Source: Candidatus Goldiibacteriota bacterium (GTDB lineage Bacteria > Oederibacteriota > PGYV01). From it: a stretch of DNA of 45,042 bases. The notes beneath the pieces are model-generated. The model saw only the letters and a list, made by a program, of their open reading frames with translations. It had not been told where the DNA came from and ran no database searches. The translations under genes and the position numbers were made by a program. Position 1 is the first letter of the stretch, and each line of letters starts with the position of its first letter. Positions 1 through 45,042 of the stretch are shown here, in pieces. The DNA lies in the NCBI GenBank assembly GCA_016937715.1, contig JAFGWA010000059.1, positions 1 to 45,042 of the forward strand. The letters run 5' to 3'.

Positions 1-1
1 G

Positions 2-166
2 GAATATGTGTGGTCTGCAAGGCCGAAAGAACCTGTGATTTACTGGTATGGCATTAATCAATGGGGCGATAAAGTCTCCCCCGGAATTTATTATTATCTT
101 ATTTATGAACACGGGCAGAACACAAAACTTCTCCGCAGGGGCAAGATATTTGTAAGGGGTAATTAG
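2..166 (+). CDS. C-terminal end of a secreted protein with FlgD-like/gliding-type C-terminal domain (partial)
   Basis: The frame beginning at base 2 is open to TAG at 164-166 and enters from outside the window, so only the last 54 residues are visible. It contains a Trp-Gly turn (NQWGDKVSPGIYYYLI) and ends in a basic beta-strand (RRGKIFVRGN). This is the pattern of FlgD-Ig/CHU_C-like domains that end many secreted proteins, where a W-G/D turn is followed by G-x-Y-Y-Y and a K-x-x-V strand. The VWA protein at 35694-37085 ends the same way. Upstream domains are unknown. The class is fairly secure, the function unknown. Confidence 0.6.
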   Translation, partial: EYVWSARPKEPVIYWYGINQWGDKVSPGIYYYLIYEHGQNTKLLRRGKIFVRGN

Positions 167-199
167 GTTTGCAGGTAACTGTAAAGGATAAGGCTTAAC

Positions 200-229
200 T
201 TGACCAACTGCGCTATATTAAGGTAAAAT
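200..229 (+). promoter_or_regulatory. sigma70-type promoter for the MNT/HEPN pair
   Basis: TTGACC (200-205), an 18-bp spacer and TAAAAT (224-229) lie just upstream of the SD AAGAGG (235-240) and the ATG at 247. The predicted transcript start near 236 would leave a very short leader. Confidence 0.45.
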
Positions 230-246
230 TGTTAAAGAGGTGAAAT

Positions 247-531
247 ATGAGCAGGGAAGAAAAGCTAAAAATAGTAAGCCAAATGCTGAAAAAAGAAGGC
301 GCTGTTAAAGTTTCTGTCTTTGGTTCATATGCCATAGGTTCTGAAACCAAAACAAGTGATATAGATATTCTTGTTAAATTTGCCTCGCCGCACAGCCTTA
401 TGGAACTGTCCAGAATAGAGCGGGAGCTTGGGGAAGCAATTAATACTAAAGTTGATCTGATTACAGACGGGTCTTTAAGCCCGTACATAAGAGAAAGCAT
501 TGAAAATGAACTTCTGATGGTAAGTGAATGA
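247..531 (+). CDS. mntA: MNT-domain nucleotidyltransferase, MntA-type antitoxin
   Basis: This 94-residue protein is a minimal nucleotidyltransferase. The motif G26-S27-x10-D38-x-D40 matches GSx10DxD exactly, and a third acidic residue is likely D70 in KVDLI. In characterised type VII systems MntA transfers AMP from ATP to a tyrosine of the HEPN toxin and so neutralises it. The gene overlaps the following HEPN gene by 4 bases (ATGA), implying translational coupling. The ATG has a good SD (AAGAGG, 6-base gap). Length is typical. Antitoxin function is inferred from family and pairing. Confidence 0.85.
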   Translation: MSREEKLKIVSQMLKKEGAVKVSVFGSYAIGSETKTSDIDILVKFASPHSLMELSRIERELGEAINTKVDLITDGSLSPYIRESIENELLMVSE

Positions 532-857
532 AAAATAATAATTTATATATAAAGCATATAATTGATTCCTGTGACAGGGTAACTGAATATATAAACGGGA
601 TAGATTACGAAACGTTCAAATTAAAAAATTTGGTTATTGACGCTGTTATCCGGCAGCTTCAGATTATAGGGGAAGCGGCAAAAAAAGTATCTGATGAAAT
701 GAAAAACAGCCATGCGGAAATTTCCTGGAAAGATATGGCCGGTATGAGGGATAAGTTAATCCATGATTATTTTGGCGTTGATATAGAGGCGGTTTATTTA
801 ACCGCGACAAAGGATGTGCCAAAACTGCGGGAAATGCTGGGGAAGATAAAATTATAA
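528..857 (+). CDS. hepT: HEPN-domain protein (DUF86), HepT-type toxin
   Basis: This 109-residue all-helical protein carries the Rx4HxY signature of HEPN ribonucleases: R74, H79 and Y81 in RDKLIHDYFG. In HepT the Arg and His form the RNase site, and the Tyr is the residue AMPylated by MntA. All three are intact, so the toxin is probably functional. It is encoded directly after, and 4 bases overlapping, the MNT gene. Here the antitoxin gene comes first, the reverse of the Shewanella oneidensis pair as I recall it. No mobile-element gene is adjacent. Confidence 0.85.
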   Translation: MKNNNLYIKHIIDSCDRVTEYINGIDYETFKLKNLVIDAVIRQLQIIGEAAKKVSDEMKNSHAEISWKDMAGMRDKLIHDYFGVDIEAVYLTATKDVPKLREMLGKIKL

Positions 858-1068
858 AGGAAAAAGTTTCAGCCGTTTAATCGTAAAGTTATAATCAAAT
901 ATATAAAAAGGCGATAGACACGTTGTCTGATTGTAATGTTTTTGGCGGTATGGGATAAGGAATTTAAGGAAGTGGAAGGGGAGATAAAAGTAATTTGGGT
1001 GTAAAGTTCCGCTAAAATCCTGTAATTTTAATTTTATCCGTTATTCTGTTTTTTTATATTCCAAATTT

Positions 1069-1087
1069 CGCCTCTCAGGCGTATAAT
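1069..1087 (+). promoter_or_regulatory. -10 box with an inverted repeat in the spacer
   Basis: TATAAT (1082-1087) is directly preceded by the inverted repeat CGCCTCTCAGGCG (1069-1081; 5-bp arms, CTC loop). The -35 region 17 bp upstream (TTCCAA) is poor. The palindrome sits where a MerR-type or other spacer-binding regulator could act. It would serve the short ORF at 1127 and perhaps the lipoprotein gene at 1277. Confidence 0.3.
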
Positions 1088-1126
1088 TATTTTAATTTGT
1101 TGTTATATTAACATGCGGGAGGGAAA

Positions 1127-1225
1127 ATGGAAAATCAGAATGAGGGTGTGGCAGTTAAAAAACAAATGCCCAAAAGCGTAAAAACCGTCCTTATAAGCTG
1201 CGGGGATAAGAAACGGGTAAGATAA
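1127..1225 (+). CDS. possible 32-residue ORF, perhaps a gene remnant
   Basis: An ATG at 1127 follows an SD-like GGGAGGG and a TATAAT box. It opens a 32-codon frame rich in Lys and Val that ends at TAA 1223-1225. The C-terminal half (VKTVLISCGDKKRVR) resembles the start of a cytoplasmic domain that stops early, so this may be the 5' remnant of a decayed gene and not a real micro-protein. I do not recognise it. It lies 51 bases before the lipoprotein gene. Confidence 0.3.
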   Translation: MENQNEGVAVKKQMPKSVKTVLISCGDKKRVR

Positions 1226-1276
1226 AAAAGTGTATAAGTAAAAAATATTAATCTCTGTATAGGGACAGGAGGGTAA

Positions 1277-2404
1277 ATGAAGAAAATATCAGGAATTATT
1301 TTTGCAGTAATTGTAATTATTGTTTTTGTTTATGGGTGCAAAAAAACAGTTGATCCTACCGTTCCCGGAGCTCCGGATGTCCGTGCCACAGCGGCAATAC
1401 AGGAGACTGTTGTAACAGAAATAAGGCAGACGGAAACCCGTCAGGCAGAGGAAACATATGCGGTTGAAGCTTTATCTTTTACTCCCACAAGTACAATGAC
1501 TTCAACATATGAAAATACACCTACATATACAGTTACTTCCACGCCTCAGCCCGGTTCTGCCTGGAAATGCGGTTCTTTATATGCAGGATATGGAATAAGG
1601 CAAAGTACTGTCGGGTTAATTTATAACGGTTTTATATGGCTGATATCAGGTGAATATAAAAAGGATGTGTGGAAATCCGCTGATGGCATAAACTGGCAGA
1701 ACGTGGCAAGCAGTGCTGCTTTTCCCGGAAGGCACAGCCATTCCGGGGTGGTCTATAATAATAAAATGATGATTATTGGCGGTTATAGCAATGCTGTTAC
1801 AGGTAATTATTGTCCTGATGTATGGAGTTCTTCTGACGGAGTGACATGGACTCAAAATACCTCAAATGGGGGGTTTGGTGCCAGGCTGAACCACAGTTCT
1901 TTGGTTTATAACGGGAAGATCTGGCTTATAGGCGGATTTGCAACAGGAGGGGTATTTAAAAATGATGTTTGGAACAGTGTAGATGGTACAACATGGACAA
2001 ATGCAACAGCAAGTTCCGCTTTTTCCACACGCAGAGGACACAGCAGTGTTGTTTTCAAAAATAAAATGTGGGTTATAGGCGGGAATAACGTATCAACTTA
2101 TAAAAACGATGTCTGGAGTTCTTATGATGGAATTACATGGACTCTTGAAACTTCGGCTGCCGGTTTTTCCGGCAGGTATCTGCATAAAACTATTGTTTAT
2201 GATAATAAAATTTGGGTGATAGGCGGTTATAACGGAAGTATGCTTGCGGATGTATGGTGGTCTGTGGACGGTATAAACTGGGTGCGGTCCACAAGCGATG
2301 CTGGATTCAGCGGAAGGGGCGGATTTGCCTGTTTTGCGTTTGATAAAAAAATATGGGTTGCCGCGGGTTCTAATACTTATGATGATGTATGGTATTCGGA
2401 ATAA
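1277..2404 (+). CDS. exported lipoprotein with Kelch-like beta-propeller repeats
   Basis: The N-terminus is a lipoprotein signal (hydrophobic residues 5-20, lipobox VYGC with Cys21). Then come a charged stretch and a Thr/Ser/Pro-rich linker (about residues 72-94). The rest is five to six Kelch-like blades, each with a strand such as IWLIGG or MMIIGG followed about 10 residues later by DVW-S-DG-TW. Such propellers bind ligands or partners on the cell surface. The repeat resembles galactose-oxidase/Kelch modules, but no catalytic Cys-Tyr pair is evident. SD is CAGGAGGG. Surface location is inferred from the lipobox. Substrate unknown. Confidence 0.75.
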   Translation: MKKISGIIFAVIVIIVFVYGCKKTVDPTVPGAPDVRATAAIQETVVTEIRQTETRQAEETYAVEALSFTPTSTMTSTYENTPTYTVTSTPQPGSAWKCGSLYAGYGIRQSTVGLIYNGFIWLISGEYKKDVWKSADGINWQNVASSAAFPGRHSHSGVVYNNKMMIIGGYSNAVTGNYCPDVWSSSDGVTWTQNTSNGGFGARLNHSSLVYNGKIWLIGGFATGGVFKNDVWNSVDGTTWTNATASSAFSTRRGHSSVVFKNKMWVIGGNNVSTYKNDVWSSYDGITWTLETSAAGFSGRYLHKTIVYDNKIWVIGGYNGSMLADVWWSVDGINWVRSTSDAGFSGRGGFACFAFDKKIWVAAGSNTYDDVWYSE

Positions 2405-2560
2405 AGAAAAAAGAAAAAACGGCTGCGGGCTTTGAAAGCAATATAATAGCAGGAGTTTGATAAAAGCGTAAAGGCTGATGACGGTTAATATTGTTTTAAA
2501 CAGGAAATTTTAAATATAAGTGTTTTACTCGTATTTGATGTTTAATATACTTTGCATTAC

Positions 2561-2576
2561 TATACTTGTAAGTATA
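2561..2576. promoter_or_regulatory. perfect 16-bp AT palindrome, possible operator
   Basis: TATACTTGTAAGTATA is a perfect inverted repeat (7-bp arms, GT centre). It lies 225 bp before the gene at 2801 in otherwise featureless DNA. Operator function is a guess from symmetry alone. Confidence 0.25.
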
Positions 2577-2738
2577 CTAAATGATTTTGAAGGGTTTTAA
2601 TACGGTTTGTAAAGGTTCGGATGTCATAAAAAAAGAATGCAAACAGGCGCCGGACCTTGAAAGTAGAAAGTACTTTTTTATTGTGTCTTGATAAAGTGTA
2701 TCGGGTTTTTATAAAGCAACAAGAATGAGAAAAGAATC

Positions 2739-2763
2739 AACCGGGTGGCGGTACTACCCGGTT
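2739..2763 (+). promoter_or_regulatory. GC-rich hairpin in the leader of the gene at 2801
   Basis: AACCGGGT (2739-2746) and ACCCGGTT (2756-2763) form a perfect 8-bp stem with a 9-nt loop in AT-rich surroundings. No long T-run follows, so it is not an obvious terminator. It sits 38 bases upstream of the ATG at 2801 and could stabilise the mRNA or bind a regulator. Confidence 0.35.
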
Positions 2764-2800
2764 CAAGTTTGTTATGTTTGACTGAAAAAGCGGAGGGAAG

Positions 2801-4090
2801 ATGAGAAGGATATTAATTTTAGCTGCGTGTATTATTATCAGTACATCCGTATTTGCGGATTCGTATTATGACGGCGGGGCGGCGCGTATTTCGTCGTTGG
2901 GGGATCAAAGCACGGCCATACCTGGCCAGAGCAGGATGAATGACAGCTATTACGCCGGTTATGTGTCGTCTTTGCTTAACAGGCCTGTGCAGAACATTTT
3001 TGCTGTTGATTTTGGATGGGAAACGCATCTTATAGACAAAAAGGAACTGTATGCAGAGACTTTAATATATACAGGGGACATTGGAATAGTGTATTGGTTT
3101 GACAAAGATACGGTTGTTTCGGTTAAACCATACGCGGGGTTTCCTTATAGGGAGAAATATTTAGGCGGGGCTGTTGAAATTGCCCGAAGAATAATCGGAA
3201 GGCTGTCAGCGGGTCTTAGCGGGGCTTATTATTTCGTCGATGATACGCAAATGCATCAAAATGTCGGCAAATCTTTTTATCATGCTTCTCTGTCTTTGCT
3301 TCCGGAGGACAAAACTGACTGGCTGTTTTCTTTGGCTGTGGGGAATAAAACTGCGGTTTCATATTCATATAATGATGTACTTAGTACGCAGACTTTAAAT
3401 GATGAAACGTTACGGTTAAGCTTTGCGGTATCTAAAACAGCCCCTGAAGACATAGAGTTTTTGTTTAACATAGGGGCGGGGTTTGGATATGCGGAATATA
3501 GAGAAAATTGGTTTGATGGAACATACGAAAAAATAATCTTTGATGATACGCTATTACTTGACGTTAAGTCTGTTTTAAAAAAGAATCTTGGCATTTTTAA
3601 TGTGGGAATAGACGGACAATACAATTTGTATTCAGATAAAAATGGCGCTAAAAAGACGACATACAGCATTTCGGCAGGCGCTTCTGTTAAAGTGCCGGGA
3701 AATATATTAATACCTGCAGAGTTTAATTATTGGGGAAGCAACAAGAATAATTTCTATTATAATCAGGGATATAACCTTAAAACGGATTGTTATACGGGAA
3801 AACTGGGGCTTGAATGGGCTGCAACAGAAAAACTTACTTTCAGAACCGGAGTCGGTTATGCAATTCAGTCAGATGAATATTATAATATAGATGATGAGTT
3901 GATTGATTATATAAGCGAAGGTGAGGCTAATACAGGGATATTAAATATTAATTTTGGCGCCGGATATAAGCTGGACTACGGTGATATCAACATTGCGGTA
4001 AAACATATTAGTTATTACTACTTGCTTGAAGAGAATCTGAGTGATTGGGAAACTATAATGGTTGTGGTTGATAGCAAGTGGTATTTTTAA
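2801..4090 (+). CDS. probable outer-membrane beta-barrel protein
   Basis: The 429-residue product starts with a clean Sec signal (MRRILILAACIIISTSVFAD, cleavage after VFA). It continues with alternating hydrophobic/polar strands rich in Tyr, Gly and Asp and ends in a terminal Phe (DSKWYF), as outer-membrane barrels do. Strand-turn patterns recur about every 20-25 residues throughout, compatible with 14-18 strands. No specific porin or transporter family is recognised. SD is GGAGGG before ATG 2801. It begins a run of exported proteins that extends to 6271. Barrel assignment is inference from composition and the terminal Phe. Confidence 0.6.
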   Translation: MRRILILAACIIISTSVFADSYYDGGAARISSLGDQSTAIPGQSRMNDSYYAGYVSSLLNRPVQNIFAVDFGWETHLIDKKELYAETLIYTGDIGIVYWFDKDTVVSVKPYAGFPYREKYLGGAVEIARRIIGRLSAGLSGAYYFVDDTQMHQNVGKSFYHASLSLLPEDKTDWLFSLAVGNKTAVSYSYNDVLSTQTLNDETLRLSFAVSKTAPEDIEFLFNIGAGFGYAEYRENWFDGTYEKIIFDDTLLLDVKSVLKKNLGIFNVGIDGQYNLYSDKNGAKKTTYSISAGASVKVPGNILIPAEFNYWGSNKNNFYYNQGYNLKTDCYTGKLGLEWAATEKLTFRTGVGYAIQSDEYYNIDDELIDYISEGEANTGILNINFGAGYKLDYGDINIAVKHISYYYLLEENLSDWETIMVVVDSKWYF

Positions 4091-4214
4091 TTTTAAATCA
4101 GCAGTAAAAAAATTATAATTTGATCGTAGAAGCAGCAGCTAATGGCGCTTTTTGAGGGTAATATTTTTTTGTTTTTTATTTTCATTTATCCGCCGGAGCA
4201 TTGTGAAGGCGAGA

Positions 4215-4242
4215 AGCCCGGTACGGGTTGTTTTAATTTTTT
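4215..4242 (+). terminator. weak terminator-like hairpin
   Basis: AGCCCG (4215-4220), loop GTA and CGGGTT (4224-4229) are followed by a T-rich run. It could end transcription from the gene at 2801. Only 17 bases separate it from ATG 4259, so it could instead act as a leader attenuator. The stem is short and includes one G-T pair. Confidence 0.35.
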
Positions 4243-4258
4243 AATAAAAGGAGAAAAA

Positions 4259-4969
4259 ATGAAACGATATGGGCGGGTGGTTAAGCTGGCTGTTATGTTT
4301 ATGTGTTTGTTTGTATCAGGGGTATATGCAAAAGGAATGTTTGCGTATATATATAACTCTGAAAATTTTAAAAAGATAAAATTTGATCGTTCTTATGTTC
4401 CTGATGAATATCAACTGTCAGCCGTTAAATTTATCCTTAAAAATACGTTTGAGAATAACATTCATAAAATGCGCGGTGAAACGGGAAACAAAACTTTTAT
4501 TTCCAAAGAAAAGGTTGAAGGCGGTTATGCGGAAGCTGTATATGATAAAAATGGCGATTTGGTCAAGAATGACTATAATATGGGAAGTTATAATTATTTC
4601 CATGTAGAGGAAGAGCCGATTATGCATTTTGTTGCCGATACACTTCCATGGCTGGAGTTTGGCAATACGTCTAAAGACCCCACGAATTTTAAGGAAAGGC
4701 TGTTTTATTATACTTACGACCTTGACAGGGGAATTCAGGCTTATATCTTCCGCGCAAAGGACAAAGAACTTGAAAAGGTTGATTTTAAAAAGCTGTCAAA
4801 GGCTGAAAAACTGACTTATCAGTTTTTCTCACATATTATTTTTAATCCGGAGTATAAAGTTAAGCTGAACGAAGTTAACAGGCCAAAACTTAAAGCCGAT
4901 GGAAAATATTATAAATCTTACTTTATACAGATTCAGAAACTGCTTGGAGTTTATCAGGGTGATAAATAG
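4259..4969 (+). CDS. exported protein of unknown function
   Basis: I choose ATG 4259 over an in-frame ATG at 4142. It has a strong SD (AAAGGAG) and is followed at once by a Sec signal (MKRYGRVVKLAVMFMCLFVS, cleavage near VYA), while the upstream 39 codons would bury the signal. The 236-residue product is lysine- and tyrosine-rich with no recognised domain, no lipobox and no transmembrane helix after the signal, so it is probably periplasmic or secreted. The gene is markedly AT-rich compared with the rml cluster. It is neighboured by two other small exported unknowns, suggesting a shared but unidentified role. Confidence 0.65.
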   Translation: MKRYGRVVKLAVMFMCLFVSGVYAKGMFAYIYNSENFKKIKFDRSYVPDEYQLSAVKFILKNTFENNIHKMRGETGNKTFISKEKVEGGYAEAVYDKNGDLVKNDYNMGSYNYFHVEEEPIMHFVADTLPWLEFGNTSKDPTNFKERLFYYTYDLDRGIQAYIFRAKDKELEKVDFKKLSKAEKLTYQFFSHIIFNPEYKVKLNEVNRPKLKADGKYYKSYFIQIQKLLGVYQGDK

Positions 4970-4992
4970 GGCTGTTTAAATGGTATTTCAAA

Positions 4993-5021
4993 TTGACGGT
5001 TTGGAGAGTCGAACGTACAAT
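4993..5021 (+). promoter_or_regulatory. sigma70-type promoter
   Basis: TTGACG (4993-4998), a 17-bp spacer and TACAAT (5016-5021) lie 35 bases before the GTG at 5056. This is close to consensus with ideal spacing. Confidence 0.6.
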
Positions 5022-5055
5022 AATTAAAAGATTTATAATCACGGGAGGGTAGATT

Positions 5056-5631
5056 GTGAGAAAAAGTATTGTGTTTGTTTTGCTTTTTTCGTTTCTTTTT
5101 ATTGCGTCATCCGTAAATAGAGAATACACGAAAGAGATAAAATTTCAGGACGAAACGTTTGTAAGGGCAAGCCTTGAAAGTAACAACGGTCAATTCCTTG
5201 CTGAATTCATACCTGAAGATACAACGTTTAAGAATTTTGAAAAAATGGTTGCCGTTTATTATTATAAGGGTGATTTGGGGAGCGCGAAATCTCAGGCTTT
5301 TGCTAAACACGAAGAAATTAAACAAAGAAATGCAGACGGAGACCCGATAGCAAACGGTGTGGTATATGTAAAAGAAGATGATACACAGCAGGCTATTTAT
5401 GATTTTGTGCTCTCTGATAAAGAATGGACAATTGCGGAAAGGAATGTAATGTTGTTTAAAAATGAGCCGGAAGGTATGCTGCTTGTTAAATATGTTGAAC
5501 GTATGTATCTGGAAGACAAAAATAATGAAGATATGAAAGTGTTTTTTGAAAAGATATTAAAAAACAGGCAAAGTATTGTCGATGAGCTTACAGAAACGGA
5601 ATGGCAGATTCCGGATTTGGGGAGAAAGTAA
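5056..5631 (+). CDS. small exported protein of unknown function
   Basis: A GTG start at 5056 with SD GGGAGGG gives 191 residues. An N-terminal hydrophobic stretch (about residues 5-18, VFVLLFSFLFIASS) looks like a Sec signal. The mature part is acidic/basic alternating and predicted mostly helical towards the C-terminus, with no Cys and no family I recognise. It has its own promoter at 4993-5021, so it is not simply co-transcribed with the preceding exported gene. Possible roles such as an envelope stress or binding protein cannot be separated from sequence. Confidence 0.6.
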   Translation: MRKSIVFVLLFSFLFIASSVNREYTKEIKFQDETFVRASLESNNGQFLAEFIPEDTTFKNFEKMVAVYYYKGDLGSAKSQAFAKHEEIKQRNADGDPIANGVVYVKEDDTQQAIYDFVLSDKEWTIAERNVMLFKNEPEGMLLVKYVERMYLEDKNNEDMKVFFEKILKNRQSIVDELTETEWQIPDLGRK

Positions 5632-5839
5632 TATTGTGATTTTTTTAAGCGAAAATCGGCTTTGATTTTGAAGTTGTAGCCAAAATTTATCGGTTTTTGA
5701 AACACCGGAAAGATACAGGAAAAGAAATATTTTTTAAAAGCAGTAATAGATTTACATTCTGTTTTTAAGGCTTGGCATGAGCCGCGAGTTATTCTGGTTA
5801 TTTTTCTATGGTGCAAAAATTATGTTTATGAGGTGATGC

Positions 5840-6271
5840 TTGAGCGGAAAACTAATATTCAATAACAAAAGTTTATGGATGATATGTTTTTTTGTATTGT
5901 GTGTTATTTCTGCGTATTGTGGTGAAATTGGTTTTTTTGAAGAGTTAAAAACTAATTCAATGAAAAAGAAAATTATCGGTGAGTGGTATGTGGAGGGGCG
6001 GAAAATCTTTACAATAGATAAGTCATATATTAGACAACCTGACAGCAAATTAGCTTATAGAGTGAATTGGCAGGTTGAACCTTACCGTCTTTATGTAAAG
6101 AATGATGAGGATGAATTTCTCTTTTTTACGTTTAAATTTAAAGGTAAAAATATGCAGGTGTGTATGGCGGAAATGTTTGAATGGCGTATTGGGTTTGTTA
6201 GCGTAGGTTTGACACGTACTGAATCTATACCGTGGGATAACTGTGATGTGATTTTGTGGGTAAAGAAATAA
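5840..6271 (+). CDS. small exported protein, possibly lipocalin-like
   Basis: A TTG start at 5840 follows SD GAGGTGAT. The product has 143 residues. A hydrophobic segment at about residues 11-26 (SLWMICFFVLCVISAYC) is a signal peptide or anchor. The mature part contains GEWYVEGRK followed by beta-rich sequence, loosely like the G-x-W entry of lipocalin-like small barrels. The resemblance is weak and the family is not established. It lies 31 bases before the SIR2-like gene, so the two may share a transcript. Strongly AT-rich. Confidence 0.5.
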   Translation: MSGKLIFNNKSLWMICFFVLCVISAYCGEIGFFEELKTNSMKKKIIGEWYVEGRKIFTIDKSYIRQPDSKLAYRVNWQVEPYRLYVKNDEDEFLFFTFKFKGKNMQVCMAEMFEWRIGFVSVGLTRTESIPWDNCDVILWVKK

Positions 6272-6302
6272 ATGTCAATAAATACTAATAGAGGAGAAAA
6301 CT

Positions 6303-7193
6303 ATGAGTACGGTTTACATATTTGGTTCTGGGGCTTCGAAATATACGGGTATACCAATTACTCATAATTTCCTTGATACGGTTATAAACGAAAAAATTGC
6401 AAGTTCGGCTTTAGATGTTGATTGTTCTAAAGAAAAAGTCGGTTATGAGTTGCCAAATGATTTTCATAGACCATTTCTGGAAAGATTTGAAAAATTCAAA
6501 AAGGTCTCAATGAGTACTAGTATTGAAACGTATTTAAATTGGTATACAGAACAAAATTATTCTGATGAATACGATAGACAGTTAATGCAGATGATTGTAT
6601 GGTATTTTTATGACAGGTCACATCATGCCTCAACTATTAGATTTCATGATTTGTTTGTGACAAAAATTTTTAAACCGGAAGATATCATTATATCTTTTAA
6701 TTACGATTTAATTATTGAAGATGCATTAATAAACAATGGATATAAAGCCAGAAATGGCGCTCGATATGGTGAGGTTTATGTCAAGGATGAATTTGAATGC
6801 CAGCTTTTAAAGCCAATGGGATCGGTTAATCTACATTCTTATGATAAGGATAAAGGATTTACAGATTCTATATATTGGGCGAATGGTTATGTAGAAGTTT
6901 CATACATTAAATATGTTATGAAGTGGTTTGGCATACCTCGAGATGTGTATAGCTCGGTGTATATAAAGTGCAATGAAAAAATAAAATCTGCGGATAAAGT
7001 TGTATCTTTGGGTTATGCCTTCCCTCAAACTGATAAAGAAGAATTGGATATTATTTTTAATAATTGTACAAAAGAAATTGATTTAGTTTGTGGTAAGGAT
7101 TTTATCGCGCCTTGGACGAAAACTATTACTTATAAGAATCAAAGTGTTAGTTTTGAAGAATGGGTCTTGCGGGAAACTGGATTAAATAAGTAG
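6303..7193 (+). CDS. SIR2-like NAD-binding domain protein
   Basis: The 296-residue product opens with a Rossmann-type glycine motif (VYIFGSGASKYTGIP, G8-S-G-A). It later has SFNYD with Asn133, the hallmark of SIR2-like domains found in prokaryotic NADases (ThsA, DSR, DUF4020-like families). In those families Asn and a downstream His in K-x-HGS are catalytic. Here the equivalent block reads KPMGSVN, with Met172 where His is usual, so NADase activity is doubtful. The domain fills the protein and no effector partner is adjacent. The gene is AT-rich, has SD GAGGAG, and follows small exported genes. A defence role is inference from family only. Confidence 0.65.
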   Translation: MSTVYIFGSGASKYTGIPITHNFLDTVINEKIASSALDVDCSKEKVGYELPNDFHRPFLERFEKFKKVSMSTSIETYLNWYTEQNYSDEYDRQLMQMIVWYFYDRSHHASTIRFHDLFVTKIFKPEDIIISFNYDLIIEDALINNGYKARNGARYGEVYVKDEFECQLLKPMGSVNLHSYDKDKGFTDSIYWANGYVEVSYIKYVMKWFGIPRDVYSSVYIKCNEKIKSADKVVSLGYAFPQTDKEELDIIFNNCTKEIDLVCGKDFIAPWTKTITYKNQSVSFEEWVLRETGLNK

Positions 7194-7253
7194 AATTGGC
7201 AAATATAATCTGTTTAACCATGGTTTAGGTGATTATGCACCCCTTTTAACCAT

Positions 7254-7281
7254 TTGCAAAATACTGCCTATTTGTTATAAT
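7254..7281 (+). promoter_or_regulatory. promoter of the rml cluster (extended -10)
   Basis: TTGCAA (7254-7259), a 16-bp spacer and a perfect TATAAT (7276-7281) preceded by TGT (extended -10). It lies 39 bases before ATG 7321. A palindrome AACCATGGTT stands about 35 bp upstream and could be an operator. Confidence 0.7.
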
Positions 7282-7320
7282 CATTGTAAATATAGGTAAA
7301 AATGAAGTTTGGAGGTATGT

Positions 7321-8052
7321 ATGAAAGGGATAATTCTGGCCGGGGGGCTTGGTACAAGGCTTCATCCCCTTACAAGAATCACCAATAAACACTTACTGCC
7401 GGTTTATGATAAGCCGATGATATATTACCCTATTCAGATGCTTGTAAACGCGGGGATTGAAGATATTATGGTGGTAACGGGCGGGAGTAATTCGGGGGAT
7501 TTTTTACGGCTTCTGGGAAACGGAAAAGAGTTTGGATTAAAGCGCCTTCATTATGGTTATCAGGACGGCGAAGGCGGGATAGCAGACGCTTTACGGACCG
7601 CGCAGGAATTTGTGGGAAATGATAAAATGGTGGTTGTGCTTGGGGATAATATAATTGAAAAGAACATAAAAAAAGCAGCCGCGGATTTTAAGAAACAGAA
7701 AAAGGGCGCGAAAATAATCCTTAAAGAAGTTGATAATCCAAAAGAATACGGCGTGGCTGAAGTGGTTAACGGGAAAGTTAAAAGAATCATAGAAAAACCC
7801 AAAGACCCTGTTTCTAACCTTGCTGTTATCGGTATATATTTTTACCCGCCGGAAGTTTTTAATATAATAGGAAAATTAAAACCCAGCAAAAGGGGAGAAC
7901 TTGAAATTACCGACGTAAACAACGCCTACATAAACAGAAAGATGATGACCCATGATGTGCTTGACGGATGGTGGATGGACAGCGGTGAATCTAAAGACGC
8001 GCTTTTGGAAGCAAACATACTTGTGAAAAAAAGCGGCGCGAATAAAATATAA
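7321..8052 (+). CDS. rmlA: glucose-1-phosphate thymidylyltransferase (short form)
   Basis: It makes dTDP-glucose from glucose-1-phosphate and dTTP, the first step of dTDP-sugar synthesis. The nucleotidyltransferase signature GGLGTRLHPLT and LPVYDKPMIYYP at the N-terminus, VVLGDNI in the middle, and W-W-M-D-S-G near the C-terminus are all present. At 243 residues it is about 45 shorter than E. coli RmlA, lacking the C-terminal allosteric/dimer extension, as in the short subfamily. I choose ATG 7321 (SD GGAGG) over a TTG 12 bases upstream. It is the first gene of a same-strand sugar cluster. Confidence 0.9.
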   Translation: MKGIILAGGLGTRLHPLTRITNKHLLPVYDKPMIYYPIQMLVNAGIEDIMVVTGGSNSGDFLRLLGNGKEFGLKRLHYGYQDGEGGIADALRTAQEFVGNDKMVVVLGDNIIEKNIKKAAADFKKQKKGAKIILKEVDNPKEYGVAEVVNGKVKRIIEKPKDPVSNLAVIGIYFYPPEVFNIIGKLKPSKRGELEITDVNNAYINRKMMTHDVLDGWWMDSGESKDALLEANILVKKSGANKI

Positions 8053-8070
8053 AGTTCTGCGGAGGATAAG

Positions 8071-8526
8071 ATGATTGACGGAGTGAAGATAAAACAGCTT
8101 AAGGTAATGTGTGATGAACGCGGCAGGCTTGCCGAAATGATGCGCAATGACGATGAGATGTTTATAAAATTCGGGCAGGTATATATGACAACTGTAATGC
8201 CCGGTGTAACCAAGGCGTGGCATTACCATAAAAAGCAGTTTGACAGTTTTGTATGCGTGCGCGGCATGATAAAGCTTGTGCTTTATGATTCACGTGAAGG
8301 TTCAAAGACAAAAGGCGAAATAAACGAATTTTTTATAGGCGAACATAATATGCAGATGGTGCAGATTCCCAATAATGTTTATCACGGGTTTAAAGGGGCT
8401 TCGGAATATGAAGCAATTATAATCAATACCCCCACGGAAACATACAACCCGAAAGAACCGGACGAATTCAGGCTGCCCGCGCACGGAAGCGAAATACCGT
8501 ACGACTGGAGCAGGAAAGATCGGTAG
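8071..8526 (+). CDS. rmlC: RmlC-like cupin, dTDP-4-dehydrorhamnose 3,5-epimerase family
   Basis: A 151-residue cupin-fold protein with K-A-W-H-Y-H-K (about residues 48-54), where the His pair aligns with the active-site region of RmlC, and VYHGF near residue 110. It is shorter and more divergent than canonical RmlC (about 180 residues). It could catalyse a related 3- or 5-epimerisation or keto-isomerisation of a dTDP-4-keto sugar. It sits 18 bases after rmlA and before rmlB and rmlD, which favours the rhamnose pathway. SD GGAGGAT. Family is secure, exact reaction less so. Confidence 0.75.
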   Translation: MIDGVKIKQLKVMCDERGRLAEMMRNDDEMFIKFGQVYMTTVMPGVTKAWHYHKKQFDSFVCVRGMIKLVLYDSREGSKTKGEINEFFIGEHNMQMVQIPNNVYHGFKGASEYEAIIINTPTETYNPKEPDEFRLPAHGSEIPYDWSRKDR

Positions 8527-8530
8527 TTCT

Positions 8531-8564
8531 GGATGCTTAGAGGCTTGGATGCTTAGAGGCTTGG
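8531..8564 (+). repeat. octamer-phased degenerate tandem repeat
   Basis: About four 8-bp units of the TTGGAKGC type (GGATGCTTAGAGGCTT occurs twice). Same family as the tracts at 13750, 18121, 19384 and 44750. Confidence 0.7.
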
Positions 8565-8593
8565 AAGAACAGCGGCCCGGCGGGAAATAGATC

Positions 8594-8624
8594 TGGTAGG
8601 CGCACCTTTTAAGGTGCGGCAGTT
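8594..8624 (+). repeat. REP-like palindrome A (copy 1)
   Basis: TGGTAG head, then an 8-bp stem CGCACCTT/AAGGTGCG with a TT centre, then GCAGTT tail. Forms an inverted pair with the copy at 8632-8660. Confidence 0.75.
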
Positions 8625-8631
8625 GGTTTAA

Positions 8632-8660
8632 AACAACGCGCCTTAAAAGGCGCGGCTACC
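8632..8660 (-). repeat. REP-like palindrome A (copy 2, inverted)
   Basis: Reads AACAA, then CGCGCCTT/AAGGCGCG, then GGCTACC, the reverse orientation of copy 1. The third stem pair is G-C here and A-T in copy 1, a compensatory change. Confidence 0.75.
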
Positions 8661-8699
8661 GGGGCGAAAAAGAACGGCGGCTCAGGAAGGCAATGGGTT

Positions 8700-8730
8700 T
8701 GGTAGACGCGGGTCTTTAGCCCGCGGCAGT
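8700..8730 (+). repeat. REP-like palindrome A (copy 3)
   Basis: TGGTAGA head with stem CGCGGG/CCCGCG around TCTTTAG and a GCAGT tail. This GCGGGTCTTTAGCCCGC sub-type recurs at 13921, 14738, 18210 and 44692. Confidence 0.75.
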
Positions 8731-8901
8731 GGAAGTGAAATAGCAATTTGTTAAAAAAAACAAAAACCGAAGATTAGAAATTGGAAGATTGGGAAAACAT
8801 AGAACGAGAAAGGCGATAGTAGAAAGGTGACAGAACGGTACATAGAACGAGATAGGCGATAGGTGAAAGGTGAAAGAACAAAACAAAAGCGAATAGGGAG
8901 A

Positions 8902-9903
8902 ATGGATAACTTGAAAATATTAATCACAGGCGGAGCGGGATTTATCGGCAGTTGTTTTACACGTCTTATGCTTAAGAAGTATCCGAAATATAAAATCACG
9001 GTTTTTGACGCGCTGACTTATGCTTCAAACCCGGACACCATAACCGAATTTAAAAACTATCCAAATTTCTCATTTATTAAAGGCGACATCCGTGATGTTG
9101 CGGCTGTTGACAAGGCGGTTGCGGGTGTTGATGCCGTTGTACATTTTGCGGCGGAATCCCATGTGGACCGTTCTATTCTTGACCCGGGTGTTTTTGTTGA
9201 TACAAACGTTCGCGGCACAATGAACATGCTTGAGGCCGCGAAAAAACACGGCGTTAAAAGGTTTGTTCATATCTCCACTGATGAAGTTTACGGCAGCGTA
9301 AAGAAAGGCAAGTCTGTGGAAACAGACATGCTTGAACCCACAAGCCCTTACGCTGCGTCCAAAACCGCGTCTGACCTTATCGCGCTTGCTTATTTTAAAA
9401 CATTCAATCTTCCGGTTATTGTCACAAGAAGTTCAAATAACTTTGGACCTTTTCAGCACCCGGAAAAATTCATTCCTCTTTTTATTACCAACGCGATAGA
9501 AGGAAAAGAACTTCCGCTTTACGGCGACGGGAAACAGGTTCGCAACTGGATATACGTGGAAGACAACTGCGCCGCCCTTGAAACGGTATTCAGAAAAGGA
9601 AAGCCCGGCGAGGTTTATAACGTGGGCGGAAACGTGGAAGAACCCAATATACTTGTGGCAAAGACCATAATCAAGCAGCTTAAAAAGCCCGTGTCCATCA
9701 TGAAGTTTGTTAAAGACAGGCTTGCCCATGACAGGCGTTACGCGCTGTCGTCAGCTAAAATTAAAAAGCTTGGCTGGAAGCCAAAGCACACATTTACCGA
9801 AGCTTTAAAACTTACAATCAACTGGTATGTAATAAATAAGAACTGGTGGTCCGCGTTAAAAGGCAAAGCGTTTAAGGATTATTTTAAGAAAGCATATAAG
9901 TAA
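8902..9903 (+). CDS. rmlB: dTDP-glucose 4,6-dehydratase
   Basis: It converts dTDP-glucose to dTDP-4-keto-6-deoxyglucose with bound NAD. An SDR-type Rossmann fold opens with TGGAGFIGS. The RmlB-specific STDEVYGS (Asp-Glu catalytic pair, about residues 123-130) is followed by YAASK (catalytic Tyr/Lys). RSSNNFGP and HDRRYA near the C-terminus bind substrate. The 333 residues match the family. I choose ATG 8902 (SD AGGGAG) because the 13 upstream codons derive from purine-rich repeat DNA. It is 12 bases before rmlD. Confidence 0.93.
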   Translation: MDNLKILITGGAGFIGSCFTRLMLKKYPKYKITVFDALTYASNPDTITEFKNYPNFSFIKGDIRDVAAVDKAVAGVDAVVHFAAESHVDRSILDPGVFVDTNVRGTMNMLEAAKKHGVKRFVHISTDEVYGSVKKGKSVETDMLEPTSPYAASKTASDLIALAYFKTFNLPVIVTRSSNNFGPFQHPEKFIPLFITNAIEGKELPLYGDGKQVRNWIYVEDNCAALETVFRKGKPGEVYNVGGNVEEPNILVAKTIIKQLKKPVSIMKFVKDRLAHDRRYALSSAKIKKLGWKPKHTFTEALKLTINWYVINKNWWSALKGKAFKDYFKKAYK

Positions 9904-9915
9904 AACGGAGGAAAG

Positions 9916-10761
9916 ATGAAAGTAGCTATTTTTGGCGGTACAGGCCTTTTAGGTTCGGATGTAAAAAAAGTATGCGATGAAACATACGCGGTAAGCGCGC
10001 TTTCAAGCAAGGACGTGGATATAACAGACCTTGGCGAAGTTCTTGAATACATGGCAAAAAAAGAACCGCATGTGGTTATAAACTGCGCCGCTATCACAGA
10101 TGTTGACGCGTGTGAAAAAGATAATGACCACGCGATGAAAGTAAACGCTATTGGCCCTAAAAATATCGCGATAGCCTGCAAAGAACACGGCGCCCGTATG
10201 ATTCACATAAGCACTGATTATGTTTTTGACGGGACAAAAAACGAACCATATACCGAATTTGACACCCCAAACCCGTGTAATTTTTACGGTAAAACAAAAC
10301 TTGAAGGCGAAAGGTTTGTAAGGGAGATACTGGGAGACGGGGTAATTTTAAGGACGGCGTGGGTGTTTGGCGAAAGGCGCAACCATTTTGTGGATTACGT
10401 TGTAAACGGCGTTAATAAAGGCGATGAAATTATAGCGGTAAAAGATATGGTAAGCTCCCCAACTTTTTCGCTGGACCTGGCGGAACTTATAAAATTTATG
10501 ATTACGTCAAAAGAGTGCGGTGTCTTTCACGCTTCCAATAAAGGATATTGTTCGCGCGTGGAGATGGTGGAAGAGATAATAAAAATAATGCACAAACCCG
10601 GCAAGGTTAAAGTGGTAAACCAGAGTCAGTGGAAAAGGGACGCTAAAAGGCCGGCTTTTTCCGCTTTAAGAAATTATCACTTAGGATTGATTGACAAGGA
10701 TATAATGCCGGGATGGCGCGATGCGCTTAAAAGGTATATAAGGGCGAAGTTTGGGGAATAA
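9916..10761 (+). CDS. rmlD: dTDP-4-dehydrorhamnose reductase
   Basis: It reduces dTDP-4-keto-rhamnose to dTDP-rhamnose with NAD(P)H. N-terminal GGTGLLGSD binds the cofactor. STDYVFDG (about residues 97-104) and YGKTKLEGE (catalytic Tyr-x3-Lys) are typical of RmlD. Length 281 is usual. It directly follows rmlB with SD CGGAGGA. With rmlA and the rmlC-like gene it completes a dTDP-rhamnose route, presumably for surface polysaccharide. Confidence 0.92.
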   Translation: MKVAIFGGTGLLGSDVKKVCDETYAVSALSSKDVDITDLGEVLEYMAKKEPHVVINCAAITDVDACEKDNDHAMKVNAIGPKNIAIACKEHGARMIHISTDYVFDGTKNEPYTEFDTPNPCNFYGKTKLEGERFVREILGDGVILRTAWVFGERRNHFVDYVVNGVNKGDEIIAVKDMVSSPTFSLDLAELIKFMITSKECGVFHASNKGYCSRVEMVEEIIKIMHKPGKVKVVNQSQWKRDAKRPAFSALRNYHLGLIDKDIMPGWRDALKRYIRAKFGE

Positions 10762-10850
10762 GTATTTATCCCATAAACTTTTATCCCATATCCCATAGAT
10801 AAAGCGTTATCCAATAGACGGATATCCCATAACCAATAGATAAAGCGAAA
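10762..10850 (+). repeat. CCCATA-phrase degenerate repeat
   Basis: Repeated phrases such as ATCCCATA, ACCAATA and GATAAAGCG fill the gap after rmlD. The 25-bp string at 10773-10797 recurs in reverse complement at about 21725-21749, and the rest resembles 21600-21680. Confidence 0.6.
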
Positions 10851-10898
10851 GACAGATGGAAGAGAGAAAATAAAAATATTAAAAATTTGAGGTGGAAT

Positions 10899-11927
10899 GT
10901 GAAAATATTAATTACAGGCGGGGCGGGGTTTATTGGCGCTAATGCCGCGGAGCGGTTTTTAAAACAAGGCCACGATGTGTACGTGTTTGACAACCTGTCG
11001 CGCAGGGGTACGGACTGGAACCTTTCAATGTTAAAAAAATATAAAAACCTGACATTCATAAAAGGCGATACCCGTATATATGATGACCTTTTAAAAGTCT
11101 TTAAAAAGAACAAAGATTTTGACGTGGTGCTGCACTACGCGGCGCAGGTGGCGGTTACCACTTCTGTCACTGACCCGCGCGAGGATTTTGAAATTAACGC
11201 GCTTGGCACTTTCAATCTGCTGGAAGCCATAAGAAACACAAAAGCAGACCCTGTGGTTATTTACTCTTCCACTAACAAAGTTTACGGCGGAATGACCGAT
11301 ATTAAGATAGTTGAAAAAAAAGGCAAATACGCTTACAGGGATTACCCAAAAGGCATAAGCGAAGGCAGGCTCTTGGATTTTCACTCCCCCTACGGGTGCA
11401 GCAAGGGAACCGCGGATCAGTACATGATAGATTACTGCAGGATATACGGCATAAGGACAGTTGTGTTCCGGCAGAGCTGTATTTACGGCTACCGCCAGTT
11501 TGGCATAGAAGACCAGGGATGGGTGGCATGGTTTACCATTGCCGCAACACTTGGCAAGACAATATCAATTTACGGCGACGGCAAACAGGTGCGCGATGTA
11601 TTGTTCATAGATGATTTAATTGACGCGTATGAAGCGGCGATTAAAAACATAGATAAAGTAAAAGGGCAGGCCTTTAATATCGGCGGCGGGCCCAAAAACA
11701 CAATGTCGCTTCTGGAACTTCTGGCATTTCTGGAAAAATTCTTCGGCAGAAAGATACCGACAAAGTTTGGGCCGTGGCGCCCGGGAGACCAGCCTGTTTT
11801 TGTCTGTGATATAGCAAAGGCAAAAAAGATGTTAAAGTGGCAGCCTAAAACCTCCCCCGAGCAGGGTGTAAGAAAACTTTACGATTGGGTGAAAGAACAC
11901 AAGAACCTGTTTACTGATATAGGATAA
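10899..11927 (+). CDS. CDP-paratose 2-epimerase-like NAD-dependent sugar epimerase
   Basis: 342 residues, extended SDR fold: TGGAGFIGA at the N-terminus, SSTNKVYGG in place of the usual S-T-D-x-V-Y-G, and PYGCSKGTADQYMIDY containing the catalytic Tyr-x3-Lys. The S-x-N-K-V-Y-G and GCSKG-T-A-D-Q-Y signatures, with R-Q-S-C-I-Y-G and Q-G-W-V-A-W-F, are those of RfbE/Tyv CDP-paratose 2-epimerase (CDP-paratose to CDP-tyvelose). The CDP-sugar genes it would need (rfbF, rfbG, rfbH, rfbS) are not in the window, so the substrate may be a different nucleotide sugar. GTG 10899 fits SD GAGGTGG. A TTG 12 bases upstream overlaps the SD. Confidence 0.75.
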   Translation: MKILITGGAGFIGANAAERFLKQGHDVYVFDNLSRRGTDWNLSMLKKYKNLTFIKGDTRIYDDLLKVFKKNKDFDVVLHYAAQVAVTTSVTDPREDFEINALGTFNLLEAIRNTKADPVVIYSSTNKVYGGMTDIKIVEKKGKYAYRDYPKGISEGRLLDFHSPYGCSKGTADQYMIDYCRIYGIRTVVFRQSCIYGYRQFGIEDQGWVAWFTIAATLGKTISIYGDGKQVRDVLFIDDLIDAYEAAIKNIDKVKGQAFNIGGGPKNTMSLLELLAFLEKFFGRKIPTKFGPWRPGDQPVFVCDIAKAKKMLKWQPKTSPEQGVRKLYDWVKEHKNLFTDIG

Positions 11928-11933
11928 CACGCT

Positions 11934-13025
11934 TTGAAAATACTTTTTGTATCGCACAGCTCGGTTCTTGAATATCACCAGCAGAAGCTGTGTCTGATGG
12001 CGGAAAAATTTGGCGTACAAATTGTGCTTGTAACCCCTCCTTACTGGCCGGAAGGCGGAATAGACGCGCCTGTTTATACGGGCAATACATCCATAACGTA
12101 TGAAACCGGGAAAGTGGTACAGTTTAAAAACCACCTTATGCATTTTTACCTTAACGCGTCCGAAATAATAAAAAAATACAATCCGGATATTGTTTACCTT
12201 GAAGAGGATGCTTTTATCCCCGCCTGCGCGCAGTTTATAAAAGCCGCGAAAAAAGCGGGCAAAAAAACCGTATTTTTCACCTGGGAAAACATCCACCGCG
12301 GCTACAACTTTATCTACAATAAAATAGAGCGATATTGCCTTAAAAACGCGGATGCGGCGGTGGCAGGCAATAAAGAAGGCGCCGACATTCTTAAAGTAAA
12401 AGGTTTTATAAACTCTGTTGAAGTAATACCGCAGTACGGTTTAAATGTTAATGATTTTTCTCCGGCTTGCGGTTTTGGCGGAGGTATTAAAGAAGTTGTA
12501 TATATAGGAAGGCTTATAGAAGAAAAAGGAATAGACACGCTTATTGAAGCGGTGTCAAAGGTTAAAGGTATTAACTTAAATCTTATAGGTACCGGAGATG
12601 AAGAATATGTAAACGCGCTTAAAAGCTCCGCCGCAAAGTATAATGTATCAGAGCGGGTTATTTTTCACGGGTTTATGGACAGAGCGCGGCTTAACGCGTT
12701 TATAAAAAATATGCAGGTGCTTGTGCTGCCGTCAATTACCACTCATGGCTGGAAAGAACAGTTTGGCAGGGTATTGATAGAGGCGTTCGCTTCAAAAATA
12801 GCCGTAATCGGCTCTGACTCCGGTGAAATACCAAATGTCATAGCAGACGCAGGCCTTATTTTCAGGGAAGGCAACCCTTTTGGCCTTGCCGAGGCAATAG
12901 AAAAATTAAATAATAAAGAGTTATATAACGCGCTTATTGAAAAGGGATACAAACGGGTATGCGAAAATTATACAAATGAAATAATAGCGGGGAAGATAAT
13001 AGCGCTGTGTAAAGCGCTGCTGTAA
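11934..13025 (+). CDS. GT-B glycosyltransferase, family 4-like
   Basis: 363 residues with two Rossmann-like halves. The donor domain has VVYIGRLIEEKGIDTLIEA (about residues 187-206), then VIFHGF and a C-terminal E-A-F-A-S...G-E-I-P-N segment with the nucleotide-sugar-binding Glu pair of GT4 enzymes. It probably transfers a sugar, perhaps rhamnose or the product of the epimerase, to a surface glycan. It starts with TTG 6 bases after the epimerase stop and has only a weak SD (AGGA), suggesting translational coupling. Acceptor unknown. Confidence 0.8.
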   Translation: MKILFVSHSSVLEYHQQKLCLMAEKFGVQIVLVTPPYWPEGGIDAPVYTGNTSITYETGKVVQFKNHLMHFYLNASEIIKKYNPDIVYLEEDAFIPACAQFIKAAKKAGKKTVFFTWENIHRGYNFIYNKIERYCLKNADAAVAGNKEGADILKVKGFINSVEVIPQYGLNVNDFSPACGFGGGIKEVVYIGRLIEEKGIDTLIEAVSKVKGINLNLIGTGDEEYVNALKSSAAKYNVSERVIFHGFMDRARLNAFIKNMQVLVLPSITTHGWKEQFGRVLIEAFASKIAVIGSDSGEIPNVIADAGLIFREGNPFGLAEAIEKLNNKELYNALIEKGYKRVCENYTNEIIAGKIIALCKALL

Positions 13026-13050
13026 GATATTAAAACATAGAGGGCCAAAG

Positions 13051-13746
13051 ATGAAGTTTGTAAACGGGCTTTTAAGCCTTTTTTATCCCACACAATGCGC
13101 AAACTGCGGCAGGTATATAAAGGATTTTCAATACGGGTATGTCTGCCCTTCCTGTTACAAGTCCATAAAACCAATCGGTAAAAACTACTGTAAAGTATGC
13201 GGTATTTCACTGCCTTCAAAACACGTGGATAAATGCGGGCCATGCAGGGTGAATAAACGGCACTTTGATTACGCGCGCTCCGCCGGCGCGTACGAAGGCG
13301 CGCTTAGGGCGCTTATACACTCCCTGAAATTTCATCAGAAAACCAAAGCCGGTAAAGTGATTGCGCGATATGTTATGAATAATGCGGATGTGGATTTAAC
13401 CGGATTTGTTTTTGTACCTGTACCGGTAAGCAGGTTAACAGGGGCGGAACGCGGTTATAATCAAAGCGAAGTGCTGGCAAAAGAGGTGGCAAAGCTAAGC
13501 GGCAATAAAGTAATTAACGCTTTGATAAAGGTAAAAGAGACGCAGCAGCAGAGGTTTCTGGAAAGGGAAGACAGGGCAAAAAACGTAAAGGGCGCGTTTA
13601 AAGTTTCGTGTGACGTAACAGGCATGCCAATCGCGCTGGTTGATGACGTCGCCACCACATGTGCCACGTTAAACGAGGCCGCACGCGTGTTAAAAAAATC
13701 CGGCGCGGGGAAAGTGATATGTTTAACGGCGGCAAGAACTTTGTAA
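13051..13746 (+). CDS. comF: ComF family phosphoribosyltransferase-like protein
   Basis: 231 residues. N-terminal zinc-ribbon cysteines (CANC, CPSC, CKVC, CGPC between about residues 14 and 68) precede a phosphoribosyltransferase fold with the PRPP loop LVDDVATTCATLNEA (about residues 196-210). ComF proteins take part in natural DNA uptake, powering or assisting the inner-membrane steps. The family position usually held by Gly in the PRPP loop (T-T-G-A-T) is Cys here. It follows the glycosyltransferase by 25 bases. No other competence gene is in the window. Confidence 0.85.
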   Translation: MKFVNGLLSLFYPTQCANCGRYIKDFQYGYVCPSCYKSIKPIGKNYCKVCGISLPSKHVDKCGPCRVNKRHFDYARSAGAYEGALRALIHSLKFHQKTKAGKVIARYVMNNADVDLTGFVFVPVPVSRLTGAERGYNQSEVLAKEVAKLSGNKVINALIKVKETQQQRFLEREDRAKNVKGAFKVSCDVTGMPIALVDDVATTCATLNEAARVLKKSGAGKVICLTAARTL

Positions 13747-13749
13747 GCC

Positions 13750-13783
13750 GGAGGCTTAGAGGCTTGGATGGTTGGAGGCTTGG
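13750..13783 (+). repeat. octamer-phased degenerate tandem repeat
   Basis: About four units of the TTGGAKGC type, running straight from the comF stop codon. Confidence 0.65.
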
Positions 13784-13792
13784 TAAGATAGA

Positions 13793-13824
13793 GGGACGGA
13801 TGCACGGAAGGACAGAGGGACGGT
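13793..13824 (-). repeat. CCGTCCCT-type octamer tract (inverted)
   Basis: Four consecutive 8-mers (GGGACGGA, TGCACGGA, AGGACAGA, GGGACGGT). The reverse complement matches the tracts at 27656, 28045 and 28143. Confidence 0.65.
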
Positions 13825-13831
13825 TTAGAAC

Positions 13832-13862
13832 TGGTAGCCGCACCTTTTAAGGTGCGTTGTTT
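13832..13862 (+). repeat. REP-like palindrome A (copy 4)
   Basis: TGGTAGC head, stem CGCACCTT/AAGGTGCG, TTGTTT tail. Confidence 0.75.
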
Positions 13863-13877
13863 ATGGTGTGCTCTATA

Positions 13878-13949
13878 ACGTAGAGACGGAATATATTGCG
13901 TCTCGTTTTTGTATTTGCCCTGGTAGACGCGGGTCTTTAGCCCGCGGTC
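13878..13949 (+). repeat. 72-bp composite direct repeat (B + A palindromes), left copy
   Basis: Palindrome B (GTAGAGACGGAATATATTGCGTCTC, here cited by its arms GAGACG/CGTCTC) is joined by TTTTTGTATTTGCCC to an A palindrome at 13921-13949 (GCGGGTCTTTAGCCCGC). The same 72-bp arrangement recurs at 14697-14768, so the two copies flank the genes at 14146-14680. Confidence 0.75.
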
Positions 13950-14075
13950 GAAGCGAGCCTGTGAGCGTAGATCCCTGCGATGAAGCGAGTTTACGAGCGA
14001 AAGAAGCAGGGACAGTTGGGTTAAACAACACGTTTTTTAGAAATAAAAAACACGTAAGAAATAATTATTTTGTAC

Positions 14076-14104
14076 TTGAATTTGAATTATGGTGCGGGTA
14101 TACT
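14076..14104 (+). promoter_or_regulatory. sigma70-type promoter of the two-gene module
   Basis: TTGAAT (14076-14081), a 17-bp spacer and TATACT (14099-14104), 42 bases before ATG 14146. Confidence 0.55.
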
Positions 14105-14145
14105 TTGTATGGAAACAAAAACTGACAATATACGGGGTGAATGAT

Positions 14146-14415
14146 ATGGCGAAACTTGCGACCTTTACAAACAAGATAGATAAGGACGTCAGGGATAAAT
14201 TCAGGAACTTTTGTGATGAAAAAGGGTATAAAATACACAAATTACTTGAACGCGCCATGCTGGATGAGATGAGGATTGTGGAGCTTAAAGAAGATTCGTT
14301 TAACTTTGAATCCGCGTTTGATAACTTTGAAGAAAAATTAAAATCAGCTAAAGGTTTCTCTGAAGTAACAGGCAAAAAAATACCCTCCAAACCAAGAATA
14401 ATGGCAAAAAAGTAA
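14146..14415 (+). CDS. small basic protein of unknown function, antitoxin-like
   Basis: ATG 14146 follows SD GGGGTGA. An in-frame upstream start would read through the promoter. The 89-residue product begins with a strand (ATFTNKI) and then DKDVRDKFRNFCDEKGYKI-HKLLERA, a strand-helix-helix outline like ribbon-helix-helix DNA-binding antitoxins (ParD/RelB style). A charged C-terminal tail would suit partner binding. No family is recognised with confidence. It is followed after one base by a second small gene, and the pair has its own promoter and flanking repeats. An antitoxin-like role is inference from architecture only. Confidence 0.5.
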   Translation: MAKLATFTNKIDKDVRDKFRNFCDEKGYKIHKLLERAMLDEMRIVELKEDSFNFESAFDNFEEKLKSAKGFSEVTGKKIPSKPRIMAKK

Positions 14416-14416
14416 T

Positions 14417-14680
14417 ATGGAGTTAATATCTTTTTTGGAGCAGGCGTTATTAAAATATAATATGCTGACAGGGCAAAAGAAAAAAATATTCTGCAGAATC
14501 ATCCTTGCGTTATCCAGGCTTAAAACCTTTAATAATGCCCCCGGTATAATAAATGTAGTTTATGACAGCAAGCTGGGAATAAAAAAAGTTCACTATAATG
14601 ATAAAAACCATTTTGAAATTGCTTTTGCTGTTTTAAAAGACGGGAAAATCGTAATTGCGGATTTTAAATGTTTGTTTTAA
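14417..14680 (+). CDS. small protein of unknown function paired with the RHH-like gene
   Basis: 87 residues, starting one base after the previous stop, so translation is coupled. The first half is helical and basic (ALLKYNMLTGQKKKIFCRII). The second half is beta-rich (VVYDSKLGIKKVHY, then AFAVLKDGKIVIADF). Size and basicity would fit a small toxin such as a RelE-like fold, but I see no recognised active-site motif. It ends 16 bases before the right-hand 72-bp repeat. It is best treated as an unidentified partner of the upstream gene. Confidence 0.5.
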   Translation: MELISFLEQALLKYNMLTGQKKKIFCRIILALSRLKTFNNAPGIINVVYDSKLGIKKVHYNDKNHFEIAFAVLKDGKIVIADFKCLF

Positions 14681-14696
14681 TTAATAATTTGTTAAT

Positions 14697-14768
14697 GTAG
14701 AGACACAATACATTGTGTCTCGGTTTTGTATTTGCCCTGGTAGACGCGGGTCTTTAGCCCGCGGCAGT
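14697..14768 (+). repeat. 72-bp composite direct repeat (B + A palindromes), right copy
   Basis: The B part has arms GAGACACAAT/ATTGTGTCTC, the TTTTGTATTTGCCC linker is the same, and the A part is at 14738-14768. Compared with the left copy, differences in the B arms are largely matched on both sides of the stem. Confidence 0.75.
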
Positions 14769-14893
14769 TGGTTTTTGAATACGTCGTTAAAAATATACGA
14801 TTTTGTTTTTAATCCTAAATCTCACCACTTTTTTTAAGAAATTATGCTAACATGTCATTATAATTGTAAAATATCAAAACAAAGGGAATTGGG

Positions 14894-15748
14894 ATGAAAA
14901 GAATAACAATATTTTCAACTGTTGCGGCTATTGTTTTTGTTGCGTTATCCTTTTCATCACTGCGTGCTGAATCTGTTGACGGCGAATTAATTGTCAGTGG
15001 TAACAAAATCTTTTTAAAGAAAGCTAAAAACACCATTATTATCAATGATGACGCGGATGAAAAACTTAATGTCAAGTTTTCCTTGTTTAAAGAGAAAATA
15101 TTATATGCTAAGAAAAAAAGCGTTGGAATTTATGATGTATATGTCCATAATGCCAAAAACGGGCGATTAGAACTTACAGTAAATAGCGGTGTAAATTGCT
15201 ATGAATTATTAGATTTGGATATTGTGAATAAAAATATACTATTCTGTCGCTGCGACAAAAGCAAGGGATATGAACAACTGGATTTTTTTTCGTTAAAAGA
15301 TGGAAGTGTTATTCTTAATTTATTAGGGGCGAGTTTCGGTATTTCACAATCTGCAGATAAAATAATTTATATACAATTACCGCCAAGAGGGGCTCCTGAA
15401 TTCATAAAGCCGGCGGTTAATCTGTTATCCCTGGCTGGTAATCAAGGTTTGAAATTTGACGAAAAATCAATAGTTCAAGTTTATAAATTTGAAAGCGGCG
15501 ATATAGGCATATCATCAGATTTTGCATGGAAAAACTCGGATGTAGTGGCATTTATAGTTGCAGGTATTGAAAGTAATAAGTTGGTTGTTTTAAATTTTCA
15601 TAATGAACCAAAGAATCCCGGTAAGACTGTTAAAATATTTGATAAAGCGATAATGAAAATAGAAAAAATTGAATGGGTGAATAACGGAATAAGAATAACG
15701 GGCATAAATCATAACGGCGAAGCCGTGATGGCTGTTTTAGAAATTTAA
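14894..15748 (+). CDS. exported protein of unknown function, possible beta-propeller
   Basis: The 284-residue product has a Sec signal (residues 1-25, cleavage after LRA). The rest is a series of short beta strands with turns such as SGNKIF, VGIYDVYV, EQLDFFSLKDGS and VVLNF, reminiscent of TolB/WD-like propeller blades. No repeat is regular enough to count blades. It stands alone between repeat clusters. A TATAAT box at 14859-14864 lies 30 bases upstream without a good -35. Likely periplasmic. Function unknown. Confidence 0.6.
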   Translation: MKRITIFSTVAAIVFVALSFSSLRAESVDGELIVSGNKIFLKKAKNTIIINDDADEKLNVKFSLFKEKILYAKKKSVGIYDVYVHNAKNGRLELTVNSGVNCYELLDLDIVNKNILFCRCDKSKGYEQLDFFSLKDGSVILNLLGASFGISQSADKIIYIQLPPRGAPEFIKPAVNLLSLAGNQGLKFDEKSIVQVYKFESGDIGISSDFAWKNSDVVAFIVAGIESNKLVVLNFHNEPKNPGKTVKIFDKAIMKIEKIEWVNNGIRITGINHNGEAVMAVLEI

Positions 15749-15750
15749 AA

Positions 15751-15780
15751 ACCACGCGCCCTAAAAGGACGCGGCTACCA
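15751..15780 (-). repeat. REP-like palindrome A (copy 7, inverted)
   Basis: Reads CGCGCCCTAAAAGGACGCG then GCTACCA. It starts two bases after the stop codon of the exported protein gene and may serve as its 3' end. Confidence 0.7.
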
Positions 15781-15843
15781 AGGCGGAAACCATAGCAGAT
15801 TAAGCATAATGCAGATAAGCAGAAGCGATAAATTTCTTTTATA

Positions 15844-15919
15844 ACGTAGAGACGCAATATATTGCGTCTCGGTTTTTTTCAAAAACGAAATCTTAGACGC
15901 ATCATGATGCGTCTCTACA
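15844..15919. repeat. inverted pair of B palindromes
   Basis: B (+) at 15844-15871 (arms GAGACGCAAT/ATTGCGTCTC) and B (-) at 15893-15919 (GACGCATCATGATGCGTC). The pair recurs with the same geometry at 42147-42211. Each arm set is individually palindromic with different centres. Confidence 0.7.
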
Positions 15920-15953
15920 TTAAAAAGGTTATAAACACCTACACCAATGGTTG

Positions 15954-15982
15954 TTGACCGTAAAGGTTTTAAATAGTAAAAT
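15954..15982 (+). promoter_or_regulatory. sigma70-type promoter of queC
   Basis: TTGACC (15954-15959), a 17-bp spacer and TAAAAT (15977-15982), 27 bases before ATG 16009. Confidence 0.55.
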
Positions 15983-16008
15983 CCTTAAAACACTTAAGGC
16001 GGAGATAA

Positions 16009-16680
16009 ATGAAAAAAAATAATTCAAAATGCGTTGTGTTGTTGTCCGGCGGGCAGGATTCAACGACTGCACTTTTTTGGGCGAAAAAGAAATTTAAAAC
16101 CGTTATGGCTGTAAGTTTTAACTATGGACAGCGCCATAAAATAGAGCTTAAAAGCGCGGCTAAAATTGCCAAACTTGCCGGGGTAAAACACACGGTTATT
16201 GTTGTTAAAGAGTACGAAGCCATCCAAAATTCCGCTTTGCTTGACAAAATATCATCAATAAACAAACACGATAAAATAAATAAAAAACTTCCGGCTTCTT
16301 TTGTGCCGGGCAGGAATATCCTGTTTTTAACTGCTGCCGCGGCTTATGCCTATGTTAACAAAGCGGAAAATATCGTAATAGGCGTGTCGCAGGCGGATTA
16401 TTCCGGATATCCCGACTGCAGGGGAGAGTTTATTCGTTCAATGGAAAAAAGCCTGTCTCTTGGGATGGAATACACTGTAAAAATTCATACTCCTTTACTG
16501 AACAAAAACAAGATGCAGACGGTGTTTCTGGCGAAGGATTTGGGAGTACTTGATATGATGAAATACACTCACACTTGTTATGAAGGTAATAAATTGCCGT
16601 GCGGTAAATGTCCTGCGTGTAAACTTAGGGCTAAAGGGTTTAAAGAAGCCGGAATTGCTGACCCGCTGAATAAAAGCTGA
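16009..16680 (+). CDS. queC: 7-cyano-7-deazaguanine synthase
   Basis: It forms preQ0 from 7-carboxy-7-deazaguanine, ammonia and ATP, towards queuosine or deazapurine nucleotides. N-terminal LLSGGQDSTTAL is the PP-loop ATP site. NYGQRHKIE follows, and the C-terminal zinc cysteines lie in C-x8-CGKCPAC. The 223 residues match QueC. No queD, queE or dpd genes are near, so the rest of the pathway must lie elsewhere. Own promoter upstream. Convergent with the MFS gene, with only 3 bases between the stops. Confidence 0.93.
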   Translation: MKKNNSKCVVLLSGGQDSTTALFWAKKKFKTVMAVSFNYGQRHKIELKSAAKIAKLAGVKHTVIVVKEYEAIQNSALLDKISSINKHDKINKKLPASFVPGRNILFLTAAAAYAYVNKAENIVIGVSQADYSGYPDCRGEFIRSMEKSLSLGMEYTVKIHTPLLNKNKMQTVFLAKDLGVLDMMKYTHTCYEGNKLPCGKCPACKLRAKGFKEAGIADPLNKS

Positions 16681-16683
16681 AGT

Positions 16684-18075
16684 TTATTTTTTATTCCTCT
16701 GAAGTGACGCGAAAATCCCAGCAATACACAGCGCGGCTGACAGCATAAACGCAGCCTGTACGGCTTTTATAAATTCGCCCATATTTGAAGGTTCTATCTT
16801 CGCGGTTCCTATGAATATTGAAAGCGCCATCATCCCTATGGCAAGGCCGGTCATCTGGCCTGTCACCCTCATTGTTCCAAGCGCGGCTGACGCTATTGAA
16901 TAGTCTTTTCTCTCCACGCTGCTCATAACCGCGTTGGTGTTTGGCGAAGAGAAAAACGCGAACCCAAAGCCTATAAAAATAAGCGCGGCTGCCGTGTAAT
17001 ATACGGGGGTCTGCGCGTTTATAAAGACAAGCATTAAAAGGCCGGCTGCCGTCATTGCCATTCCGGACGACGCGATTTTACCGGGGTTAAACCTGTCCGA
17101 CAGTTTTCCTGCCGCAGGCGCGAACGTCATCATAATTACAGGCTGTATCATAAGCACCAGCCCTGCTGCCTGCGGAGAGAAACCTTTTACGTACTGCAGG
17201 TATAAACTTAAAAGGAAAGAGACCGCGAAAGAAGAGGCGTAATGTATAAGCGCGGCCAGATTTGAAAAGGCAAAGACCGCGTTGTGAAAAAACAGCTTCA
17301 TATTCATGACAGGGTGTTTTATCTTAAACTCCACAATAACAAACAGCACAAGAAGAAGTATGCCAAGTATAAGCGCCGCGGCGCCTGTTTTAGAAGGCAA
17401 TGAAGACAGTCCGAATATTAAGAAGAACATTCCGGGCGCAAAAATTAAAGAGCCGATAAGGTCAAAAGATTCGCCGCCCGATTCCGCCCATTCGCCTTTC
17501 ATTTTAAAGGCGGCAAAAAAAACAGCCGCCGCGCACATCAGCGTATTTACCAGAAATATAAAACGCCATCCCAAATTCTGCGTAAGAATGCCGCCCAGAA
17601 AAGGCCCTGCGGAGAGCCCCGTGTAAACCGCGGCAACGTTAAGGCCAAGCGCTTTGCCCCTTTCTTTGGCGTGAAAAACAGATGTTAAAATTGCCACACC
17701 CGTGCCAAATACCATTGACCCGCCAATGCCCTGAACCACTCGCAGCGTAATAAATAAAACGACGTTTGTAACAAAAACGGTGGCAAGTGATGATAATGTA
17801 AAAATTATCATGCCAGCGGTAAAATACCTGCGCCTTCCGTAAATGTCGGCAAGCCGCCCAAATGGTACCTGAAAGATTGCCGAACTTAAAAGGTAGGATG
17901 TGGCTATCCAGCCAAGAAAAAGGGCGCTTACGCCGAATTCTTTGCCTATTGAAGGTAATGCCACATTAAGCGAAGAACCCATAAATGACATGGAAAAAGC
18001 CGCTATCATAGCCGATATAAGCGCCGCGTTTTTTGTTTCGCTGTCATATTCGTGGGGAGTGTTTTCGTTAATCAT
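16684..18075 (-). CDS. MFS transporter, DHA2 (EmrB/QacA-type) drug exporter family
   Basis: 463 residues with 12-14 hydrophobic helices. Motif A GRLADIYGRRR lies between helices 2 and 3, and the motif C-like GLSAGPFLGGIL in helix 5 indicates a drug:H+ antiporter. The N-terminal MSFMGSSLNVALPSI is typical of the 14-TM DHA2 group. It is a cytoplasmic-membrane exporter with unknown substrate. It stands alone on the - strand. Octamer repeats and a REP-like palindrome lie upstream of its start, so no clean promoter can be named. Confidence 0.85.
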   Translation of the reverse strand: MINENTPHEYDSETKNAALISAMIAAFSMSFMGSSLNVALPSIGKEFGVSALFLGWIATSYLLSSAIFQVPFGRLADIYGRRRYFTAGMIIFTLSSLATVFVTNVVLFITLRVVQGIGGSMVFGTGVAILTSVFHAKERGKALGLNVAAVYTGLSAGPFLGGILTQNLGWRFIFLVNTLMCAAAVFFAAFKMKGEWAESGGESFDLIGSLIFAPGMFFLIFGLSSLPSKTGAAALILGILLLVLFVIVEFKIKHPVMNMKLFFHNAVFAFSNLAALIHYASSFAVSFLLSLYLQYVKGFSPQAAGLVLMIQPVIMMTFAPAAGKLSDRFNPGKIASSGMAMTAAGLLMLVFINAQTPVYYTAAALIFIGFGFAFFSSPNTNAVMSSVERKDYSIASAALGTMRVTGQMTGLAIGMMALSIFIGTAKIEPSNMGEFIKAVQAAFMLSAALCIAGIFASLQRNKK

Positions 18076-18120
18076 AATGATAAATATACCGTATATAAGG
18101 GGATAATAAAAGATGTTTTG

Positions 18121-18212
18121 TTAGATGCTTGGATGCTTGGAAGGTTAGAGGCTTGGATGCTTGGAGGCTTGGATGCTTGGAGGCTTGGATGCTTGGAGGC
18201 TTGGAGGTTTGG
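18121..18212 (+). repeat. octamer-phased tandem repeat (11.5 units)
   Basis: Eleven and a half 8-bp units with consensus TTGGAKGC. In the centre TTGGATGC and TTGGAGGC alternate, giving a 16-bp higher-order period. The tract runs directly into REP-like palindrome A at 18210. Confidence 0.85.
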
Positions 18213-18240
18213 TAGACGCGGGTCTTTAGCCCGCGGTAGT
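18210..18240 (+). repeat. REP-like palindrome A (copy 8)
   Basis: TGGTAGA with CGCGGG/CCCGCG stem and GGTAGT tail. It abuts the octamer tract. Two further CCGTCCAT octamers follow at 18260-18275, and at 18288-18336 comes the TTCCGCTTCTGCTTA phrase shared with 27601, 28088 and 28446. Confidence 0.75.
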
Positions 18241-18350
18241 AGATTTAGATTTATTTTTCCCGTCCATCCGTCCATCATGTTTTTCTGACCTTTTCCGCTT
18301 CTGCTTAATTGCTTATAGCTTAAACCGCTGTTCTTACGTCCCTCGGCATT

Positions 18351-19433
18351 CTATTTCCCGTTCTTCAAGTCCCGCAAAGTCGTGTCCTGTTGATGGTAGC
18401 GCCGGTATATCTTTGTAAAGGTGGTATGGGAAAAAAACCACGCGAAAGGTTTGTAACGGGTAAGAAAAAATAATATGTGATAGCCTATATAAAAGAATCC
18501 AAGTGTGTACGCGATTTGAAATAACATTGCGGTAATATAATTTTCCGACATATGCAGGGGCAGCACTACCTGTGCTGTTACGGACGCTGCCAAGCCGTAA
18601 AGAACCCAGCACAAAACAATAATATATGAATGCGCGGCCTGAATTGATTTTTCCGGGCAGAAGGCGATACACCTTTCACAGCTTTCGCATTTAAACGTCC
18701 AATATGGTTTTTTTATCTTTTCACCCTTCATTATAATAGCGCCGTAAGGGCAGTTGGCGGCGCAGATGCCGCAGCTTGTGCATTTCTCATCGGCAAACAT
18801 TATTTTTGAAAGCATAAAACGCGCGAAGATAAGATACATGAAACTTATCTGAATAAGCGCTGTTCCCATTATCCATGATGGTATACCCTTAAATACCCGT
18901 TTGCCTGAAGTAATCATGCCTATAAACGCGGAAATTTCGCGTTTTGTTTTGCCGTAAAAATACTGCGCGTGTTTTTCCGTCATCCCCCAGTGTACTGCCA
19001 GCCAGTTTGACGGCATGTCCATTCCGGCAAAACCCCGTATGTCATAACCTTTAAGCAGAAGTATTAACGCGATAATCAGGCACGCAGTGCCTTCCATTCC
19101 CGGAAGCGGGAGCGGCCCGTAATAAGCTCCTGCGCGGCACGCGATAATAACCGCGGGCGCTTTTTTCACGCGCGGCATTTTAAGGGCAAATTTTATAGCC
19201 GGCCATGGCGCGGTAAACGCGTGAGTCGGGAAAAACAGCCCGGTAAGATTTTCATTTGACGGAGGATTATTTTTAAGGGATGCTTTTTCAAATGGCGTAA
19301 CAGACGCAGCACAGCCGTGTTCCTTTAATTTTTCGCCCGCCCAGACGGCAGTCTTAAATGAATTGCCTGTGCCGGACATATAATAAAATGACGCTTGGAT
19401 GCTTAGAGGCTTGGACGGTTGGATATTTGGCAA
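18351..19433 (-). CDS. flavodoxin/4Fe-4S ferredoxin membrane protein (EFR1-type)
   Basis: After an odd 14-residue leader, FYYMSGTGNS is the FMN-phosphate loop of a flavodoxin-like domain (about residues 16-185). Two ferredoxin clusters follow (CTSCGICAANCP and CESCERCIAFCP, about residues 225-275), then hydrophobic helices to the C-terminus. It probably transfers electrons at the membrane. The start is uncertain: TTG 19433, 3 bases after the upstream stop, is the only in-frame candidate before the flavodoxin strand. Codons 2-16 are translated octamer repeat, so the native 5' end may have been replaced. Confidence 0.75.
   Translation of the reverse strand: MPNIQPSKPLSIQASFYYMSGTGNSFKTAVWAGEKLKEHGCAASVTPFEKASLKNNPPSNENLTGLFFPTHAFTAPWPAIKFALKMPRVKKAPAVIIACRAGAYYGPLPLPGMEGTACLIIALILLLKGYDIRGFAGMDMPSNWLAVHWGMTEKHAQYFYGKTKREISAFIGMITSGKRVFKGIPSWIMGTALIQISFMYLIFARFMLSKIMFADEKCTSCGICAANCPYGAIIMKGEKIKKPYWTFKCESCERCIAFCPEKSIQAAHSYIIVLCWVLYGLAASVTAQVVLPLHMSENYITAMLFQIAYTLGFFYIGYHILFFLTRYKPFAWFFSHTTFTKIYRRYHQQDTTLRDLKNGK
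19384..19432 (-). repeat. octamer tract inside the 5' end of the flavodoxin/ferredoxin gene
   Basis: On the - strand six 8-mers of the CCAAGCNT type run in phase (CCAAATAT, CCAACCGT, CCAAGCCT, CTAAGCAT, CCAAGCGT, then a partial). They encode residues 2-16 of the gene. Confidence 0.7.
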
Positions 19434-19436
19434 AAT

Positions 19437-19766
19437 TTATTTTATTATGCCGGAATTTTTCAGTTTGTCGCGGCAGGAAGGGCATACGCTGTCTTTTGCC
19501 GGTTTTCCGCAGAACCTGCACACAGAAGAGTTGGGCCTGTTTGAAATTTTAAGCGTGCCTTTATCTATAAGCCGGTTGACCGTTGAAAAGGGGACGCCGG
19601 TATCTTTGCAGACCTGAGACACGCTGGCAAGGGGGTTTTTTCTTAAGTATAAAGTCACTTTTCCAAGGTCCATGCCGTCTTTCATAAGGCAGTCAGGGCA
19701 CACAGTTGCCGATGACTGGCCTGTATCCATTGTCCTTCCGCATCTTTCACAGTTTTTTAGCGCCAA
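19437..19766 (-). CDS. zinc-ribbon protein of the YvyF/flagellar-region family
   Basis: 109 residues: an N-terminal zinc ribbon (CERCGRTM...CPDC), a central helix-turn-helix-like segment (LRKNPLASVSQVCKDTGVP, then STVNRLIDKG), and a C-terminal zinc ribbon (CRFCGKPA...CPSC). This order matches the small YvyF/TIGR03826 proteins found in flagellar operons, although no flagellar gene is near. It starts at TTG 19766 with a strong SD (AAGGAG, 7-base gap). It lies 3 bases upstream of the flavodoxin/ferredoxin gene, implying one transcript. DNA- or protein-binding role unknown. Confidence 0.7.
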   Translation of the reverse strand: MALKNCERCGRTMDTGQSSATVCPDCLMKDGMDLGKVTLYLRKNPLASVSQVCKDTGVPFSTVNRLIDKGTLKISNRPNSSVCRFCGKPAKDSVCPSCRDKLKNSGIIK

Positions 19767-19876
19767 TTTAATGCTCCTTATTGCAGATTCTTTGTTATAT
19801 ATCGGACAAACTTCGTATATCTTTAATTATAATTTATCCGCAGTATAAAGCAATAGCATACTTGCATATTATTAAA

Positions 19877-19905
19877 TTGAAAATAAGGTTTAACGGGTGT
19901 AAAAT
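19877..19905 (+). promoter_or_regulatory. sigma70-type promoter of the DUF4139 gene
   Basis: TTGAAA (19877-19882), a 17-bp spacer and TAAAAT (19900-19905), 32 bases before ATG 19937 with SD GGAGGT. Confidence 0.5.
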
Positions 19906-19936
19906 TAGCGTATTAATTACTTTTGGAGGTAATAAT

Positions 19937-21592
19937 ATGAAAAAGCTTATTATGATACTGTCTTTATTTTCGTGTGTTTCGCTGTACGCGGCCATACCGG
20001 GATTTGAAAATGCGTCAGAAATTAAGGCGCCCATATCCGGCGTTACCGTGTATTCAAACACGGCATACGTGGAAAGAAATTTTACCGCATCCCTTGCCAA
20101 AGGCGAAACCCTTCTTGCAATAACCGACCTTCCCGTGGGAATGGTGGAAAACACCCTTTCGGTGAAAAAAGCCGGCGACGGAGCTTTTTTAATAAAAGAG
20201 TTTGAGTATAAAGAAGTTCTATCCAAGGCTGTTTTTGAGCAGAAAGAAAAAGAATTAAGGGCCTCTCTTGAAGCGATAAAAGCTGAAATAGTGTCGTATG
20301 AAGATAAAATTAAGGTGAATGAGTCAAAGATAAAGGCGCTGGAATCAATTAACGCGAAGTCCGCGGATGAAGTTTCAAAAGCGCTGGCAACAAAAGACGT
20401 ATCTGTAACCAACCTGGATTCAATAATTAAATTTGCCGTCAAAGGGTTAGAGCAGGCATACAAAGATAAACGCGCGGGTGAAAAGAAACTTAAGGAATTA
20501 AAAGAAAAAGCAGCTGTGATTGAATCTGAACTTTCATCAGTCCGCGCTGGAAACTTAAAGCGAAATAAGGTGCTTTTTATAAGGGTGGATTCTTCGGCTG
20601 TTTTAGCTGACGCGGGAATAACCGTTAAGTACGCCGTATATAACTCGGGTTGGTACCCTTCGTATGAAGCGAATTATACGCCTGCCGTTTCCGCGGCTGA
20701 AGTGGCTTATAATGCTGTGGTTTACCAGCAGTCCGGCGAGGAATGGAAAAACGTGAAACTTACGGTTTCCACCGGAAACAAGCAGCACAATATAAATATT
20801 CCTGAACCCGCGCCGTGGATTTTAAGGGAGCGCCAGGTTTATAAAGCTAAGATGATGATGAGCAGGCCGGAAGCCGCACCTGCGGCGATGGCAATGGACA
20901 CCGCGGTAATGGCTGAAGCACAAGAAGCTTACGCGGAAGCGCCCGCGGCGTACAACGCTATAATGGAAAACGAACTTTCAATGAAGGTGGAAATGAAGGG
21001 CAGGTTCAATGTCCCGTCAAACGGGGAGCCCAAGAGCGTATTTTTAAAAAACATGAAATTTGACACTGCCGGAATGTATTATTCGGCCGTGCCTTCGCGG
21101 AACGATGCGGCTTACCTTACCGCGGAAATAGAAAATAAGGACGAACTGTCGCTTATGCCGGGCGAGATGGCCGTGTATCTTGACGGCGACTATTCCGGCA
21201 AACAGCAGATAGGAAAAGTGATAAACACAGGGGACAAGCTTACAGTCTCTTTCGGAATAGACGAGAACATAAAAATAAAGAGGGAAATAACAGATAAGAA
21301 AACCGGGGACCGCGGCCTTTTTGGCAATGACAACGGCGCTGATTACGGCTTTAAGATAACAGTTGAAAATTTCAATAAAAAAGAGGCACAGCTTGAAATT
21401 AAAGAGCCTATGCCCGTATCGCAGCACGATAAGATTAAAGTTGAAGTTTACAAAGCAAGCGAAGAGTGCGTGGAAAAAGATGAAAAGGGAATTTGCACGC
21501 TTAAATTCAAGCTTGGCGCAGGGCAGAAAAAGGTTATAACATACAGGGTAAAAGTGACATATCCGAAAGATATGAATGTGGAAGGGTTGTAA
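19937..21592 (+). CDS. exported DUF4140/DUF4139 (mucoidy inhibitor-like) protein
   Basis: ATG 19937 has SD TTGGAGGT and is followed by a Sec signal (residues 1-19, cleavage after LYA). An in-frame extension upstream covers the promoter and is rejected. The N-terminal domain begins GVTVYSNTAYVERNF, as in DUF4140. A coiled coil of Lys/Glu-rich heptads spans about residues 95-190. The C-terminal DUF4139 beta-sandwich includes YNSGWYPSYEANY and AEVAYNAVVYQQSGEEW. The family is widespread in envelopes and of unknown biochemical role. 551 residues is normal. An Ala/Met/Pro-rich loop interrupts the sandwich at about residues 310-350. Confidence 0.8.
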   Translation: MKKLIMILSLFSCVSLYAAIPGFENASEIKAPISGVTVYSNTAYVERNFTASLAKGETLLAITDLPVGMVENTLSVKKAGDGAFLIKEFEYKEVLSKAVFEQKEKELRASLEAIKAEIVSYEDKIKVNESKIKALESINAKSADEVSKALATKDVSVTNLDSIIKFAVKGLEQAYKDKRAGEKKLKELKEKAAVIESELSSVRAGNLKRNKVLFIRVDSSAVLADAGITVKYAVYNSGWYPSYEANYTPAVSAAEVAYNAVVYQQSGEEWKNVKLTVSTGNKQHNINIPEPAPWILRERQVYKAKMMMSRPEAAPAAMAMDTAVMAEAQEAYAEAPAAYNAIMENELSMKVEMKGRFNVPSNGEPKSVFLKNMKFDTAGMYYSAVPSRNDAAYLTAEIENKDELSLMPGEMAVYLDGDYSGKQQIGKVINTGDKLTVSFGIDENIKIKREITDKKTGDRGLFGNDNGADYGFKITVENFNKKEAQLEIKEPMPVSQHDKIKVEVYKASEECVEKDEKGICTLKFKLGAGQKKVITYRVKVTYPKDMNVEGL

Positions 21593-21599
21593 TAAATTA

Positions 21600-21755
21600 T
21601 CCCATAAACAGATATCCCATAACCAATAAATAAAGCATAAAAGAAGTTAATAAATATAAAGCCATAAACCATAAATAAAGATGACAAGTGATGCTAACAA
21701 TTGACATTGTTTGTATTTATTTATGGGATATGGGATAAAAGTTTATTGGATAACC
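21600..21755. repeat. CCCATA-phrase repeats in opposed orientation
   Basis: Forward phrases (ATCCCATAACCAATAAATAAAG) at about 21600-21680 and the inverted copy (TTATGGGATATGGGATAAAAG) at about 21718-21755 flank a short spacer. They are related to 10762-10850. An in-frame upstream extension of the next gene across the inverted copy is not credible coding sequence. Confidence 0.6.
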
Positions 21756-21764
21756 GGAGGGTAT

Positions 21765-23411
21765 ATGGCGGAGACATTATCGGAACTTTACAGGCAGAGT
21801 TTTGAACAGAACGCGGCCCTGCCGGCTTTTTCGGATTACGGCAAAGAACCAATAACTTACGCTGAAGCCGCGGAAAAAGTGGCCAAGATGCATGAATCTT
21901 TTTCCGAAGCGGGATTGAAAAAAGGGGACAAGATAGCCCTTGCCGCGCGCAACAGCACAAACTGGGTGCTTACTTACCTTTCTGCCATAACATACGGCGC
22001 CGTGATAGTGCCTATTCTGGCGGACTTTAAACCGTCGGAAATTCAGCATATAATAAACCATTCAGACTCCGTGCTTTTATTCGCTTCTGAAGAGATACTT
22101 GGACAGCTTGATCTGACTGAAACCGAAAAACTTGCCGCCGCGTACAGGATAGACACAATGGAGAGGGAATACATTAATGAAAAAACAGCTTTATTAATGA
22201 AAGCCGTGTCCGCGGTAAAAAATATCTTTGGCAGGAAAAAACCGGAGAAAGAAGCCAAACATTTTTTCATGCGCGACATCGCTGACAGTGAAACCGCCGC
22301 CATTGTGTACACGTCCGGTACCACCGGGCTTTCCAAGGGTGTGGTGTTAAGCCGCCGCAGCCTTTATATTAACGTAAGGTTTGCCATGGATAACATGCCT
22401 TTAAAACCGGGCGATAATGTGCTGTCGTTTCTTCCGCTGGCGCACTCTTTTGGCTGCGCGTTTGAATTCTTATTTCCCACAGCGGCGGGATGCCACATTA
22501 CATATTTAGACAGGCTGCCTTCGCCCACGGTATTGGTAGAGGCGTTTGCAAAAATAAAGCCAAGGCTTATCCTCTCTGTGCCGCTTGTGCTTGAAAAAAT
22601 TTACAGAAATCAGATAAAAAAAAGCATAGACGGGACACCTACAGGATTTCTGTTAAGCGTGCCGGTTGTGGGTAAAGGTATTGAAGCGGTGATTAGAAAA
22701 AAGATAGTGAATGTTTTTGGCGGAAACTTCATGGAAATAATAATAGGCGGCGCGTCATTAAGCCCCGAAGTGGATGATTTCTTTAAGTCGATAAAATTTC
22801 CTTTTACCATTGGGTATGGCATGACAGAATGCGGCCCGCTTGTTTCTTACGCGAACTGGAAAGAACATAAAAAAGGAACAGTGGGAAAACTTATAAACTA
22901 CCTTCAGGCAAGGATAGATTCGCCGGACCCGGCAAAGGTCCCCGGCGAGATTCTGCTTAAAGGCGAAAGCGTTATGAAAGAGTATTATAAGAATCCGACG
23001 GCCACCCGTGATACAATTGTGGACGGCTGGTTAAAGACAGGCGACCTTGGCACCATGGACAGCGAAGGCAATATCGCGCTGTGCGGCAGGTCAAAAAACA
23101 TGATACTTGGCCCTTCCGGGCATAATATTTATCCCGAAGAGATAGAGACAAAACTTTCAGTCATGCGTTATGTCAGCGAATGCGTTGTGGTGGACAGGGG
23201 CGGAAAAATAACAGCGCTTATTTTTCCGGATATGGACGCGGCTGATAAAGACGGGCTTGACGAAGCAGGGCTGGAAAAAGAGATGGAAAATATAAGAAAA
23301 AAACTTAACGCGCAGCTGCCGGTTTACAGCCAGGTATCCGCCGTTAAAATACACGCGCAGGAATTTGAAAAGACGCCTTCTAAGAAAATAAAAAGGTTCC
23401 TGTACAGCTGA
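21765..23411 (+). CDS. AMP-forming acyl-CoA synthetase (long-chain fatty acid-CoA ligase family)
   Basis: ATG 21765 is preceded by SD CGGAGGG. The 548-residue enzyme has the adenylate-forming motifs in order: IVYTSGTTGLSKGVV (P-loop-like, about residue 183), GYGMTECGP (about 352), DGWLKTGDLG (about 420), GRSKNMILGPSGHNIYPEEI (about 445) and the C-terminal catalytic Lys in TPSKKIKRF. It activates a carboxylic acid to acyl-AMP and then acyl-CoA. The long insert in the N-terminal domain and the general form favour fatty-acid substrates. 15 bases separate it from the TonB-like gene, perhaps one operon. Confidence 0.85.
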   Translation: MAETLSELYRQSFEQNAALPAFSDYGKEPITYAEAAEKVAKMHESFSEAGLKKGDKIALAARNSTNWVLTYLSAITYGAVIVPILADFKPSEIQHIINHSDSVLLFASEEILGQLDLTETEKLAAAYRIDTMEREYINEKTALLMKAVSAVKNIFGRKKPEKEAKHFFMRDIADSETAAIVYTSGTTGLSKGVVLSRRSLYINVRFAMDNMPLKPGDNVLSFLPLAHSFGCAFEFLFPTAAGCHITYLDRLPSPTVLVEAFAKIKPRLILSVPLVLEKIYRNQIKKSIDGTPTGFLLSVPVVGKGIEAVIRKKIVNVFGGNFMEIIIGGASLSPEVDDFFKSIKFPFTIGYGMTECGPLVSYANWKEHKKGTVGKLINYLQARIDSPDPAKVPGEILLKGESVMKEYYKNPTATRDTIVDGWLKTGDLGTMDSEGNIALCGRSKNMILGPSGHNIYPEEIETKLSVMRYVSECVVVDRGGKITALIFPDMDAADKDGLDEAGLEKEMENIRKKLNAQLPVYSQVSAVKIHAQEFEKTPSKKIKRFLYS

Positions 23412-23426
23412 ATATAAAGGATAAAT

Positions 23427-24005
23427 GTGAAAAAAAATAAAGCTTTACCTGTATCCGCCGCGGCGTTATTAATTTCAGCGCTGCTGCACGCGGGAATAAT
23501 AGGCACTGCATCCGGCATGTTTTCTTTATTTAAAGGAAAACATACGGCTGTAAATCAGCCGGTGGATGTCACGCTTGAACTTATGCCGTATGTCGCAAAG
23601 ACCGGACATAAGACAGAACTGGCAAAAAATGACACGGCCGCGCGCAACGAAAATTCAGAGAATGATGATATGGGCGGCGGCACGGCTGCTGCCGTCGGAG
23701 ATATTGAAACACAGAATTCAGTCTACGCGTACAATGACGCTGTAAAACAGAGGATACAGGCAAACCGTTTTTATCCGCCGCAGGCCAGGCAAAAGGGAAT
23801 TGCGGGAAAGTCTGTGGTGGCTTTTTCCATTAACCGTAACGGAACCGTGGCAGACGCGCGGCTTTTAACGTCGTCGGGGAATGAAATGCTTGATAAAGAG
23901 GCGGTGCAGAATATCCGGCGCGCCGCGCCTTATCCGCCGCTTCCTGATGCAATAAAAGCGGAACCGTTTGCCCTGCAGATAGCCATCGTCTTTAAATTAA
24001 ATTAA
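23427..24005 (+). CDS. TonB-like protein
   Basis: 192 residues from GTG 23427 (ATG one base upstream reads into TGA). An N-terminal anchor helix (about residues 9-25), then a polar spacer, then a TonB C-terminal domain (about residues 108-192): FYPPQARQKGIAGKSVVAFS, NRNGTVADARLLTSSG, and LDKEAVQNIRRAAPYPPLP. TonB carries proton-motive energy to outer-membrane receptors. The spacer is Asn/Asp-rich and short, without the usual Pro-Lys repeats. It lies directly upstream of the metal ABC transporter genes, suggesting a link to metal uptake. No ExbB/ExbD in the window. Confidence 0.8.
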   Translation: MKKNKALPVSAAALLISALLHAGIIGTASGMFSLFKGKHTAVNQPVDVTLELMPYVAKTGHKTELAKNDTAARNENSENDDMGGGTAAAVGDIETQNSVYAYNDAVKQRIQANRFYPPQARQKGIAGKSVVAFSINRNGTVADARLLTSSGNEMLDKEAVQNIRRAAPYPPLPDAIKAEPFALQIAIVFKLN

Positions 24006-24020
24006 TTATATGGGGTGTTT

Positions 24021-24836
24021 ATGAAAAAGATATTTGTTTTACTTGCAGCTGTAATAATATTTTCATCGTGCGGGGACAAAACCGCACAGCAGAATGTTTT
24101 ATGCGGCACATCCATGATTGCGTCGCTGGCAAAGGATATAGCGCCGGGGATAAAAAATACCGTGCTTATCCCGCCGGATGCCTGTCCGGGACATTTTGAT
24201 TTAAAACCGCAGGACGCGCTTGCCGTAAAAAAAGCAAAACTTGTGATAATACACCCGTACCAGCAGGCGCTGGCGCAGGCGATAAAGAAGATAAATAAAA
24301 AAGCCAAAGTGGAAGTTTTAAAAGCATCCGCGCTTACTACGCCGGAAGGGTATTTTAACGGGCTGTCAGAAATGGCGGCGCTTTTAAACGGTTATTATCC
24401 GGGAAATTTTGAAGAGTTTGAAAAAAACAGGCAGGCTGTGGTTTTTTCTGTAATGGAAAATGTGACGGATGACCAGATGTACATAAGCTGCATGAGAAAA
24501 AAGAAGGTAAAAGCCGTTGTCAGCGCCGTTCAGAAAGACCTGGCGGAATATTTTGGATTTGTACCTGTGGCGTTATTCGGTGAAGCGGAAAACCTTACGG
24601 CAAAAGAAATATCGGAAATAATAAAAAAAAGCAGAAACGGCCGTGCCGCGGTTATTTTAAGCAATTTAAACGGCAGCCACGACACATCAGCGGATATAAT
24701 AAACAGGGAACTTAAAGTAAAAAAAGCGGTGCTTCTTAATTTCCCCGGCGCGTCCGGGGATGACAGCGATTTTCTTGCGTTATGGAGATACAACTTTAAC
24801 CTTATAAAGCAGGCAGCCGGGGGCTGCAGTCAATGA
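24021..24836 (+). CDS. znuA: metal ABC transporter substrate-binding lipoprotein, ZnuA/TroA type
   Basis: The 271-residue product has a lipobox (FSSCG, Cys16) and the cluster-9 solute-binding layout. CPGHFDLKP supplies a metal-ligand His (about residue 55), with a second candidate in IHPYQ. A helical linker follows, then a C-terminal domain with LNGSHDTS, probably a further ligand. It delivers Zn or Mn to the permease. No His-rich loop is present. I choose ATG 24021 over a GTG 6 bases upstream. Its end overlaps the ATPase start by 4 bases (ATGA). The metal specificity is not determined. Confidence 0.8.
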   Translation: MKKIFVLLAAVIIFSSCGDKTAQQNVLCGTSMIASLAKDIAPGIKNTVLIPPDACPGHFDLKPQDALAVKKAKLVIIHPYQQALAQAIKKINKKAKVEVLKASALTTPEGYFNGLSEMAALLNGYYPGNFEEFEKNRQAVVFSVMENVTDDQMYISCMRKKKVKAVVSAVQKDLAEYFGFVPVALFGEAENLTAKEISEIIKKSRNGRAAVILSNLNGSHDTSADIINRELKVKKAVLLNFPGASGDDSDFLALWRYNFNLIKQAAGGCSQ

Positions 24837-25501
24837 ATAATGTATTTGCCTCTGTTGAAGGCCTTGATGTAACAATAGGTTCAAAAAAAATATTGTCGCG
24901 GGTTAACCTTGAAATAAAAAAAGGGGAGTTTATAACCCTTATAGGTCCGAACGGTTCCGGCAAAACCACGCTGGTAAAATGCCTGCTTGGGCTTATAAAA
25001 CCGTCAGGCGGAAGAGTCTTTTTAAACGGGGGAAAGTGCGGTTATATTCCGCAGTCTTTGCGTGAAGAAACGGGTTTTCCCGCAACCGCAGAAGAACTGA
25101 TAGAAAGTTCCGCGAAAAGCGCGGGTATGGATAAAGATATGGGTGAAATAGCCGATGAACTTAAAATAAGTAAAATTCTTAAATCGCGTTTCTGTGAATT
25201 GTCCGGGGGAGAAAAACAGAAAGTGATGCTTGCAATGGTGCTTGTAAGAAAACCGGAACTGCTGGTGCTTGACGAACCCAACCTTAACCTTGACCCATAC
25301 GCGTATATGGCTTTTCTTAAGCTTGCCGATTCAATACATAAAAAACATAATATCACAGTTATATTTGTCACGCATATGATAGACAGTATGCCGGTTTCTT
25401 CGGCGCGCGTGGTTGTGCTGAAAAAAGGGGAAATTTCCTTTGATGGCAGGGCGGATAAACTGTTTGGCGGAAAAAACGCGATGGAAAAAATATATGGATG
25501 A
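24833..25501 (+). CDS. znuC: metal ABC transporter ATP-binding protein, ZnuC type
   Basis: 222 residues with Walker A GPNGSGKTTLVK (about residues 41-52), Q-loop YIPQS, ABC signature LSGGEKQKV, Walker B ELLVLDEPN and a switch His in FVTHM. It powers import of the metal bound by the upstream lipoprotein. The start overlaps znuA by 4 bases and the end overlaps the permease gene by 8, a tight operon. Signature details match the cluster-9 Zn/Mn ATPases. Confidence 0.88.
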   Translation: MNNVFASVEGLDVTIGSKKILSRVNLEIKKGEFITLIGPNGSGKTTLVKCLLGLIKPSGGRVFLNGGKCGYIPQSLREETGFPATAEELIESSAKSAGMDKDMGEIADELKISKILKSRFCELSGGEKQKVMLAMVLVRKPELLVLDEPNLNLDPYAYMAFLKLADSIHKKHNITVIFVTHMIDSMPVSSARVVVLKKGEISFDGRADKLFGGKNAMEKIYG

Positions 25502-26300
25502 ACTTTACGTAAAGGCATTTTTATCCTGTGTTATTACCGGAACTTCGTGCGGGCTTGCGGGGGCGTTTATTCTGCTTCTGGAAATTCCTTTTGTGGGTGT
25601 GGCGGTGTCGCACGCGGCAATGGCAGGCGGTGTATGGGGTGTTGTTTTTGGCCTGCCGGGCAAAGTTTCGGCTTTCGCCGCGTCTATTTTAATGTCCGCC
25701 CTTTTAGGGCCGGTTTCTGACAAAGTAAAGTCTTCGGTTAATTCAATTTTAAGCGTTATGTTCGCTTTTTTAATGGCGCTTGCGCTTTTAGGCGTGGGGC
25801 TTTTTGAAGGGCACAGGCAGATGCTGTATTCGGTGCTGTGGGGCAATGTCTTTTTGTCCGGCTGGATGGATATTTTGTTTTCCGTTTTTGTTCTTGTGCT
25901 GGAACTTGCCTTTATTATTTACTATTACAGCAAACTTATGTTTGTGCTTTTTAACAGGGAAATGGCCCTGGCAAACGGCATTAAAGAAAGGCGGATATAT
26001 TATCTGATGCTTCTTTTAACCGGCGCGGTGGTGTCTGCCGGGCTTAATACGGCGGGCGGGCTTATGATATTCGGGATGATAATACTGCCGGCAGCCGCGG
26101 CAAAACAGGCGTGCGTAAGCTTTAAATCTTTTTTAATACTGTCAGCCGCCGCGGGATTTATCGGCGGAGCACTGGGCAGCCTGCTGGCTTTCGCGTTAAA
26201 CCTGCCGCTGGGCGCGACGGTTGTTCTTTTTATGGCGGGTATTTTTACGGTCTCGGCGGTGTATAAACATTTTTGGCGGTTAAGATTTAATAAAATATAG
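25494..26300 (+). CDS. znuB: metal ABC transporter permease, ZnuB type
   Basis: I choose ATG 25494 (MDELYVKAFLSCV), overlapping znuC by 8 bases. An in-frame ATG 54 bases earlier lies inside znuC. The 268 residues form 7-9 hydrophobic helices of the ABC-3 family, with VAVSHAAMAGGVWG (the conserved H-A near the first periplasmic loop) and the cytoplasmic coupling segment NREMALANGIKERRIYY. Together with znuA and znuC it forms a complete Zn/Mn uptake system. Confidence 0.88.
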   Translation: MDELYVKAFLSCVITGTSCGLAGAFILLLEIPFVGVAVSHAAMAGGVWGVVFGLPGKVSAFAASILMSALLGPVSDKVKSSVNSILSVMFAFLMALALLGVGLFEGHRQMLYSVLWGNVFLSGWMDILFSVFVLVLELAFIIYYYSKLMFVLFNREMALANGIKERRIYYLMLLLTGAVVSAGLNTAGGLMIFGMIILPAAAAKQACVSFKSFLILSAAAGFIGGALGSLLAFALNLPLGATVVLFMAGIFTVSAVYKHFWRLRFNKI

Positions 26301-26343
26301 AAATTTTTGGTGTATAATAAAATAAAACGCAAAGGGGTGCATA

Positions 26344-26718
26344 ATGAAAAAAATGACAGCAGCAGTAATAATTATTCTGTTGTTTTCGGTTATTCCGCTT
26401 GCGCGGGCAAAAGAGGATAAAATAATGGTGCTTATAGAAAATATAGAAAAAACGCCTGTTGCATCGCCGGTTTTGACTGCCACACCCATACCCGCGGCAC
26501 AGCAGCAGAAAGATATTAAGAAAACAAGGGAGATCCTTGACAGGGTGCTTGAAGAAAAGATGATTGATGAAAGGGAAGCTTTGACATTAAAAAGGATAAA
26601 AGAAGCGGAAAATAAGTCGGCCGCAACTGATCTGATACTGGGCGTTATGATTATGATAAACTTTCTGTTTCTGGTGTATGTCATGTTAAGGTTAAACGGA
26701 AACGGGCGTGAAAAATGA
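26344..26718 (+). CDS. small membrane protein of unknown function
   Basis: 124 residues with a Sec signal or anchor (residues 4-22, cleavage after ARA), a Pro/Ala/Thr linker (about 38-55), a charged helix (about 58-95, KKTREILDRVLEEKM) and a C-terminal transmembrane helix (about 98-115). Both ends could be membrane-embedded. TATAAT at 26313-26318 sits 26 bases upstream. SD GGGG precedes the ATG. The end overlaps the glutamine amidotransferase start by 4 bases. I do not recognise the family. Confidence 0.55.
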   Translation: MKKMTAAVIIILLFSVIPLARAKEDKIMVLIENIEKTPVASPVLTATPIPAAQQQKDIKKTREILDRVLEEKMIDEREALTLKRIKEAENKSAATDLILGVMIMINFLFLVYVMLRLNGNGREK

Positions 26719-27404
26719 ATATACATATAATAATGCACGTGCCTTTTGAAGGGCCCGGTACAATAGAACCGTGGGCAAAGGCAAGGGACCATAATCTTAC
26801 GTATACACGGGTATATGAAAATGAAAAATTTCCGGATATGGACGCTTTTGATATGCTTATAATAATGGGCGGGCCCATGAGCGTGAATGATATAGATAAA
26901 TACGCGTGGCTGTCCGGTGAAAAAGGTTTTATATCAATGGCGGTATCATCCTGCAAAAAAGTGCTTGGCATATGCTTAGGCGCGCAGATTCTGGCTGAAT
27001 GCCTTGGGGGGAAAGTATACCCCAACAGGGAAAAAGAAATAGGGTGGCATAATACCTATCTTACTGAAGCCGGAAGGAACATGAAGATTTTTGAAGGAAT
27101 ACCCCATGAGTTTTCAGCTTTTCACTGGCATGGTGAAACATTTGAAGTGCCTGCCGGATGCGAACGTATAGCGTATTCCGACGCGTGCGAGAATCAGGGT
27201 TTTGTTTTTGGAAATGAAATAGCCGCGTTCCAGTTTCATCTTGAATGTACCGAAGAAAGCGTGAAAGGACTTTACAGCATGTGTGAAGATGAAATTGTCC
27301 CGGGTAAATATGTCCGCACGTTTGATACCGTAATGGAAAAAAAGAACAGGTTTGCTTTTATAAACGAGCAGATGATAAAGTTTATGGACAACTTCACCCG
27401 ATAA
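26715..27404 (+). CDS. class I glutamine amidotransferase, GMP synthase-like
   Basis: 229 residues. MGGPMSVND precedes the nucleophile elbow GICLGAQILA (Cys about residue 84), and the catalytic His-Glu is in FQFHLE (about residues 173-178). All three residues are intact, so glutamine hydrolysis is likely. It belongs to the stand-alone GMP-synthase-like group (COG0518), whose ammonia acceptor is often unknown. It is coupled by 4 bases to the small membrane protein gene upstream. Confidence 0.82.
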   Translation: MNIHIIMHVPFEGPGTIEPWAKARDHNLTYTRVYENEKFPDMDAFDMLIIMGGPMSVNDIDKYAWLSGEKGFISMAVSSCKKVLGICLGAQILAECLGGKVYPNREKEIGWHNTYLTEAGRNMKIFEGIPHEFSAFHWHGETFEVPAGCERIAYSDACENQGFVFGNEIAAFQFHLECTEESVKGLYSMCEDEIVPGKYVRTFDTVMEKKNRFAFINEQMIKFMDNFTR

Positions 27405-27488
27405 AATTCAAATACCCGCTTTTCTGGAAAATATCCCCAACCCCTTTTTTATTATTTGAAGTTATATATTTAATTTTTGGTTTTGTTT

Positions 27489-27520
27489 TGGTAGCCGCGT
27501 CCTTTTAGGGCGCGTTGTTT
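27489..27520 (+). repeat. REP-like palindrome A (copy 9)
   Basis: TGGTAGC head with GCGTCC/GGGCGC stem around TTTTA and GTTGTTT tail. Confidence 0.7.
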
Positions 27521-27589
27521 AGATTTCGTTTTTGCTTTACTGCCTATAACTTAAACCGCTGGTTTTTATTTTTCTGTGCATCCGACCCT

Positions 27590-27733
27590 CATGTTTTATT
27601 TGCCTTTTCCGCTTCTGCTTATCTGCCTATAGCTTAAACTGTTATCTTTTATCTTCCGTCCCTCTGTCCCTCTGTGCATCCGTCCCTCGGCTTTACAGGG
27701 CTTGTGTGTATTTTTTCAGTACGCGCCGCGAAT
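27590..27733 (+). repeat. 144-bp direct repeat, copy 1
   Basis: Nearly identical to 28077-28220. Includes the CTTTTCCGCTTCTGCTTA phrase, a CCGTCCCT octamer tract (27656-27688) and the left end of the element at 27695. Confidence 0.75.
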
Positions 27734-27900
27734 TGGTGTTCTTGTATCCAAATAAGTTTGAAGTCTTGTGCGTGTTAACGTCATTGGCAACCGTGAATTC
27801 ACGGCACATACAAATTTGCCGCCGTCGCATTAAATACGTCCTGCCGGGTACATACTGTATTTGCGCGGCACGCACTGAAAAAACACACCCAACCCCTGTG
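27695..27900 (+). mobile_element. ~205-bp MITE-like element with long terminal inverted repeats (copy 1)
   Basis: The left end (CAGGGCTTGTGTGTATTTTT, then CAGTACGCGCCGCG) and the reverse complement of the right end (CAGGGGTTGGGTGTGTTTTT, then CAGTGCGTGCCGCG) match over about 34 bp. No ORF. The interior holds the palindrome CCGTGAATTCACGG. A diverged copy of the same length lies at 44788-44991 and a solo left end at 28181-28220. Confidence 0.65.
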
Positions 27901-27996
27901 GTTTTATTCTAATTTTCCAATTTCGAATTTTCGATACTTGTTTTATGTTTGTTTTTTCTTCCGTCCCTCGTGTTTGCCGGGTTTGGTTATATGCAA

Positions 27997-28028
27997 TGGT
28001 AGGCGCATCCTTTTAGGGTGCGGTAGTT
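27997..28028 (+). repeat. REP-like palindrome A (copy 10)
   Basis: TGGTAGG head, stem CGCATCC/GGGTGCG around TTTTA, GTAGTTTG tail. The A-T pair in the arm (T opposite G in the plain alignment) shows arm drift. Confidence 0.65.
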
Positions 28029-28044
28029 TGTTTTTGTTTTGCTT

Positions 28045-28077
28045 CCGTCCCTCCGTGCTTCCGTCCCTCTGTCCCTC
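28045..28077 (+). repeat. CCGTCCCT octamer tract
   Basis: Four in-phase 8-mers: CCGTCCCT, CCGTGCTT, CCGTCCCT, CTGTCCCT. Confidence 0.75.
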
Positions 28078-28220
28078 ATGTTTTATTTGCCTTTTCCGCT
28101 TCTGCTTATCTGCCTATAGCTTAAACTGGTATCTTTTATCTTCCGTCCCTCTGTCCCTCTGTGCATCCGTCCCTCCGCCTCACAGGTGTTGTGTATATTT
28201 TTTCAGCACGCGCCGCAAAT
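28077..28220 (+). repeat. 144-bp direct repeat, copy 2, ending in a solo element end
   Basis: Matches 27590-27733, with the octamer tract at 28143-28175. Homology stops just inside the element's left terminal repeat (28181-28220), so the element is truncated here. Confidence 0.75.
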
Positions 28221-28265
28221 AATGGCAGCTCGGCAGCTCAGCGGCTCAGAAGCTTGGTTTAGATC

Positions 28266-28296
28266 CGGTAGGCGCGTTCCTTTAGGGTGTGGCAGT
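28266..28296 (+). repeat. REP-like palindrome A (copy 11)
   Basis: CGGTAGG head, imperfect stem, GGCAGTT tail. Inverted partner at 28350-28380. Confidence 0.6.
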
Positions 28297-28349
28297 TAAA
28301 TATAAATATAGCAGATTAAGCTATAATCAGATAAGCAAAAGCAAAATCT

Positions 28350-28380
28350 AAACAACGCACCCTAAAAGGGTGCGGCTACC
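28350..28380 (-). repeat. REP-like palindrome A (copy 12, inverted)
   Basis: AACAA, then CGCACCCT/AGGGTGCG, then GGCTACC. Between it and copy 11 lies the inverted form of the TTCTGCTTATCTG phrase. Confidence 0.7.
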
Positions 28381-28647
28381 AGGGCAATAAACAATTCAAA
28401 TCAAATATAACTACCGAATGCTGCCACCGTCTGATCTTTTTATGATTATGCTTATGCTTAATTGCCTATAGCTTACACCGCTGTTCTTCCGGGCTGTCGA
28501 GCCGCGATTTTCCCACGCTGACATTTGCCGTGCGCGCAATGTGTTGCGCGGAAACACACCTTAAATTCCCTTTAAAATATGAATAAAAACCGCGGCACGG
28601 CAATTGCTATTACACAGTTGTTACAAATACGAAAAGGAGAAAACAAA

Positions 28648-29400
28648 ATGAAAAAAACAAAACTGGCAATGATTACGGCGGCGGTAATTATCCTGTGCGG
28701 GTGCGCGTCCACAACCGGGAATAAAATTTACACAATTAATTCCAGGGGTACTGCGGAAATACCGGGTTCTGATATCAGCTCCGCGCAGAACAAATCGCTG
28801 CAGTACGCAAGGGAAGAAATGATTTATTCAATAGACCGGTTTCTGGATTTTAAGTTTAATTTTGATGAAGAGACAAAAAGAAAAATATCGTCTGAAAGCA
28901 GGATAGTAAAAGGGTGGAAAAAGGACGGCTGGTACATTACGGAACTTACGTATACGCTTGATCTTTTTAATTTTCTGGCTGATAACGCGGGTTTCAGAAG
29001 CTTTAATACATGGGAATTGATGGGAATGTCAAAATACTATGACCACTATATGACAGGAAATAAGCCTATAGGCGTCTGGGTTCAGGAAAAACTTGCGCAG
29101 GAAATTACCAATGACCCTGTCAATCAGGCGGTTCTTTGCATGATACCGGCTTACAGCGGGAATTTCGCTATAGGAAAAAACCTTGCAGGCGGATTTTTTG
29201 CCCTGGCTAAAACAGCGGCGCTTTTAACCGCCATATTTCACCCGGATAAAGGCGCGAAAATCGGCGCTTACGCCGGACTGGGGGTGATAACCGCGTTGGA
29301 TTTTTATTCTGTAATTTTTGAAACATCAGAGTCTATAAAAAAACTTGAAGTGCTGAAAAACGCGCTTTCAGGGCAAAAACAAAATGAAAAAGGAGAATAA
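28648..29400 (+). CDS. lipoprotein of unknown function
   Basis: ATG 28648 has a strong SD (AAAAGGAG) and begins a lipoprotein signal with lipobox LCGCA (Cys about residue 19). An in-frame start 69 bases upstream would precede the SD. The 250 residues show a charged N-terminal half (LQYAREEMIYSIDRFL, RIVKGWKKDGWYITE) and a C-terminal half with two hydrophobic segments (about 170-190 and 200-225) typical of membrane-associated domains. No family is recognised. It is followed after 2 bases by another exported protein, so the two probably act together in the envelope. Confidence 0.6.
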   Translation: MKKTKLAMITAAVIILCGCASTTGNKIYTINSRGTAEIPGSDISSAQNKSLQYAREEMIYSIDRFLDFKFNFDEETKRKISSESRIVKGWKKDGWYITELTYTLDLFNFLADNAGFRSFNTWELMGMSKYYDHYMTGNKPIGVWVQEKLAQEITNDPVNQAVLCMIPAYSGNFAIGKNLAGGFFALAKTAALLTAIFHPDKGAKIGAYAGLGVITALDFYSVIFETSESIKKLEVLKNALSGQKQNEKGE

Positions 29401-29402
29401 AA

Positions 29403-29999
29403 ATGAAAATTAAAATTCAGGCAAAAAAGTTATTAATGACAGTTGTTGCGGCGGGAGCTTTATACGGCACGGTTTTAGCGCAGGGATATTTGGATACAAA
29501 TGAAAATGTACCGTCCTGGGAAAGGGATGTATACGCGGAAAAAGAAAATAAGACGGGTTTTTGGATATTTGGAGCCGGAGGCGCGGTGAACAGCCTTCCT
29601 TTAGCTTCGTCAAAATTCACACTGCCCCTTGTTTATCTTGCGTACGAAGGCGTGAATAAGAAATCGCTGGGAAACTTTGACACAAGCTGGTCTTTTGGGC
29701 TGTATGATTTTATGCCGGAAGCTGAATTTGCGATAATAATGCCTGTAAAACCGCTTGATTTCCGTTTAAGCGTGGGCGCTTACTATGACATAATCATCGG
29801 CGGGCACGCGGGGGTGCTTGTAAAAGCGGGGGCCATACTTAACAAGACTTATTCTTTTGACCTTATGGTAATCCCTATAGGCACGCAGCCTTCCGTGTCA
29901 TATTCCGAATCCCTGTCGCAGCAGAAAATTGTTCCAAATGACGGCGAACATGGGCTTGAATTTCCGGTATTCGGGGTTCTGGCTTCAATAAGGTTCTAA
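29403..29999 (+). CDS. exported protein, possible outer-membrane barrel
   Basis: 198 residues with a Sec signal (about residues 9-26, cleavage after VLA). The mature part is rich in aromatic, glycine-containing amphipathic strands (GFWIFGAGG, WSFGLYDFM, DFRLSVGAYYDIIIGG) and ends in Phe (VLASIRF), consistent with a small 8-strand outer-membrane barrel. It is co-transcribed with the lipoprotein gene (2-base gap, SD AAAAGGAG). A strong terminator follows. The barrel call is inference. Confidence 0.55.
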   Translation: MKIKIQAKKLLMTVVAAGALYGTVLAQGYLDTNENVPSWERDVYAEKENKTGFWIFGAGGAVNSLPLASSKFTLPLVYLAYEGVNKKSLGNFDTSWSFGLYDFMPEAEFAIIMPVKPLDFRLSVGAYYDIIIGGHAGVLVKAGAILNKTYSFDLMVIPIGTQPSVSYSESLSQQKIVPNDGEHGLEFPVFGVLASIRF

Positions 30000-30016
30000 A
30001 ACTAAAGGATGTAAAA

Positions 30017-30045
30017 GGGCGGGGCGGGCAATCCCCGCCTTTTTA
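30017..30045 (+). terminator. strong rho-independent terminator
   Basis: GGCGGGG (30018-30024) pairs with CCCCGCC (30033-30039), followed by TTTTTT. It ends the lipoprotein/barrel operon. A second register (GGCGGG at 30023) is also possible. Confidence 0.85.
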
Positions 30046-30081
30046 CTTTAACTTGAAAATAGGCATAAGGGGTGATAAAGT

Positions 30082-32049
30082 ATGGACATGAACACAATGG
30101 TGGAATCATATAACAGCACAATTTTTTATCTTATCGCGGCAACAGGCGCTGTAAACGCGGTCCTTGGTATCCTGGCTTTGACCAAAGGCAAAAACAGGCT
30201 TAATATTTCATTTGCCATTCTAAGTATACTGCTTGCGGCGTGGAATGCCCTTGTAATTTTATGGCAGGGCCCCGGCGGGATACAATATCTTGAAAAAATT
30301 AACGCGGTTGTGGTTGCTTTCATACCGGCTGCCGGAATTTTTCTGATACTTACTTTTTTCAAAATCACAAAAGGGCCCGGCGTTTCCCTGCTGAAAGTCT
30401 CGCTGATTTTTTCCGCGCTGCTGTCGCTGTACAGTATATCCACGTTTTTTTCGCCGGCGCTTGATTCTTTTTATAATACGCCGCCGTTTAAAGTGTGGGT
30501 GCTTATGCACATTTTTGTCTTCAGTATTGCGGGGTTTATGGTGCTTCTGTTTAAATACCGCAGAGTGCAGTATAAGCAGGAAAAGATAAAGATAAAATAC
30601 GTTATATTCGCGTTTGTCGTGCTTTTTACGGGAGCTCTTTTTGAACTTACCGGCGCTATCGGGATTCACAGGTTTAACCATATGGCGAATATAGCAAATG
30701 CCATATATTGCCTGATTCTGTTTGGCGCTATTTTCAGGCACAGGCTGTTTGATGCCGGAGTGGTGCTGAAAAATCTTATTATTTATTCCATAGCCGCCGG
30801 CGCTGCAACAGTTTTTTATGCCATAGCCGCTTACTTTTACGGCAAAGACAGGTTCTTTGGAGTGATGGCGCTTTTTATCCTCAGTTTTGCCGTTTTTTAC
30901 TATGCAAGGTTTCTTCACGGGGTGATAAAACTTTTTGTTGATTCCGTAAGCGGCGCGTCCGGCACCGAACTGGCCGCGCGGGAGCTTAAAAAACTGAAGG
31001 TTTCAGAGATAAACGATGAAGAAAAAATAAAAGCTATAATAGCGCTGCTGTCTGAAACAATGGAAATGGATGTTATTGTCTATATAAAAGAAGGTAATTA
31101 TTATGTGCCGTCATGGAGCATAGGGCCGGATGCGGGAGTGACCGTGGAGTACAGCGGTAAATTAAGCGGCATAACGCTTAAGTATGAAACCATAGCGGAA
31201 GACGGCAGCCTTAAAATTTTTGGAGCGGATATAACGGCGCCGCTTATATACGCGGGAGATGAAGAAGGGGCCATAACCGCAAAAAAACAGACAGCTGATA
31301 TTTCTTTTATGGAAAATGAAATATCCCTGTTCGCGGACGGCGCGGCAGAAATATCCGCCTGCCTTAATTCTTATCTTTTAAGGCGCACGCTTGACGCGGA
31401 AGAAAACATGAAACGCATAGGGCTTATGGCAAGGCAGATGGCGCATGAGATAAAAAATCCGCTGACCGCGCTTTGGGGCGCTGCGCAGCTGCTTGACCCG
31501 AAAAACGAAACTGACGCGGAAAACATTTCCATAATCAGGGATGAAATTAACCGGTTAAGGGGGATACTTGAATCATGGAAAGATTTTTCAGATAATATAA
31601 GAGTGGAAAAGTTTTCCGGTGATGTGATAGCTCTTGTGGAAGACAGCGTTAAGATGGCGCGCCTTACAGGCAAAAACGCTGAGTTCAGTTTTAAAAAGAC
31701 CGCGGCTTCTCTTATGGCAAATTTTGATAAAGACAGGATGAAACAGGTTGTTTTAAATATACTGTTAAACGCGGCTGATGCCTGTGAAAAAAGCCGCCTG
31801 CCTTTGGTGAAAGTTATGGTTATTCAAAAAGAGAAAACATTTGAGATAAAAGTAAAGGATAATGGTACGGGTATTAATCCCGAAATAATGAGAAAGTTAA
31901 AACAGCCGCTTTTTACGACAAAAGCAAAGGGAACGGGGCTTGGGCTCTCTATTTCTGATAAAATTGTGACGGCTCATAATGGGACGCTTATTATTGAAAG
32001 TGATGGAAACACTTATACAGAGGTAAAGATAGAAATTCCTTATAATTAA
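30082..32049 (+). CDS. membrane sensor histidine kinase (paralogue 1)
   Basis: 655 residues. About nine hydrophobic helices fill residues 10-285, like histidine-kinase 7TM-type sensory regions. A GAF-like domain follows (about 310-430). In the catalytic core the phosphoacceptor His455 is in MAHEIKNPLTALWG, with an N-box VLNILLNAADAC, G1 VKDNGTGI and G2 GTGLGLS. The H-box MAHEIKNPL is NtrB-like. It lacks a receiver domain. With the second kinase at 32322 it likely feeds the NtrC-type regulator at 34302. The start is ATG 30082 with GGGGTGAT SD. Confidence 0.88.
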   Translation: MDMNTMVESYNSTIFYLIAATGAVNAVLGILALTKGKNRLNISFAILSILLAAWNALVILWQGPGGIQYLEKINAVVVAFIPAAGIFLILTFFKITKGPGVSLLKVSLIFSALLSLYSISTFFSPALDSFYNTPPFKVWVLMHIFVFSIAGFMVLLFKYRRVQYKQEKIKIKYVIFAFVVLFTGALFELTGAIGIHRFNHMANIANAIYCLILFGAIFRHRLFDAGVVLKNLIIYSIAAGAATVFYAIAAYFYGKDRFFGVMALFILSFAVFYYARFLHGVIKLFVDSVSGASGTELAARELKKLKVSEINDEEKIKAIIALLSETMEMDVIVYIKEGNYYVPSWSIGPDAGVTVEYSGKLSGITLKYETIAEDGSLKIFGADITAPLIYAGDEEGAITAKKQTADISFMENEISLFADGAAEISACLNSYLLRRTLDAEENMKRIGLMARQMAHEIKNPLTALWGAAQLLDPKNETDAENISIIRDEINRLRGILESWKDFSDNIRVEKFSGDVIALVEDSVKMARLTGKNAEFSFKKTAASLMANFDKDRMKQVVLNILLNAADACEKSRLPLVKVMVIQKEKTFEIKVKDNGTGINPEIMRKLKQPLFTTKAKGTGLGLSISDKIVTAHNGTLIIESDGNTYTEVKIEIPYN

Positions 32050-32149
32050 AGTAACATCCTGCTGCGCAAAAAAAATCCAAAAGTGTGCAATGCGCATAAA
32101 ATTGCGCAACGGCTATCCTGGAAAACCTAATAAAATAAAGGGTAATTTT

Positions 32150-32165
32150 TGGTATGTTTTATGCT
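32150..32165 (+). promoter_or_regulatory. sigma54 -24/-12 promoter
   Basis: TGGTATG-TTTT-ATGCT matches TGGCACG-N4-TTGCW at nine of twelve fixed positions, including the essential GG (32151-32152) and GC (32163-32164) with correct spacing. It lies 100 bp after the first kinase stop and about 65 bp before the terminator at 32228. Transcription would start near 32176. Confidence 0.6.
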
Positions 32166-32175
32166 TAGTAATAGC

Positions 32176-32267
32176 CGGAGTGAGGCGATACAGAAAATAA
32201 AGAAACACAGTTCAGGGTCCGAGGGGTGTAGCAGACCGGTAGAAATGCCGGCCTGCTGCTTTTTTTT
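32176..32267 (+). ncRNA. candidate sigma54-controlled small RNA (~92 nt)
   Basis: The segment runs from the predicted start of the sigma54 promoter to the T8 of a strong terminator. It has no ORF with an SD. The 5' half is G/A-rich and includes an unpaired A-rich stretch (ACAGAAAATAAAGAAACACA). The 3' half is the terminator hairpin. Adjacent kinases and an NtrC-type activator suggest regulation by them. Alternatives: leader/attenuator of the second kinase, or just the 3' end of the first kinase mRNA with a chance promoter match. Confidence 0.45.
32228..32267 (+). terminator. strong rho-independent terminator between the kinases
   Basis: GTAGCAG-A-CCGG pairs with CCGG-C-CTGCTGC (one A/C mismatch, one G-T pair) with an 8-nt loop, followed directly by TTTTTTTT (32260-32267). 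Confidence 0.8.
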
Positions 32268-32272
32268 ATGGA

Positions 32273-32302
32273 GTGACATTGCCTTTTATTATCCTTGATA
32301 AT
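32273..32302 (+). promoter_or_regulatory. sigma70-type promoter of the second kinase gene
   Basis: GTGACA (32273-32278), an 18-bp spacer and GATAAT (32297-32302), just after the terminator and 19 bases before the TTG at 32322. If real, the second kinase is transcribed independently of the sigma54 unit. Confidence 0.4.
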
Positions 32303-32321
32303 TACTTAAAGCGGTGATAAA

Positions 32322-34274
32322 TTGTTATTTATAATGATTTATAATATTATTGCGATAGCCGCGGCTGTTAACGCCATTCTGGCAATAATAGCCCTTATAA
32401 AAGGAATTAACCCGCTAAGCGTTTCTTTTGCGCTTTTGAATTTATTGCTTTCCGGATGGGCAGGCTGCGTGCTTTTCTGGCAGCATTACGGCGTTGAAGA
32501 ATTTGAAATAATAAACAGGATAGTGACGTCCTTTATTCCGGCAGCGGGTATGTTTTTTACCTGCGCGCTTTACCGTCTTGAAAACAGAAAAACAATTCAG
32601 TACACATCCATTGTCGCGCTGCCCGCGTTTGTCCTTGCAGGGGCGGCTTTGATGGTTTTTTTCAATCCGGTATTTGAAGAATTTGAAAAATCCATGCTGT
32701 ATCAGACCGGCATCATGGTGTATATTTTTGCGGCGCTTATTTTCGTGTTTTACGTGCTTATCAGCAATTACCGGCTTGTTAAATTCCGGCAGGAGCGGAT
32801 AAAAATAGGCATTGTTATTTCCGCTTTCCTTGTGCTTTTTGCCGGCGGTATGCTTGATCTGACAGGCGGCCTTGGCCTTCATAAAATACAGCACGCCGGA
32901 ATAGTATCCAATATGGTTTACGGGTTAATGATATTTTTTGCCATTTTTAAATTAAGGCTTCTGGATACGGGAATTATAATAAGAAATTTCGCGGCTTCCG
33001 TCATTGTGGCGCTTATTGTCTCTTTTTTATTTCTTGCCGCGGAGCATATGCTTAACAGCGAGTGGAAGGCAATGGCTTCGGTTTTTGTCATCCTGTCTTT
33101 CGGCGCTGTGTTTTTTTCGGCGCGCACCAGAAACTCTTTTTCGGATTTTTTTGAACAGGCCTCCGGAACCCCTCCTTCCGGAATTGTGGTAAAACACATT
33201 GAAGCCGTAAAAACCATGCAGGCGGATGAGGAAGAAAAACTGTTTTACATACAGGGCGTGCTTGAAAAGTATCTTGAAACGGAAACAGTTTCCTATGTAA
33301 AAGAAGGCGAGTATTTCACGATACTTCAGCCGGAAAAAGCAGGCAGATTTCCTCTTGTTCTGAACGCGATGGCTGTCCCTGACAGGGTGGCTGTAAGATA
33401 TGGTTTATCGGACGAAACCGAGAAAAACTTCCTGAATATTTTAAACGCTGATATTGCATCGCCCCTTAAGCACGGGGGGGAAGTTACGGGTATTATTACG
33501 GGCAAAAAACAGACCGCTGACATTTCTTTTACGCAGGATGAATGTGAAGCGTTTAATATGGCGGCTATGGAAACTTCCGTTCTTTTAAACGCGATGCGCC
33601 TTAAGAAAAAAATTCTGGAAGAAGAGAACATGAAGCGCATAGGGCTTCTGGCAAAACAGATGGCTCATGAAATTAGAAATCCCCTTGCGGCGCTGTGGGG
33701 CGCCGTGCAGCTTATTATTCCTGACAGAAAAGACGACCGTGAAAATGTGGAAATAGTAAGAAAAGAAGTAAGGCGGCTTACGGGAATTCTGGACACGTGG
33801 AAAGACTTTTCGGGAGAGGTCAGGCTTGACCTTAAACAGACGGACTTATGCGCGCTGGCGGATGAATGCGTAAAACTTTCCAAACTGCAGCCGCAGGCCG
33901 CGGCAGTTGATTTTCAGCTTGCCTGCACATACCGCCCTGTAAACGTCATGGCTGATACTGACAAGTTAAAACAGGTTTTATTAAACCTGATATTAAATTC
34001 TGTTGAAGCAATGGAAGGCAGGCAGAATCCGGTGATAAAGATAGAGACGGTAAAAAAGAAAGAGTCGGTGGAAATAAAAGTAAGGGACAACGGGTGCGGC
34101 ATAAATAAGGCGCTTATAGAAAAAGTGAAAGAACCGCTTTATACAAGCAAGTCTAAAGGCTCCGGGCTTGGGCTGCCTGTATCAGAAAAACTGGTTAAGG
34201 CGCACGGCGGGATTTTAATTATAGACAGCGACGGGGAGACTTTTACGGAAGTTACTGTTTCGCTTCCGTCATAA
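32322..34274 (+). CDS. membrane sensor histidine kinase (paralogue 2)
   Basis: 650 residues with the same plan as the kinase at 30082: about nine N-terminal helices, a GAF-like middle, then His449 in MAHEIRNPLAALWG, N-box VLLNLILNSVEAM, G1 VRDNGCGI and G2 GSGLGLP. The two are clear paralogues across the whole length (shared GKKQTADISF before the H-box), implying tandem duplication. The TTG start fits SD GGTGATAA, and ATG 32334 is an alternative. The stop is 27 bases before the response regulator. Confidence 0.87.
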   Translation: MLFIMIYNIIAIAAAVNAILAIIALIKGINPLSVSFALLNLLLSGWAGCVLFWQHYGVEEFEIINRIVTSFIPAAGMFFTCALYRLENRKTIQYTSIVALPAFVLAGAALMVFFNPVFEEFEKSMLYQTGIMVYIFAALIFVFYVLISNYRLVKFRQERIKIGIVISAFLVLFAGGMLDLTGGLGLHKIQHAGIVSNMVYGLMIFFAIFKLRLLDTGIIIRNFAASVIVALIVSFLFLAAEHMLNSEWKAMASVFVILSFGAVFFSARTRNSFSDFFEQASGTPPSGIVVKHIEAVKTMQADEEEKLFYIQGVLEKYLETETVSYVKEGEYFTILQPEKAGRFPLVLNAMAVPDRVAVRYGLSDETEKNFLNILNADIASPLKHGGEVTGIITGKKQTADISFTQDECEAFNMAAMETSVLLNAMRLKKKILEEENMKRIGLLAKQMAHEIRNPLAALWGAVQLIIPDRKDDRENVEIVRKEVRRLTGILDTWKDFSGEVRLDLKQTDLCALADECVKLSKLQPQAAAVDFQLACTYRPVNVMADTDKLKQVLLNLILNSVEAMEGRQNPVIKIETVKKKESVEIKVRDNGCGINKALIEKVKEPLYTSKSKGSGLGLPVSEKLVKAHGGILIIDSDGETFTEVTVSLPS

Positions 34275-34301
34275 AAACCGGAATTTCCGGGGGAGGAAAT
34301 A

Positions 34302-35636
34302 ATGGCAAAACTGCTGATTGTGGATGATGAGGACAATATAAGAAAGGTCTTAAAACAGCTTCTGGCAAGAAACGGGTTTACTGATATCATAGAAGCCGCT
34401 GACGGAGTGGAAGCGCTTGAAAAAATAAATGACAATGAAATTGACCTTGTTATCAGCGATATAAATATGCCGAAAATGGACGGTATAACCCTTTTTGAAA
34501 AGGCAAAAAAACTGGGGCCTGTTTTTATAATACTTACAGCTTTTGGGTCAATAGAGACCGCTGTCAATATGGTTAAAAGCGGGGTATATGACTTTATATC
34601 AAAACCATTTGACGAATCCGAACTTGTGAATACTGTAAAAAAGGCTGTATCGGAAAGATGCAGTTCCAATATGGAAATACAGTATTCCGGCGGAATAGAT
34701 GAAATATTTTTTCAGTCCCGCCACCCGGAAATTGAAAAAATTAACAGTGTAATTGACCGCGTGGCTACAACAGGGGGGCCTGTTTTTATAACCGGGGAGA
34801 CAGGAACCGGGAAAGGGCTTTTGGCCGGAATAATACACGAAAAAAGCGGAAGGCAGGGAGCGTTTATAAAGGTTAACTGCGCGGCGATTCCGGAAACCCT
34901 TATGGAATCGGAGCTGTTTGGATACAGAAAAGGCGCTTTTACCGGCGCTGCAATGGACAAACCCGGTAAATTTGAACTTGCCGCGGGCGGCACCATTTTT
35001 CTTGATGAAATAGGCGAACTTCCAAATGAACTGCAGGCAAAACTGCTTGCCGCTTTACAGGATAAAGAAATAAACAGGCTGGGCGACACAAAGCCCGTGA
35101 AAATTGACGCCCGTGTCATAGCCGCCACTAATATTAATATTAAAGAGGCGATTGAAAAAAAGACGTTCAGGGAAGATTTGTATTACAGGCTTAATGTGGT
35201 GGAATTTGCCGTGCCTCCTTTAAGGGAACGCGGGGAGGATGCGGGGCTGTTTATAAATTTCTTTAATAAAAAATATTCGGACGAGTACGGAATAGAGCAG
35301 AAGAAGTTTTCCGAAGACGCTGTTGAATACATATCTGAATGCAAATTCGCGGGAAATATCAGGGAGCTTGAAAATGTGATACAGAAGCTTCTTATAATGG
35401 AAAAAGACGCGGTGGTTACAAAAGAAGTTGCCGCAAGATATTTAAGCAAGGCCGAATGCAAAACGGACAACAGCCTTATGTTCAGGGCGGGCAAGGATAA
35501 AAAGGTGGAAGCGGAAGTGTCGCTTATAAGGCAGGCGCTTGAAAAAACCGAAGGCAACAGGACAAAAGCCGCGGAGATTCTTGGCATAAGCAGAAGGACT
35601 CTTTTGTACAGGATAAAGGAATACGGCATAGCATAA
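34302..35636 (+). CDS. NtrC-family sigma54-dependent response regulator
   Basis: 444 residues: a receiver domain with phosphoacceptor Asp53 (VISDINMP) and acidic pair D8-D9, a AAA+ sigma54-activation domain with Walker A GETGTGKG (about residue 165), the sigma54-contact loop GAFTGA (residues 211-216) and Walker B GGTIFLDE, then a C-terminal Fis-type helix-turn-helix (RTKAAEILGISRRTLLYRI). All activation motifs are intact. It follows the second kinase with SD GGGAGG. The sigma54 promoter at 32150-32165 is its obvious local target. Upstream-activator sites were not identified. Confidence 0.93.
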   Translation: MAKLLIVDDEDNIRKVLKQLLARNGFTDIIEAADGVEALEKINDNEIDLVISDINMPKMDGITLFEKAKKLGPVFIILTAFGSIETAVNMVKSGVYDFISKPFDESELVNTVKKAVSERCSSNMEIQYSGGIDEIFFQSRHPEIEKINSVIDRVATTGGPVFITGETGTGKGLLAGIIHEKSGRQGAFIKVNCAAIPETLMESELFGYRKGAFTGAAMDKPGKFELAAGGTIFLDEIGELPNELQAKLLAALQDKEINRLGDTKPVKIDARVIAATNINIKEAIEKKTFREDLYYRLNVVEFAVPPLRERGEDAGLFINFFNKKYSDEYGIEQKKFSEDAVEYISECKFAGNIRELENVIQKLLIMEKDAVVTKEVAARYLSKAECKTDNSLMFRAGKDKKVEAEVSLIRQALEKTEGNRTKAAEILGISRRTLLYRIKEYGIA

Positions 35637-35644
35637 GAAAACTT

Positions 35645-35663
35645 CCTGCACTTATAATGCAGG
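35645..35663 (+). other. small hairpin between regulator and VWA gene
   Basis: CCTGCA/TGCAGG (6-bp stem, 7-nt loop containing a TATAAT-like string). No T-run follows, so it is not a standard terminator. Confidence 0.3.
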
Positions 35664-35693
35664 CAAAAGGCGAGTTGATAAACGGGAGGGAAG

Positions 35694-37085
35694 TTGAAAA
35701 AGTTTTTTCTCAGTTTTATTGTTTTTTTACTTTTTTGCGCTGCGGGATATTCCGGGCCGTTAACGCTTAAAAAATCCATTGAACCTTCCGTGGGTTTTAT
35801 AGGGGATACAGTCACCGTATGCCTGGAAATTGAAGCTTCGGCATCTGTTCCCAAAGCGGATATAGTGTGGGTTATAGATATAAGCGCATCCATGGGTTCG
35901 GGGATATCCAATATTAAAAATAATATAAATTATATGACAAGCCAGCTTGCGTCGGAGGGCATTGATTACAGGCAGGGCCTTGTGACGTACAGCGATGTAT
36001 ATATAGGCGAGCCAATTACCAATTATGGTTTTATGCCGTCTGACGCGGACTTTATGTCGGCAATAAACGGAATTTCGCTTCTGTCAGGCGGAGATATCCC
36101 GGAAAGCGGGCTTGAAGGTCTTTTGTCCGCGCAGTCATCCGCATGGAGGGCTGACGCTTCAAAAACAATAATACTTGTAACCGACGCTCAGGTTAAAACA
36201 ATTGATACAGGCAACGGGGTTTATTCTTTGACTTATACAGCCCAATCATTGACTGATGACGGTATAACGGTTGACGCGATATGCGTGGATATGGGAAGCT
36301 ACGCGCCATATTCCAATCCAAAAGACCTGCCGTCACTTACCGGAGGCATATGGCTGGATTATTGGACGCCTTCGTCTGATTGGGATGCGTTTCTGGTTGC
36401 GCTTGGAACAGCAATAAGCACTTATTCAAATGTTGTTATAAGGGATCCGCTGCCGCCGGAATTAATGCCTGTTGCACCTTATGGCGGCGGCAGTTATACA
36501 GGCGGCCAGGTAATCTGGACTTTCAGCAGTGTGGGAAAAGGCCAGCCGTTTACGGTATGTTTTCCTTCTGTAATAACAAGCGCTTACGCGGGATTTATAA
36601 GCAATACGGCGTATATTTCCGCTGATAACGTAACAGAGACCGCGTCTGATACAGAGTATGTCTTTTATCCCACAAAAACCGCCACTACAACCGCTACACC
36701 GACAGTGACCGCAACAGGCACCATTACAGTTTCACCTACAATCACTCTGACGGCGACAATTACACCCACTGCAACGCCCACACCTCCCGTGCTTATGCTT
36801 ATGGGCAAGGGTACGTTTCCCAACCCTTTTATAAAAGAGGCGCAGATAGTTTACTATCTGACCGCGGAAGCTGATGTAACGGTGAAAGTGTACACAGTAT
36901 CCGGGGAAGTTGTTTTTGAATCACAGCCTGTTAAAGGGCTGCGGGGTGTAAACAGTTTTTTATGGGATGGAAGGAATAAAAACCGAAAGCCTGTGGCGTC
37001 CGGGCTGTATATATACCGTGTACAGGCGGTGTCAGGCAGGGATGAAAAAGTGCATATCTTCGGTAAGGCGGCCTGCCTTAGATAA
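35694..37085 (+). CDS. secreted VWA-domain protein with FlgD-like C-terminal domain
   Basis: 463 residues from TTG 35694 (SD GGGAGGG). A Sec signal (about 2-20) precedes a von Willebrand A domain. MIDAS DISASMGSG is at about residues 62-70, with the second MIDAS Thr in GLVTYSD. A Thr/Pro-rich linker (about 330-362, T-x-T repeats) leads to a C-terminal FlgD-Ig-like domain (FPNPF...VKVYTVSGEVV...FLWDGRNKNRKPVASGLYIY). It is probably secreted and binds metal-dependently to a surface or matrix. The tail resembles the partial gene at 2-166, so both probably share an export or anchoring route. Confidence 0.8.
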   Translation: MKKFFLSFIVFLLFCAAGYSGPLTLKKSIEPSVGFIGDTVTVCLEIEASASVPKADIVWVIDISASMGSGISNIKNNINYMTSQLASEGIDYRQGLVTYSDVYIGEPITNYGFMPSDADFMSAINGISLLSGGDIPESGLEGLLSAQSSAWRADASKTIILVTDAQVKTIDTGNGVYSLTYTAQSLTDDGITVDAICVDMGSYAPYSNPKDLPSLTGGIWLDYWTPSSDWDAFLVALGTAISTYSNVVIRDPLPPELMPVAPYGGGSYTGGQVIWTFSSVGKGQPFTVCFPSVITSAYAGFISNTAYISADNVTETASDTEYVFYPTKTATTTATPTVTATGTITVSPTITLTATITPTATPTPPVLMLMGKGTFPNPFIKEAQIVYYLTAEADVTVKVYTVSGEVVFESQPVKGLRGVNSFLWDGRNKNRKPVASGLYIYRVQAVSGRDEKVHIFGKAACLR

Positions 37086-37117
37086 AGGCGCCGTTTTAAT
37101 CTTCCGGCGTTGCAAGG

Positions 37118-37145
37118 TTGACATTTCAGGGTATTATCTTATAAT
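37118..37145 (+). promoter_or_regulatory. consensus sigma70 promoter of mscS
   Basis: Perfect TTGACA (37118-37123), a 16-bp spacer and perfect TATAAT (37140-37145), 31 bases before ATG 37176 with SD AAGGAGG. Confidence 0.85.
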
Positions 37146-37175
37146 TCTTTATATTAATGATTTAAGGAGGATACT

Positions 37176-38249
37176 ATGTTTGATTTTTTTCAGCAGGAAA
37201 GTTTTCTTGATAAAGTGATTATGGGAAATACGGTGCTAAGGTATCTGGTGTCTATCGGCATGTTTCTGTTGCCTGCGGTTTTACTGTTTGCCCTTAATAA
37301 GTTTGTGGTTTCAAGGATAAAGAAATGGATAAGTAAATCTTCCTGGAAGGTTGATGATTTTGCCGTTGACCTTTTTGAAAAGATAATATATCCCCTTATT
37401 TATGTCGGGCTGTTTTTTCTTGCTTTTAATAACCTATCTGTTGCCGGGCAATATAAAGCTTTAGTCAACAAAACCGGCATAATAGTGGTTACAATTTTTG
37501 TAATACGCGCTGTTATTATGGTGCTTAATTTTATGATTATTAAAGTTGCGATTAAAGGTGAAGATGATGAGATAAAGGCAAAAAGCATGAAAGGCATTAT
37601 GGGGCTTATAAAAACGGTTATATGGATTATAGGAATAATCCTTGTTCTGGATAATCTGGGGTATAAAGTGTCGGCTGTTGTAGCCGGGCTTGGTATAGGC
37701 GGTATTGCGGTAGCTCTTGCCGCGCAGGCGGTTCTGGGGGATTTGTTCAGTTATATTTCTATTATGTTTGACAAGCCTTTCAAGATAGGAGATTTTATAA
37801 TATTTGATGATGTCATGGGAACGGTGGAAAATGTGGGGATAAAAACCACACGCATAAGCAGCTTAAGCGGGGAGGAAATAGTTGTTTCAAATTCCGCGCT
37901 GACCAATTCAAAGGTGAAAAACTATAAAAAAATGGTTACACGAAGGGTGCTTTTCGGGCTTGGGGTGGTTTACGGCACGCCGAAAGAAAAACTTGAAAAG
38001 ATACCGGTAATAATAGGCGGGATAATAACCGCGATAAGCGGGGCAAGGTTTGACAGGGCGCATTTTTCGGCGTACGGCGATTTCTCGCTTAATTTTGAAG
38101 TGGTATACTATGTGGAAGGAAACGATTATAATAAATACATGGATATTAACCAGATTATAAATTTTAAAATTTATGAAGCGTTTGAAAAAGAAGGGATAGA
38201 ATTCGCGTACCCAACACAGACTCTTTTTGTAAAAAATGAAAAACAATAA
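37176..38249 (+). CDS. mechanosensitive ion channel, MscS family
   Basis: 357 residues with four to five hydrophobic helices, then the pore helix region (VVAGLGIGGIAVALAAQAVL, Gly/Ala-rich, about residues 168-188) and the MscS beta-domain (KIGDFIIFDDVMGTVENVGI, then VVSNSALTNSKVKNY). It opens under membrane tension to release solutes after osmotic down-shock. It has a consensus promoter and starts a run with tatA and tatC, which may be co-transcribed. Family secure. Confidence 0.9.
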   Translation: MFDFFQQESFLDKVIMGNTVLRYLVSIGMFLLPAVLLFALNKFVVSRIKKWISKSSWKVDDFAVDLFEKIIYPLIYVGLFFLAFNNLSVAGQYKALVNKTGIIVVTIFVIRAVIMVLNFMIIKVAIKGEDDEIKAKSMKGIMGLIKTVIWIIGIILVLDNLGYKVSAVVAGLGIGGIAVALAAQAVLGDLFSYISIMFDKPFKIGDFIIFDDVMGTVENVGIKTTRISSLSGEEIVVSNSALTNSKVKNYKKMVTRRVLFGLGVVYGTPKEKLEKIPVIIGGIITAISGARFDRAHFSAYGDFSLNFEVVYYVEGNDYNKYMDINQIINFKIYEAFEKEGIEFAYPTQTLFVKNEKQ

Positions 38250-38261
38250 CGGAGGTGTGCT

Positions 38262-38432
38262 TTGAATATAGGATTCGGAGAGATTATAGTTATACTGCTT
38301 GTGGTGCTTGTTATTTTTGGAGCGAAAAAGCTGCCGGAAATCGGGAAGTCAATGGGAAAGGCCGTGACGGAATTTAAAAAAGGCGTTAAGGACATTAAAG
38401 ATGAAGAGAGCGGCGAAAAAAAAGATAAATAA
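38262..38432 (+). CDS. tatA: twin-arginine translocase subunit TatA/E
   Basis: A 56-residue protein from TTG 38262 (SD GGAGGTG). The short N-terminal GFGEII is followed by a hydrophobic helix (VILLVVLVIF), then GAKKLPEIGKSMGKA, the TatA hinge and amphipathic helix, and an acidic/basic tail. It forms the size-adapting pore for folded Tat substrates. Its last 32 bases overlap tatC. The following gene encodes a Tat substrate, so the operon supplies both the machine and cargo. Only the A/E-type subunit is seen. A tatB may be absent or elsewhere. Confidence 0.92.
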   Translation: MNIGFGEIIVILLVVLVIFGAKKLPEIGKSMGKAVTEFKKGVKDIKDEESGEKKDK

Positions 38433-39147
38433 AAAAACGGCGGCTGAAAATCCGCCGGATTTTGTTTTACACCTTGAAGAGCTGCGTTTCAGGATAATAG
38501 CGGTTATAGTTTTTTTTATAACCGCTTTTTTTATATCTTTTTTTTACTGCGGCGCGATAATGGAATTTCTTCAGCGCCCTATTGCCGGCGCGGCGGAAAA
38601 ACTTTATTACTTCAGGGTGTACGAGAAATTTACAACTTATCTTAAAGTGTCCGCGGCAGCGGCTTTGTTTTTTCTGGTGCCGTTTTTTTTAATGCAGTTG
38701 TGGGGGTTTGTGAAACCCGCGCTTGACAGCAAAGAGAGAAGTTTTTTCGCGTGGGGGCTTATTGCCGCGCCTGCTGTTTTTTATGGCGGAGCTTTTTTTG
38801 CCTATAAAGTGATGCTTCCCGCGGCGTTTTCTTTTTTTACCGGGTTTGCCGGGCAGGATAATATACAGCCTGTGTGGGGCGTGACAGATTATTTTGGTTT
38901 TTTATCATCGGTAATTATGGTAACGGGAGCTGTCTTTCTTCTGCCGCTTGTCATGCTTCTGCTGATGAAAGCGGGTATACTTAAATATGAAATGGTGTCA
39001 AAGGCAAGGGCGTACATAATAATTGCCATATTTATTATAGCGGCGGTTTTTTCCCCGCCGGATGTGATATCACAGATGCTTGTTGCCGTACCGTTATATC
39101 TGCTTTTTGAAATCTCTCTGCTTGCGGGCAGGGCTTTAAAAAATTAA
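38401..39147 (+). CDS. tatC: twin-arginine translocase subunit TatC
   Basis: 248 residues, six membrane helices. FVLHLEELRFRII at the N-terminus is the conserved TatC start (H-L-x-E-L-R) that recognises the RR signal. The F-A-Y-K-V-M-L-P segment (about residue 140) is also typical. ATG 38401 overlaps tatA by 32 bases in another frame. The first 15 residues are a Lys-rich extension. It is 18 bases before the Tat substrate gene. Confidence 0.92.
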   Translation: MKRAAKKKINKKTAAENPPDFVLHLEELRFRIIAVIVFFITAFFISFFYCGAIMEFLQRPIAGAAEKLYYFRVYEKFTTYLKVSAAAALFFLVPFFLMQLWGFVKPALDSKERSFFAWGLIAAPAVFYGGAFFAYKVMLPAAFSFFTGFAGQDNIQPVWGVTDYFGFLSSVIMVTGAVFLLPLVMLLLMKAGILKYEMVSKARAYIIIAIFIIAAVFSPPDVISQMLVAVPLYLLFEISLLAGRALKN

Positions 39148-39165
39148 ATATTAAGGGGTGAAAAA

Positions 39166-40083
39166 ATGAACAGGCGCGAATTCATAAAAAAATCAATTCA
39201 GGCGGCCGCCGCCGCGGGCGCGTATACAATGCTTCCGGCGTCAAAATTATTCGGCGCCGCGGCTGAAGGCAAAACACCGCCGCACCTTGTGGCGGTAAAA
39301 AATTCAACACCGGCAAAAATGTACGCCGCCGCCCTGGCTGCAATGGGCGGTATTTCGCAGTTTGTCCGCAGGGGGCAGACGGTGGTTGTTAAACCCAACA
39401 TAGGCTGGGATGTAACGCCGGAACTTGGCGGCAATACCAATCCGCAGCTTGTGGAAGCGGTGGTAAAAAGCTGTGTTGATGCCGGCGCTAAAAAAGTGTA
39501 TGTGTTTGACCATACCTGCGATAACTGGAAAAAAACATATAAGACAAGCGGGATTGAAGACGCGGCAAAGAAAGCGGGCGCGCTTGTGGTGTCAGCGGCA
39601 TCAGAGTCGGATTATGTTAATGTGAAAGTGCCGGGCGGTAAAACCCTTAAAGAAACAAAGGTGCACAAGCTTGCGGTTGAAAGTGATGTTTTTATAAACG
39701 TGCCGGTGTTAAAAAATCACGGTTCTTCCGGGCTTACCATTGCAATGAAAAATCTTATGGGAATAGTGTGGAACCGCTGGAGCTGGCACGCCACGGGCCT
39801 TCATCAGTGCATAGCGGATTTTGCGGCGTACAGAAAACCCGATTTGAATATTGTGGACTGTTACAGGGTGATGAAAGCCAACGGGCCAAGGGGGGTATCA
39901 AAGGAAGATGTGGTTTTGATGAAAACCCTTATAATGTCCAAAGATATGGTGGCAGCTGACGCGGCATCCGCAAAGATAGCAGGGGCGGACCCGGAGGGTA
40001 TTGAATATATAAAAATTGCCGATGCCAAGGGCATAGGCACCATGAACCTTGATTCAATAAATATAAGAAGGATAACCCTTTGA
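39166..40083 (+). CDS. Tat-exported DUF362 protein
   Basis: 305 residues with a textbook Tat signal: NRREFIKKS (twin Arg at 3-4), then an Ala-rich hydrophobic stretch and cleavage near LFGAAA. The body matches DUF362: VVVKPNIGWD, KKVYVFDHTCDNW, and VPVLKNHGSSGLTIAMKNLMG. DUF362 proteins are often linked to Fe-S or redox chemistry, but their reaction is unknown. It is downstream of tatAC and overlaps the polyferredoxin gene by 4 bases, implying that the ferredoxin protein passes electrons to or from it in the periplasm. Confidence 0.85.
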   Translation: MNRREFIKKSIQAAAAAGAYTMLPASKLFGAAAEGKTPPHLVAVKNSTPAKMYAAALAAMGGISQFVRRGQTVVVKPNIGWDVTPELGGNTNPQLVEAVVKSCVDAGAKKVYVFDHTCDNWKKTYKTSGIEDAAKKAGALVVSAASESDYVNVKVPGGKTLKETKVHKLAVESDVFINVPVLKNHGSSGLTIAMKNLMGIVWNRWSWHATGLHQCIADFAAYRKPDLNIVDCYRVMKANGPRGVSKEDVVLMKTLIMSKDMVAADAASAKIAGADPEGIEYIKIADAKGIGTMNLDSINIRRITL

Positions 40084-41555
40084 AGCCTGCAAGAATAATA
40101 ATATCGCTTATTTACGGCGCGCTTTTTGCTGTGTTTTTTTCCGGTGCGGTGCATGAATACAACGCGCTGCTTCAGTTTGTGCCAAAAAGCCAGTTTATGC
40201 CCGCGCTTTTAAAAAGCATAGGAGGAATCACCATTGCCTCTTTTGCGGCGGTGTTTATAACCGTATTAGCGGCTTTGTTTTTTGGAAGGGTATACTGTTC
40301 CTATGTGTGCCCGCTGGGCATATTTCAGGATTTTTTTATATTTTTAAGGTATAAATTTAATCCAAAAAATAAATTTAAATATTCAAAAGGGTACTTTGGT
40401 TTTCACCTCGTAATTCTGGCTGCAGCCGTTCTTACATATGCGGCGGGTGTGGTGTCGGTAATGGCGGTTCTGGAACCGTACAGCGCGGCATCAAGAAGCG
40501 CGGCTTCGTTTTTATCGCGCTCTGCCGTGTCTGCCGGCGTTTTCTGGTATTCTGTATTTTTTGTATTGTTTATGGCGGCTGCCGCGTTTTTTAAAGGCAG
40601 GCTTTTCTGCAATACGCTGTGCCCTGCGGGCGCGGTGCTTGCGCTTATCGCTAAAAAATCTGTTTATAAGATAAAAATAGACGGGGATAAATGCACTCAC
40701 TGCAACAGGTGCGAAGCCGCGTGCAAAGCCGTATGTATTGACCATAAAAATTTAAAAGTGGATTTTGAAAGGTGTGTGGGGTGTTTTAACTGCATAAGCG
40801 CGTGTAAAGATGATGCTATAGGTTATGAAAAAGTATCTGTTAAAAAAAAGGATAATACCAAAAGAAAGACAATAAAAAAACTGGCGGTTTTTACGGCTGC
40901 GGCGGCAGGGCTTACGCTTTTTACAAAAGAAATTTTTGCTTTTAAATCCGCAATTCCCGTAAAAAAGAGCGTGCCGGTATTGCCTCCCGGAGCCGGGTCT
41001 GTTCATCATTATAACAGCCATTGCACCGCGTGCCACGCCTGCGTGACGGCATGCCCTCAAAAAGTTATAGGGGCAAATATGGCTGAATTTGGCGTGTTAA
41101 AACTTATGCAGCCCGTTATGAACTATTCGGTTTCTTACTGCCTGTACGGCTGCAATGAATGTACAAAAGTCTGCCCGACAGGCGCCCTTGAACCGGTTTC
41201 AATAAAAGAAAAAAAGTCAGTTCAGCTTGGCAGGGTACATCTTATAAAAGAAAACTGCATTTCGTGGAGCGACGGCAAACCCTGTACGGTATGCACGGAA
41301 CACTGCCCCACAAAGGCGGTTTACACCGTGCTTCATAATAATGTGGCGGCGCCGGAAATAATCCCTGACATCTGTATAGGGTGCGGCGCCTGCGAATACG
41401 TGTGCCCCGCAGTGCCGCATAAAGCCATTTTTGTGGATGGTTTAAAAAAGCAGGTCAAAGCAGGCGACCCTGTAAAAGCACACAGGCCGGGTGAATGGAA
41501 ATTAACACCTGTAAAAAATGAAAAAAAATCCTCGGGAGGGGACTTCCCTTTCTAA
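40080..41555 (+). CDS. NapH/NapG-like polyferredoxin fusion membrane protein
   Basis: 491 residues from TTG 40080 (overlap TTGA with the DUF362 gene). The first half is NapH-like: four hydrophobic helices with two C-x3-CP motifs (YCSYVCPLG about residue 73, FCNTLCPAG about 177) and two 4Fe-4S sites (CTHCNRCEAAC, CVGCFNCISAC). After a basic hydrophobic segment (KRKTIKKLAVFTAAAAGL) the second half has four more clusters (CTACHACVTACP, C-x3-CNECTKVCP, C-x8-CTVCTEHCP, CIGCGACEYVCP) like NapG/MauM. No NapA is present. It probably carries quinol electrons to a periplasmic partner, perhaps the DUF362 protein. Confidence 0.85.
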   Translation: MKPARIIISLIYGALFAVFFSGAVHEYNALLQFVPKSQFMPALLKSIGGITIASFAAVFITVLAALFFGRVYCSYVCPLGIFQDFFIFLRYKFNPKNKFKYSKGYFGFHLVILAAAVLTYAAGVVSVMAVLEPYSAASRSAASFLSRSAVSAGVFWYSVFFVLFMAAAAFFKGRLFCNTLCPAGAVLALIAKKSVYKIKIDGDKCTHCNRCEAACKAVCIDHKNLKVDFERCVGCFNCISACKDDAIGYEKVSVKKKDNTKRKTIKKLAVFTAAAAGLTLFTKEIFAFKSAIPVKKSVPVLPPGAGSVHHYNSHCTACHACVTACPQKVIGANMAEFGVLKLMQPVMNYSVSYCLYGCNECTKVCPTGALEPVSIKEKKSVQLGRVHLIKENCISWSDGKPCTVCTEHCPTKAVYTVLHNNVAAPEIIPDICIGCGACEYVCPAVPHKAIFVDGLKKQVKAGDPVKAHRPGEWKLTPVKNEKKSSGGDFPF

Positions 41556-41592
41556 ATCAGCCCGCAGTTTTATGCCTGTACAGCCCCTTTGT

Positions 41593-41621
41593 TTGCTATT
41601 GCCGTTTTTAAAGGGTATAAT
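41593..41621 (+). promoter_or_regulatory. sigma70-type promoter
   Basis: TTGCTA (41593-41598), a 17-bp spacer and TATAAT (41616-41621), 37 bases before ATG 41659. Confidence 0.5.
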
Positions 41622-41658
41622 TAGTATGTAAAAAGAGCTGAAATAGGAGGTGAAGGCC

Positions 41659-41847
41659 ATGGGATTCTACAGAACGCAGGCGGAAATAAGAAAAGACAAA
41701 AATCACCCTAAATCATTAAGTGAAGAAAGGCTGGAAGATGTTGAAGAAAGGTTAACCGGGTTGAATATGTTTCAGCAGAAATGGAAATATGGCCTGGAAT
41801 ATATAAGGGACGCAATGGACAGGATGAAAAAAGTGGACAGGAAATAA
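41659..41847 (+). CDS. small charged protein of unknown function
   Basis: 62 residues from ATG 41659 (SD GGAGG, 8-base gap; an in-frame GTG 9 bases upstream overlaps the SD). Very rich in Lys, Glu and Arg and predicted fully helical, with a central LSEERLEDVEERLTGLN segment likely to form a coiled coil. No signal or membrane helix. Own promoter. The next small gene starts 35 bases later, so the two are probably co-transcribed. Confidence 0.5.
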   Translation: MGFYRTQAEIRKDKNHPKSLSEERLEDVEERLTGLNMFQQKWKYGLEYIRDAMDRMKKVDRK

Positions 41848-41882
41848 AAAAGACAGGCATAACGCAGGAAGAGGGTGCTGAC

Positions 41883-42101
41883 ATGACGATTATGGATTTT
41901 TCAGGGAAAAAGATATGCGGGGTAACGGCGGAAGCTATTATCGCGGTAATAAGGCAGAAACAGGCCGCGCATGAGAATAATTTAAGGGAAAAAACAAAAA
42001 TGCGCCTTTATCACCTGTATAACAGGGATTTTTACAGGTTATCAGATATGGATGCCCTTCACAATAAATGGGATAATTTAATAGATAAAATGATGGGATA
42101 A
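41883..42101 (+). CDS. small protein of unknown function
   Basis: 72 residues from ATG 41883 (weak SD GAGGGTG). A longer in-frame reading from 41781 overlaps the upstream gene and lacks an SD. A short N-terminal strand-turn (FSGKKICGVTAEA) is followed by two helices rich in Gln, Lys and Arg (IIAVIRQKQAAHENNLREK, MRLYHLYNRDFYRL). Cytoplasmic, basic. Perhaps nucleic-acid or protein binding, but no family is recognised. Confidence 0.45.
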   Translation: MTIMDFSGKKICGVTAEAIIAVIRQKQAAHENNLREKTKMRLYHLYNRDFYRLSDMDALHNKWDNLIDKMMG

Positions 42102-42146
42102 AAAAGAGACGGTTTTAAATTACCGGCTGTATTTTTAATAATTTTA

Positions 42147-42211
42147 TGTAAAGACGCGTCAGGGTGCGTCTTGTTTTAATATCTTAGACGCAATGTATTG
42201 CGTCTCTACGT
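42147..42211. repeat. inverted pair of B palindromes
   Basis: AAGACGCGTCAGGGTGCGTC (+ copy, degenerate) and GACGCAATGTATTGCGTC followed by TCTACG (- copy), separated by TTGTTTTAATATCTTA. Same geometry as 15844-15919. Confidence 0.65.
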
Positions 42212-42239
42212 TAGAATACAAACCCGCCTGAATTAATAA

Positions 42240-42268
42240 TATACAAATTCCCGCCTGCTCTGTATAAT
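42240..42268 (+). promoter_or_regulatory. sigma70-type promoter of malQ
   Basis: TATACA (42240-42245), a 17-bp spacer and perfect TATAAT (42263-42268), 33 bases before ATG 42302 with SD GGAGG. Confidence 0.5.
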
Positions 42269-42301
42269 ATCACTGTATGACATATCATTAATGGAGGTTA
42301 T

Positions 42302-44122
42302 ATGCCTTTATACCCGGAAGACACGTATGGTTTATTCTTAAAATCGAAAACAGCTGACAAATGGGAACGGTTCGGCGCCAAAAGAAGGGCGGGAGTTTTA
42401 GCTCCTTTATTCTCCTTATATTCCAAAAACAGCACGGGCATTGGCGAGATACCGGATATAAAACTGCTGGCTGACTGGTGCGTACAGGCGGGTTTAAGCG
42501 TAATTCAGTTATTGCCGATGAATGACGCGGGTTTTAATTTTACCCCTTATGACTGCCAGAGCACATTTGCGCTTGACCCTATGTATCTTAGAATAGATGA
42601 AATAAAAGGCAATAAAAAACACGAAGCTGAAATTGTAAAACTTAAAGTTAAATTTCCGGCCGGCGCTAAAAGGGTAAATTATAAGGTAAAGGGCGAAAAA
42701 TTAAGGATTCTCTTTGATATCTTCTCTGATTTTGATATTGAAAATAAGGAGTATAAAAAATTTAAAAGTGCCAATAAATTCTGGCTGGATGATTACGCGG
42801 CATACAAAGCGCTTAAGGATAAATACGAACAGAAAAGCTGGACAGACTGGGAAGAAGTTTACAGGCTAAGGGAAGAGGACGCGGTAAAACTTTTCTGCGA
42901 ACAGGAAAGCGCGGCTTTTGAATTTTACAGGTGGCTGCAGTATGAACTTTACCTGCAGTTTGCCGATGCCAAGAAGTACTGCAATGATAAGGGTGTGTTT
43001 TTACAGGGTGATATCCCTTTTCTGGTGTCGCGCGACAGCGCGGATGTGTGGGCCAACCAGAATTACTTTAAATTAAATTTAAGTTCCGGCGCGCCGCCTG
43101 ATATGTACTTTGCAAAGGGCCAAAAATGGGGAATGCCGCCGTATAACTGGGAGCGCATTGAAAAACACGGTTTTGACTACCTTATTGAAAAAGTAAAATA
43201 TTCCGAAAACTTTTATGATATGTTCCGCATTGACCATTTTGTGGGTCTTTTCAGGCTGTGGACGATAAGCACGGATGAGCCGGACAACACTTACGGTTTA
43301 AACGGGGCTTTTGACCCGCCGGAAGAGGACAAATGGAAAGAAGCGGGGCAGAAGATTCTTGACGCAATGATAAACAGCTGCGATATGCTTCCGTGCGCGG
43401 AAGATTTGGGAGTGGTGCCGGTGTGTTCCTATGAAACGCTTCTGGAATACGGCATCCCCGGAATGGATGTGCAGCGCTGGACGCGCGACTGGGGAAATTC
43501 CTATGATTATAAAAATCCCGGTCAGTACAGGGTAAACGCATCCGCCATAATTTCCAGCCACGACACAAGCCCGTTTCTTTTATGGTGGAAAGAAGAGTGC
43601 GGCACAGTGGACGCGCTGCTTGTGGAAAAACTGTGTGAAGAGAATAATTTTGAAACCGGCGCTGTCAGAAAGGCGCTTTTTCAGCCGGCCGCAAAGAACG
43701 CCGCCAGGATAAGGTTTAAGACAGAACTTAAAAGCGCGGAAGACGTGCTGTCGGCGCTGAATGCTTCGCGCGATAAAGCGTGGATGTTTTATGATATGTT
43801 CAATGAAGCCGCGTTTGAAAAAAAGAAGTTTATGTACTTTACGGGATGTAATGATAATTCCACTGAAAAAGAACTTGTAAAAGCCGCGCTTGTAAAAGCC
43901 AATGAAACCGTGTCCGTATTTTCCATACAGCTTATTGTGGACTGGCTGTCGCTGGGAAATGTTTTTGATAAATGGGACATCCGCGACACAAGGATAAACG
44001 TACCGGGCAGCGTTGATAACAGCAACTGGTCAATTGTAATGCCGCTTTCGCTGGAAGAAATGCTGTCTTTGGAAATAAACGGGCAGATTAAAGAGATAGT
44101 TAAAAAAGCAGACAGAATATAA
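42302..44122 (+). CDS. malQ: 4-alpha-glucanotransferase (amylomaltase, GH77)
   Basis: It transfers alpha-1,4-glucan segments between maltooligosaccharides in starch or glycogen turnover. The GH77 landmarks are present: RRAGVLAPLFSLYSKNSTGIG near the N-terminus in shortened form, QLLPMNDAG, the nucleophile Asp in FRIDHFVGLFRLW, the acid/base Glu in CAEDLGVVP and the stabilising Asp in SSHDTSPF. The 606 residues are longer than typical amylomaltase (about 500) because of a charged insert around residues 110-200. It is cytoplasmic, with its own promoter, and is followed by a small gene after 13 bases. Confidence 0.9.
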   Translation: MPLYPEDTYGLFLKSKTADKWERFGAKRRAGVLAPLFSLYSKNSTGIGEIPDIKLLADWCVQAGLSVIQLLPMNDAGFNFTPYDCQSTFALDPMYLRIDEIKGNKKHEAEIVKLKVKFPAGAKRVNYKVKGEKLRILFDIFSDFDIENKEYKKFKSANKFWLDDYAAYKALKDKYEQKSWTDWEEVYRLREEDAVKLFCEQESAAFEFYRWLQYELYLQFADAKKYCNDKGVFLQGDIPFLVSRDSADVWANQNYFKLNLSSGAPPDMYFAKGQKWGMPPYNWERIEKHGFDYLIEKVKYSENFYDMFRIDHFVGLFRLWTISTDEPDNTYGLNGAFDPPEEDKWKEAGQKILDAMINSCDMLPCAEDLGVVPVCSYETLLEYGIPGMDVQRWTRDWGNSYDYKNPGQYRVNASAIISSHDTSPFLLWWKEECGTVDALLVEKLCEENNFETGAVRKALFQPAAKNAARIRFKTELKSAEDVLSALNASRDKAWMFYDMFNEAAFEKKKFMYFTGCNDNSTEKELVKAALVKANETVSVFSIQLIVDWLSLGNVFDKWDIRDTRINVPGSVDNSNWSIVMPLSLEEMLSLEINGQIKEIVKKADRI

Positions 44123-44135
44123 TAAGGAGGGTACA

Positions 44136-44570
44136 ATGGCTGGGATTTTTCTTGAAGAGCAGAGGCTTTGGAGCGCGAAAGGCACGTATGTTGACGACAA
44201 GGGCAGAAAGATAAAGGCGACAGGGGAAACAGAAGTGCTGTTTAAAAAAGGAAAAATTACGATTGAAAGCACTATGAGGCTTCCGGTTAAATTAAATAAA
44301 GTGCTGGAATTAAAAAACAGCTATACGGTGAAACCGGTTAAAAAAGGGAAACACGAAACTGAATGGGAATCAAAAAACCCTACCAGCGGGAATTTTAAGG
44401 GAAAGTTTTTAATAGCCGGTACCTATATAGTTTCCACATACATCTCCACGGACAATAAATATACCGGTTTTGAAACCTTTGAATTCAGGCAGGACGGAAG
44501 TTATATGAATAAAGGGTATCTGTTTTTTGGCGATAACAAAGTCAGTGAATGGGAAATGATACTTTCGTAA
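44136..44570 (+). CDS. protein of unknown function, predicted beta-barrel fold
   Basis: 144 residues from ATG 44136 with SD AGGAGGG. No signal peptide. The sequence is a series of short beta strands (LWSAKGTYVDD, ITIESTMRLP, TYIVSTYIS, FETFEFRQDGSYMNKGYLFF) with Lys-rich turns, resembling small all-beta ligand-binding or lipocalin-like barrels. I cannot name a family. It follows malQ by 13 bases and shares its transcript, and a perfect 13-bp-stem terminator closes the unit. Confidence 0.6.
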   Translation: MAGIFLEEQRLWSAKGTYVDDKGRKIKATGETEVLFKKGKITIESTMRLPVKLNKVLELKNSYTVKPVKKGKHETEWESKNPTSGNFKGKFLIAGTYIVSTYISTDNKYTGFETFEFRQDGSYMNKGYLFFGDNKVSEWEMILS

Positions 44571-44580
44571 AATTTACAGG

Positions 44581-44632
44581 GGTTATGTGTTTTTTAGTGT
44601 AAAGCTTTTCTGAAAACACATAACCTTTTTTT
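44581..44632 (+). terminator. rho-independent terminator of the malQ operon
   Basis: GGTTATGTGTTTT (44581-44593) and AAAACACATAACC (44613-44625) form a perfect 13-bp stem with a 19-nt loop, followed by TTTTTTT. Confidence 0.88.
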
Positions 44633-44641
44633 ATTTTTGTC

Positions 44642-44674
44642 TTGGCAGCCGCGCCCTTTTAGGGCGCGTTGTTT
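44642..44674 (+). repeat. REP-like palindrome A (copy 13)
   Basis: TTGGCAGC head, stem GCGCCCT/AGGGCGC around TTT, GTTGTTT tail. Directly follows the terminator. Confidence 0.7.
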
Positions 44675-44691
44675 GGTTGTTTGTTTTGTAC

Positions 44692-44724
44692 CGGTAGACG
44701 CGGGTCTTTAGCCCGCGGCAGTTG
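44692..44724 (+). repeat. REP-like palindrome A (copy 14)
   Basis: CGGTAGA with CGCGGG/CCCGCG stem and GCAGTTG tail, the GCGGGTCTTTAGCCCGC sub-type. Confidence 0.75.
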
Positions 44725-44749
44725 TATTTGCTGTTTGCTTTTATTTCCA

Positions 44750-44782
44750 AGCAGCTAAGCGTCCAAGCCTCCAAGCATCCAG
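44750..44782 (-). repeat. octamer-phased tandem repeat (inverted)
   Basis: AAGCAGCT, AAGCGTCC, AAGCCTCC, AAGCATCC in perfect 8-bp phase, the reverse complement of the TTGGAKGC family. Confidence 0.75.
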
Positions 44783-44787
44783 TTTCC

Positions 44788-44991
44788 CAGGTGTTGTGTA
44801 TATTTTTTCAGTGCGCGCCGCAAATTGGTAATCTTGTATTCAAACAACCTTGAAATCTATACTGTGTTAATTCATTGGCAATCGGGAACCCGCGGCACAA
44901 CCGGATTTGCCGGCGTGGCATTAAATCCGTTATGCCGTTTACATACTATGCTTACGCGGCACGCACTGAAAAAACACACCCAACCCCTGTG
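44788..44991 (+). mobile_element. ~204-bp MITE-like element with long terminal inverted repeats (copy 2)
   Basis: Same length and order as 27695-27900. Ends CAGGTGTTGTGTATATTTTT...CAGTGCGCGCCGC and GCGGCACGCACTG...AACCCCTGTG are conserved, the interior is diverged but keeps short hairpins (e.g. CGGGAACCCG, CCGGATTTGCCGG). The AATTTTCCAATTTCGAATT-like flank downstream is also shared by both copies, so the repeat unit may extend about 50 bp further. Confidence 0.65.
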
Positions 44992-45042
44992 TTTTTCTTC
45001 TAATCTTCCAATTTCGAATTCTCGATATTTGTTTTATGTTTA

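Follow-up and report, generated by a model that had tools for sequence, protein, structure and literature searches.

A candidate sigma54-dependent small RNA gene tied to a predicted lipoprotein regulon in an uncultured bacterium

Two membrane histidine kinase genes and the gene for an NtrC-type regulator lie in tandem in the window (the whole 45,042-nt stretch of DNA analyzed here), and the interval between the two kinases raises the question of whether it holds a small RNA gene of its own, read by RpoN polymerase under the control of the neighboring regulator, or simply the leader or the tail of a kinase mRNA. The window belongs to a 2.59-Mb assembly (124 contigs, 96% complete) of an uncultured bacterium; the comparison set within the genus consists of this genome and two relatives, G001 and G002, and all three carry the region. 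The features needed for the argument are as follows.

28534-28549, no strand assigned: same palindrome as at 32092-32107, before the lipoprotein operon, 58 to 59 nt ahead of its -24 box in three genomes
28593-28608, plus strand: predicted sigma54 promoter of the lipoprotein operon, CGGCACGGCAATTGCT, near-consensus and joint best score in the window
28648-29400, plus strand: lipoprotein (lipobox ..VIILCGCAS), first gene of the operon; Shine-Dalgarno (SD) sequence AAAGGAG and ATG conserved
29403-29999, plus strand: small predicted outer-membrane-type protein, second gene of the operon; signal-like N terminus, read from the sequence
30082-32049, plus strand: membrane histidine kinase 1 (HisKA and HATPase_c)
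32063-32068 and 32084-32089: further half-sites, TGCGCA and TGTGCA
32092-32107, no strand assigned: palindrome GCGCA-N6-TGCGC, proposed upstream activating site (UAS), kept in three genomes
32150-32165, plus strand: predicted sigma54 promoter of the RNA, TGGTATGTTTTATGCT, with GG-N10-GC, conserved in the relatives
32175-32267, plus strand: predicted noncoding RNA of ca. 92 nt, conserved from boundary to boundary
32175-32188, plus strand: invariant 5' block of the RNA, 14 nt from the predicted +1 (three-way alignment)
32189-32210, plus strand: variable loop (three-way alignment)
32211-32235, plus strand: second conserved block, 25 nt (three-way alignment)
32228-32267, plus strand: intrinsic terminator, conserved, with hairpin at 32228-32259 and T8 at 32260-32267
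32295-32323, plus strand: sigma70-like promoter of kinase 2, TTGATA-N17-TAAATT, with TG before the -10 (extended -10)
32334-34274, plus strand: membrane histidine kinase 2 (HisKA and HATPase_c), from the ATG at 32334 to the stop at 34274
34302-35636, plus strand: NtrC-type response regulator, proposed activator (Response_reg, Sigma54_activat with GAFTGA, and Fis-type HTH_8)

The two kinases are paralogues (38% identical). Directly after the regulator, at 35694-37085, lies a gene for a VWA-domain protein with a Thr-rich repeat and a C-terminal T9SS-type sorting or FlgD-like domain.

The -24/-12 element that first drew attention to this interval is present at 32150-32165, and its GG-N10-GC core is retained in 3/3 genomes of the genus (the relatives have CGGCATGTTTTATGCT and CGGCACAATATATGCT), while other positions of the box vary. 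It would place the transcription start at about 32174 to 32177. A sigma54 scan of the 45 kb returned 5 sites scoring at least 13, against 5.8 in shuffled sequence; the match is thus no better than chance and by itself carries little weight. What lends the promoter significance is its conservation in three genomes together with an activator palindrome at a fixed distance. rpoN, whose presence the original prediction had left to be checked, is full-length in the same genome, with the RpoN AID, CBD, and DBD domains all found, and it adjoins a ribosome-hibernation-factor-like gene and a PTS EIIA-like gene (both named from sequence only). The window's genome thus encodes both an intact RpoN and a group I activator with GAFTGA.

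The palindrome, which had been overlooked in the original prediction, has the form GYGCA-N6-TGCRC and starts 58 nt before the -24 box of the RNA promoter in 3/3 genomes (GTGCA-N6-TGCGC in G001 and GCGCA-N6-TGCAC in G002). An upstream palindrome that keeps its helical phase is common to the proposed regulon members. The spacing is 58 to 59 nt in the lipoA promoters of three genomes, 58 nt in both G001 and G002 before the lipoprotein pair lipoC, and 66 to 68 nt before the lipoprotein gene lipoB (contig C62), i.e., about one helical turn more. Genome-wide, the window's assembly has 13 exact palindromes; 3 of these are followed, on the correct strand, by a -24/-12 element scoring at least 12, and they belong to the RNA and two lipoprotein units, while no such element lies downstream of the remaining 10. 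We also considered GGCGCA-N6-TGCGCC repeats as regulon members and rejected them, as they come without sigma54 sites and look like an interspersed palindrome. This palindrome, GAGGCGCAATATATTGCGCCTC, occurs in about nine places in G000, on contigs C8, C10, C86, C89, C105, C114, and C116 (L223, L150, and L227 to L233), and resembles a small repeat element.

The lipoprotein operon upstream of kinase 1 provides the second sigma54 promoter of the cluster; its counterparts in the relatives are CGGCACGCTTGTTGCT and TGGCACGCTTGTTGCT, and its first gene starts at 28648, not at 28579. Because the palindrome recurs there at the same spacing, the RNA appears to be tied to a regulon. In G011, which belongs to a different family of the order, a GTGCA-N6-TGCAC site sits 56 nt ahead of a TGGCACG box (the -12 part is imperfect); behind this box come lipoprotein genes and the genes for the outer-membrane-type protein, a single kinase, and the regulator. 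There the lipoprotein homologue (34% identical) adjoins the corresponding kinase and regulator, and the outer-membrane-type protein (56% identical), for which no Pfam family was found, keeps the same gene order. Since the G011 site precedes a set of genes that includes the regulator, the neighboring regulator is the natural candidate for binding the palindrome and, judging from proximity, is probably the activator of the RNA. Other small lipoproteins of the proposed regulon include that at L128:1627-2028, whose resemblance to TraT is weak and below threshold (E of 0.006), and that at L143:948-1472, the first of a pair in L143 and L145, for which no homologue was detected in the window's own assembly.

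The predicted transcribed part of the unit is sharply delimited by conservation. Between the window and G002, the first 14 nt of the RNA are 100% identical, the second block 88%, and the hairpin 83%, against 58% for the spacer between UAS and promoter and 25 to 26% for the two short flanks, 12 nt behind the kinase 1 stop and 19 nt behind the terminator; the variable loop accommodates an insertion of ca. 11 to 12 nt among the relatives. Because the RNA blocks are conserved while the flanks drift, we take the conserved unit to run from the predicted +1 to the T-run, and its boundaries are as expected for an independent short transcript. This agrees with the original prediction, which had proposed an RNA of ca. 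92 nt and had named conservation of the -24/-12, RNA body, and terminator amid drifting flanks as support. The hairpin and T8 that it described are likewise present, although the stem has 13 pairs (7 plus 6 flanking one mismatch) and not 11. All three genomes have a strong terminator here, whose cap, GGYAGAAAURCC, is a frequent terminator form in the lineage. The RNA folds at -26.5 kcal/mol (z of -1.7); among the three genomes of this one genus, no compensatory pair changes beyond G-U shifts were seen. Taken from sequence, an independent short sigma54 transcript at 32175-32267 is highly likely.

We consider it quite probable, on the whole, that this is a stand-alone small RNA gene, activated by the regulator through RpoN as part of an envelope regulon and acting by pairing in trans. 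In such a scheme, one or both neighboring membrane kinases would sense the state of the envelope and phosphorylate the regulator, which, encoded 2 kb downstream, would bind GCGCA-N6-TGCGC and activate RpoN polymerase at the -24/-12 of the RNA. The transcript of ca. 92 nt would stop at the intrinsic terminator, and kinase 2 and the regulator would be transcribed from their own promoter beyond it. That the kinases and regulator control such an RNA, as originally predicted, gains support from the shared (predicted) spacing of UAS and promoter. Presumably, the regulator also drives the upstream lipoprotein and outer-membrane-protein operon and at least one further lipoprotein gene, which is why we place the RNA in a putative envelope-homeostasis regulon.

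How would the RNA act? Its exposed conserved segments, GGAGUGAGGCGA and GAGGGGUGUAGCAG, are candidate seeds through which it may pair without Hfq, and trans action by pairing seems to us somewhat better than an even prospect. No Hfq was detected in the 21 genomes searched (including the window's own and both same-genus genomes), in a search that was positive in 5 of 14 control genomes; Hfq-independent pairing, or sequestration of protein or RNA, must therefore be assumed, and Hfq titration of the CrcZ kind is unlikely. No significant mRNA target was found; when duplex energies at gene starts in the window were compared with shuffles, the best fractions were 0.065 and 0.09 in 11 tests, so that no gene start convincingly outdid the shuffles once the number of tests was taken into account. 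Alternatively, and distinctly less probably, the RNA is a real sigma54 transcript that acts on a protein or as an RNA decoy. GlmY and CrcZ function as decoys, and the SD-like GAGGGGUGU is both conserved and unpaired; against this, no Hfq was detected and no repeated protein-binding motif is visible in the RNA. Two more specific candidates were discarded. A CsrA sponge was rejected, the RNA holding one GGA only, and the 9-mer complements of GAGGGGUGU were set aside as chance matches because they are mostly antisense to the SD sequences of other genes.

Returning to pairing in trans, one potential partner lies upstream of gcvT, where we found an element of ca. 88 nt with a basal stem (GTGTCGCCGCC/GGCGGCGACAC), an invariant ACCCCCTTATATCA, a second hairpin, and CACGCC. 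Genomes of the genus carry two copies ahead of gcvT, and four genomes from elsewhere in the order have a single copy each (E of 1e-12 to 1e-13).

L203, 1259-1347 and 1429-1517, minus strand (tentative): two copies of the element upstream of gcvT; also in L205 and L207
L215, L216, L217, and L218, 1501-1590, minus strand (tentative): single copy of the element

No convincing Rfam match was obtained for the element, which may represent a new family of structured RNA (or DNA). In 3/3 genomes, its first gcvT-proximal copy (L203, L205, and L207) contains TCGCCTCACTCC, a perfect 12-nt complement of GGAGUGAGGCGA in the invariant 5' block of the RNA. By a rough estimate, one match or fewer per such genome would arise by chance, so we treat the complement as a lead; that the 5' block pairs with this copy and opens its basal stem is improbable. 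If both were expressed as RNAs, they would form an Hfq-free RNA-RNA circuit leading from envelope state to one-carbon metabolism.

The original prediction cited CbrAB and CrcZ as a precedent. In Pseudomonas, this NtrC-type system indeed activates a nearby sigma54-dependent small RNA gene (CrcZ/CrcY; PMC8871633), and that part of the analogy fits; however, crcZ is located downstream of cbrAB and its RNA works against Hfq/Crc (PMC8871633), whereas here neither Hfq, nor the CrcZ motif, nor an Rfam match to the CrcZ family was detected. The closer parallel is glmY-qseE-qseG-qseF (GlrK-QseG-GlrR) of the Enterobacteriaceae. The E. coli glmY gene sits just ahead of qseEGF; QseF, bound at three UAS, switches on a sigma54 promoter, and transcription of qseEGF begins at a sigma70 promoter directly behind glmY (PMC6075780). 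Both systems have a sigma54 small RNA (predicted here) with upstream activating sites, next to an operon that encodes its own kinase and an NtrC-family regulator, a separate sigma70 kinase promoter right after the RNA, and a lipoprotein (an outer-membrane one in the GlmY system) with an envelope theme. They differ in the UAS (GYGCA-N6-TGCRC here, TGT-N12-ACA there), in the two paralogous kinases that flank the RNA here, and in the lipoproteins, which are under the same promoter type here but part of the kinase operon in the GlmY system. The RNA has no match to the GlmY/GlmZ family at the Rfam gathering score, and the regulator scores 327.9 bits against the GlrR NCBIfam equivalog, below its cut-off of 763. 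Qrr1 of the Vibrionaceae also combines a group I enhancer-binding protein (LuxO), a sigma54 promoter, two UAS, and a short small RNA (PMC10162802), but the RNA is another one, the kinases here are not its quorum-sensing receptors, and no Hfq was detected here. PrsK-PrsR of PEP-CTERM systems shares the membrane kinase, the NtrC-type regulator, and a similar domain layout; scores against its models (TIGR02916 and TIGR02915) were 68 to 81 of 300 bits and 365 of 503 bits, below both cut-offs. By analogy, then, the RNA may work like GlmY, CrcZ, and Qrr1 while being an RNA of its own, apparently restricted to the genus.

The GlmY system also bears on the view that the -24/-12 serves the kinase 2-regulator operon as an autoregulatory promoter, with the RNA being the attenuator-bearing 5' leader of that operon. 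The -24/-12 does lie immediately ahead of kinase 2 on the same strand, the 5' CCGG of the RNA could pair alternatively with a terminator arm, and in Proteus mirabilis glmY, qseE, qseG, and qseF are co-transcribed (PMC8745638). In E. coli, by contrast, no autoregulation via glmY read-through was observed (PMC6075780), and the terminator here is strong in 3/3 genomes. Moreover, kinase 2 has its own extended -10 promoter, ending 11 nt upstream of the ATG at 32334; the block at 32287-32325 is 97% and 84% identical to the relatives, whereas identity in the preceding 19 nt falls to as low as 26%. The sigma70-like promoter originally proposed after the terminator is therefore both present and conserved, and the leader reading is unlikely.

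Could the hairpin be nothing but the kinase 1 terminator, with the -24/-12 and RNA body coincidental? The interval from 32049 to 32228 contains no other terminator, read-through from kinase 1 would also stop at the hairpin, and the -24/-12 score does not stand out in the window. Nevertheless, the 14 nt at +1 and the 25-nt block that precedes the hairpin far exceed the spacers in conservation, and UAS, -24/-12, and spacing are common to other units, which makes coincidence very improbable. Least probable of all is that the transcript is a small mRNA encoding a tiny peptide, since GAGGGG, despite resembling the SD sequences of other genes here, has no start codon at a usable distance, the GTG-initiated frames of 6 and 17 codons in the relatives lack an SD sequence, and the hairpin ATG is lost in G002. 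A small ORF within the RNA was likewise discarded from the alignment, its short frames differing in length between relatives, and the earlier observation that no SD-led ORF follows the promoter holds.

To return to the stand-alone RNA, a covariance model built from it matches the three genus genomes alone (E of 1e-19 to 1e-25); matches outside the genus in a phylum search were ordinary terminators with the same GGYAGAAAURCC cap. Rfam searches of the whole window, with a permissive run on the intergenic region, gave no convincing match, and sub-threshold hits to eeev_FSE, RT-17, and CsrC were dismissed as chance. At the orthologous loci of G011 and G012, the regulator is accompanied by a single kinase, and the RNA is absent. 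Given these single-kinase loci and the genus-only covariance matches, the RNA and the second kinase seem to be additions in this genus.

The architecture itself is already known, here probably in a new lineage and with an apparently genus-restricted RNA. Our findings suggest that a GlmY-type design also exists in an uncultured lineage where the RNA is unrelated and no Hfq is detectable, and they give a regulator of this lineage a defined predicted binding site and a small predicted lipoprotein regulon.
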